Shown here: positions 1-40,495 of the stretch, one piece after another
Layout: each line of letters starts with the position of its first letter
Numbering within the stretch: position 1 is the first letter of the stretch
Assembly: GCA_020726335.1 (NCBI GenBank)
Contig: DYSU01000009.1
Coordinates: 5,272 to 45,766, forward strand
Direction of reading: 5' to 3'
DNA: 40,495 bases
DNA from: Thiomargarita sp.
GTDB lineage: Bacteria > Pseudomonadota > Gammaproteobacteria > Beggiatoales > Beggiatoaceae
Notes under the pieces: model-generated
Told to the model about the DNA's origin: nothing
What the model saw: the letters and a program-made list of their open reading frames with translations, nothing else
Databases searched by the model: none
Program-made: the position numbers and the translations under genes

Positions 1-385
1 ATACATTTTTTTGCCAAGCCAAGTCAGCGGTTAAAATTTCTGCATCGGGATCATAAGCGGTCATGCTCAGCGTGCCTGCTTGATAGGCTGTATCCTGCTT
101 TTGTGCCGCCTGAATGGTTTTGGTTTCCAAGTTTTCAATCGCGCTATGCCGCCGTTGCTCAAATTCTGCGGTGCTTTCAAACGTGCCTTGTTTCATCGCG
201 TTGATGGCTATGATGTCTTCGCTTACGCCTGACCACTGATCTTGCGTTGAAGGCGTTGTTTGTTGTGTTTGTGGAGGATTTTTACAAGCCTCTGGGTCAA
301 CAATACACAAATATTTGTTGTCTACGGCTGAAACCGACACGCCCATTGCCAAAAACAATAGAATTAATAACAGGGTTTTCATCAT
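1..385 (-). CDS. Secreted protein of unknown function, 3' end cut by window edge
   Basis: This reverse-strand frame is open for 128 codons from an ATG at 385 to the left edge, so the C-terminus is missing. The start is supported by GGAGAG just upstream. The first 20 or so residues form a Sec signal peptide: two lysine-flanked Met residues, a Leu-rich core, and a VSA-type cleavage site before VDNKYLCIVD. The mature part holds two early cysteines, a Pro/Gln/Thr-rich linker, and then a segment reading FESTAEFEQRR followed later by YDPDAEIL. That segment resembles the 'GEFETTAEYEAR ... YDAD' pattern I associate with uncharacterised exported proteins of sulfur bacteria; this is memory-based, not searched. 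It lies 84 bases after the end of metZ on the same strand. Function unknown. Confidence 0.7.
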   Translation of the reverse strand, partial: MMKTLLLILLFLAMGVSVSAVDNKYLCIVDPEACKNPPQTQQTTPSTQDQWSGVSEDIIAINAMKQGTFESTAEFEQRRHSAIENLETKTIQAAQKQDTAYQAGTLSMTAYDPDAEILTADLAWQKNV

Positions 386-468
386 TTTCTCTCCATTAGT
401 GAACCAGTGCAAACATTTTCTTTTCATTCACAGGCTTGGGCCTAACATCATGATAATCCGCCGCTTTT

Positions 469-1641
469 TCAAAAACCCCGCAATAAATCGGCTTGAATGT
501 CTTTGATGTTTTCTAAGCCGACGGCAACGCGAATCAAGCCATCGCCAATGCCCGTCGCCGCCCGTTGTTCGGGGGTTAAACGCCCGTGGGTGGTGGTCGC
601 GGGATGGGTGAGGGTGGTTTTGGCATCGCCTAAATTGGCGGTAATTGACAGCAATCGGGTGTTGTCCATGATGGACCACGCTTGCGGCTGGCCGCCTTTG
701 ACTTCAAACGACAGCAAGCCGCCAAAGCCTGTTTGTTGGCGCAAGACCCGTTCATATTGCGCATGGCTGGGCAGACCGCAATAATGCACTTGGGTCACGT
801 CAGCCAAGGTTGCCAACCACTGCGCCAAGGCCAACGCATTGCGGCTGTGGGCTTCCATGCGAATTTTCAAGGTTTCCAATCCTTTAAGAAACACCCATGC
901 GTTAAACGGACTCAGGCTAAAGCCCGCAGTGCGCAACACGGCGTACACATCTTTAATCAGTTCATTGCGCCCAACCACTGCGCCGCCCAAACAGCGGCCT
1001 TGGCCGTCTAAATATTTGGTGGCTGAATGAACCACCAAATCCGCACCCAAAGCCAGCGGCTGTTGCAAGGCGGGGGTGCAAAAGCAGTTGTCAACAGCCA
1101 ACAGACAACCGTGGTCATGCGCCAATTGAGCCAAGGCTTGAATGTCGCCGATTTGGGTTAGGGGATTGGACGGGGTTTCCAAAAACAACAGCTTGGTTTC
1201 TGGGCGTATTGCCGCTTGCCATGCGTTGACATCGTCCAAAGCGACAAAGCTCGTGCTGATGTTGAAACGGGCCAGAATTTGGCTGAACAAGACCAGCGTG
1301 GTGCCGAAAATGCTTTGCGAAGCCACCACATGATCGCCCGCTTTGAGCAAACCCATGCACACACTGCAAATGGCCGCCATGCCTGAGGCGGTGGCGATGC
1401 AGGCTTCGCCGCCTTCCATCGCCGCCAGCCGTTGTTCAAACGTGCGCACCGTGGGGTTGGTGAAGCGCGAATAAATGTTGCCCACTTGTGTGCCTGCAAA
1501 ACGTGCCGCCGCTTGTGCCGCTGAATCAAACACATAGCTGGAGGTTAAAAACAAGGCTTCGCTGTGTTCACCTTCCGCACTGCGTTGTTGACCTGCGCGC
1601 ACTGCACGGGTTTCAAATTCATATTGTTGCCAATCTTGCAT
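469..1641 (-). CDS. metZ: O-succinylhomoserine sulfhydrylase
   Basis: This PLP enzyme of the Cys/Met metabolism family (390 aa, normal length) condenses O-succinylhomoserine with sulfide to give homocysteine directly, in the cytoplasm. The PLP-binding lysine is K209 in HSATKY. The YSRFTNPT segment near residue 57 and the NCFCTPALQQPLALGADLVV block are typical of MetZ rather than of cystathionine gamma-synthase. The ATG at 1641 has AGAGG upstream, and a good sigma-70 promoter lies at 1671-1699. In a sulfide-oxidising organism direct sulfhydrylation is a plausible main methionine route, which is an inference. The gene is transcribed alone, divergently from the TusE homologue. Confidence 0.93.
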   Translation of the reverse strand: MQDWQQYEFETRAVRAGQQRSAEGEHSEALFLTSSYVFDSAAQAAARFAGTQVGNIYSRFTNPTVRTFEQRLAAMEGGEACIATASGMAAICSVCMGLLKAGDHVVASQSIFGTTLVLFSQILARFNISTSFVALDDVNAWQAAIRPETKLLFLETPSNPLTQIGDIQALAQLAHDHGCLLAVDNCFCTPALQQPLALGADLVVHSATKYLDGQGRCLGGAVVGRNELIKDVYAVLRTAGFSLSPFNAWVFLKGLETLKIRMEAHSRNALALAQWLATLADVTQVHYCGLPSHAQYERVLRQQTGFGGLLSFEVKGGQPQAWSIMDNTRLLSITANLGDAKTTLTHPATTTHGRLTPEQRAATGIGDGLIRVAVGLENIKDIQADLLRGF

Positions 1642-1670
1642 AAGGTGACCTCTGATTGCAAATGGGGAAA

Positions 1671-1699
1671 ATTAAACCTTGTCGCAGGTAAAAGGTCAA
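1671..1699 (-). promoter_or_regulatory. Sigma-70-type promoter for metZ
   Basis: On the minus strand a -35 element TTGACC (1694-1699) is separated by exactly 17 bases from a -10 element TTTAAT (1671-1676). Together they match 10 of the 12 consensus bases. The expected transcription start lies about 20-25 bases before the metZ ATG. Confidence 0.6.
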
Positions 1700-1800
1700 G
1701 TTAAAAATGGTTTATTGTGCAATGGTGGCTTGAAAAAAAAAGGTTCAGCTATATTAGTGGGTCATTATTTTGATGGGCTTTATAACGGAAGGAATATACC

Positions 1801-2136
1801 ATGGAATTAGAAATTGATAGCAAAATCATTGCCTTGAGTGAAGCAGGTTGGTTGGAAAACCTAGACGAATGGACGGTTGACGTGGCAAATGGCATTGCCC
1901 GCAATGAAAAAATTGAACAATTGACCGATGAACATTGGGATATTATCAACACCGCACGCAAATATTTTACAGAATATGGCATTGTGGCTGAACCACGGGT
2001 GTTTTCTAAATTGATGAAAGAAAAATTTGGCGCAGACCGCAGCAGCAGTAAATATATTTATGACTTGTTCCCCTATGGGTTAATCAAATCCGCCAATAAA
2101 ATCGCGGGCTTACCCCGTCCTAAAGGCTGTAGCTAA
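1801..2136 (+). CDS. tusE: TusE/DsrC-family sulfur carrier protein with a single C-terminal cysteine
   Basis: This 111-aa protein has the DsrC/TusE fold signature, including DEHWDIINTARKYFTEYG and the C-terminal arm ending AGLPRPKGCS. The penultimate Cys110 is the conserved CysA that carries persulfide sulfur. In true DsrC a second cysteine (CysB) lies 11 residues earlier; here that position is Asn99. The protein therefore fits TusE, a partner in tRNA 2-thiouridine sulfur relay, or a DsrC-like regulatory paralogue, rather than the dissimilatory sulfite reductase substrate. No tusBCD or dsr genes are nearby. The start is firm: AAGGAAT lies 8 bases before the ATG. Confidence 0.85.
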   Translation: MELEIDSKIIALSEAGWLENLDEWTVDVANGIARNEKIEQLTDEHWDIINTARKYFTEYGIVAEPRVFSKLMKEKFGADRSSSKYIYDLFPYGLIKSANKIAGLPRPKGCS

Positions 2137-2144
2137 CGCTGAAA

Positions 2145-2209
2145 GGCAAAAGTGGCTATTTAAGCGCAAGCACCGTAAAATGCGGTTTTGTCTATGATTC
2201 ACTTTTGCC
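2145..2209 (+). promoter_or_regulatory. Structured leader: 10-bp inverted repeat abutting the livM start codon
   Basis: A perfect 10-base inverted repeat (2145-2154 GGCAAAAGTG; 2200-2209 CACTTTTGCC) closes a 45-base loop. Its right arm ends on the base before the livM ATG. The loop holds an inner hairpin, ACCG (2172-2175) with CGGT (2183-2186), followed by TTTTG. No conventional ribosome binding site is visible before livM, because the expected position is occupied by the repeat arm. It could be a translational control element, an attenuator, or simply the tusE terminator. Confidence 0.45.
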
Positions 2210-3457
2210 ATGCACATTTCTGTTTCCCAACTCAAACAAGCCAGCCAACAAGCCAGCCAAGCGGCGTTGGTCGCGTTATTGCTCTTCGGTTTATTGGTGG
2301 GTGCGCGCACTGTTCAACAAGGCAGTCAACTGCAATTGCAAGCCCAATGGGTCGAACTTGCGCTGTTGGTCGCGCTGGCGTTTATGGGTAAATTTTTGCT
2401 CAGCTTGTATCAAAGCCAGCCGCGTATTCCCAACCCATCCACAAAAAAATCATTCAGCCCCAGCTTGGCCAAAAACATCGGGGTCATTTTAATTCTCTTT
2501 GCACTGATTTTTCCGTTTTTGCCGTTCAGCAACCGTTATCTAATCGACACTGCCACCATGGTGTTGACGTATATCATGCTGGGCTGGGGTTTGAACATCG
2601 TGGTGGGTTTGGCGGGTTTATTGGATTTAGGCTACGTCGCTTTTTATGCGGTCGGCGCGTATTCTTTCGCTTTGTTTGCCCATTATTTTGACGCGTCATT
2701 TTGGTGGTGTTTGCCCATTTCGGGTATTTTAGCCGCTTTTTTTGGCATTTTATTGGGTTTTCCCGTGTTGCGCTTGCGCGGCGATTATTTGGCCATTGTT
2801 ACCTTGGGCTTTGGCGAAATCATTCGCATTATTTTGCTCAACGGGTATCCATTCACAGGCGGCCCTGACGGCATCAGCGGTATCCCGCGCCCCAGTTTTT
2901 TTGGTTTGGAATTTAGCCGCAGTGCCAACAACCCCACGTTTCACCAATTCTTCGGTTTGGAATATTCTGCCTTGCATCGGGTGATATTTCTCTATTATTT
3001 AATTTTGGTTTTGGCTTTGTTGACCAATTTCTTCACCTTATACATTCGCAAATTGCCGATAGGGCGCGCATGGGAAGCGTTGCGCGAAGATGAAATCGCG
3101 TGTCGTTCCTTGGGCATCAATCCGACCCACACCAAATTGACCGCATTTGCCATCGGCGCGCTGTTTGGCGGTTTTGCAGGCGCATTTTTCGCCACCCGTC
3201 AAGGCTTTATCAGCCCCGAAAGTTTCACTTTCATTGAATCGGCGGTGATTCTGGCCATTGTGGTGTTGGGCGGCATGGGACGGCAGTTGGGTGTGGTGTT
3301 TGCCGCTGTTTTGTTGATGGGCGCGACCGAATTTTTTCGGGAATTGGAAGAATTTAGAATGCTGGCCTTTGGCGGTCTGATGGTGGTCATCATGGTGATT
3401 AAACCCAAAGGCTTGCTGGCTGTGCGCGAACCAACCATTAAACTGCACCTGCATTGA
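2210..3457 (+). CDS. livM: Branched-chain amino acid ABC transporter permease LivM
   Basis: This inner-membrane permease (415 aa; E. coli LivM is 425) contains about ten hydrophobic segments. Family blocks are very well kept: GFPVLRLRGDYLAIVTLGFG, TGGPDGIS, GLEFSR, the EAA-type loop GRAWEALREDEIACRSLGIN, and ARQGFISPESFTF followed by AIVVLGGMG. The N-terminal extension with two early membrane spans matches LivM better than the shorter UrtC. In other bacteria LivM works with LivH, the LivG/LivF ATPases and a periplasmic binding protein. None of these genes is adjacent here: tusE lies upstream and cbbM converges from downstream. The ATG directly follows an inverted repeat. Confidence 0.88.
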   Translation: MHISVSQLKQASQQASQAALVALLLFGLLVGARTVQQGSQLQLQAQWVELALLVALAFMGKFLLSLYQSQPRIPNPSTKKSFSPSLAKNIGVILILFALIFPFLPFSNRYLIDTATMVLTYIMLGWGLNIVVGLAGLLDLGYVAFYAVGAYSFALFAHYFDASFWWCLPISGILAAFFGILLGFPVLRLRGDYLAIVTLGFGEIIRIILLNGYPFTGGPDGISGIPRPSFFGLEFSRSANNPTFHQFFGLEYSALHRVIFLYYLILVLALLTNFFTLYIRKLPIGRAWEALREDEIACRSLGINPTHTKLTAFAIGALFGGFAGAFFATRQGFISPESFTFIESAVILAIVVLGGMGRQLGVVFAAVLLMGATEFFRELEEFRMLAFGGLMVVIMVIKPKGLLAVREPTIKLHLH

Positions 3458-3465
3458 ACAAAGGA

Positions 3466-3499
3466 AAACCCCCAACCTCATCAATGAAGCAGGGGGTTT
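3466..3499. terminator. Bidirectional terminator between livM and cbbM
   Basis: AAACCCCC (3466-3473) and GGGGGTTT (3492-3499) form a perfect 8-bp stem around an 18-base loop in the 65-base gap between convergent livM and cbbM. The A and T tracts on either arm would serve either direction. Confidence 0.55.
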
Positions 3500-3522
3500 G
3501 CTGGGTTTAGCGCATAAGCCTG

Positions 3523-4902
3523 TTATTTGTGTACGCCCAATTTTTCTCTCCAATTTGGGTAGATTTTGTCAGCATCTTTGGGGAAAGATTCAAAGGCGCG
3601 GGCAAATTCTTTATGCTCTTTGGCGTATTCAATCGGGTCAGCCCCTGTTTTCCAGCATTCATAGGCTTGACGCAGAGAGATTGCACCCGCCGCTGGGCTG
3701 TCGATATGACCATAAGCACCACCGCCTGCGGTGTTGATGACATTGCCATGGCCTAAGTTTTCAAAGAAACCGGGCAAACGCAACGCATTCATGCCGCCTG
3801 AAATGATGGGGGTGGTGGGTTTCATGCCATACCATTCTTGATGATAAACAGGACCTTGGCAAGAATCACGTTCAATCATGTATGCGATGCCTTTATCATC
3901 GGCTTCGCCTTCCATTTTACCGTAGCCCATGGTACCGACGTGAATACCCGATGCCCCTTGCAGGCGGGACATTTTCGCCAACACGAAAGCGGTATAGCCG
4001 CGTTTGGCTGAAGGGGATGTCACTGCACCGTGGCCTGCACGGTGGTAGTGTAAATATTGGCTTGGATATTGACGACGGGCGGTGGTCACCATGCCGGGGC
4101 CGCCGACATAGCCATCGACCAAAAAGGCCACATGGTCAGCAAATTCGCCAAAGGTTTCTAAAATATAATCAGCACGGGCGCACATTTCATAATGGTCGTC
4201 AGCGGTGATGTTGGCGGAAAATAATTTGGCTTGGCCTGTTTCGTCTTGGGCGCGGAACATCGCATCACGCACCAAAGGCAATACTTTTTTCAATGGACAG
4301 AAAACTTGGTTGCCTTGGGGTTCGTCGTTTTTGATAAAATCGCCACCCAACCAGAATTGATAAGCGGCGTGGGCGAAAGGTTCAGGACGCAAACCCAATT
4401 TAGGTTTGATAATGGTGCCTGCGATATAACCGCCGTCTTTGACTGGACGGCCTAAGATGCGCCACAAATCGCTGATGTCGGTTGCAGGGCCATCGAACAA
4501 TTGAATCATGCGCGCAGGCATGTAAAAATCAATCATTTTGGCGTGTTTGATGTCACCCATGCCTTGGTTGTTGCCGATGGTCAAGGTTAAAAAAGACACC
4601 ATCATGGCGCGACCATCAATGATGTTGCGGTCAAATAATTCAATAGGATACGCGATGCGCATGTCTTCAGTGGCTTCATCAATGTGATAAACCAAGGCAT
4701 CCACGCCTTTGGTGAAGTCATCTGTGGTCGAAACTTCAACGTTGGTACCCGTAGAAGATTCTGCTGCAAAGTGCGCCGCCGCTTCTAAATAACCATGACC
4801 GGGTTGCGGTGCCATTTTGTAGGCACATAAAACGTGTTTGCCACCCGCAATTAAATCTTCTTCTTTTAAACTCAGGTCGGAATAACGTGCAGATTGGTCC
4901 AT
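3523..4902 (-). CDS. cbbM: Ribulose-1,5-bisphosphate carboxylase/oxygenase, form II
   Basis: This is the large-subunit-only form II RuBisCO (459 aa, normal length), which fixes CO2 onto ribulose bisphosphate in the Calvin cycle. Catalytic residues fall at the canonical form II numbers: K166 in TIIKPKLG and the carbamylated K191 in [14 protein letters not shown]. The segment [14 protein letters not shown] and a [11 protein letters not shown] loop near the C-terminus are also typical. Form II enzymes tolerate low oxygen and high CO2, which suits a sulfide-gradient lifestyle (inference). The gene is divergent from cbbR across a 183-base region with CbbR-like boxes. It ends against livM, so no cbbQ/cbbO activase genes follow. 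Confidence 0.97.
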
Positions 4903-4935
4903 TAAGGGATTTCCTTAGTCTAGGTCTAAAAATAA

Positions 4936-4955
4936 TGTGGCCGCAAAGGCCTACA
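4936..4955 (-). promoter_or_regulatory. Hairpin in the cbbM leader
   Basis: TGTGGCC (4936-4942) and GGCC(T)ACA (4948-4955) can pair with one bulged base around GCAAA, 30-50 bases before the cbbM start. It could stabilise or regulate the leader; only the sequence symmetry supports it. Confidence 0.3.
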
Positions 4956-5056
4956 CTGATAGCGCAAGTGGTTATCCACAGGCAGCGCATGGCGGCTATA
5001 TTAAAAGCAATTGCCAATAAATAAAAATAAATCGTTTCTATTTTTAGAATAGGTTA

Positions 5057-5069
5057 TTATCTATGGTAA
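5057..5069. promoter_or_regulatory. Candidate CbbR-binding box 1 (TTA-N7-TAA)
   Basis: TTA-N7-TAA in the cbbM-cbbR intergenic region matches the TNA-N7/8-TNA, T-N11-A pattern described for CbbR and other LysR-type regulators. Its centre is 27 bases from a second box with the same geometry. Confidence 0.4.
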
Positions 5070-5083
5070 AACAGGCAATCAAA

Positions 5084-5096
5084 TTATGTTACATAA
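5084..5096. promoter_or_regulatory. Candidate CbbR-binding box 2, overlapping the cbbR start codon
   Basis: TTATGTTACATAA is a perfect 13-base palindrome (odd centre) and again fits TTA-N7-TAA. The cbbR ATG (5086-5088) lies inside it. Binding here would be well placed for negative autoregulation, which is an inference. Confidence 0.42.
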
Positions 5097-6057
5097 AACC
5101 AGTGATTATTTAATACGACGCGCCACGTTGCGCCAATTGCAAATTTTTGTCATCGTCGCCCGTCAAGGCGGGTTCACCAAAGCGGCGGAACAACTGCATT
5201 TAAGCCAACCCACGGTGTCTATGCAAGTGCATAAACTCAGCGAAACGTTGGATTCGCCGTTGTTTGAGCAATTGGGCAAAAAACTGTATTTAACCGCCGC
5301 AGGGCAAAAAGTGTTGAGTGCTGCCGAAGATATTTTAGAACGCTTAAGCCATTTGCACGATGACATGATGGAGCTGAAGCATAAAGTCAAGGGCGAACTG
5401 CACATTGCGGCGGTGACCAATGCCAAATATTTTATGCCGCGTTTGCTGGGCGTGTTTTTACAACAACATCCCGAAGTCAAGCCTTATCTGAAAGTCACCA
5501 ACCGTTCTAGCGTAATCAAGCGCATCAAAGAAGGCCATCAAGATGAATTGTTCATTTTAGGCCAATTACCCGAAGACATGGACGTGGCCAATTACTGTTT
5601 TTTAGAAAATAAACTGGTGGTGATTGCCAGCCCCCGACATCCGTTAGCCAAACAAGCCCCTGTCAGTTTGGCACAATTAAGCCAAGAACGCTTTTTAATG
5701 CGGGAAACAGGTTCAGGCACACGCTTGGCCGTAGAGCAACGTTTTCAAAAAAACAACCTGACCATCAACCCCTATATGGAACTGGGCAGCAGTGAAGCGA
5801 TTAAACAAGCGGTGATGGCGGGTTTGGGCTTGTCCGTGTTGTCGCTGGACAACCTCAGTTTGGAACTGCGTGGCGGCTATATCGCTGTGTTGCAGGTTGA
5901 AGGCTTCCCGCTGATTCGCTACTGGAACGCCATACACTTGAAAAACAAGAAATTATCACTGGTGGCACGCACTTTTTTAGATTTTCTGCGCAACGAAGGC
6001 AAAACCGTGTTGGCCGAAGAATTAAAATGGCCTGTCGGTTATGATGCGCAAATCTGA
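5086..6057 (+). CDS. cbbR: LysR-type transcriptional regulator, CbbR-like
   Basis: This 323-aa protein has an N-terminal winged helix-turn-helix (about residues 14-72; FTKAAEQLHLSQPTVSMQVHK is the recognition region) and a two-lobed effector domain (about 95-305). Its divergent placement opposite cbbM, and the substrate-domain wording typical of the family (HPEVKPYLKVTNRSSVIKRI, ETGSGTR), point to CbbR, the activator of Calvin-cycle genes that senses metabolites such as ribulose bisphosphate or NADPH. The ATG at 5086 has AGG ten bases upstream and sits inside a palindromic CbbR-like box. The stop codon overlaps the promoter of the next gene. Confidence 0.88.
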   Translation: MLHKTSDYLIRRATLRQLQIFVIVARQGGFTKAAEQLHLSQPTVSMQVHKLSETLDSPLFEQLGKKLYLTAAGQKVLSAAEDILERLSHLHDDMMELKHKVKGELHIAAVTNAKYFMPRLLGVFLQQHPEVKPYLKVTNRSSVIKRIKEGHQDELFILGQLPEDMDVANYCFLENKLVVIASPRHPLAKQAPVSLAQLSQERFLMRETGSGTRLAVEQRFQKNNLTINPYMELGSSEAIKQAVMAGLGLSVLSLDNLSLELRGGYIAVLQVEGFPLIRYWNAIHLKNKKLSLVARTFLDFLRNEGKTVLAEELKWPVGYDAQI

Positions 6058-6082
6058 CTTTTTGTCCAAAAACCGCTATACT
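6054..6082 (+). promoter_or_regulatory. Sigma-70-type promoter placing the start at the amiC ATG
   Basis: CTGACT (6054-6059), a 17-base spacer and TATACT (6077-6082) match 9 of 12 consensus bases. The predicted transcription start, about seven bases past the -10, coincides with the ATG at 6089, suggesting a leaderless or near-leaderless mRNA. Confidence 0.42.
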
Positions 6083-6088
6083 GCGCCC

Positions 6089-7267
6089 ATGCACGTTGGC
6101 CGTTTTTTTATCCTCTTTTTTTTATGGTTTTACAGCCTCTCATTACAGGCGGCGCAAGTCACCGATGTGCGCATATTAACGGACGACAACCACACCCGCT
6201 TGGTGTTCAGCCTCAACGCCGCTGTGGCCTATCAAACCTTTGTGTTGGCTGCCAGCCCTGATAAACCCGCTCGTTTGGTGCTGGATTTACCCCAAAGCCA
6301 ATTAAATGCCACTTTGCCACCCGTTAGCGCAAACGCCTTGTTGTTGAGCATTCGCAGCGGCATACGCCAAGGCGACGACTTGCGCATGGTGTTGGATTTA
6401 AAAACATCGGTGCAATATAAAACCTATTTGCTGACCCCGCAACAAAACCAAGGTTATCGCTTGCTGGTGGATTTAAGCCATCATCAAGCCATTACACCCG
6501 CTCAAACCCTTGTTCCAGCCCCTATTGTCGCGCCCGATCCTGCACCCACAACCCACACAAGGCCGTCATTTGTGGTGGCGATTGACGCAGGCCACGGCGG
6601 CAATGACCCCGGTGCGATTGGCTACAGCGGCACTTATGAAAAAGATGTGACTTTAGCCATTGCACAAAAAATCTTTGCCCTGTTGCAAAACCGGCCCAAT
6701 ATTCAAGCCGTGATGATTCGTGAGGGCGATTACTTTATGCGCCTGCGCCAACGCATTGAATTGGCAAGAGAATATCAAGCTGATGTGTTTGTTTCCATTC
6801 ACGCCGATGCCTACAACAAAAATTTGCCCGCCATACGGGGTTCTTCTGTGTATATTCTGTCGCAAAGTGGCGCAAGCAGTGAAGCGGCCAAGTGGTTGGC
6901 AGAAAAAGAAAATGCCGCCGATTTACTGGGCGGTGAAGGCCATGTCAGCTTGAACGATAAAGACGACATGTTGGCGCAAGTGCTGTTGGATTTATCGCTC
7001 AGCGGCACGTTGGAAGCCAGTGCGCGTCTGGGGCAAACCGTGTTGCGTGCTTTGGCAAGCATCGGTGATTTGCACCGAAACAAACTGCAACAAGCTGATT
7101 TTACAGTGTTATTATCGCCTGACATTCCCTCCATTTTGGTCGAAACCGCGTTTATTTCCAATCCCCACGAAGAAAAACAACTGAATAATGTGCATTATCA
7201 AGGTAAAATGGCCGCCGCCATTGTCAATGGCATTCAATCTTATTTAAATCAATACGCTGTTCATTAA
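6089..7267 (+). CDS. amiC: N-acetylmuramoyl-L-alanine amidase (AmiC-like)
   Basis: This periplasmic zinc amidase cleaves the peptide stem from murein, chiefly during cell separation. From the ATG at 6089 (392 aa) it has a Sec signal peptide (FFILFFLWFYSLSLQA), an AMIN domain (about residues 22-135) that targets the septum or envelope, a Pro/Thr linker, and an Amidase_3 domain (about 160-390). Zinc and catalytic residues are visible in AIDAGHGG, TYEKD, SIHAD and LVETAFISN. An insertion rich in Ala/Leu between the last two is the regulatory helix region seen in AmiB/AmiC-type enzymes. There is no LysM domain. An earlier in-frame ATG at 6041 overlaps cbbR and would give a poor signal peptide. 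AmiB is the alternative name. Confidence 0.88.
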   Translation: MHVGRFFILFFLWFYSLSLQAAQVTDVRILTDDNHTRLVFSLNAAVAYQTFVLAASPDKPARLVLDLPQSQLNATLPPVSANALLLSIRSGIRQGDDLRMVLDLKTSVQYKTYLLTPQQNQGYRLLVDLSHHQAITPAQTLVPAPIVAPDPAPTTHTRPSFVVAIDAGHGGNDPGAIGYSGTYEKDVTLAIAQKIFALLQNRPNIQAVMIREGDYFMRLRQRIELAREYQADVFVSIHADAYNKNLPAIRGSSVYILSQSGASSEAAKWLAEKENAADLLGGEGHVSLNDKDDMLAQVLLDLSLSGTLEASARLGQTVLRALASIGDLHRNKLQQADFTVLLSPDIPSILVETAFISNPHEEKQLNNVHYQGKMAAAIVNGIQSYLNQYAVH

Positions 7268-7283
7268 GGAATAACCCCTCGTT

Positions 7284-8720
7284 ATGCACCCACTCAAGCA
7301 ACGTCAAGCAGGAGTTTTGCTCCACCCCACATCATTACCCGATGGCCGTTTAGGCCAATATGCCCATGCGTTTGTTGATTTTTTAGCCCACTGCGGTTTT
7401 TCTGTGTGGCAGGTTTTGCCGCTGGGGCCAACCCATGAAAACCTATCGCCTTATCAATCAGTTTCAGCGCACGCGGGCAATCCACGGTTGATTGATTTGG
7501 CACAATTAAAACAACAAGGTTGGCTCAACCATGATGGGGGTCATGATGCGCAACAACACCACCATGCTTTGCAACAGGCGTATCATCATTTTTGCCAATA
7601 CCAAAGCCATGAACAACGCCAAGCCTACCACGATTTCATGCACCAGCATCACCATTGGTTGGTCGATTACGCGCTGTTTCGGGTGTTAAAAACCGTTCAC
7701 CACCAGCAAGCGTGGTGGGATTGGCCACAGCCGCATCGCCAGCGCGACCTTGAAGCGTTGGCACAACTCAAGCTTGAATTTAGGCAAGACATTGATTTTT
7801 ATTGCTTTGAACAATTCGTGTTTTTTCAACAATGGCAAAAGCTTAAAACCTATGCCAACCAACACGGGGTGCAGTTGTTGGGCGATTTGCCGATTTTCAT
7901 CGCCGATGACAGCGTAGACACTTGGGCAGAGCCGCATTATTTCAACCTCAACACAAACGGCCAGCCGCGCAGTGTCGCGGGCGTGCCGCCTGATTATTTT
8001 TCCGCCACAGGTCAACGCTGGGGCAATCCGCACTACAATTGGGAGACCCTGCAAGCGGATGGGTTTCAATGGTGGATTCGCCGTTTAAACACCCAAGCCT
8101 TGTTGTTTGACCGCGTCAGAATTGACCATTTTCGCGGTTTTGAAGCTTATTGGGACATCCCTGCCGATTCGCACGATGCCACCAGCGGCCATTGGGTTAA
8201 AGCGGCGGGTGAAGCGTTGTTCGCCACTTTGGAACAAGCTGGCACATTGCCGTTGATTGCCGAAGACTTGGGCATCATCACCGACGAAGTCATTGCGTTG
8301 CGCGATAAATTCAATATCCCCGGCATGAAAATTTTACAATTTGCCTTTAGCGACAACGCCGACAACCCCTATTTGCCGCACAATCACACCGAAAATTGTG
8401 TGGTCTATACAGGCACACATGACAACAACACCACGTTGGGCTGGTTCAACCAATTGAGCGATGACGAAAAACACCGTGTTTATGATTATTTGGCCAGCCA
8501 CGAAGCCATGCCGTGGGCGTTGATTCGCGTGGCGTTGGCTTCAGTGGGCAAGCTGGTGATTATTCCCATGCAAGACCTGCTGGCCGCTGACAGCTCTGCG
8601 CGCATGAACACCCCAAGCGTGGCCGAAGGCAATTGGCGTTGGGCCTTTGCGTGGCCAGACATCCCCAGCCACACGCCCTCGCGTTTACGCCATTTGCTGG
8701 GGTTGTATGGCCGATTATAG
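7284..8720 (+). CDS. malQ: 4-alpha-glucanotransferase (amylomaltase)
   Basis: This GH77 enzyme (478 aa) moves maltodextrin segments between alpha-1,4-glucans in glycogen and maltodextrin turnover. The catalytic nucleophile is D281 in RVRIDHFRG, the acid/base is E327 in IAEDLG, and the transition-state stabiliser is D380 in GTHDNNT. The N-terminal GVLLHPTSLP and QVLPLGPT blocks are typical. The length fits the short bacterial form rather than the 690-aa E. coli form. The protein is unusually rich in His and Gln. It follows amiC by 16 bases with AAGGAA 12 bases before the ATG, so co-transcription is likely. The 3' end overlaps hoxH by six bases in convergent orientation. Confidence 0.95.
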   Translation: MHPLKQRQAGVLLHPTSLPDGRLGQYAHAFVDFLAHCGFSVWQVLPLGPTHENLSPYQSVSAHAGNPRLIDLAQLKQQGWLNHDGGHDAQQHHHALQQAYHHFCQYQSHEQRQAYHDFMHQHHHWLVDYALFRVLKTVHHQQAWWDWPQPHRQRDLEALAQLKLEFRQDIDFYCFEQFVFFQQWQKLKTYANQHGVQLLGDLPIFIADDSVDTWAEPHYFNLNTNGQPRSVAGVPPDYFSATGQRWGNPHYNWETLQADGFQWWIRRLNTQALLFDRVRIDHFRGFEAYWDIPADSHDATSGHWVKAAGEALFATLEQAGTLPLIAEDLGIITDEVIALRDKFNIPGMKILQFAFSDNADNPYLPHNHTENCVVYTGTHDNNTTLGWFNQLSDDEKHRVYDYLASHEAMPWALIRVALASVGKLVIIPMQDLLAADSSARMNTPSVAEGNWRWAFAWPDIPSHTPSRLRHLLGLYGRL

Positions 8721-10178
8721 GCTGGATTGGGTCAACGCCGCCAACGTCTGCCCCGCACGGTTTTGTATGTGCACTTGCAACGGCATTTTACCCAGCGCGT
8801 GGGTGGCGCAAGACAAACACGGGTCATAAGCGCGAATCGCCACTTCAATTTGATTGAGCAAACCTTCATTCAACGGCTGACCGTCTAAATAATGGGCTGC
8901 CACTTGGCGGATGCTTTCATTCATCGCTTGGTTGTTGTGGGTGGTGGATACAATTAAATTTGCCTTGATAATCAAGCCGTTGGCATCAATTTGATAATGA
9001 TGAATCAAGGTGCCACGCGGGGCTTCCACCACACCGATACCTTCGCGCCGCATTCTGCCATGGCGAATCAAATCTTGCCCCAGGGTGGTTTCGTCCAACA
9101 GCAAAACTTTAATACTTTCAGCACAATACAACGCTTCAATCATCCGCGCCCAATGATAGGCCAGCGTGCTGTGCAAGGGAAAGCCTTGTTGACGCAAGGC
9201 TTGGCGCGCCGCTTCCGCTTTGGGCGTGGTGATATAACGGCAAGTGTTCAACCGTGCCAAAGGCCCGACCCGATACCAACCATTCGCCGCACCTTGAGCG
9301 ATGAGAAACGGAAATTTCATATAAGACCATGGTTTAACCGCCTCTTGGATATAATCGCCGTACGCGCTGTCTGGCACTTGGTCAAACAGCGTTTGCCCGC
9401 GTGCATCAATCGCCCGCAATGGGCCATCGTACAATTCCAACGCACCATCGGCGGCCACCAAGCTGAGCATAGGGGATTGAATGGTTGCAAAGTTTTGATA
9501 ATCAAGGTTTTTAGTGTAAAGTTGCGTGATTAAATCCACCGCCTGTTGCGTCCAATCAATGATCTCATCAATTTGGCTGAGCAAGGTTTGTTGGTCAGCT
9601 TGGGCCAGCGGTTTGTTCATGCCGCCTGCAATCGCCGCCACGCCATGCACCCGTTTGCCTGAAATCATGCGAATGATTTCTTGACCGTATTTGCGCAATC
9701 GAATGCCGCGCAAACCCAGTTTTGGAAGATCGCGGATGACCCCAAAAATATTGCGGTGTGCCACCTTGTCATCAAAGCCAAACAGCAAATCAGGCGACGA
9801 CAAATGAAAAAAATGCAGGGCGTGTGATTGCAACACCTGCCCCAAATGCAACAGACGGCGCAAGTTGTCAGCCGTCGGGCTGAGTTTGTCCACCCCAACC
9901 AATTGGTCAACCGCTTTGGCCGCCGCCAAGTGGTGGCTGACAGGACAAATGCCGCACAAGCGTTGCACCACAACAGGGGCTTCCCAATACGGACGGCCTT
10001 GAATGAATTTTTCAAAGCCTCGAAATTCAACAATATGCAACCGCGCTTGCTGAATGTGGTTGTGGTCGTCGACCAGCAAAGTGACTTTGCCATGGCCTTC
10101 AACGCGGGTTAAAGGCTCTATCACTAACCGTTTAAGTTTTTCAGGTTCAAGCGCGGTTTCAAGGTTCATATTAGCCAT
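8715..10178 (-). CDS. hoxH: NAD-linked [NiFe] hydrogenase large subunit (HoxH-like)
   Basis: This is the catalytic subunit of a group 3d-type bidirectional hydrogenase (487 aa). Nickel ligands are present: C75 and C78 in RLCGICPVSHH, and C454 and C457 in DPCLSCATH. The L1 motif EPLTRVEGHGK is intact. A 27-residue C-terminal extension starting ALGKMP follows H460, the expected cleavage point for a HoxW-type maturation protease, so the active site looks functional. In known systems HoxH works with HoxY and the HoxFU diaphorase. Here the gene stands alone, convergent with malQ and divergent from proS, with no hox or hyp gene in the window. The start ATG at 10178 leaves 142 bases to the proS start. 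Confidence 0.92.
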   Translation of the reverse strand: MANMNLETALEPEKLKRLVIEPLTRVEGHGKVTLLVDDHNHIQQARLHIVEFRGFEKFIQGRPYWEAPVVVQRLCGICPVSHHLAAAKAVDQLVGVDKLSPTADNLRRLLHLGQVLQSHALHFFHLSSPDLLFGFDDKVAHRNIFGVIRDLPKLGLRGIRLRKYGQEIIRMISGKRVHGVAAIAGGMNKPLAQADQQTLLSQIDEIIDWTQQAVDLITQLYTKNLDYQNFATIQSPMLSLVAADGALELYDGPLRAIDARGQTLFDQVPDSAYGDYIQEAVKPWSYMKFPFLIAQGAANGWYRVGPLARLNTCRYITTPKAEAARQALRQQGFPLHSTLAYHWARMIEALYCAESIKVLLLDETTLGQDLIRHGRMRREGIGVVEAPRGTLIHHYQIDANGLIIKANLIVSTTHNNQAMNESIRQVAAHYLDGQPLNEGLLNQIEVAIRAYDPCLSCATHALGKMPLQVHIQNRAGQTLAALTQSSL

Positions 10179-10247
10179 TTTGGTTGATTAAAACAGTGGG
10201 CATACAATAACGTTATCTCAAGCAAAGTCAAGTTTTGGGTGCGGCAT

Positions 10248-10258
10248 TGGTATATAAT
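10248..10258 (+). promoter_or_regulatory. Extended -10 promoter for proS
   Basis: TGGTATATAAT provides a TGn extension next to a near-consensus -10 about 62 bases before the proS start codon. No good -35 is seen, as is common for extended -10 promoters. Confidence 0.45.
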
Positions 10259-10320
10259 GCGGCCAAAAAATCCAATCGTTGGGCTTCAACGGCCTAAAAA
10301 GTTCAAAAGGAATTATTTTC

Positions 10321-12033
10321 ATGCGCACCTCTCGTTTGTTGTTGTCAACGTTAAAAGAAAGCCCTGCCGATGCGGAAATCATCAGCCATCAACTGATGTT
10401 GCGCGCAGGCTTGATTCGCAAAATCGCGGCGGGTTTATACACATGGTTGCCGTTGGGGCTGAAAGTGTTGCGCAAAGTTGAACGCATCATCCGCGAAGAA
10501 ATGGACAAAACAGGCGCGCAAGAACTGTTAATGCCTGCGGTGCAACCTGCTGAATTATGGCAAGAATCAGGGCGTTGGGAACAATACGGTGCCGAATTGT
10601 TGCGTTTGCGTGACCGCCATCAACGCGAATTTTGCATAGGCCCCACCCATGAAGAAGTCATCACCGATTTAATCCGCCGCGAAATTCGCAGTTATAAACA
10701 ACTGCCCGCCCATTTTTATCAAATCCAAACCAAATTCCGCGATGAAATTCGCCCACGGTTTGGGGTGATGCGTGCGCGTGAATTTTTAATGAAAGATGCC
10801 TATTCCTTTCATTTAACGGAAGAATCGTTAAAAGAAACCTACCAGCAAATGTATCAAACCTATCAGCGCATTTTCACCCGTTTGGGGTTGCGATTTCGTG
10901 CAGTGATGGCCGACACAGGCAGCATCGGCGGCCATGATTCGCATGAATTTCATGTGTTGGCCGATTCGGGCGAAGATGTGATTGCCTACAGTGACAGCAG
11001 CGATTATGCGGCCAATGTGGAACTTGCGCCCGCGTTGGCCACGGGCGAGCGTGCCGCCGCAACGCAAAATAAGCAAGGGGTGGACACACCCCAGCAACAC
11101 AGCATTGCCGATGTGTGCGACTTTTTGGGCGTGAGTCCACAACAAACGCTGAAAACTTTGATTGTCCACGGCCGTGAAGAAGGTCAATTGGTGGCTTTGG
11201 TGTTGCGCGGCGACCACAGTTTGAATGCGGTTAAAACGCGCCTTGTGCCGCAAGTGGCCAGTCCATTGGTGATGGCCAGCGAATCGCAAATCAAAGACAC
11301 TTTGGGTTGTGGCATCGGTTCGCTGGGCGTGGTCGATTTGCCCATTCCCATGATTGTGGATCACAGCGCGGCCTTGTGCAGTGATTTTGTCTGTGGTGCG
11401 AACCGCGACGGCCAGCATTTCACGGGCGTGAATTGGGGACGCGATACAGCCGAGCCGATAACCGCCGACATTCGCAACGTGGTGGCGGGCGATCCCAGCC
11501 CCGATGGCAAGGGTAAATTGGAGATTGCACGCGGCATTGAAGTCGGTCACATTTTTCAATTGGGGCAAAAATACAGTGCGGCGATGAAAGCCACCGTTTT
11601 GACGGAAACCAGCCAAGCCCAAACCATAACCATGGGTTGTTATGGCATCGGTGTGTCGCGGGTGGTGGCGGCGGCCATTGAGCAACACCATGATTCACAA
11701 GGCATTATTTGGTCAAACAGCATCGCGCCGTTTTCGGTGGTGTTGATTCCAATGAACATGCACAAATCCAGTCGGTTGCAATCAGCGGTGGAAAATTTAT
11801 ATGCCACGTTGCAAGCGGCGGGCATTGATGTGTTGCTGGATGACCGTAAAGAACGGGCGGGTGTGATGTTTGCCGACATGGAATTGATGGGCATTCCGCA
11901 CCGTGTGGTCATCGGCGAACGCGGTTTAGACCAAGGCTGGGTGGAATATAAAAGCCGTCAAACGGGTGCGGCGGTGGAAACGGTGGCGATGGCGGATTGT
12001 GTGCCGTTTTTGCAAAACAAGCTTAAGCCCTGA
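10321..12033 (+). CDS. proS: Prolyl-tRNA synthetase
   Basis: This class II aminoacyl-tRNA synthetase charges tRNA-Pro (570 aa; E. coli 572). It contains the catalytic motifs around residues 60-160 ([40 protein letters not shown]), the editing insertion domain between motifs 2 and 3 (about 225-390), motif 3 ([18 protein letters not shown]) and the C-terminal anticodon-binding domain. I chose the ATG at 10321 because it gives the family start [15 protein letters not shown] and has AAAGGAA upstream; an earlier in-frame ATG at 10279 lacks both. The 3' end overlaps the convergent ABC ATPase gene by 11 bases. Confidence 0.97.
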
Positions 12034-12619
12034 TTTCATCGGCGGCGATTTGGCCGTCATGCACCCGAATCACCCGCTTGGCGCGTGCAATTAAACGGTC
12101 ATCGTGGGTGGAAAACAAAAAGGTGATGTGGTATTTTTGATTTAAATCCTGCATCAAATCCAACAAGGCTTCGGCGGTGTGTGAATCGACATTGGCGGTG
12201 GGTTCATCGGCTAACACGATGCTGGGGCGGGTGACAATCGCCCGCGCTATCGCCACCCGTTGTTGTTGGCCGCCTGACATTTCATCAGGGCGACGGTGGG
12301 CCAAATCGGCCAAACCGACATCGCGCAAAATGGCCATCACCCGTTGTTCAATGTCGGTTTTGGGTAAATTTTGCAATTCCAGCACAAACGCAGCGTTTTC
12401 ATAAGCGGTCATCACGGGAATCAAAACCGCGCCACTGCTGGGGCTGTCCAGCCCGCCGATGAGGTTGAGTAAACTGGTTTTGCCTGAGCCAGAAGGCCCA
12501 CACAACACCGCAAAATCAGCGGGATAAATCGCCAGTGACACTTGATTTAATGCAGTCAGTTGAATTTTGCCTTGGCAATAGATTTTACTGACTTGCGCTA
12601 AACGCACAATCGGATTCAT
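12023..12619 (-). CDS. ABC transporter ATPase (LolD/MacB type) lacking the Q-loop region
   Basis: Present are Walker A GPSGSGKT (41-48), the signature [14 protein letters not shown] (about 114), Walker B SIVLADEP (about 133-140), the D-loop region and the H-loop in FLFSTHDD. The protein is only 198 aa, against about 225-235 for this family. The loss is one block: after GAVLI (residues 63-67) the sequence jumps to [13 protein letters not shown], whereas relatives have some 30-35 residues between, including the catalytic Q-loop glutamine of FVFQxYNLIP. The frame is maintained. The ATG overlaps the end of the DUF349 gene (ATGA). No permease gene follows, since proS converges. It is probably inactive or altered as an ATPase, by inference from the missing Q-loop. 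Confidence 0.82.
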
Positions 12620-15483
12620 GCCTTGTCTTTTTGATAAAACGCCTGTTTGGCAAACTGGAAACGCTGTTGTAAACGGGCGTTATGCTCTGCGGGCGCACTG
12701 GGACAAAAATACCATGCGCGTTCAATTTGGCGTGCTTCTTTTTCGGGCTGTTGTGCCAAAACTTCGCCTTGCATACTTTTGGACAGCCGTTCCACTTGAT
12801 AAGCCATGCGCTGTTGCAATGCGTCGGCAGGTGACTCCACTTTAGCCAAGATTTCCAGCCGAATGACCAACAATTCGCGGGTTTTGCGCGCTTTTTGTCG
12901 TGTGCTGTCATCTATGGGTTGGCACGCTTGGGCAAAACGTTGTTCAATGGCTTGGCGGTCTGCTTCGTCAATCGGGGCTAAAGTGGCCCATTGTTGTTTG
13001 GCTTGTTCAATGTCAGCCGTGGTTTTGTTGCTAAGCTCTAAAACCTCACATACGGCGGCATAATCGGCCAAGTTTTTCAAGGCTTGGTTTTGTTGTTTGA
13101 GCTGTTGTTGTTGCCCCAAGTTGTTGAGTTTGTGTTTGAGCTGTTCATAACGCTGTTGGATGTGGTGCAAGGATTTTTTGGGTACTTGGCCCATTTCTGC
13201 CCATTGGCTGTTGATTTTGTGTATTTGGCGTTGAACTTCATCCCTGTCGGCATTGTCGGTCAACAACTGTTCCAATTGGTCACACAGCTTTGTTTTTTGT
13301 TGTAAATTTTCGTGTAAATCATGGACATGTTGCTGGCGAAGTTGCTTGCGTTTTGCAAAAATAGTGTCACACGCATTGCAAAACGCTTCCCACAATTGAT
13401 GTTCTTGGGTGCGTTTGCTTGGCACGGTGACTTGCCATTGTTTTTGTAATTCTTTAACCGCGTCAATGGTTTGTTGAATGTTGTCTTCTTTGTGCAAAGC
13501 CCGCACTTTTTGCAATAATTCTTCACGAAAACACAGGTTGCGTTTGCGTTCGCGCTCAAAATGGCTGTCCAACGAGGCCAAAGCGGTTTGGAATTGCTGT
13601 AAACTTTGCTTTTTGTTGCGACGGTCGATAGGACCCATTTTATACCAAGCATGGCGCAATTCTTGGCTTTGGCGATAGGTTTGATGCCAATCAACATGTG
13701 ACCAATCCGCATTGACCATATCGGCCAATTGTTGGCTGATGGCGGCTTTTTGCTGTTCATACACTTGGCGTTGTTGCGCTTTGGCTTCAAAATGGGCTTT
13801 GCAAGGCAAATAGGCGGTTTGGCAGGCTTTGTTAAACCGTCGCCACAAATGATGCGAATCGTCCAATGCCGCCAGTTTTTTCCATTGGTTTTGCAAGGCT
13901 TGGATTTCTTTGGCTAAAATTTCGGGCGCGTGTGCGCAATCAACCAAGGCTTCGGCTTGTTCGCACAAACCACACAGCCCATTAAGGTTGCCCCAATGTT
14001 GCCAACTTTTCAGTTGGGCGATGTCTTCGCTGGCTTTGTGCAAGCGCGCTTGCAGGTTTTTTTGTTGTTTGCTGTCGTGATGTACCACTGTGTTGGCCAC
14101 GGCTTGCACTTGTTTTTCCAGCTCCAGCAGTTGTTGCAATTGTCCTTGGCTCAAAGCGGTTTCGATGTCCACCACCAACACTTCCAGTTTTTGCAAATTG
14201 TCTTGCGCCCTGTTTTGTTGGGTTTTCAGTTGCACGCTCAATTTTGCATACGCACTGTCAAAACGTTGCATCCATGGCGTGATTAAACTCATAAATTGTT
14301 GAGGATGTTCAATCGCTTGCCAACGTTGTTGCAAGGTTTTTACATGGCGCGGGTGAATATTTTGGCTGGCCAAGCCGTTTTCGGCATCGGTGCAAATTTT
14401 TTCCAGCTCTTTTTTCACCAAGGTTAAATGGCGCAAGCCGCGTTGCAGGCTTTGAATGTCGGCGTAATGGGTTTTGTAATCCAATTGCAGTTGTTGTTCT
14501 TGTTTTTCAGGCAGATGCGCCAAGGTGTGCCATTGTTCATCCAAGCTCACCAACGCATGGTTGATGGCTTGGTTTTCTTCGCCTGATAAGGTGGTTTTTT
14601 GCTGTAATTGTTGTTGCAGTTGTGCCGCTTGTTGCAGAAGTTGTTGTTTTTGCTCTAATAAAAGTTGTTGTTCTTGTTTTTGGATAAAAGCCTGTTGTTT
14701 GGCTTGGGTAAATTGTTGACATAATTCGTCATAACAGGCTTGGCTTTGCGCGTCGGCTGTGCCTTCAATCGCCTGCCATGCCGCTTGTTGTTGGTCAAAT
14801 AAACCTGTGGATTTTTCCCAATCTTGGGCTTTAAGCAACAGATTGATTTGTTTGCACACTTCATCACGTTGGGCTTGCAGGCGCAACGGTTTTTGTTCAG
14901 CTTCCATTTTTTTCGCCAATCGCTCTTTGCTCAAGCGATACACCTTTTTATCTTTGTTGCGTGTCTGTTGGCTGATTTTTTCTAACAGCTCGTTTTTATT
15001 GATTTTTTCCAACGCTTGTAACCGCAACGCCGTGATGTTGTCATGAATGGCGATGTCGGCACACACATTTTCATCCTCAATCAACGCCAAACAATGTTGG
15101 CGCAACGCCATTTCATCGCCGTGGCGTGCCAAATGAATCAATAATTCTTGGCGGTAATCGGATGGATTTAATCGGTCTAAATGGGTGAGCCGTTGTTCTA
15201 AAGGCAGCGGTGCATGTTCTTTGTTTTTGCCCGCCAGCAATTGTTTGACACATTGCGCGGCCAAATCACGCACGGTTTTATCGCCATCGTGTTGTTGGAT
15301 GTCAAACAATGTGGCTAAATCACTGAGTTTTCGCACCGCCAAACAACGCAATCCGGGCTGTGGGTCGGTTTGGGCAATGGTTTTTAACACGTCGGTTTGC
15401 TCCCCTGACAAGGCATCAACAGCTTTTTTGCGGATTTCTGAATTATTATGTTGCCATTTTGGCTGAAAGATTTTTTTTAACAT
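12616..15483 (-). CDS. Large DUF349 protein with HEAT-like N-terminus and coiled coils
   Basis: This 955-aa cytoplasmic protein has no signal peptide or membrane segment. Residues 10-190 resemble short helical (HEAT-like) repeats with recurring Leu/Ala pairs. Residues 190-480 are Gln/Leu-rich predicted coiled coil. Residues about 480-900 contain DUF349 units, seen as repeated Trp-x-x-Phe-x-x-Ala-Cys patterns (LWRRFNKACQTAY, LWEAFCNACDTIF) and conserved Trp residues in ALQNQWKKL and LQKQWQV. DUF349 has no established biochemical function that I can cite. The start codon abuts the lnt stop and the end overlaps the ABC ATPase by four bases, so the three genes are probably co-transcribed. It is strikingly Gln-rich. 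Confidence 0.8.
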   Translation of the reverse strand: MLKKIFQPKWQHNNSEIRKKAVDALSGEQTDVLKTIAQTDPQPGLRCLAVRKLSDLATLFDIQQHDGDKTVRDLAAQCVKQLLAGKNKEHAPLPLEQRLTHLDRLNPSDYRQELLIHLARHGDEMALRQHCLALIEDENVCADIAIHDNITALRLQALEKINKNELLEKISQQTRNKDKKVYRLSKERLAKKMEAEQKPLRLQAQRDEVCKQINLLLKAQDWEKSTGLFDQQQAAWQAIEGTADAQSQACYDELCQQFTQAKQQAFIQKQEQQLLLEQKQQLLQQAAQLQQQLQQKTTLSGEENQAINHALVSLDEQWHTLAHLPEKQEQQLQLDYKTHYADIQSLQRGLRHLTLVKKELEKICTDAENGLASQNIHPRHVKTLQQRWQAIEHPQQFMSLITPWMQRFDSAYAKLSVQLKTQQNRAQDNLQKLEVLVVDIETALSQGQLQQLLELEKQVQAVANTVVHHDSKQQKNLQARLHKASEDIAQLKSWQHWGNLNGLCGLCEQAEALVDCAHAPEILAKEIQALQNQWKKLAALDDSHHLWRRFNKACQTAYLPCKAHFEAKAQQRQVYEQQKAAISQQLADMVNADWSHVDWHQTYRQSQELRHAWYKMGPIDRRNKKQSLQQFQTALASLDSHFERERKRNLCFREELLQKVRALHKEDNIQQTIDAVKELQKQWQVTVPSKRTQEHQLWEAFCNACDTIFAKRKQLRQQHVHDLHENLQQKTKLCDQLEQLLTDNADRDEVQRQIHKINSQWAEMGQVPKKSLHHIQQRYEQLKHKLNNLGQQQQLKQQNQALKNLADYAAVCEVLELSNKTTADIEQAKQQWATLAPIDEADRQAIEQRFAQACQPIDDSTRQKARKTRELLVIRLEILAKVESPADALQQRMAYQVERLSKSMQGEVLAQQPEKEARQIERAWYFCPSAPAEHNARLQQRFQFAKQAFYQKDKA

Positions 15484-17019
15484 TTAGCTCACATACCTGT
15501 AACGACGAAGACCAAACCCCGCCATTAAACAAAAACTTATGATGATTAATAAAGGGCTGTTTCCCAATGATGCGTACCAACTACCGCCCGCGATAACCGC
15601 TATTTTCGCACGAATCACGACTTCTTCAAACTGCTTTGATTGCACAACAACCCGCCCTTGTGGGTCAATCACCGCCGTGATGCCCGTGTTGGTGGCGCGC
15701 AATAAAGAGCGTCCCAGCTCTAAAGCGCGCATTCTGGCGATTTGCAAATGCTGTTGTGGCGCAATCGAACGGCCAAACCACGCATCATTGCTGATGTTGA
15801 TTAAAAAACCCGCTTCTCGGGCAGAAGCTTGCATCAGTGCGCTGTATGCGTCCTCATAGCAAATGGCAATGCCTGCTTTGACCCCATTGAATGACAACAA
15901 CGGTTGTTGCGCATCGCCCGCGCTAAAGTCGGACAGGGGAATGTGCAATCTGTGCCACAAAAAAGCCAGTTGTGTTTGCCATGGAAAATATTCGCCAAAC
16001 GGCACCAAATGTTGTTTTCGATAAAATTCAGGCGGTTGCTGTGATTTAAGATGAACTGCGCTGTTATAATCCACATGATTTAACTTTGCTATGGCATCCA
16101 TGGTCATGCGTTGCTCTGGCACACCGATTAAAAACTCCACACCCGAAACCGCTGTCAATGATTGCAGACGCGCAACAAAGGTTTGGGCTTGATGCCAATA
16201 AATGGGAATCGCCGTTTCTGGCCAGATGATCAAATCGGCATCCAAATGTTCTTGGCTTAGGCGCAAATAACGTTGCAAACTGGGCGCAGTTTCCGAGGGT
16301 TCAAATTTTAATTCTTGGGCAATGCTGGCCTGCACCAAAGCGACATCCAGCGTTTTATCCTGCACTTCGCCCCACGAAACCATACGCAAAACAGCACCCA
16401 AACCCCACAACAGCACCAGCAACAACCAGAGCCGCCGCACATTGCCCGCAAGCAAAGCTGACCACAACAAAACCGCGCTCAACACCGTTGTCCACGTCAC
16501 CCCATAAACGCCCAAGATGGGCGCATAACCGGCCAGTGGCGCATCAATTTGACTGTAACCCATTAATAACCAAGGAAAACCCGTCAAAAACCAACCGCGC
16601 ACCCATTCCAACAGCGTCCACAGCGCGGGCAACAGCAACCACAGCAACCGCCGATTGCCCGCAACAGGACAATACTTGGCCACGAAAAAACCCAAAATGG
16701 CGAAATACAAGGCGATAAATGCGATAAAAGCGGCGGTCAACAACAGGCTGAGGGTAAAATTAAGCCCGCCAAAATTGGCAATTGGAATGGCCAACCAAGA
16801 CACACCGCCACCAAAAAAACCCACGCCATACAGCCAACCGCGCCACAAAGCCCGTTTGAGTGAAACCGTTTGCCAACTGGCCAACAACAACAACAGTGAC
16901 ACCAGTGCCAACCAAAACACGCTAAACGGTGCAAACGCCAATACCGCCACACCACCTGCCAACAAAGCGGCGACATCACCACGCCATGTGCGCATACAGC
17001 TTTTTATGTATAATTGCAC
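15484..17019 (-). CDS. lnt: Apolipoprotein N-acyltransferase
   Basis: This inner-membrane enzyme adds the third acyl chain to the N-terminal cysteine of lipoproteins (511 aa; E. coli 512). There are several N-terminal membrane spans (to about residue 215), a nitrilase-like periplasmic domain (about 222-475) and a final span. The catalytic triad is E268 in WPETA, K335 in YRKQHLVPFGEYFPW and C387 in AICYEDAY, matching E. coli positions closely. The start is a GTG with GAGGA about 10 bases upstream; an ATG at 16995 is an alternative that would still keep the first membrane span. In E. coli lnt directly follows corC; here a methyltransferase fragment lies between them. Confidence 0.94.
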   Translation of the reverse strand: MQLYIKSCMRTWRGDVAALLAGGVAVLAFAPFSVFWLALVSLLLLLASWQTVSLKRALWRGWLYGVGFFGGGVSWLAIPIANFGGLNFTLSLLLTAAFIAFIALYFAILGFFVAKYCPVAGNRRLLWLLLPALWTLLEWVRGWFLTGFPWLLMGYSQIDAPLAGYAPILGVYGVTWTTVLSAVLLWSALLAGNVRRLWLLLVLLWGLGAVLRMVSWGEVQDKTLDVALVQASIAQELKFEPSETAPSLQRYLRLSQEHLDADLIIWPETAIPIYWHQAQTFVARLQSLTAVSGVEFLIGVPEQRMTMDAIAKLNHVDYNSAVHLKSQQPPEFYRKQHLVPFGEYFPWQTQLAFLWHRLHIPLSDFSAGDAQQPLLSFNGVKAGIAICYEDAYSALMQASAREAGFLINISNDAWFGRSIAPQQHLQIARMRALELGRSLLRATNTGITAVIDPQGRVVVQSKQFEEVVIRAKIAVIAGGSWYASLGNSPLLIIISFCLMAGFGLRRYRYVS

Positions 17020-17044
17020 TTAAATCATGTCCTCAATTTAAAGT

Positions 17045-17641
17045 CTAAAAGTGCGTGGCTATAAACACCAGCATGAAAATTTGATTGGGCTCAACCCCCA
17101 ATTGTTTAAGCTCAATGGCTTGTTTTGACAAGGATATTTTATCTAAAAAAGCCACGATATAAATGCGTTCTCGATTTTGTGGGATGCCAAATTGTTTAGC
17201 ATTTAAAAGCGTTGCATACACCTGATAGCCCAAGGCCTCCAACGAGTGTTTGACCGTGCTAAAGGTATTGCCTCTATTGTGATTTTTAAAGCCTTTAACG
17301 TTTTCCAAAAACAACACTTTAGGGCGGTGATATGCAGCAATTTCTGAAATATTAAAAAATAACGTGCCACGGATGTCGCTAAAGCCTTTTTTATGCCCTG
17401 CTTGCGAAAACGGCTGACACGGAAAACCTGCCAATAAAATATCAAATGCTGGAATATTTTGCGGATGAATCTGAGTAATATCGCCTGCGGGACAGTCGCC
17501 AAAATTGGCTTGATAGGTTTGTTGACAAAATTTATCCCATTCCGAAGAGAATACACACGCATCAAAAAAGGGGGCAAAACCTTGACGAATACCGCCAAGG
17601 CCTGCGAATAAGTCAATGATTTTATGAGGTATTTTATTCAT
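17045..17641 (-). pseudogene. Truncated DNA (cytosine-5)-methyltransferase
   Basis: The first half of a Dcm/HhaI-type methyltransferase is intact: SAM-binding motif I DLFAGLGG, motif IV FPCQPFSQAG with the catalytic cysteine (residue 75), motif VI LENV, and motif VIII QNRERIYIV. The frame stops at 198 aa. The target-recognition domain and motifs IX and X, normally another 120-200 residues, are missing. Only 25 bases separate the stop from lnt, so the rest has been deleted rather than frameshifted. The last residues (GVEPNQIFMLVFIATHF) do not look like the family. Methylation activity is not expected unless another protein supplies the missing half. The ATG at 17641 is used; no restriction gene is present. 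It is a likely remnant of a transferred restriction-modification gene. Confidence 0.82.
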
Positions 17642-17656
17642 CACTGAACAAGCCCA

Positions 17657-18487
17657 TTATTTTAAGGGTGACACTCTAATTTTATAAATGCGCCGTCTGT
17701 CGGCATCCAGCACTTCAAATTCAAGGCCTTTGCGTTTGATTTTATCGCCTTTGTCAGGCAAACGGCCAAAGGCTTTTAATAAAACGCCGCCGATGGTGTC
17801 AAATTCTTCGCAATCAAAATCGGTGTGAAAATAGTCGTTGAACACGTCAACAGGCACCAAAGCTTTGACGACGTGATGGTTGTCGTGGTCGGGGTTGATG
17901 AAGTTTTCAGGGTCTTGGTCAAATTCATCATCAATGTCGCCCACAATTTTTTCAATCACATCTTCAATCGTGACCAAGCCTGCGATGCCGCCGTATTCGT
18001 CAATCACCATCGCCATGTGGTTGCGGCTGGTGCGAAAGTCTTTAAGCAATACATTGAGGCGTTTGCTTTCGGGAATGAACACGGGTGGCCTGAGTAAGTC
18101 ATTGATGTCAAAAGGTTCATTGTCTTGGCGACTGCAATAGTTGAGTAAATCTTTGGCCAATAAAATGCCTTGCACCGAATCGCGGTTGTTGTCATCGACC
18201 ACGGGAAAACGCGAATGGCCTGATTCGACAATCAATGCCATCAAGGTTTTTAACGGCGCATCAGAGGGCAAAACGGTCATTTGTGCGCGAGGAATCATCA
18301 CATCGCGCACATGTTGATCGGCCACTTGAAACACGCCTTCAATCATTTCCAGCACTTCAAAGCTCAGCACATTGTGGGTTTGCGCGCTTTTCAAATAGGC
18401 TAAAATTTGTGCTTTGTTTTGGGGAATAAAATGTGTGCCAAACCAAGCGTCACACAGCCGTTGCCACATTTTTGTCGATTTATTCAT
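17657..18487 (-). CDS. corC: CorC/YbeX family CBS-domain protein
   Basis: This cytoplasmic protein (276 aa from the ATG at 18487) has a CBS pair (about residues 45-175; VRDVMIPRAQM, HSRFPVVDD, VIDEYGGIAGLVTIEDVIEKIVGDIDDE) and a C-terminal CorC_HlyC transporter-associated domain (about 190-275, ending RRRIYKIRVSPLK). Members are linked to magnesium and cobalt efflux and to cell-envelope maintenance. It lacks the CNNM membrane domain, as in E. coli YbeX. The start overlaps the ybeY stop (ATGAATAA), which suggests translational coupling; an ATG at 18499 is the alternative. It lies in the conserved phoH-ybeY-corC-lnt order, which is interrupted after it by the methyltransferase fragment. Confidence 0.93.
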   Translation of the reverse strand: MNKSTKMWQRLCDAWFGTHFIPQNKAQILAYLKSAQTHNVLSFEVLEMIEGVFQVADQHVRDVMIPRAQMTVLPSDAPLKTLMALIVESGHSRFPVVDDNNRDSVQGILLAKDLLNYCSRQDNEPFDINDLLRPPVFIPESKRLNVLLKDFRTSRNHMAMVIDEYGGIAGLVTIEDVIEKIVGDIDDEFDQDPENFINPDHDNHHVVKALVPVDVFNDYFHTDFDCEEFDTIGGVLLKAFGRLPDKGDKIKRKGLEFEVLDADRRRIYKIRVSPLK

Positions 18488-18953
18488 AAGGGTTGGCATA
18501 TCCCAGTTGTGCCAAAATTTCAATTTCCAGTTGTTCCATTTGCTTGGCTTGCGCTGTTTGGATGTGGTCATATCCTAAAAGATGTAAAAATCCGTGGATG
18601 AATAGATGCGCCCAATGGGCAGTGAGGTTTTTGTGTTGTTGCGCGGCTTCCAATATCACCACAGGTTGGCAAATCACGATGTCGCCTAAAAAATCCAAAT
18701 CCACCCCCGCCATGGTTTCAAACGGAAAGGATAACACATTGGTTGCCCCTGTTTTGCCGCGCCATGTTTGATTGAGTTTTGCGCCTTCTTTTTCGTTGAC
18801 TAAACGCAGGCTCAGAAGCGGCTGTTTATGGGCTTTTGCCCTATCAATCAAGGCAGGATGCGTAAACACTGTGTTCGCCCATTGTTGAAATTGTTGTTTT
18901 TTCGGGCAATCGCTTTGAACGGCATATTGTAAATCAATTTTGATGGGCATCAT
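18480..18953 (-). CDS. ybeY: Endoribonuclease/rRNA maturation factor YbeY
   Basis: This single-domain zinc metalloprotein (157 aa) is needed for 16S rRNA 3'-end maturation and ribosome quality control. The metal-binding motif H-x3-H-x5-H is seen at H120, H124 and H130 in IHGFLHLLGYDH. The conserved TNVLSFPF and GDIVIC segments are present. The gene follows phoH by 14 bases and overlaps corC. A second ATG three bases downstream is equally possible as the start. Confidence 0.95.
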   Translation of the reverse strand: MMPIKIDLQYAVQSDCPKKQQFQQWANTVFTHPALIDRAKAHKQPLLSLRLVNEKEGAKLNQTWRGKTGATNVLSFPFETMAGVDLDFLGDIVICQPVVILEAAQQHKNLTAHWAHLFIHGFLHLLGYDHIQTAQAKQMEQLEIEILAQLGYANPYE

Positions 18954-18967
18954 TGGAAAGGCTGTTT

Positions 18968-19957
18968 TTATGGGCTGTTTTTAGATGATTTTTGTTCAGT
19001 TTGTTGTTGATAAGCTTGGATAATTTTGGCCACCAACGGATGGCGCACCACGTCATCGGTGTCAAAAAAACTGAAGTGAATGCCGTCAATGGCTTGTAAA
19101 ATTTGCATCGCTTGGCGCAGGCCTGATGGTTGGTTGTTGGGCAAATCCACTTGGGTGACATCGCCCGTGATCACGGCTGTTGAACCAAAGCCGATGCGGG
19201 TTAAAAACATTTTCATTTGTTCGCAGGTGGTGTTTTGCGCTTCATCTAAAATGACAAACGCATCGCTGAGGGTGCGCCCGCGCATGTAAGCCAGCGGCGC
19301 GATTTCTATCACATTGCGTTCAATCATTTTTTCTACTTTGCCCACACCCAGCATGTCATACAGCGCGTCATATAATGGCCGCAAATAGGGGTCAACTTTT
19401 TGGCTTAAATCGCCCGGCAAAAAACCCAGCCGTTCGCCCGCTTCCACCGCAGGACGCACTAAAATGATGCGCGCCACTTTTTCTTCGCTTAAAGCGGACA
19501 CTGCGCAGGCCACCGCCAAATAGGTTTTGCCTGTTCCCGCAGGTCCAATGCCGAAATTTATCGCATGTGTTTGAATTTTTTGAATATAATGGTTTTGGTT
19601 TTTACCCCGTCCTTTGATGAGGAGGCGCGGGGTTTGAATCGGGTTGTGTAATATATCGTCTTCCAGCAAGGCTTTAACTCCCGCATGTTGCAAATAAAGG
19701 TGAATTTGTTCGGGGTTCAAGGTTTCATTGGCGGTGGTTTGATATAAATTTTTAAGCAAATGAAACACTTGCATGATGTTGGCTTCTTCACCCAACAAGA
19801 TGAATTGATGTCCACGTTGGTGGATTTCCACCCCAAAACGTTGCTCAATTTGGTGTAAATGTTGGTTAAATTGACCACACAAATTGGCCAAGCGTTGGTT
19901 GTCTATGGGGTCTAATTTGAAATCGTGTTGCGTTGAAGGTGCAGATTTGTTGTTCAA
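18968..19957 (-). CDS. ybeZ: PhoH-like ATPase (YbeZ)
   Basis: This cytoplasmic P-loop protein (329 aa) of the PhoH family is a partner of YbeY in RNA metabolism. Walker A is GPAGTGKT (138-145) and Walker B is DAFVILDEAQN. The blocks RPAVEAGERLGFLPGDL, KVDPYLRPLYDAL and GRTLSDAF are near-invariant in the family. The start is a TTG at 19957: no in-frame ATG precedes it and the next internal Met (residue 62) would delete a conserved N-terminal region. A divergent 179-base gap separates it from ftsY. It heads the operon running through ybeY and corC. Confidence 0.93.
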   Translation of the reverse strand: MNNKSAPSTQHDFKLDPIDNQRLANLCGQFNQHLHQIEQRFGVEIHQRGHQFILLGEEANIMQVFHLLKNLYQTTANETLNPEQIHLYLQHAGVKALLEDDILHNPIQTPRLLIKGRGKNQNHYIQKIQTHAINFGIGPAGTGKTYLAVACAVSALSEEKVARIILVRPAVEAGERLGFLPGDLSQKVDPYLRPLYDALYDMLGVGKVEKMIERNVIEIAPLAYMRGRTLSDAFVILDEAQNTTCEQMKMFLTRIGFGSTAVITGDVTQVDLPNNQPSGLRQAMQILQAIDGIHFSFFDTDDVVRHPLVAKIIQAYQQQTEQKSSKNSP

Positions 19958-20136
19958 GCTGATGTTCTTATGCCGGCTTCGATTAAAGAGAAGATTAATT
20001 TAACAGAATGTAATCTATCATGTTTTGCCCATGTCGCAAAGATGAAATCTTAAATGCTGGTTTCATTAGACCTGTGATTTTTGGCTTTTAGTGCTAACAT
20101 AGGGCAGAAAATCGCTTAACTTTAGTAGGATAATGT

Positions 20137-21120
20137 ATGTTTGGATTTGGTAAAAAAAAACCCGTGGCCGCACAAGAAACACAGCAAGTTCAACTTGATG
20201 AAAACCCTGCTAAAAAAACCTTGTTTTCCCGTTTAAAACAGGGTTTGCAACGCACCCGCAGTCATTTGACCGAAAGTTTAACACAATTGGCCTTGGGCAA
20301 AAAGGCGATTGATGAGGAGGTATTGGACGAATTAGAAACCCGTCTCTTGACGGCTGATGTCGGTATTGATGCCACGCAAACGATTATTCAAGCGTTGAGT
20401 CGGCAAAAATTAAAAGATTCTGATGCGTTGTTTGCCGCCTTGCAACGTGACATGGTGACAATATTACAACCTGTGGCGCAACCTTTGGTCATTCCCGTGC
20501 AGAACAAACCGTTTGTCATTTTGATGATTGGCATCAACGGCGCGGGCAAAACCACCACCATTGGCAAACTGACCCAACGGCTACAACGGCAAGGCAAATC
20601 GGTGATGTTGGCCGCAGGCGATACGTTTCGCGCTGCCGCAGTGGAACAATTGAAAGTGTGGGGGCAACGCCACAACGTGCCTGTGATTGCCCAGCACACG
20701 GGGGCAGATTCCGCTTCGGTGATTTATGACGCGCTCAGTGCCGCCACGGCTAAAAAAATGGATGTATTGATTGCCGACACCGCAGGGCGGTTGCATACCC
20801 AAGACAATTTAATGGCCGAGTTGCAAAAAGTGGCGCGGGTGATGAAAAAAATTGACCCCGAAGCCCCGCATGAAGTGATGTTGGTGATTGATGCCAGCAT
20901 TGGGCAAAATGCACTCAATCAAGCGGAACAATTTCATCAAGCGATTGGCGTGACGGGTATTACCGTAACCAAATTGGACGGCACAGCCAAAGGCGGGATT
21001 TTGTTTGCGATGGCAAAAAAAACAGGCTTGCCGATTCGCTTTATCGGTATTGGTGAAACGGCCAAAGATTTACGCCCTTTTGTGGCCGATGACTTTGTCG
21101 CCGCCTTGTTAAATCTTTAA
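20137..21120 (+). CDS. ftsY: Signal recognition particle receptor FtsY
   Basis: This SRP-type GTPase (327 aa) docks ribosome-nascent-chain-SRP complexes at the inner membrane. The charged A region is short (about 25 residues; E. coli has about 190), then comes the four-helix N domain and the G domain: G1 GINGAGKTTT (132-141), AGDTFRAAAVEQL, DTAGR, TKLDGTAKGG and a final DLRPF. The usual DATTGQN motif reads DASIGQN here. The ATG has AGGA 10 bases upstream. It is usually followed by ftsE/ftsX in gammaproteobacteria, but not here. Confidence 0.96.
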   Translation: MFGFGKKKPVAAQETQQVQLDENPAKKTLFSRLKQGLQRTRSHLTESLTQLALGKKAIDEEVLDELETRLLTADVGIDATQTIIQALSRQKLKDSDALFAALQRDMVTILQPVAQPLVIPVQNKPFVILMIGINGAGKTTTIGKLTQRLQRQGKSVMLAAGDTFRAAAVEQLKVWGQRHNVPVIAQHTGADSASVIYDALSAATAKKMDVLIADTAGRLHTQDNLMAELQKVARVMKKIDPEAPHEVMLVIDASIGQNALNQAEQFHQAIGVTGITVTKLDGTAKGGILFAMAKKTGLPIRFIGIGETAKDLRPFVADDFVAALLNL

Positions 21121-21261
21121 TAAAAATAAAAAATTAGCGTATTTTTTGTGATTTTTTGTCACACTTTGTTATTCGTTGTTACAGCGTGGTCACCCATGTG
21201 CAATATTTTTAGACTACACTAAACAGAATACGTTTTAATTCATTGTAAAAAGGGGCTGACC

Positions 21262-21600
21262 ATGTGTACGCAAAAAATGATGGGGTTTATTGCGTGTTTG
21301 TTTTTGTTAAGCGCACAAGCACAAGGCTTTGATTCAGGCAATGCCCAACAAACCATGATGACATCCAGTGCAAAAGGCGGGATGAAGATTGCGAAAATGA
21401 ATACGGTTGCGCGTCAAGAAATTGAAGTGGTTATTTTTATCGAAAGTCAACAACCTTCTCAGAGCTGTTATACGGTGGGTTTTGTTAAAAAAGCCGATGA
21501 AGCCGCTTTAAAAGCCCGCGTTGTGCAGAAAATTAAACCATCGCAAACCCATAAAAATTTGGCTTTGATTAAAACACCGTATTTTCGTAAACAGAAATAA
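21262..21600 (+). CDS. Small secreted protein of unknown function
   Basis: This 112-aa protein has a signal peptide (hydrophobic GFIACLFLLSAQAQ, with likely cleavage after AQA near residue 20). The mature part is basic (Lys/Arg-rich, ending YFRKQK) with one cysteine in QSCYTVG and a likely beta strand, QEIEVVIFIESQ. I do not recognise a family. AAGGGG eight bases before the ATG supports the start, and a terminator-like hairpin follows the stop, so it appears to be a monocistronic unit. The 140-base region before it is AT-rich. Confidence 0.65.
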   Translation: MCTQKMMGFIACLFLLSAQAQGFDSGNAQQTMMTSSAKGGMKIAKMNTVARQEIEVVIFIESQQPSQSCYTVGFVKKADEAALKARVVQKIKPSQTHKNLALIKTPYFRKQK

Positions 21601-21620
21601 AGGGCAATGGCTGCCTTTTT
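21599..21620 (+). terminator. Intrinsic terminator after the small secreted protein
   Basis: AAAGG(G)CA pairs with TGCCTTT across a five-base loop, with one bulged G, and runs into TTTTT. It overlaps the stop codon. Confidence 0.5.
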
Positions 21621-21672
21621 ATGCTGGAGACACACCATGGGAGGCAGGGAAGCAGGGGATAATGTTTAACCC

Positions 21673-24600
21673 TCAATCTAAAAAACGGGGCCAATCAATT
21701 TTATGCCAAGTGGCTTTTAATTGATTGAACTCACAACGAATTTTCTCACACAATGCGGGTACAGGTGCGGCTTCACCTTGTCTAGTAGCGGTTTCTAACT
21801 CAAAAGCCGCTTCTCCCAAACGTACCGCCCCTACATTGCGCGATTCCCCTTTTAACGCATGTGCCACCCGCTCTAATTTTGGCAAAGCACTGATAACATC
21901 GCCCGCGCCCAATTGGGTTAATTCAGCCACTTGCTCTTCTGTTTGGGCTAAAAAGGTGTCAACTAATTTCAATAATAACATTGAATTGCCCATTACAATA
22001 TGGCGCAAATGGGCTTGGTCAAACAAGATGGGTTCATTTTTGTCCGTTTGTCTCATTGTTTGGTTTTCAAGGTTGTCATCATCAAGCAAACACACTGTTT
22101 CATGACCGTTCATGGTCAACGGCGCAGGGCTAACGCTCACCGCTTTATGGCCACAGAAATTGGCCAAAGCATCCATCACATCACGAATTTTGAATGGCTT
22201 GGCAATATAATCGTCCATACCCGATTTTAAACATTGCTCAGCATCGCTTTGCATCGCATTGGCGGTCATGGCGACAATGGGTACATGGTTGCCCGTTTTT
22301 TGTTCCAAACGGCGAATGGTGCGGGTGGCCTCCAAACCGTCCATCACGGGCATTTGCATGTCCATAAACACCAAATCAAAAGGGTCACGCGACAAGGCGT
22401 TAACCGCCTCTTGACCATTGATAACACGGGTGACATGAACTTTAAAATTTTGCAGAATATTCAAGGCAACGAAAAAATTGACTTCGTGGTCTTCGGCCAA
22501 TAACACTTTAACCGCAGGGTAGTTTACCGCCAAATTGCTGATATCCACATCACAACGGGCGGATGATTTATTGATGTCCAACCATTTGATGGGTTTGTGT
22601 TTAACATAAGCGGCGTATAAAACTTCTAAACTGTGGCGCAAAGCAGTTAAACGCAATGGTTTGGGCAACAAACTGGAAATACCTGCACGAATTAATTCTT
22701 CGTGTGAACCGATGTTTTTGTCTGATGACAACAACACCTGACACAAGGGCGGTTGCGCTTTTTGGGCCAATCGTTTGGTGGCCAACACCATGCCATTCAT
22801 GTCAGACATCAGATAATCCGACAACAACAGCCAAAAAGGGTCATCAGAGGCTTGAACTTTGTCCAAACGCGCCAAAGCTTGCTCACCATTTTCCACCGTT
22901 TCACAACGCAAACCAAGGTTACTCAATTGCTCTTCGACAATAAAGCGGTTTAACGGGTCATTGTCCACCAACAACACCCGTGAACCCGTAATGTCAGCGC
23001 GTGGCAACTGGTGGTCAATATCATCGGCATTATCAATATCCACCAATGGCAACGGCAAAACAAAACTGAAAGTAGAGCCTTGATCCACTTGGCTTTTGAC
23101 TGAAATTTTACCGTTCATCATTTTGACCAATTCTTTGGTGATGCTCAAACCCAAGCCCGTGCCACCAAATTTGCGGGTGGTTGACGCATCGGCTTGGTTG
23201 AATTTGCCAAAAATGCATTTGATTTTTGACGGCTCAATGCCAATGCCTGTGTCTTTGATTTGGACTTCAATCAAGCTGGCACCGTGTTGGTGGCCGATGC
23301 AATCAATATTGATCAACACATGGCCTTGATGGGTAAACTTGATTGCATTGCCCACCAAATTGAGTACAATTTGCCGAATACGGCTGGCATCGGCGTAAAA
23401 ACCATGAGGTGTATCAGGCACATAGCGAATCAATAACTGGATGTCTTTGTTTTCCGCCGTGCTGTGCAATAAATTTCTGACATCAATCACCACCGCTTCT
23501 AAATCAAACGGCGCAGGTTCCAACGACAATTTGCCTGCTTCGATTTTGGAAAAATCCAAAATATCGTTGAGCAAGGTCAGCAAAGATTGGGCAGACGATG
23601 CAATGGTGGTGGCGTATTCGCGTTGGCGCGCATCCAATCTTGATTGCAACAGCAATTCAGTCATGCCAACCACACCGTTCATCGGGGTGCGAATTTCGTG
23701 GCTCATGTTGGCTAAAAAGGAGCTTTTGGCTTTGGCGGCGGCTTCAGCATCTTCTTTGGCTTTTTGTAAAGCTTCTTCGGCTTGTTTGTGGGCGGTGATG
23801 TCGCGCCCCACTGCTTGGGCTTCAATCAATACACCGTCATCATCAAACAAAGCGCGTTCAATCCATTGTTGATAACGGATGTGACCATCGGGCATGGTGA
23901 TGCTGCATTCGGTGCTTGCCGTGGGATTGTCTTGAGTCAACGTATTGATTTTTGATCGAATATCGTTATTAAACAAAGGCATGATGCCAAGGGTCAATAA
24001 GGTGGCTTCGCTTTCTCCAAAATAGCGGCAATAGGCTTGGTTGACGAAAGTCAGCGTGCCATCAGGGGCAAAACGACAAATTAAATCGGTTTGGTCTTGG
24101 ACAATTGCACGGTATTGGCGTTCGCGGTTGCGCAAAATTTCTTCGGTGGCCAAACGCTGGCGTTCGATTTCTCGAATCATGATACTGGAAATCACATATA
24201 AGCCCATGATGCCCAATGCGATAAAAACATAGATGATGCCGCCTGTTTGAGTGAGTTCTTTTTTTTTGTCATCAAAAAAGCCTTTATTAACATAGGCCTG
24301 AATAGACCAAACCGATCCGGGCAAAGGGTCGCTAAAAGCCAGAATATATTTGCTGTCGGCTTTTGTATAGTTTATGAATGTATTGCGGGCTTCGTCGTCT
24401 AAATGGCTTAAATAATCCGTTTCACTGACTTCAATTATGCCATTATTCACGTTGGTGAGAAAAAAACTCAGGCGCGCTTTTTGATTCCATAAAGATAAGG
24501 TTTCAGAAAGCAATTCAGGCGATAAACTTAAACAGAATACACCGCCATTAAAATCCAAATTGACTAAAATATTGAAATAGTCTGACCAACCATTGCTAAA

Positions 24601-25026
24601 AATTTGCAGTGTTTGGCGGCCTTCTGTAATAAAACGTTGAAAATCATCTAATTCAGCTTGTTGCAAATAAGCGGTGTGTGAGCCTGCAATCACTTTTCCT
24701 TTGCTGTCAGTCAGGGTAAAGCCTTTAATTTTAGAGAATTTTTGCCGTAAATGGCGGTTAAGTTCTTCAATATCAGGCTCATGACCAAACTGAATGATAT
24801 TTTCAATTAACCTTTTTTCTTCATGAATGAATTGGGTGCTTTGTTGTTTTTTCAAACTGATAAGTTTATCAACTTCTTCCACCAAATGATGGATGTATTC
24901 ATTGGCATCGCCAGTGATATTGGTTCTGAAATCTTCATAGCGGTCAACGGATGACCAAATTAATATACCTCCGATAACAAACAGGCTGATCGCAGAGAAA
25001 ATGAGAATGAGATGTTTATGGTTCAT
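21673..25026 (-). CDS. Hybrid sensor histidine kinase with two receiver domains and HPt
   Basis: This 1117-aa inner-membrane phosphorelay protein resembles the BarA/ArcB class. Order: membrane span (about 5-25), periplasmic sensor region (26-260, probably a single-Cache-like fold), second span (262-283), PAS/PAC (303-413), coiled coil, HisKA with phosphoacceptor H443 in [12 protein letters not shown], HATPase with DTGIGI and GGTGLGLSI, receiver 1 (D737, with [10 protein letters not shown]), receiver 2 (D889 in [12 protein letters not shown]) and a C-terminal HPt domain (H1056 in AHALKGES). All phosphotransfer residues are present. The signal and output are unknown; no response regulator with a DNA-binding domain is adjacent. 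It lies downstream of the six-cysteine pair on the same strand, separated by 105 bases. Confidence 0.92.
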
Positions 25027-25094
25027 ATGATCGACTAACGCTGTTACATGCGAAAACCTGTTAACTTATTATTTTGGGTTGCAATTCAGCACAG

Positions 25095-25103
25095 ACTATA
25101 CCA
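25095..25103 (-). promoter_or_regulatory. Candidate extended -10 promoter for the hybrid kinase
   Basis: On the minus strand TGGTATAGT (TGn plus TATAGT) lies about 70 bases before the kinase ATG. A TTGAAC 20 bases further upstream is too distant for a standard -35. Confidence 0.3.
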
Positions 25104-25131
25104 ACTCATTGGATTGCATGGTTCAAACGCG

Positions 25132-25389
25132 CTATTTTTTCAAGCCATCAGCCGCTTTTTTAATACAGCGACTTTCGATTTCAGTACAGGCGATAACACA
25201 TGAGCGCATACCTTCCATTTGTACCCGTTGATTTTGACAACTGTTGGTACACAATTGGCGCATTTGCATACACTGTTGCGCTACTTTTTGTGCTTGTATG
25301 GCTGATTGGGCATTCACCATTTGTGACCAATACACTGTCAACAGAATGGCAGTTAATTTTACAATTGCTTTAAAATGCTGATACAGCAT
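25132..25389 (-). CDS. Small secreted six-cysteine protein, copy B
   Basis: This is an 85-aa protein from the ATG at 25389, chosen because AAGGAG lies exactly six bases upstream. A signal peptide ends at MVNA near residue 27. The mature domain has six cysteines spaced C-x6-C-x3-C-x12-C-x3-C-x6-C, a mirror-symmetric pattern suggesting two antiparallel helices joined by disulfides. The central part fits the twin CX3C layout known from small mitochondrial Tim chaperones, probably by convergence. It is the second of two tandem paralogues with the same layout but little other identity. Function unknown; export to the oxidising periplasm is inferred. Confidence 0.72.
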   Translation of the reverse strand: MLYQHFKAIVKLTAILLTVYWSQMVNAQSAIQAQKVAQQCMQMRQLCTNSCQNQRVQMEGMRSCVIACTEIESRCIKKAADGLKK

Positions 25390-25466
25390 AAGGGGCTCCT
25401 TATATTTTTGAATAACACACTTTGAACGAGATAGGGTTGTTTTATTATTTAGAGACAAACAGGGCT

Positions 25467-25730
25467 TTATTGATTTTTTTCTTGATGATTGGCATTGTCA
25501 ATACAGTATTTATATTTGGCCGTACATATGCGGTCTAAACAGGTTAAAATCAGTTTATGGTCTTTTTGGGTACGGCATTGTTCCTGACAAGACAAATATT
25601 GCAACATACAAGCGCGGGTGGCTTTGGTTAAACTGTCAGCCGAAACAGCCGATTGCCATAACAATAATAATGCCAAGGCTTTGAGTGCTTTGTGCTGTGT
25701 TTTTATGGACATAAAAAATTGATTCAACAT
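25467..25730 (-). CDS. Small secreted six-cysteine protein, copy A
   Basis: This is an 87-aa protein from the ATG at 25730, supported by AAGGA eight bases upstream and by the parallel ML-x-Q-x-F start of its neighbour. Alternatives are an ATG at 25739 and a GTG at 25766. A signal peptide (ALKALALLLLWQSAVSA) precedes a mature domain with cysteines spaced C-x6-C-x3-C-x11-C-x4-C-x6-C. The spans between outer pairs equal those of copy B. The helices carry many Lys, Gln and Tyr residues. It lies 77 bases upstream of copy B and has its own promoter, so the pair is probably co-transcribed. No family recognised. Confidence 0.7.
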   Translation of the reverse strand: MLNQFFMSIKTQHKALKALALLLLWQSAVSADSLTKATRACMLQYLSCQEQCRTQKDHKLILTCLDRICTAKYKYCIDNANHQEKNQ

Positions 25731-25768
25731 AAATTGCATCCTTATAATTTCCTTCTGATTAATCACAG

Positions 25769-25798
25769 GTTATACTGCACGGGCTACTCAATATTCAA
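25769..25798 (-). promoter_or_regulatory. Sigma-70-type promoter for the six-cysteine pair
   Basis: On the minus strand TTGAAT (25793-25798), an 18-base spacer and TATAAC (25769-25774) match 9 of 12 consensus bases, 39 bases before the copy A ATG. It lies in the short divergent gap shared with glgA. Confidence 0.45.
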
Positions 25799-25819
25799 TC
25801 CACAACTGACGGTTTAACC

Positions 25820-27268
25820 ATGCGAGTTTTATTTGTTACACCAGAAATCTATCCCTTAATGAAAATAGGGGGGTTGGGCGATGTTTGTCACAGTTTACCC
25901 ACTGCGATGCGAGCCATTGGCTTGGATGTGCGCGTGCTGATTCCGGGCTATCCCCGTGTACTGGCCTTGCCCGACATCCAGTCGACAGGCATCCAGCTCA
26001 CATTAGAAAAGCATCTGGTGGCGGATATTCTCACCGCCTTGCTACCCGACAGCAACGTGCCGCTTTATATTATTGATTGCCCTGATTTATACCGACGTGC
26101 AGGCACGGCGTATCACGACACTGACGGCAACGAATGGCCAGATAACGCCTTGCGTTTTGCCTATTTATCCAAAGCGGCGGCTTTGCTGGCACTGAATGGT
26201 TTAGATTTTGTTCCCGACATCATCCATTGCAATGATTGGACAACGGGCTTGGTCGGTGCGTTTTTATATCAACTTCAGCCAACGCATTCCATCAAACTGA
26301 TGATGAGCATTCACAACCTTGCCCATCAAGGGTTGTATCCCAGCGCGTTAATTGAAGAACTGGATTTATCGTGGACGCATTTTACCATAGAAGGATATGA
26401 ATATAATGGCCTACTTTCATTTATGAAGGCAGGCCTTTTTTATGCTGATTGGATCACCACCGTCAGCCCCACTTATGCCAAAGAAATTTGCACCGAACGC
26501 TATGGCCATGGTTTACAAGGGGTTTTGCAACAAAAAACCGCTATAACCACAGGCATACTCAACGGCATTGATTTAAACGTGTGGAATCCAGAAATTGACC
26601 CGCACATCAAACAAAATTACAACACCTTCAACCTGAACAAAAAACAACGCAACAAAAAAATCTTGCAAAAACAGTGGTCTATGACCGTTGATGAAAACAT
26701 CCCGATGTTGGCGGTTATCAGCCGCTTGGTGCATCAAAAAGGCTTGGATTTGATTTTAGACATTGCCGCCGACATCTTGCACGAAGGCGCGCAACTGGTG
26801 TTTTTGGGCATAGGTGAAGCCGAATTGGAGCAACGCTTACGCCAATTGCAAAAACAACACCCCAAAAGTGTTGGCTTGACTTTGGCCCATGATGAAGCGT
26901 TGGCACATCAAATTGAAGCGGGCGCGGATATTTTTCTCATGCCCTCTCGTTTTGAACCTTGTGGCTTAAATCAACTGTACAGTATGCACTACGGCACTTT
27001 GCCGTTGGTGCGCAAAACGGGCGGTTTGGCCGATTCAGTCATCGACACCACGCCCGCCCATTTGAATGACAAAACCGCCACGGGCTTTGTGTTTGCCGAA
27101 GAAGACCCACAGCAATTATTGCACTGCATTCAACGGGCGTTGTTGGTCTATCGTGACAAAAAAACATGGCGCAAAATTCAAAAAACCGCGATGGACAAAG
27201 AGGTCAGTTGGGAAAACAGTGCAGAACAATACATTCAATGTTATCGCCAATGCTTGGCAGAAGAATAG
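25820..27268 (+). CDS. glgA: Glycogen synthase (ADP-glucose type)
   Basis: This GT5 enzyme (482 aa; E. coli 477) transfers glucose from ADP-glucose to the glycogen chain. The ADP-glucose-binding loop is KIGGLGDV (residues 15-22). The HNLAHQGLYP block, SPTYAKEI, and the C-terminal catalytic region PSRFEPCGLNQLYSM followed by RKTGGLADSV are all conserved. No glgB, glgC or glgP is adjacent; malQ is 17 kb away. The ribosome site before the ATG is weak (ACGG). It is divergent from the six-cysteine pair and is followed by bepA after 52 bases. Confidence 0.95.
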   Translation: MRVLFVTPEIYPLMKIGGLGDVCHSLPTAMRAIGLDVRVLIPGYPRVLALPDIQSTGIQLTLEKHLVADILTALLPDSNVPLYIIDCPDLYRRAGTAYHDTDGNEWPDNALRFAYLSKAAALLALNGLDFVPDIIHCNDWTTGLVGAFLYQLQPTHSIKLMMSIHNLAHQGLYPSALIEELDLSWTHFTIEGYEYNGLLSFMKAGLFYADWITTVSPTYAKEICTERYGHGLQGVLQQKTAITTGILNGIDLNVWNPEIDPHIKQNYNTFNLNKKQRNKKILQKQWSMTVDENIPMLAVISRLVHQKGLDLILDIAADILHEGAQLVFLGIGEAELEQRLRQLQKQHPKSVGLTLAHDEALAHQIEAGADIFLMPSRFEPCGLNQLYSMHYGTLPLVRKTGGLADSVIDTTPAHLNDKTATGFVFAEEDPQQLLHCIQRALLVYRDKKTWRKIQKTAMDKEVSWENSAEQYIQCYRQCLAEE

Positions 27269-27320
27269 CGATAAAAAAACGGAATAATCTCTGCATCAAC
27301 GGCACTTTTGAGCGAAAACA

Positions 27321-28778
27321 ATGAAACTTTGGTTTTTAATTCCCCTTTTATGCTGGCCATGGCGGGTGGCCAGCGATGAATTGCCCAACATGGGCAGTTC
27401 GGCAGACAGCCTCATCAGCCAAACCCAAGAAAAAGAAATCGGCGAAGCGGTGTTGCGCAGGTTACGCCAACAAAACGAAACCCTTGACGATTTAGAAGTG
27501 GACAACTACCTCAACAGCTTGGGTTACAAGCTGGTGTCCAACAGCAACAACCCCACGTTTCCCTTCACTTTTTTCGCATTGAAAGACAAACAAATCAATG
27601 CGTTTGCCACGGTTGGCGGCTTTATCGGCGTGAATGCAGGCTTGATTTTACACACCCGCAGCGAAAGCGAGCTGGCGGCGGTGATGGCGCACGAAATTTC
27701 CCACGTCACCCAACGCCACATCAACCGCACGGTGGAAGCGATGAGCAACCTCTCCGTGCCGATGATGGCCGCTTTATTGGCGGCTGTGGCCGTGGCTTCC
27801 AAAGATGTGGCCGTAGGGCAAGCGGCGGCGGCCACTGTGATGGCCAGCGCGGTGCAAATGCAGATTAATTTCACCCGTTCCCATGAAAAAGAAGCCGACC
27901 GCGTGGGCATGGAGGTGTTGGCGCAATCCGGTTTTGACCCCCACAGTATGCCCGACTTTTTTCAAGAATTACAAGACAATAGCCGTTATGCGGGGGCGGT
28001 TCCTGAATTTTTGCGCTCCCATCCTTTGACCACCGACCGCATCGCTGAATCCAAATCATTGGCTGACCGTCATCCCAAAATCATGGCGCATGACAGTGCT
28101 CAATATCAATTGGTGCGCGCCAAAGTGCTGATCAAAACCACCGATAATTTAGCGCATCAAATCAAAGCCTTAAATAATTCTTTGCAAACAGGCAAATTCC
28201 GCGATGAACGTGCCGTGCGTTATGCGTTGGTCTTGGCTTTATTGGACAGCGGGCAAACCGACGGTGTGCAAGGCCATTTGGATTGGTTGCAACAAAATGA
28301 CGGTGATAGGGTGGTGTATTATTTGGCGCAAGCGCGGCTGAAATTGTTGACCAAAGAGCTGGAGAGCGCGAAAAGCATTTATCAACACGCGCTCAGTCTT
28401 TACCCCAATGACAGCTTGCTCAGCATGGCTTATAGTCAACTTTTGGTGCAAGAACAACAGCCTGCGAATGCATTGGCGATTTTGTTGCAACTTAAACCTT
28501 ATGTCCAATCCTACCAGCAACCTGATTTTTATTGGTTGTTGGCCAAGGCACAACAGGGCGCGGGACAACAAGGCGAGGCGCACGGCGCGTTGGCCAGCCA
28601 TTATCAACTCAAAGGCCAAACCAAAACAGCGATTGAGCAATTGGAACAAGGCTTGGCCTTGCCTGATTTGGATTTTTATCTCAAGTCAAAATTGGAAGCG
28701 CAGTTGCAACAAATGCAAGAGCTGTTGGCACAAGAACAAGAAAGCGATGAAAAAGAAGAAAATTTCCAATCCCGATGA
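27321..28778 (+). CDS. bepA: Periplasmic M48 metalloprotease/chaperone BepA
   Basis: This 485-aa periplasmic protease with C-terminal TPR repeats degrades or assists stalled outer-membrane proteins such as LptD. A signal peptide occupies residues 1-18. The zinc motif HEISH (H124, E125, H128) and the third ligand E191 in HEKEADRVGM are present, as is the regulatory histidine-switch region LRSHPLTTDR (H234). An Ala-rich loop separates the two metal motifs. TPR-like helices run from about 260 to 470. The last 32 bases overlap the next gene. Confidence 0.92.
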   Translation: MKLWFLIPLLCWPWRVASDELPNMGSSADSLISQTQEKEIGEAVLRRLRQQNETLDDLEVDNYLNSLGYKLVSNSNNPTFPFTFFALKDKQINAFATVGGFIGVNAGLILHTRSESELAAVMAHEISHVTQRHINRTVEAMSNLSVPMMAALLAAVAVASKDVAVGQAAAATVMASAVQMQINFTRSHEKEADRVGMEVLAQSGFDPHSMPDFFQELQDNSRYAGAVPEFLRSHPLTTDRIAESKSLADRHPKIMAHDSAQYQLVRAKVLIKTTDNLAHQIKALNNSLQTGKFRDERAVRYALVLALLDSGQTDGVQGHLDWLQQNDGDRVVYYLAQARLKLLTKELESAKSIYQHALSLYPNDSLLSMAYSQLLVQEQQPANALAILLQLKPYVQSYQQPDFYWLLAKAQQGAGQQGEAHGALASHYQLKGQTKTAIEQLEQGLALPDLDFYLKSKLEAQLQQMQELLAQEQESDEKEENFQSR

Positions 28779-29256
28779 TGAAATCATCGCTTTAGAGCCT
28801 GAATTGTTGGTTCAACAACAAGCGGTTTATACTTTATTGTCGCAACTGGTGCGGCAACTGGATGTTTGCAGTTGCCGTTTGTGGCCAGAATTATTAAATC
28901 AAGCGGCTATTTTTGATTTATTAGAACAATGGATTCTTGACAATCGGCGGGTTAAAATACGGTTATTGGTGCAACAAGCGGATGTATTGGCCAAACAAGG
29001 CCATTATTTATTGAATTTACACCAGCGTTTGCCCAGTTTTATTGAATTTCGCCAACTCACGCCCGAACAACCGCGTATTTTTGAGCAATTTATATTGATT
29101 GACAACAATGCCTTGCTTTATCAAGCCCATATAGACAGCAATAAACTCAGCCTCAGTTTAGACCATCCGCGTTGGGTTAGGCAATTAAAACAACAGTTTA
29201 ACCTGCTGTGGCAGGATGCGCAACCCAGTCCTTATTTGCGGAAACTCATTTTATAA
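28747..29256 (+). CDS. Uncharacterised protein resembling the DUF7931 family
   Basis: This 169-aa cytoplasmic protein has no signal peptide. It is recognised from the layout RRVKIRLLVQQ, a GHYLLNLHQRLPSFIEFR block, FILIDNNALLYQ and a final LWQDAQPSPYLRKL. To my knowledge that is the pattern of the gammaproteobacterial family called DUF7931, sometimes found with acetyltransferase domains; the assignment is from memory. The fold may be phospholipase D-like, but no HKD motif is present. The start at 28747 overlaps bepA by 32 bases, and the stop overlaps the uvrD start (TAATG), so the three genes are probably coupled. Confidence 0.7.
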   Translation: MKKKKISNPDDEIIALEPELLVQQQAVYTLLSQLVRQLDVCSCRLWPELLNQAAIFDLLEQWILDNRRVKIRLLVQQADVLAKQGHYLLNLHQRLPSFIEFRQLTPEQPRIFEQFILIDNNALLYQAHIDSNKLSLSLDHPRWVRQLKQQFNLLWQDAQPSPYLRKLIL

Positions 29257-31223
29257 TGTCGAATTCTGATTTTTTACTGCAAAATTTAAACATTGCCCAA
29301 CGCCAAGCGGTCAGCGCGCCCTTAGCCCACACGTTGGTGTTGGCGGGGGCGGGCAGTGGCAAAACACGGGTGTTGATTCAACGCATGGCATGGCTGATTC
29401 ACACTGAACGACAATCACCATTTCAATTATTGGCGGTGACTTTCACCAACAAAGCCGCCAAAGAAATGCAACGGCGTTTGCAACAGGTGTTGAACATCAA
29501 ACCCCAAGCGTTATGGGTGGGTACGTTTCACGGCATTGCCCATCGCCTGTTGCGCCGCCATTACGCACAAGCCCATTTGCCCGCAGGTTTTCAGATTCTG
29601 GACAACCAAGAGCAATACAACATGGTGCGGCGCGTACTGAAGCACACAAATTTAGATGAAAAAGAATGGCCGCCGCGCCAAGTGCAAAGCCATATTAACC
29701 AGCAAAAAGAGGGGGGCTTTTATCCTGAACAAGTGGAGACTGGCAACGGTTATCACAGTCAAACCCTGCTCAAACTCTATCACCACTATCACAGCCTGTG
29801 TCAGCAAAGCGGTTTGCTTGATTTTGCCGATTTATTGTTGCGCGCTTATCTGTTATGGCGCGACAACCCCGAATTATTGGCGCAATACCAACAACGGTTT
29901 GCCCATGTGTTGGTGGATGAGTTTCAAGACATCAACCCCATGCAATACCGCTGGTTAAAATTGCTGGCACAACACAACCGTGTGTTTGCCGTTGGCGATG
30001 ATGACCAATCCATTTATGGCTGGCGCGGTGCAGACCTGGCACATATCCACCGTTTTCAACAAGATTTTCAACCCAATCAATTGGTTAAACTGGAACAAAA
30101 TTACCGCTCCACGGGAATGATTTTGGCGGCGGCCAACGGTTTGATTGCGCAAAACCGCCAGCGTTTGGGCAAAAATTTATGGACGCAAGCGGGTGAAGGC
30201 GCGCCAATTTATTTATACCAAGCCTACAATGATTTAGATGAAGCGGGCTTTATCGCCGACAAATTACAGGCCTGTGCAACACAATACGGCGGCTATCAAC
30301 ACTGCGCCGTGTTGTACCGCGTCAATGCCCAATCGCGGGTGTTGGAAGAAGCCTTGTTGAAACGCAACATCCCTTATCGCATTTACGGCGGTTTGCGCTT
30401 TTATGAACGGGCAGAAATCAAAGACGCGCTGGCGTATTTGCGGCTGTTGGCCCATGTGGATGACGATTTGGCTTATGAACGGGTGGTGAACTTTCCGCCA
30501 CGCGGCATTGGCAAGACCACCGTTGAAACGGTGCGCGCCCATGCCCGCCGTCACGGCTGTTCGCTGTGGCAGGCAACGACCGCTTTATTGGGCAATGCCG
30601 GTTTGTCCGCCCGCGCAGGGCAAGCATTGGCCAAGTTTCAACAACTCATCCAAAACTTAAAACAACGGGATTTAACCTTGGATGAGTTGGCTCAAACGGT
30701 GATAGAGCAGACGGGTTTAATCGCCTATTATCAAAAGAAAAGGGGCGAAAAAGAAGAGATGCGGCTGGAAAACTTGGCCGAGTTGGTGCGTGCCTGCCAT
30801 CAGTTTAGCGCGCAATATGAAGAGGATTTGCCGCTGTTGTCGGCTTTTTTAACCCATACGGTGTTGGAAGCGGGCGAAGCAGGTCAAGGAACAGTGCAAG
30901 GCGTGCAGTTGATGACGTTGCACATCGCCAAGGGCTTGGAATTTCCGCTGGTGTTTTTGTGTGGTTTGGAGGAAAACTTGTTTCCCCATCAATTGGCGTT
31001 GGCCGAACTCAACGGGCTGGAAGAAGAGCGTCGCCTGTGTTATGTCGGCATCACCCGCGCCATGCGCCAGTTGTATTTAAGTTATGCCCAAGCCCGCTGT
31101 CTGCACGGCATGGAAAGTCACAGCCGTCCTTCACGGTTTATCAGCGAGATTCCCATCGGCGTGCTTGAGCCTGTGCATTTGTCCAGTGCGCATCAAACGG
31201 TTTATCGAAACCATAACCCTTAA
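29256..31223 (+). CDS. uvrD: DNA helicase II (UvrD), C-terminally short
   Basis: This SF1A 3'-5' helicase (655 aa) acts in nucleotide excision and mismatch repair. Motifs: GAGSGKT (31-37), TFTNKAAKEM, VGTFHG, VDEFQD (220-225), GDDDQSIYGWRG (247-258), QNYRS, QLMTLHIAKGLEFP and EEERRLCYVGITRAM. The wording (LPAGFQILDNQEQ, LDEKEWPPRQ) is UvrD rather than Rep. E. coli UvrD has 720 aa; here the protein stops soon after RPSRFISEIP, so the C-terminal Tudor-like RNA polymerase-binding domain is missing. The ATG at 29256 overlaps the preceding stop. Confidence 0.93.
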   Translation: MSNSDFLLQNLNIAQRQAVSAPLAHTLVLAGAGSGKTRVLIQRMAWLIHTERQSPFQLLAVTFTNKAAKEMQRRLQQVLNIKPQALWVGTFHGIAHRLLRRHYAQAHLPAGFQILDNQEQYNMVRRVLKHTNLDEKEWPPRQVQSHINQQKEGGFYPEQVETGNGYHSQTLLKLYHHYHSLCQQSGLLDFADLLLRAYLLWRDNPELLAQYQQRFAHVLVDEFQDINPMQYRWLKLLAQHNRVFAVGDDDQSIYGWRGADLAHIHRFQQDFQPNQLVKLEQNYRSTGMILAAANGLIAQNRQRLGKNLWTQAGEGAPIYLYQAYNDLDEAGFIADKLQACATQYGGYQHCAVLYRVNAQSRVLEEALLKRNIPYRIYGGLRFYERAEIKDALAYLRLLAHVDDDLAYERVVNFPPRGIGKTTVETVRAHARRHGCSLWQATTALLGNAGLSARAGQALAKFQQLIQNLKQRDLTLDELAQTVIEQTGLIAYYQKKRGEKEEMRLENLAELVRACHQFSAQYEEDLPLLSAFLTHTVLEAGEAGQGTVQGVQLMTLHIAKGLEFPLVFLCGLEENLFPHQLALAELNGLEEERRLCYVGITRAMRQLYLSYAQARCLHGMESHSRPSRFISEIPIGVLEPVHLSSAHQTVYRNHNP

Positions 31224-31265
31224 AAAAGTGCGTTACCCATACCCATGTTGATTGAAATACGTTAT

Positions 31266-31283
31266 CATGGCGCACCCGCCATG
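31266..31283. repeat. Perfect 7-bp inverted repeat in the phosphoribulokinase leader
   Basis: CATGGCG and CGCCATG flank CACC, 75 bases before the phosphoribulokinase start. No T-run follows, so it is not an obvious terminator; it could be an operator or an mRNA hairpin. Confidence 0.4.
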
Positions 31284-31357
31284 ACAAAAACACACAAACA
31301 GTGTTGTTTATTGGCAAAGGCTGTCAAACGTTTTTGGTTCTTTTAGAGGAGTTTCCC

Positions 31358-32239
31358 ATGTCCGCAAAACACCCTATTGTTTCTATCACGGGGTCATCTG
31401 GCGCAGGTACCACCACGGTTAAACGTGCTTTAGAATACATTTTTGGTCATCACAGCATTCATTCTGTGGTGGTTGAAGGTGACAGCTTCCACCGTTATGA
31501 CCGCGTGTCAATGAAAAAAGCGATTGCTGATGCTGAAAAAGAAGGCAGACATGATTTCAGTCATTTTGGCTCTGAAGCCAACTTGTTTGCTGAACTTGAA
31601 AACTTATTCAAACAATACGGTGAAACAGGCACAGGCAAAAAACGTTATTATGTTCACAGCGACGAAGAAGGCGCGGCCTTGGGCGGTTATAAAGCAGGCA
31701 CGTTTACCCCTTGGGAAGAGATTCCCGCCAACACCGATCTGTTGTTTTATGAAGGGTTACACGGTGGCGTGGTCGATAAAGCGGCAGGCGTTAATGTGGG
31801 TCAGTGGGTGGATTTATTCATCGGTGTGGTTCCCAGCATCAACCTAGAATGGATTCAAAAAATCAGCCGTGACTGCAAAGAGCGCGGTTATTCGCCCGAA
31901 GTGGTGACCGACACTATTTTGCGCCGTATGCCCGATTATATCAATTATATCGTGCCACAATTTCAACACACCCACATCAACTTCCAGCGCGTGCCATTGG
32001 TGGACACCTCCAACCCCTTTATCGCCCGCGACATCCCCACTGCGGATGAAAGTTTGATTGTGATTCGTTTCAATAAATTCCGCAATGAAACCAATTATCA
32101 ATATTTGCTCAGCATGTTGCAAGGCTCATTCATGTCACGGCCCAATACCTTGGTGGTGCCGGGCAGTAAAATGCAGTTTGCGATGGAATTGATTTTAACC
32201 CCGATTATCACCAAACTGATTGAAAACGCTAGAAAATAA
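31358..32239 (+). CDS. prkB: Phosphoribulokinase
   Basis: This ATP-dependent kinase makes ribulose-1,5-bisphosphate, the RuBisCO substrate (293 aa, the size of the octameric proteobacterial class). The P-loop is GSSGAGTTT (12-20), followed by the substrate and catalytic region EGDSFHRYDR (about 40-49) and YEGLHGG. The ATG at 31358 is chosen because GAGGAG lies seven bases upstream and it gives the family start; an in-frame ATG at 31301 would add 19 residues. It is transcribed alone, 26 kb from cbbM, with an inverted repeat in its leader and a terminator after it. The symbol cbbP would be equivalent. Confidence 0.95.
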   Translation: MSAKHPIVSITGSSGAGTTTVKRALEYIFGHHSIHSVVVEGDSFHRYDRVSMKKAIADAEKEGRHDFSHFGSEANLFAELENLFKQYGETGTGKKRYYVHSDEEGAALGGYKAGTFTPWEEIPANTDLLFYEGLHGGVVDKAAGVNVGQWVDLFIGVVPSINLEWIQKISRDCKERGYSPEVVTDTILRRMPDYINYIVPQFQHTHINFQRVPLVDTSNPFIARDIPTADESLIVIRFNKFRNETNYQYLLSMLQGSFMSRPNTLVVPGSKMQFAMELILTPIITKLIENARK

Positions 32240-32250
32240 CCGCTAAAACC

Positions 32251-32272
32251 AAAGCCAGTGAACGCTGGCTTT
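32251..32272 (+). terminator. Terminator after phosphoribulokinase
   Basis: AAAGCCAG and CTGGCTTT form a perfect 8-bp stem with a six-base loop 12 bases after the stop codon. The T-tract is short (TTT inside the stem arm, then CCCC). Confidence 0.5.
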
Positions 32273-32316
32273 CCCCAATTCTCTGCGCCACTTTACGGTT
32301 TACGGTTATTTCACGC

Positions 32317-33228
32317 ATGGGCAGAAAAAATCAACAAAATCAACATGATATTCAGTTTTTAACAGAACTGTTGCTCTTGCTCAAACTCAACATGCCGCTG
32401 GATGACGCGCTGAAATTTTTACAACAGGCGCAAGACCAACCACGCTTAAGCCAGTTTGTCAACCCAATTCAACACGCTGTGGCCAGCCAAAGCCGCTTCA
32501 GCAGCGCGTTGAGCAAACAAGCCCATTGGCCTGATTTTCTGCGTCAATTGTTGCTCAATTACGAACAAGAACACGATCTCATCACGGGTTTGGAAAAAAT
32601 CTTGCACTATCGCCAACAAATTGAAGCCAACAACCGCCAATTCATGCAACGGTTGCGCGCCCAATGGGCCTATTCTTTGTTGTTGTTTTTGTTGTGCATT
32701 TTCATCGCAAGCCTGTTGATGAACAGCGCATTGCCGACATGGACCCCCGTTCTTTTTGATGCCAGCTTGTGGATTAAAAATAATTTAAAAATCATAACCT
32801 TAACCTTACTGGCGGTGGTTTTATATTATCTGTACGGCTGTCGCAACCAAGGCACAGCGTTTTGGTTGGCGCGTTGGTGGGCAAATTTTCAGCTTTTTTT
32901 GCCCACGGGAAAAATCCAGCGCGATGAGCAATTGATTCGCGCTTTATACACATGGCAGTTGGCGCGCCACCAATCTTTGCCCGAAATTTTCAGCGCATTG
33001 CAAGCGGCAACCCACAACGCCGCCTATGCGTGGTTGTTTGCGCAAATTAAACACCAATTGCAACAAGGCCATGATTTATCACAGATTTTACCCTGCTATC
33101 CGCGTTTATTGCCCGCTAAATTCCGCGCTTTTCTGCTGTTGCAAACCCAGCAACCCAACAGCGATGTGCTGACCCCTTTGATACACGTTTACCGTCAACC
33201 ATGCGAATTGAACATTTTTTGCCGTTGA
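32317..33228 (+). CDS. Reduced type II secretion F (GspF/PilC)-like membrane protein
   Basis: This 303-aa protein has two T2SF-like helical domains (about residues 12-110 and 200-290). Each shows the family pattern of a hydrophobic start, a bundle and a Pro-x-Phe/Leu turn (HWPDFLRQLLLNYEQEHDLITGLEKILHYRQ; CYPRLLPAKFRAFLLLQ). Between them lie two membrane spans (about 113-137 and 155-173). GspF and PilC have about 400 aa, with an N-terminal cytoplasmic extension and a third, C-terminal span; both are absent here. No other secretion or pilus gene is nearby. Conserved glycines of the family are also replaced. It is probably a degenerate or specialised relative. No clear ribosome site is visible. 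Confidence 0.62.
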   Translation: MGRKNQQNQHDIQFLTELLLLLKLNMPLDDALKFLQQAQDQPRLSQFVNPIQHAVASQSRFSSALSKQAHWPDFLRQLLLNYEQEHDLITGLEKILHYRQQIEANNRQFMQRLRAQWAYSLLLFLLCIFIASLLMNSALPTWTPVLFDASLWIKNNLKIITLTLLAVVLYYLYGCRNQGTAFWLARWWANFQLFLPTGKIQRDEQLIRALYTWQLARHQSLPEIFSALQAATHNAAYAWLFAQIKHQLQQGHDLSQILPCYPRLLPAKFRAFLLLQTQQPNSDVLTPLIHVYRQPCELNIFCR

Positions 33229-33827
33229 TTTTTGTCTGTCAGCTCAACACGGTTTGGGCGTTTTATCAATGGACGGCGGGCGAACACCAGCTTGAACTGC
33301 GTGGCTTGGTGCGCGCTGTTGCCAGCCAAGAACATCAAAACCAGCACCACGGCCAATGGGCGGCTGACCTTCGTTGGCTGGCCGATTATCACAATGACAA
33401 CACCGCTATTGAACTGCATTGGCTCAACCATTCAAAATCAGAGCTTGCTTTATTGGGGCGCAACCCGCAGGCCAGGGCCACACCATACCATTGACCGCTG
33501 GCCATCGGCTATCAACAACCCGCATTCAGCCTAAAATTAGGGCGGCAAGCCATCAATTTGGCCAGCACTTATTATTTTAGCCCCAACGATTTTTTTGCCC
33601 CGTTCACTGCGGACACATTTTATCGGGAATATAAAGCGGGGGTGGATGCGGTGCGGCTGGACATCAATCTTGGCACCTTGTCACAACTGACTTTGATTGG
33701 CGCGTTGACTTATGATGAAGCGCGGTTTAACTCTGAACGCAATCGCTCTGTTGCGCGGCTGAACACCAGCGTGGGCTTATGGCAAGTGGCAGGGTTGCTC
33801 GGGCATGTTGAACAATACAACCATTGA
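33201..33827 (+). pseudogene. Decayed outer-membrane beta-barrel (porin-like) gene
   Basis: The first part (33201-33491) encodes a signal peptide (MRIEHFLPLIFVCQ to VWA) and barrel-like alternating strands. A TGA stop at 33492-33494 interrupts it. The same frame then continues with LAIGYQQPAFSLKLGRQAIN and TYYFSPNDFFAPF, followed by YREYKAGVDAVR, the pattern of a class of outer-membrane barrel proteins. The TIDR expected just before LAIGY is encoded one frame over (around 33489-33500), so the lesion is either a nonsense mutation or paired indels. The frame ends at 33827, with roughly half the usual barrel missing, just before the end of convergent hemN. The start overlaps the preceding gene by 28 bases. 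Confidence 0.68.
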
Positions 33828-33879
33828 GCGCGTTCGGGCGTTACCCACTCAGCTTGACTTTGGAATGGCGGCAATTTTT

Positions 33880-35259
33880 CTAAATCACTTTAGAAAACCG
33901 TTGGTTGCTTTGTTTGAGATAAGCATCAAACACCATACAGATGTTGCGAATCAACAAGCGGCCTGCGGGCAAGACGGTGATTTTTTGATCATCAAATGTC
34001 AGCAATCCATCGTTTTGCAAGGTCTGCAATGCGGGCCAAACATCATGAAAATGGCTTTTGAAATCAATAGCATATTTTTGTTCAATTGCGGGTATGTGCA
34101 ATTGAAAATGGCAAATCAACTGGGTGATGACGGCGCGGCGTAAAATGTCTTCATCGGTCAAGGCAATACCGCGAAACACGGCCAATTCGTTGTTGTCGAT
34201 GGAACGGTAATAATCGTCCAGCGTTTTGTAATTTTGGCTGTAGCTGTTGGCAACTTTGCCAATCGAAGTCACGCCAAAAGCGATTAAATCGCAATCGGCA
34301 TGGGTGGCATAGCCTTGGAAATTGCGGTATAAACTGCCTTCGCGTTGGGCTTGTGCCAGCTCGTCATCGGGTTTGGCAAAGTGATCCATGCCTATGTACA
34401 CATAGCCTGCCGCAGTCAAGTGTTCGATGGTGTGTTGCAAAATGCTGAGTTTTTCACTTGCCAAGGGCAGTTGGTTTTCATTGATGCGCCGTTGTGGTTT
34501 GAACAGTGTGGGCAAATGGGCGTAGTTGAACACTGAAATGCGGTCAGGGTTGGCTTTGATGACTTTTTCCAAAGTGCGCAAAAAGCGGGCGGCGGTTTGC
34601 AAGGGCAGGCCGTAAATCAAGTCAACGCTGATGGATTTAAATTGATGATCCCGCGCCGCATCAATGATGGCCATGGTTTCGCTTTCACTTTGAATGCGAT
34701 TGACGGCCTGTTGTACTTTGGGGTCAAAATCTTGTAAACCTAAACTCAAGCGGTTAAACCCCAGTTCACGCAATAATTTAATGGTGTCGGCTTTGGCTTC
34801 GCGTGGGTCAATTTCAATTGAATATTCGCCCAAATCATCATCGCGTAAGCGAAAATAGCGGCGGGTGTTGTCCATCAAATAGCGCATTTCGTCATGGCTG
34901 ATAAACGTGGGTGTGCCGCCACCTAAATGCAATTGATTGACCATTCTGTCGTTATCAAATAATTCGCTTTGCATGGCCAATTCTTTGACCACCCGTTGCA
35001 AATAGGGCATGGATTTGCGGCGGTCTTTGGTGGCGATTTTGTTGCAGGCGCAATAAAAACACACGGTGTCACAAAAGGGGATGTGAAAATACAGCGACAA
35101 CGCTTGTTTGTGGACATTGCTGGCCGCTGCTTTTTCTTTGTAGGCGGCAACGTTGAAATCTTCGCTAAATTGTACTGCCGTGGGATATGAGGTGTAGCGC
35201 GGCCCTGCTTTGTCGTAACGTTTTAATAAATCAAGGTTAAACAGAATGGCTTGTTCCAT
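33880..35259 (-). CDS. hemN: Oxygen-independent coproporphyrinogen III oxidase
   Basis: This radical SAM enzyme (459 aa from the ATG at 35259; E. coli 457) decarboxylates coproporphyrinogen III without oxygen in haem synthesis. The [4Fe-4S] motif is C63-x3-C67-x2-C70 followed by C72 (FCDTVCFYCAC), the HemN form rather than the HemW form. The start MEQAILFNLDLLKRYDKAGPR and the YTSYPTAVQF block are typical; an upstream in-frame ATG at 35313 would run through the thioredoxin terminator. It has a HemN_C domain at the end. An AT-rich inverted repeat (33876-33897) overlaps its stop codon. Confidence 0.95.
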   Translation of the reverse strand: MEQAILFNLDLLKRYDKAGPRYTSYPTAVQFSEDFNVAAYKEKAAASNVHKQALSLYFHIPFCDTVCFYCACNKIATKDRRKSMPYLQRVVKELAMQSELFDNDRMVNQLHLGGGTPTFISHDEMRYLMDNTRRYFRLRDDDLGEYSIEIDPREAKADTIKLLRELGFNRLSLGLQDFDPKVQQAVNRIQSESETMAIIDAARDHQFKSISVDLIYGLPLQTAARFLRTLEKVIKANPDRISVFNYAHLPTLFKPQRRINENQLPLASEKLSILQHTIEHLTAAGYVYIGMDHFAKPDDELAQAQREGSLYRNFQGYATHADCDLIAFGVTSIGKVANSYSQNYKTLDDYYRSIDNNELAVFRGIALTDEDILRRAVITQLICHFQLHIPAIEQKYAIDFKSHFHDVWPALQTLQNDGLLTFDDQKITVLPAGRLLIRNICMVFDAYLKQSNQRFSKVI

Positions 35260-35287
35260 GGTACTTCGCCAGATTCGAGTGAAGGAA

Positions 35288-35308
35288 AGAGACACCCAAG
35301 GTGTCTCT
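35288..35308 (-). terminator. Terminator after the thioredoxin gene
   Basis: AGAGACACC and GGTGTCTCT form a perfect 9-bp stem with a three-base loop, seven bases past the thioredoxin stop. On the minus strand it is followed by a T/C-rich tract (TTCCTTC). It separates trx from hemN. Confidence 0.65.
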
Positions 35309-35314
35309 GACATA

Positions 35315-35680
35315 TTAGGCTTGTTTTTGGGCGGCGATTTCTTGGCGAACCAAATCCATATCTAAACTTTTTGCTTTTTTAATCACGTCAATCAGGTTAT
35401 TTTTAGTTAAACTGCCCGGTTGTTGAAAAATAATAATATCATCGCGGAAAATCATCAACGTCGGAATAGAGCGAATTTGGAAATTGTTCGCCAATTGCTG
35501 TTCCTCTTCGGTATTGATTTTGGCAAACACCACATCAGAATACATATTTGACACCGCTTCAAACGTGGGGGCGAACGAACGACACGGCGCGCACCATGGC
35601 GCCCAAAAATCAACCAACACCATGCTGTGGCTATTAATGGTTTGTTCAAAATTGTCTAAGGTTAATTCAACTGTTGCCAT
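35315..35680 (-). CDS. Thioredoxin-family protein
   Basis: This 121-aa cytoplasmic thiol-disulfide oxidoreductase has no signal peptide. The active site is W-C30-A-P-C33, with Ala replacing the usual Gly of WCGPC, and the cis-proline loop SIPT is present. About 12 residues extend beyond the standard thioredoxin fold ([17 protein letters not shown]). The start is firm: AAGGAG lies six bases before the ATG. It is divergent from the iscA-fdx cluster. The ordinary trxA gene may lie elsewhere, so I give no symbol. Confidence 0.9.
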
Positions 35681-35801
35681 AGTATGCTCCTTGCTGTCAA
35701 TAAAAAAAGGGATAGTCGCATTATATCGACTTGCTGGGCGAATATCATCCTTAAGTTTGTCCTTATATTCACTTCTTTTGCCGATTTAAATCAATATTCA
35801 A

Positions 35802-35830
35802 TTGAGTTTTTAAGGTTAATTCCGTATGAT
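35802..35830 (+). promoter_or_regulatory. Sigma-70-type promoter for iscA-hscB-hscA-fdx
   Basis: TTGAGT (35802-35807), a 17-base spacer and TATGAT (35825-35830) match 9 of 12 consensus bases, 75 bases before the iscA ATG. I see no IscR type 1 box around it. Confidence 0.5.
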
Positions 35831-35905
35831 TTTGCTCATCTTAAGGATTGTGTTCAACCGCACACATCCCCATATTGGCAAACATTTAATCTTGGAGCAA
35901 CGTTT

Positions 35906-36229
35906 ATGGCCGTCACTTTAACTGAAAAAGCCGCTCAACATGTCAAAAAATTCATCCAAAACCGTGGCAAAGGCGTGGGTCTGCGCGTTGGGGTGAAAAC
36001 CAGTGGTTGTTCAGGCATGGCTTATGTGTTGGAATTTGCGGATGTCATTGCCGATGATGACCAAGTGTTTGAATCTCATCAAATAAAAGTATTGGTTGAC
36101 CCCAAAAGCATGGTGTATTTAGATGGCACAGAGCTGGATTTTGTCCGCGAAGGCCTAAACGAAGGCTTTCAATTCAACAACCCCAATGCCGCCCACCAAT
36201 GTGGTTGCGGCGAAAGCTTCACGGTATAA
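35906..36229 (+). CDS. iscA: Iron-sulfur cluster assembly protein IscA
   Basis: This A-type Fe-S carrier (107 aa, equal to E. coli IscA) has the three conserved cysteines at C35 (SGCSGMAY), C99 and C101 (CGCGESF). The ATG is preceded by GGAG eight bases upstream and gives the family start [13 protein letters not shown]. It opens a cluster iscA-hscB-hscA-fdx. The iscR, iscS and iscU genes that normally precede it are absent here, replaced by a promoter and the divergent thioredoxin gene. Confidence 0.94.
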
Positions 36230-36231
36230 CC

Positions 36232-36753
36232 ATGGCGTTGACAGACAACCACTTTGCTTTGTTTGATATGGCGGCAAGTTTCGACCTTGACCTTAAACAA
36301 CTGGCAACGGCTTATCGGCAACTGCAAAGCCAATACCACCCTGATAAATTCGCCCACAGCGATGACCGCCAACGCCGCTGGGCCGAACAAACCGCCGCAC
36401 AAATCAACGAAGCCTATCAAACCTTGAAAAACCCATTGAGCCGTGGACGGTATTTATTGGCTTTGCAAGGTCAACCCTTGGATGACAGCCACAACCCGCG
36501 CATGGACAGCGTGTTTTTAATGCAACAACTGACCTTGCGCGAACAACTCGACCAATTAGCCAAACACCAAAATGACCAACTGACTGATTTTAATAGACAA
36601 TTAGAACAATCCGTGCGCGCATTGGTCAACGACATCAGCCAAAATTTTGCCCATAATGATTTAAATCAAGCCAAACAAAACATTTATAAATTACACTTTT
36701 TCAATCGTTTACAACAAGATGCTCTCACTTTGGCCGACCAATTTGATGATTAA
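36232..36753 (+). CDS. hscB: Fe-S cluster co-chaperone HscB
   Basis: This 173-aa J-domain co-chaperone recruits IscU to HscA and stimulates its ATPase. The HPD motif is at H36-P37-D38 (QYHPDKF), inside an N-terminal J domain (about 5-75) with [19 protein letters not shown]. The C-terminal three-helix domain (about 90-170) binds IscU. The ATG at 36232 lies two bases after the iscA stop with no visible Shine-Dalgarno, which suggests coupled translation. Confidence 0.94.
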
Positions 36754-36755
36754 TT

Positions 36756-38633
36756 ATGCCCTTATTACACATTTTTGAACCGGGACAAACCGCCGCGCCC
36801 CATCAACACCGATTAGCCGCAGGCATTGATTTAGGCACAACCAATTCCTTGATTGCCACGGTCAGAAGCGGTTTGGCACAAACGTTGGGCAATGAACAAG
36901 GCCAACATTTATTGCCGTCAGTGGTGCATTACACCGCCGATGGCCAACACGACATCGGCTTTGCCGCCAAACACAACGCCAGCCGTGACCCGCTCAACAC
37001 CATTGTATCGGTCAAACGGCTGTTGGGGCGCGGCATCAACGACATCAAAAAACTGGGCAATCCACTGCCCTATGATTTTGTCAACACCGAATCCGGTATA
37101 TTGCAAATTCACACCGTACAAGGCGACCTCAGCCCCGTGCAGATTTCTGCTGACATTCTCAACCACCTTAAACGCCGCGCCATCGATACTTTGGGCGGCG
37201 AATTGGCGGGCGTGGTCATCACCGTTCCCGCCTATTTTGACGACGCGCAACGCCAAGCCACCAAAGATGCGGCCAAACTGGCGGGTTTATCGGTGTTGCG
37301 CTTGCTCAACGAACCCACCGCCGCCGCCGTCGCCTATGGCTTAGACCAAAAAGCCCAAGGCGTGTTTGCCATTTACGATTTGGGTGGCGGCACGTTTGAC
37401 ATTTCCATTTTGCGCTTGCAACGCGGCGTGTTTGAAGTGATGGCCACGGCGGGCGATTCCGCGTTGGGCGGCGATGATTTTGACCAAGCGATTGGCCGCT
37501 GGCTGATGCAACAAGCGGGCATTCCCGATGATGCCAACCACCACCATTTGCGCAGTTTATTGACCACTGCTTGCCAACTCAAAGAAGCGTTGACCGACAG
37601 CAAGCGCGTACCCGTGCAGATTGATTTAGACTGCTACCAATGGCGAGGCGAGTTGACGCGCCAGCAACTGCATGAAATGGTTGATCCTTTGATTAAAAAA
37701 AGTTTAAAACCCTGCAAACGCGCCTTGCGCGATGCAGGCATTGATAAAAGCGATTGTGATGAAGTGGTGATGGTGGGCGGCTCAACCCGTATGCCACGGG
37801 TGCGTGAATTGGTCGGCCAATTTTTTGAATGTCAACCCCACGTTGACATCGACCCTGATAAAGTGGTGGCCATTGGCGCGGCAATTCAAGCCGATATTTT
37901 GGTGGGCAATAAACCTGACAGCGACATGCTGTTGCTGGATGTCACACCCTTGTCGTTGGGCATGGAAACCATGGGCGGCTTGGTGGAAAAAATCATTCCG
38001 CGCAACACCACCTTGCCTGTCAGCCGCGCCCAAGATTTCACCACATTCAAAGACGGCCAAACCGCGATGGCGATTCATGTGGTGCAAGGCGAACGCGAAT
38101 TGATCACGGACTGCCGTTCTTTGGCGCGCTTTGAATTGCGCGGCATTCCACCGATGGTGGCGGGGGCGGCGCGTATTCGTGTGACTTATCAAATTGATGC
38201 GGATGGTTTGCTCAGCGTTTCAGCGCGTGAAGAAATCACCGGATTGCACAGCGACATCACGGTTAAACCGTCTTATGGCTTGGCAGACAGTGAAATTGAA
38301 CGTATGCTCAAAGAAGCCAATGCCCAAGCGGCAAAAGATGCCACATTGCGCAGGTTGCGCGAACAGCAAGTGGAAGCCGACCGCGTCATCAACGCATTGC
38401 GTTCCGCGCTCAAAGCCGATGGCAAACACTTGTTGCATCAAGATGAATTCAGCCGCATTAACACCTGTTTGGGCTTGTTGTTGCAGGCAATGCGCGGCAC
38501 AGACGTGCAAGCAATCAAGCAAGCGATTGACAACTTAGACGCAGAAACGCGCACTTTTGCCGCCCGCCGTATGGATGTCGGCATCCGCCGTGCGATGCAA
38601 GGGCAAAAAATAAGCGCGTTTGCAGGAGAATAA
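36756..38633 (+). CDS. hscA: Fe-S assembly Hsp70 chaperone HscA
   Basis: This specialised Hsp70 (625 aa; E. coli 616) helps transfer clusters from IscU. Nucleotide-binding blocks are intact: [42 protein letters not shown] and [15 protein letters not shown]. The substrate-binding domain starts after [16 protein letters not shown], and the helical lid is shorter than in DnaK. It begins two bases after the hscB stop and is followed directly by fdx. Confidence 0.96.
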
Positions 38634-38634
38634 C

Positions 38635-38976
38635 ATGCCACAATTGGTGATATTGCCCCATGAAGAACGGTGTCCTGAAGGCGCGGTGTTTGAAGCGGAG
38701 GCGGGTGCGACTATTTGCGATGCCTTGCTGGACAACGGCATTGAAATTGAACATGCCTGCGAAAAATCCTGTGCTTGCACCACCTGCCATGTGATTGTGC
38801 AGGAAGGCTTTGATTCGCTTAACGAATTGTCTGAGCTGGAAGAAGACATGTTGGACAAAGCATGGGGTTTAGAGCCTGAATCCCGCTTGAGTTGCCAAGC
38901 CCTGATTGGCGATGAAGATTTGGTGATTGAATTGCCCCGTTATACCCTCAACCAAGTGAGCGAACACCACGGATGA
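38635..38976 (+). CDS. fdx: [2Fe-2S] ferredoxin of the Isc system
   Basis: This 113-aa adrenodoxin-type ferredoxin (E. coli Fdx 111) donates electrons for cluster assembly. The cluster ligands are C42, C48, C51 and C87 (ACEKSCACTTCH; RLSCQAL). The extra C46 is also found in E. coli Fdx. AGGAG six bases before the ATG at 38635 fixes the start. The stop overlaps the next gene's ATG. Confidence 0.95.
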   Translation: MPQLVILPHEERCPEGAVFEAEAGATICDALLDNGIEIEHACEKSCACTTCHVIVQEGFDSLNELSELEEDMLDKAWGLEPESRLSCQALIGDEDLVIELPRYTLNQVSEHHG

Positions 38977-39161
38977 ACATGAATTTATTGGACATTTTAA
39001 GCTGTCCTGTCTGCAAAGGAAGGGTGGAATACCACAAAAATACCGCAGAAATCCAATGCCCACGCTGTCGAAAAGCCTATCCGATAGTGGACGACATTCC
39101 TGTGATGATACAAGAGCAGGCGCGCATCATAACCCGCGAAGAATCAGAAAACCCGCGCTAA
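38973..39161 (+). CDS. Trm112/YcaR-family zinc-ribbon protein
   Basis: This 62-aa protein has two CPxC knuckles (C11/C14 and C29/C32) and the family core LLDILSCPVCKG ... IVDDIPVM. In eukaryotes and archaea Trm112 activates tRNA and rRNA methyltransferases; the role in bacteria is less clear. The ATG overlaps the fdx stop (ATGA), occupying the place where iscX lies in E. coli. An ATG two codons later is equally possible. The 3' end overlaps convergent hemW by four bases. Confidence 0.88.
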   Translation: MNMNLLDILSCPVCKGRVEYHKNTAEIQCPRCRKAYPIVDDIPVMIQEQARIITREESENPR

Positions 39162-40294
39162 ACCTGATCGGGCAAAAACAAAAGCAATAATTCATTCAAA
39201 AATTGCAAGCCTTGGGCGGTTGGACACAACTGGCTTTGACTGGGTTTAAGCCAGCCTTTGGCTTGGGCTTGCAATAAAGAGGTTTGAATTTGTGCCGGCT
39301 TTAAACCCGTGCGCTGGGCAAACCACGCCAGCGGCACGCCATCGGTCAAGCGCAACGCATTGAGCATGAATTCCAATGGCAAATCTTGGCTTGCAACCGC
39401 TTGATAATCCACACGATACTTGAGTAAATAAGCTTGTGGCGAACGTGGATTTTGATAGCGCAACACCTGTCCTTCGGCGGTGGTGATTTTGCCGTGCGCA
39501 CCCGCGCCCAACGCCAGATAATCGCCAAATTGCCAATAATTCAAATTGTGGCGACAACGCAACGCGGGTTGGCGCGCATAAGCTGAAATTTCATAGGCTT
39601 GATAACCGCTCTGCCCTAACAAGGCTTGCCCTGCGCTTTGGATTTCCCACGCCAAATCCTCATCAGGCAAGGCAGGCGGTTGTTGATAAAACAAGGTGTT
39701 AGGCTCTAATGTCAATTGATACCACGACAGATGCGGCGGCTGAAATTCTAAAGCCTTGCGTAAATCAGCCAACGCTTGGGCAACGCTTTGCTGGGGCAAG
39801 GCAAACATCAAATCCAAATTAAAGCTATCAAAACCAACCGCTTGCGCCATTTCAATCGCGGCAATCGCTTGTTGGTTATCGTGCGCCCGCCCCAAAGCAC
39901 GCAATTTGTCATCGGCAAAACTTTGAATCCCCAATGACAAACGGTTGACACCCGCCTGTTTAAAGCCTGCAAATTTGGCTTGATCCGCGCTGTTGGGGTT
40001 GGCTTCTAACGTGATTTCCGCCCCCGCTTGGATAAACAAATGGGCGCGCAACTGTGACAACACCGCGTCCATCGCTTCAACCGAAAACAGGCTGGGTGTG
40101 CCGCCGCCGATGAACACCGTTTGCACCGTGCGTCCCCAAACCAGCGGCAAATGCGTTTGCAATTCTGCCAGCAATTGCTGGCTGTAGGCTTGTTCGGGTA
40201 TTGGCTCTGTGATGCGGTGGGAATTGAAATCACAATACGGGCATTTTTGCACGCACCACGGCAGATGGATGTATAAACTCAAGGGCAATGTCAT
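39158..40294 (-). CDS. hemW: Haem chaperone/radical SAM protein HemW
   Basis: This 378-aa protein has the radical SAM motif C14-x3-C18-x2-C21 followed by Asp-Phe (WCVQKCPYCDFNSH), lacking the fourth cysteine of HemN. That is the HemW hallmark. GGGTPSLF and SLGIQSF are family blocks, and a HemN_C domain closes the protein. HemW inserts haem into targets such as respiratory proteins rather than oxidising coproporphyrinogen. In E. coli it sits next to yggU/rdgB, which is not seen here. Confidence 0.94.
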   Translation of the reverse strand: MTLPLSLYIHLPWCVQKCPYCDFNSHRITEPIPEQAYSQQLLAELQTHLPLVWGRTVQTVFIGGGTPSLFSVEAMDAVLSQLRAHLFIQAGAEITLEANPNSADQAKFAGFKQAGVNRLSLGIQSFADDKLRALGRAHDNQQAIAAIEMAQAVGFDSFNLDLMFALPQQSVAQALADLRKALEFQPPHLSWYQLTLEPNTLFYQQPPALPDEDLAWEIQSAGQALLGQSGYQAYEISAYARQPALRCRHNLNYWQFGDYLALGAGAHGKITTAEGQVLRYQNPRSPQAYLLKYRVDYQAVASQDLPLEFMLNALRLTDGVPLAWFAQRTGLKPAQIQTSLLQAQAKGWLKPSQSQLCPTAQGLQFLNELLLLFLPDQV

Positions 40295-40469
40295 TGGCTT
40301 GTCAATGGGTGGTAGATTATAATAAATCCCTTACCCAGCGTTAGGTGAGGAATAAAACTTTGCTTGGCAAAGATTATCCCACGACTTGCCGCTGAAAGGG
40401 TTGTTGTTTTTCGTAAAAAAATCAATGATGACACACATCCAAGCGACCAATGTTGATGAGGAAACATGA

Positions 40470-40495
40470 ATGCAAGTGATTAAAACGGCGATTGA
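40470..40495 (+). CDS. Start of a gene cut by the right edge, possibly rfbC
   Basis: An ATG at 40470 with GAGGA seven bases upstream opens a frame reading MQVIKTAI to the window end. That start resembles dTDP-4-dehydrorhamnose 3,5-epimerase (RfbC), whose proteins often begin with a similar M-x-V-I-x-T-x-I before a Pro or Glu. Eight residues are too few for certainty. The 175 bases before it hold a small hairpin (CTTTGC/GCAAAG, 40358-40372). Confidence 0.35.

Follow-up and report, generated by a model that had tools for sequence, protein, structure and literature searches.

The twin CX3C motif is strictly conserved in the small Tim proteins (PMC3759932). Plant α-hairpinins carry CX3C-Xn-CX3C in their 4C form and CX3CX3C-Xn-CX3CX3C in their 6C form (PMC11591084). 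Among copper storage proteins, the Csp proteins are four-helix bundles with many cysteines that hold 13–20 Cu(I) per monomer, and those of the Csp1 type leave the cytoplasm through the Tat pathway (PMC7558416). Here, we analyze a pair of small genes of Thiomargarita sp., coding for the proteins P0001 and P0002, which resemble α-hairpinins or small Tims in build and are members of neither group.

Results

A Pair of Six-Cysteine Genes

The window, i.e., the whole stretch of 40,495 nucleotides that was analyzed, contains two minus-strand genes having exactly the cysteine spacings claimed in the original prediction. P0001 (25132..25389, minus strand, 85 aa) starts with a Sec-type signal peptide, MLYQHFKAIVKLTAILLTVYWSQMVNA (25309..25389, minus strand), and continues into a six-cysteine core with the pattern C-x6-C-x3-C-x12-C-x3-C-x6-C (25165..25272, minus strand). 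P0002 (25467..25730, minus strand, 87 aa) is similarly composed of a signal peptide, MLNQFFMSIKTQHKALKALALLLLWQSAVSA (25638..25730, minus strand), and of a core with the pattern C-x6-C-x3-C-x11-C-x4-C-x6-C (25503..25610, minus strand), in which CxxxYxxC is present in both halves. The signal peptides were assigned by eye: both proteins begin with a short, positively charged segment, followed by hydrophobic residues and an AxA-like cleavage site, after which about 56–59 residues form the mature part. Neither signal contains a twin arginine. An AAGGAG ribosome-binding site lies upstream of P0001. For P0002 there are two alternative starts, ATG at 25730 (87 aa) and ATG at 25712 (81 aa), and the sequence makes the former (MLNQFFMSIK...), with AAGGA before the start codon, the likely one.

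The spacing of the cysteines had been described as mirror-symmetric, which is exact for P0001 and one residue off for P0002. If six cysteines are placed at random twice, in domains of comparable size, the probability that no gap differs by more than one residue is 8e-5. The common pattern of P0001 and P0002 is not due to chance, because five more paralogs in the genome share the outer gaps. As expected from the first inspection, the two proteins have low identity outside the cysteines (25% identity, E = 0.083 for BLASTP).

Seven Members and Two Types in the Host Genome

The host genome (2.1 Mb in 88 contigs, 97% complete) was searched with P0001 and then with a profile. This gives seven members: the window pair, P0003 on contig 50, P0004, P0005, and P0006 clustered on contig 86, and P0007 on contig 81. 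All seven sequences have six cysteines and an N-terminal signal-like segment, which systematically lacks a twin arginine, and all keep the outer gaps 6-3 and 3/4-6. They fall into two types. Type A (P0001, P0003, and P0004) has the pattern C-x6-C-x3-C-x12/13-C-x3-C-x6-C, and type B (P0002, P0005, P0006, and P0007) has the pattern C-x6-C-x3-C-x11/12-C-x4-C-x6-C. Type B proteins have an invariant tyrosine four residues past C1 and again past C5 (CxxxYxxC in both halves) and, in the host genome, a Gln directly after C2. Only the middle gap is free to vary, from 11 to 13 in the host genome and from 9 to 12 in the alphaproteobacterial relatives (see following). A type A gene adjoins a type B gene at two of the four loci, namely in the window and on contig 86. 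The multi-copy members are strongly divergent, and the net charge of most of them is +3 to +5, one being negative and another near neutral.

The tree of 12 sequences separates type A from the rest (97/96 support) and groups the alphaproteobacterial relatives with type B; because the tree is short and noisy, only this split was used. When the profiles of A and B are compared, the six cysteines all fall in register, over 51 aligned columns (hhalign, E = 0.014). The two types thus likely share ancestry, although this is not proven by sequence alone. The idea of an old duplication under structural constraint, put forward for the window pair, is supported by the separation of A and B into distinct clades, the latter including the alphaproteobacterial relatives.

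Distribution in Other Genomes

In the bacterial family of the host, 42 other genomes were searched, and none has a real copy. Two weak matches in this group (L010 and L011) are false, as they correspond to a sequence with stops in frame and to a ferredoxin-like protein. A profile search of 369 genomes drawn over the class found the family in the host genome only. Of 398 genomes sampled across the phylum, two, both from a single genus of another class, have type B relatives (E = 6e-6 and 3e-5), and from the look of its genes this class would be alphaproteobacterial. These relatives are exported proteins of 73 aa with the sequence C-IQKYRL-C-NQR-C-x11-C-INRT-C-NRQYDN-C, i.e., the exact type B register with both tyrosines. 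Among 147 genomes of the same genus, four have matches, including one already found in the phylum draw (G549), so that three further genomes gain copies. One genome (G1204) has a divergent second form with six cysteines and a middle gap of nine residues. The family is rare in this genus, as only five genomes are known to carry it, with G753 counted, and among 385 genomes drawn from the alphaproteobacterial class it was found in none besides G549. Homologs of the window pair thus exist, and the fully read ones all keep six cysteines; a short partial match (L086) was left outside this count.

Searches in mobile elements and in larger sets gave no additional members. The tblastn searches in plasmids and phages returned nothing credible. 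In the contigs of about 85,000 species, the strict type B pattern with the Gln had no matches, and a second type B scan gave 17 candidates, none of which was confirmed. In viral contigs, the type B pattern of cysteines and tyrosines had 26 matches, nearly all with internal stops or of low complexity, and none is real. With loose gaps, the cysteine pattern matches many times by chance in almost any genome, and it is usable only with frame checking.

In the vicinity of the alphaproteobacterial six-cysteine gene there are small proteins, probably exported, which combine RDHR-type repeats with a cysteine motif at the C-terminus, as judged by eye (L080:569-895, L081:2261-2644, and L085:1041-1439). 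On its other side there is a short conserved protein that is DUF4242-like by eye.

Similarity to Known Families

The family had not been recognized at first inspection, and it has no credible match in Pfam, NCBIfam, PHROGs, or PADLOC. Several Pfam families match weakly (big defensin, UL45, AtDEF-like, Colipase-like, and HlyU); these matches were discarded as noise of the cysteine pattern, because they lie below the cut-offs and mostly concern different families in different members. LIC_10730 (NCBIfam NF047531) was rejected as well, as it matches only P0002, with 18.2 bits (E = 0.0015) against a curated cut-off of 170 bits. One PHROGs family, phrog_21030, matches P0003 alone (E = 0.007). When the profile of the full family was compared with the PDB, the two best matches, both nonsignificant, were Csp3 (E = 0.21) and the Jug r 2 peptide of walnut vicilin (E = 0.24). 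The weak matches of Foldseek include α-hairpinins (9q1l, 2lqx, and 6o3q) and Vanabin2, none of them with E < 0.001. The structurally sensible matches, i.e., α-hairpinins, Csp3, and Vanabin2, are disulfide-clamped or cysteine-rich helical proteins, and all are statistically weak. Vanabin2, a eukaryotic, vanadium-binding protein of ascidians, is helical and disulfide-rich, with nine disulfides; it ranks low in both fold searches, and its scores are not significant. No bacterial family of this description was found in the open-licence literature. Judging from their sequences, P0001 and P0002 belong to a new, undescribed, and lineage-restricted small family.

Predicted Fold and Oxidation Machinery

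The mature parts of P0001 and P0002 were modeled with AlphaFold2, using as alignment those two sequences alone. In P0001, the model has helices at residues 2–27 and 32–58 joined by a four-residue turn (mean pLDDT 86.0, pTM 0.63), and in P0002 the helices span residues 2–23 and 28–55, also with a four-residue turn between them (mean pLDDT 89.5, pTM 0.69). The helical hairpin that had been anticipated, with two helices and a short turn, is therefore what AlphaFold2 gives for both window proteins. When residue numbers are added for C1+C6, C2+C5, and C3+C4, the three sums are identical in type A and differ by one at most in type B, which is the register expected if three cross-links are nested between antiparallel helices. 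In a rigid-helix calculation, all three cysteine pairs can reach disulfide distance in both the A and the B patterns, which indicates feasibility rather than proof, because, of 40 random spacings, 10 match the performance of type A and 14 that of type B. With the spacing C4-x4-C5 of type B, C4 would need a local bulge to stay on the helix face. Disulfides are likely in P0001 and P0002, and they would pair C1 with C6, C2 with C5, and C3 with C4. The fold class is well supported by the models, and there is a strong case for regarding both proteins as exported helical hairpins clamped by disulfides.

The host genome codes for a DsbA with the motif CPHC (L088) and for a DsbC/G-like protein with the motif CFYC (L089), so that an oxidant would be available to thiols after export. 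The Pfam model PF02600, which detected the controls, gave no DsbB in the host genome.

Gene Neighborhoods

A hybrid histidine kinase with PAS, HisKA, HATPase, two receiver domains, and Hpt (21673..25026, minus strand) lies 105 bp downstream of the pair and on its strand, as described originally. On the other side, the divergent neighbor (25820..27268, plus strand) is referred to as glgA (glycogen synthase), a name taken from the original prediction and from the look of the translation. A functional link of the pair with the kinase or with glgA, which had been proposed as a point to check, is unsupported, because the 42 other genomes searched from the host's bacterial family have no copy of the six-cysteine genes and because the neighbors of the other paralogs differ. 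These include a second hybrid kinase, convergent with P0003, a MotA/ExbB-type channel, a Mg-chelatase-like AAA protein, and a HAD hydrolase. In the region L047:6558-8860, P0007 is upstream of a gene on the same strand that looks by eye like a sigma factor, with no Pfam match, and the gene after the latter matches zf-HC2 and codes for a putative anti-sigma-type zinc-finger protein. Among the neighbors scanned, there is no gene partner common to the paralog loci.

The pair was also thought to have its own promoter, which was not borne out: promoter-like sites are few and near chance, and none upstream of P0002 on its strand is convincing. The copies share upstream motifs no more than shuffled sequences do, and most of them are preceded by a plausible ribosome-binding site. 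Beside the three-gene cluster of contig 86 there is a probably exported protein with an ELWKSDGT-type motif and no Pfam match (L003:2205-3026).

Discussion

On balance, we favor the view that these genes form an undescribed Sec-exported envelope family, whose members would be single hairpins with three nested disulfides used as stoichiometric binding, inhibitor, or chaperone-like modules. The six-cysteine proteins would be exported unfolded via Sec and oxidized by the host DsbA, with the DsbC-like protein correcting the pairing, and the three nested disulfides (C1-C6, C2-C5, and C3-C4) would clamp the antiparallel helical hairpin. The result would be rigid, mostly cationic, and fast-diverging scaffolds that would most likely act stoichiometrically, in the periplasm or as secreted proteins, rather than as enzymes or as thiol metal stores. 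The A and B types would have diverged anciently and still stand side by side at two loci. The role itself, that of a passive binding, inhibitor, or chaperone-like module, is the tentative part of this explanation, and we would give it slightly less than even weight.

The α-hairpinins, such as BWI-2c, the Jug r 2 peptide, and VBP-8, are helix-loop-helix proteins, a build that AlphaFold2 also predicts for P0001 and P0002, and they are likewise small and secreted, with cysteines that are often the sole conserved residues. By analogy, the family could consist of secreted antimicrobial or protease-inhibitor peptides, cationic, fast-diverging, multi-copy, and released outside the cell. The net charge of +3 to +5 of most members and their strongly diverged multiple copies would fit this role, as would the fold likeness to the trypsin inhibitor BWI-2c and to Jug r 2 (rmsd of 0.7–0.8 over about 30 residues, not significant). 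However, two members depart from this charge, one being negative and the other near neutral, the neighbors scanned include no recognized genes for bacteriocin export or immunity, and PHROGs and PADLOC gave no defense or phage family match of note. The likeness to α-hairpinins is itself partial. The inner motif CX3C-x12/13-CX3C is found in type A only, type B having CX4C, and the outer cysteines are three residues off in α-hairpinins but six in the Thiomargarita proteins. The latter are, moreover, bacterial Sec-exported single-domain genes, whose sequence and fold scores to α-hairpinins are not significant. We consider this explanation improbable, even if it fares best among the alternatives.

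The Csp proteins also have cysteine-lined helices, but four of them instead of the two predicted for P0001 and P0002, and many cysteines instead of six. This raises the alternative of a half-size store for copper or soft metals, in which reduced cysteines would line the core of a hairpin dimer resembling the four-helix bundle of Csp. Csp3 is the best PDB match of the family profile, and the lack of a DsbB match in the host genome would suit reduced cysteines. In addition, Csp1-like, cysteine-rich, Tat-type proteins of relatives in the same bacterial family (L059:1192-1623 and L060:1198-1623), which match DUF326 weakly, just below cut-off, contain the exact type A skeleton 6-3-12-3-6 in their C-terminal half. 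These Csp copies, however, start with SRRNLL and would use Tat, whereas the six-cysteine proteins have Sec-type signals and would meet DsbA. No member matches DUF326 (PF03860) or has extra CxxxC cysteines, a pairwise comparison with a Csp does not rise above noise, and exactly six cysteines in nested register are a better fit to three disulfides. A metal store is therefore unlikely, a little more so than the secreted peptides. Similar DNA pattern matches to the 6-3-12-3-6 skeleton of the Csp-like proteins occur in three genomes (G013, G028, and G031).

The likeness to small Tims, pointed out in the original prediction, holds for the twin-CX3C-like geometry of type A; membership in, or descent from, that family is not supported. 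The twin CX3C is found in all three type A members and in none of the four type B members, which have CX3C followed by CX4C. Small Tims have four cysteines, in contrast with six here, where there is also a bacterial export signal. The Pfam small-Tim models match neither P0001 and P0002 (E up to 10) nor P0003–P0007 (E up to 1). As for the CHCH proteins with twin CX9C, no member of the family has two CX9C motifs between neighboring cysteines. A periplasmic chaperone in which A and B assemble into hetero-oligomers like Tim9/Tim10 and shield unfolded envelope proteins would account for the twin CX3C with a middle gap of 12–13 in type A, for the adjacency of A and B genes at two of the four loci, and for the predicted hairpins, but the missing second CX3C of type B, the lack of a sequence match, and a patchy distribution unlike that of a housekeeping chaperone make it quite unlikely. 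The stronger version, a convergent bacterial counterpart of the small Tims in which seven copies in one lineage chaperone or sequester unfolded exported envelope proteins as A + B hetero-oligomers, is more doubtful still.

An exported family of disulfide-clamped hairpins thus remains the explanation we prefer. Its proteins are very small and would be easily made test proteins, and they may constitute a natural substrate set for DsbA and the DsbC-like protein in a genome in which DsbB was not found. Disulfide-clamped helical hairpins recur in eukaryotes, in small Tims, CHCH proteins, and α-hairpinins. A bacterial family that stands alone, has multiple copies, and shows a six-cysteine register of its own would represent the same solution in the bacterial envelope.
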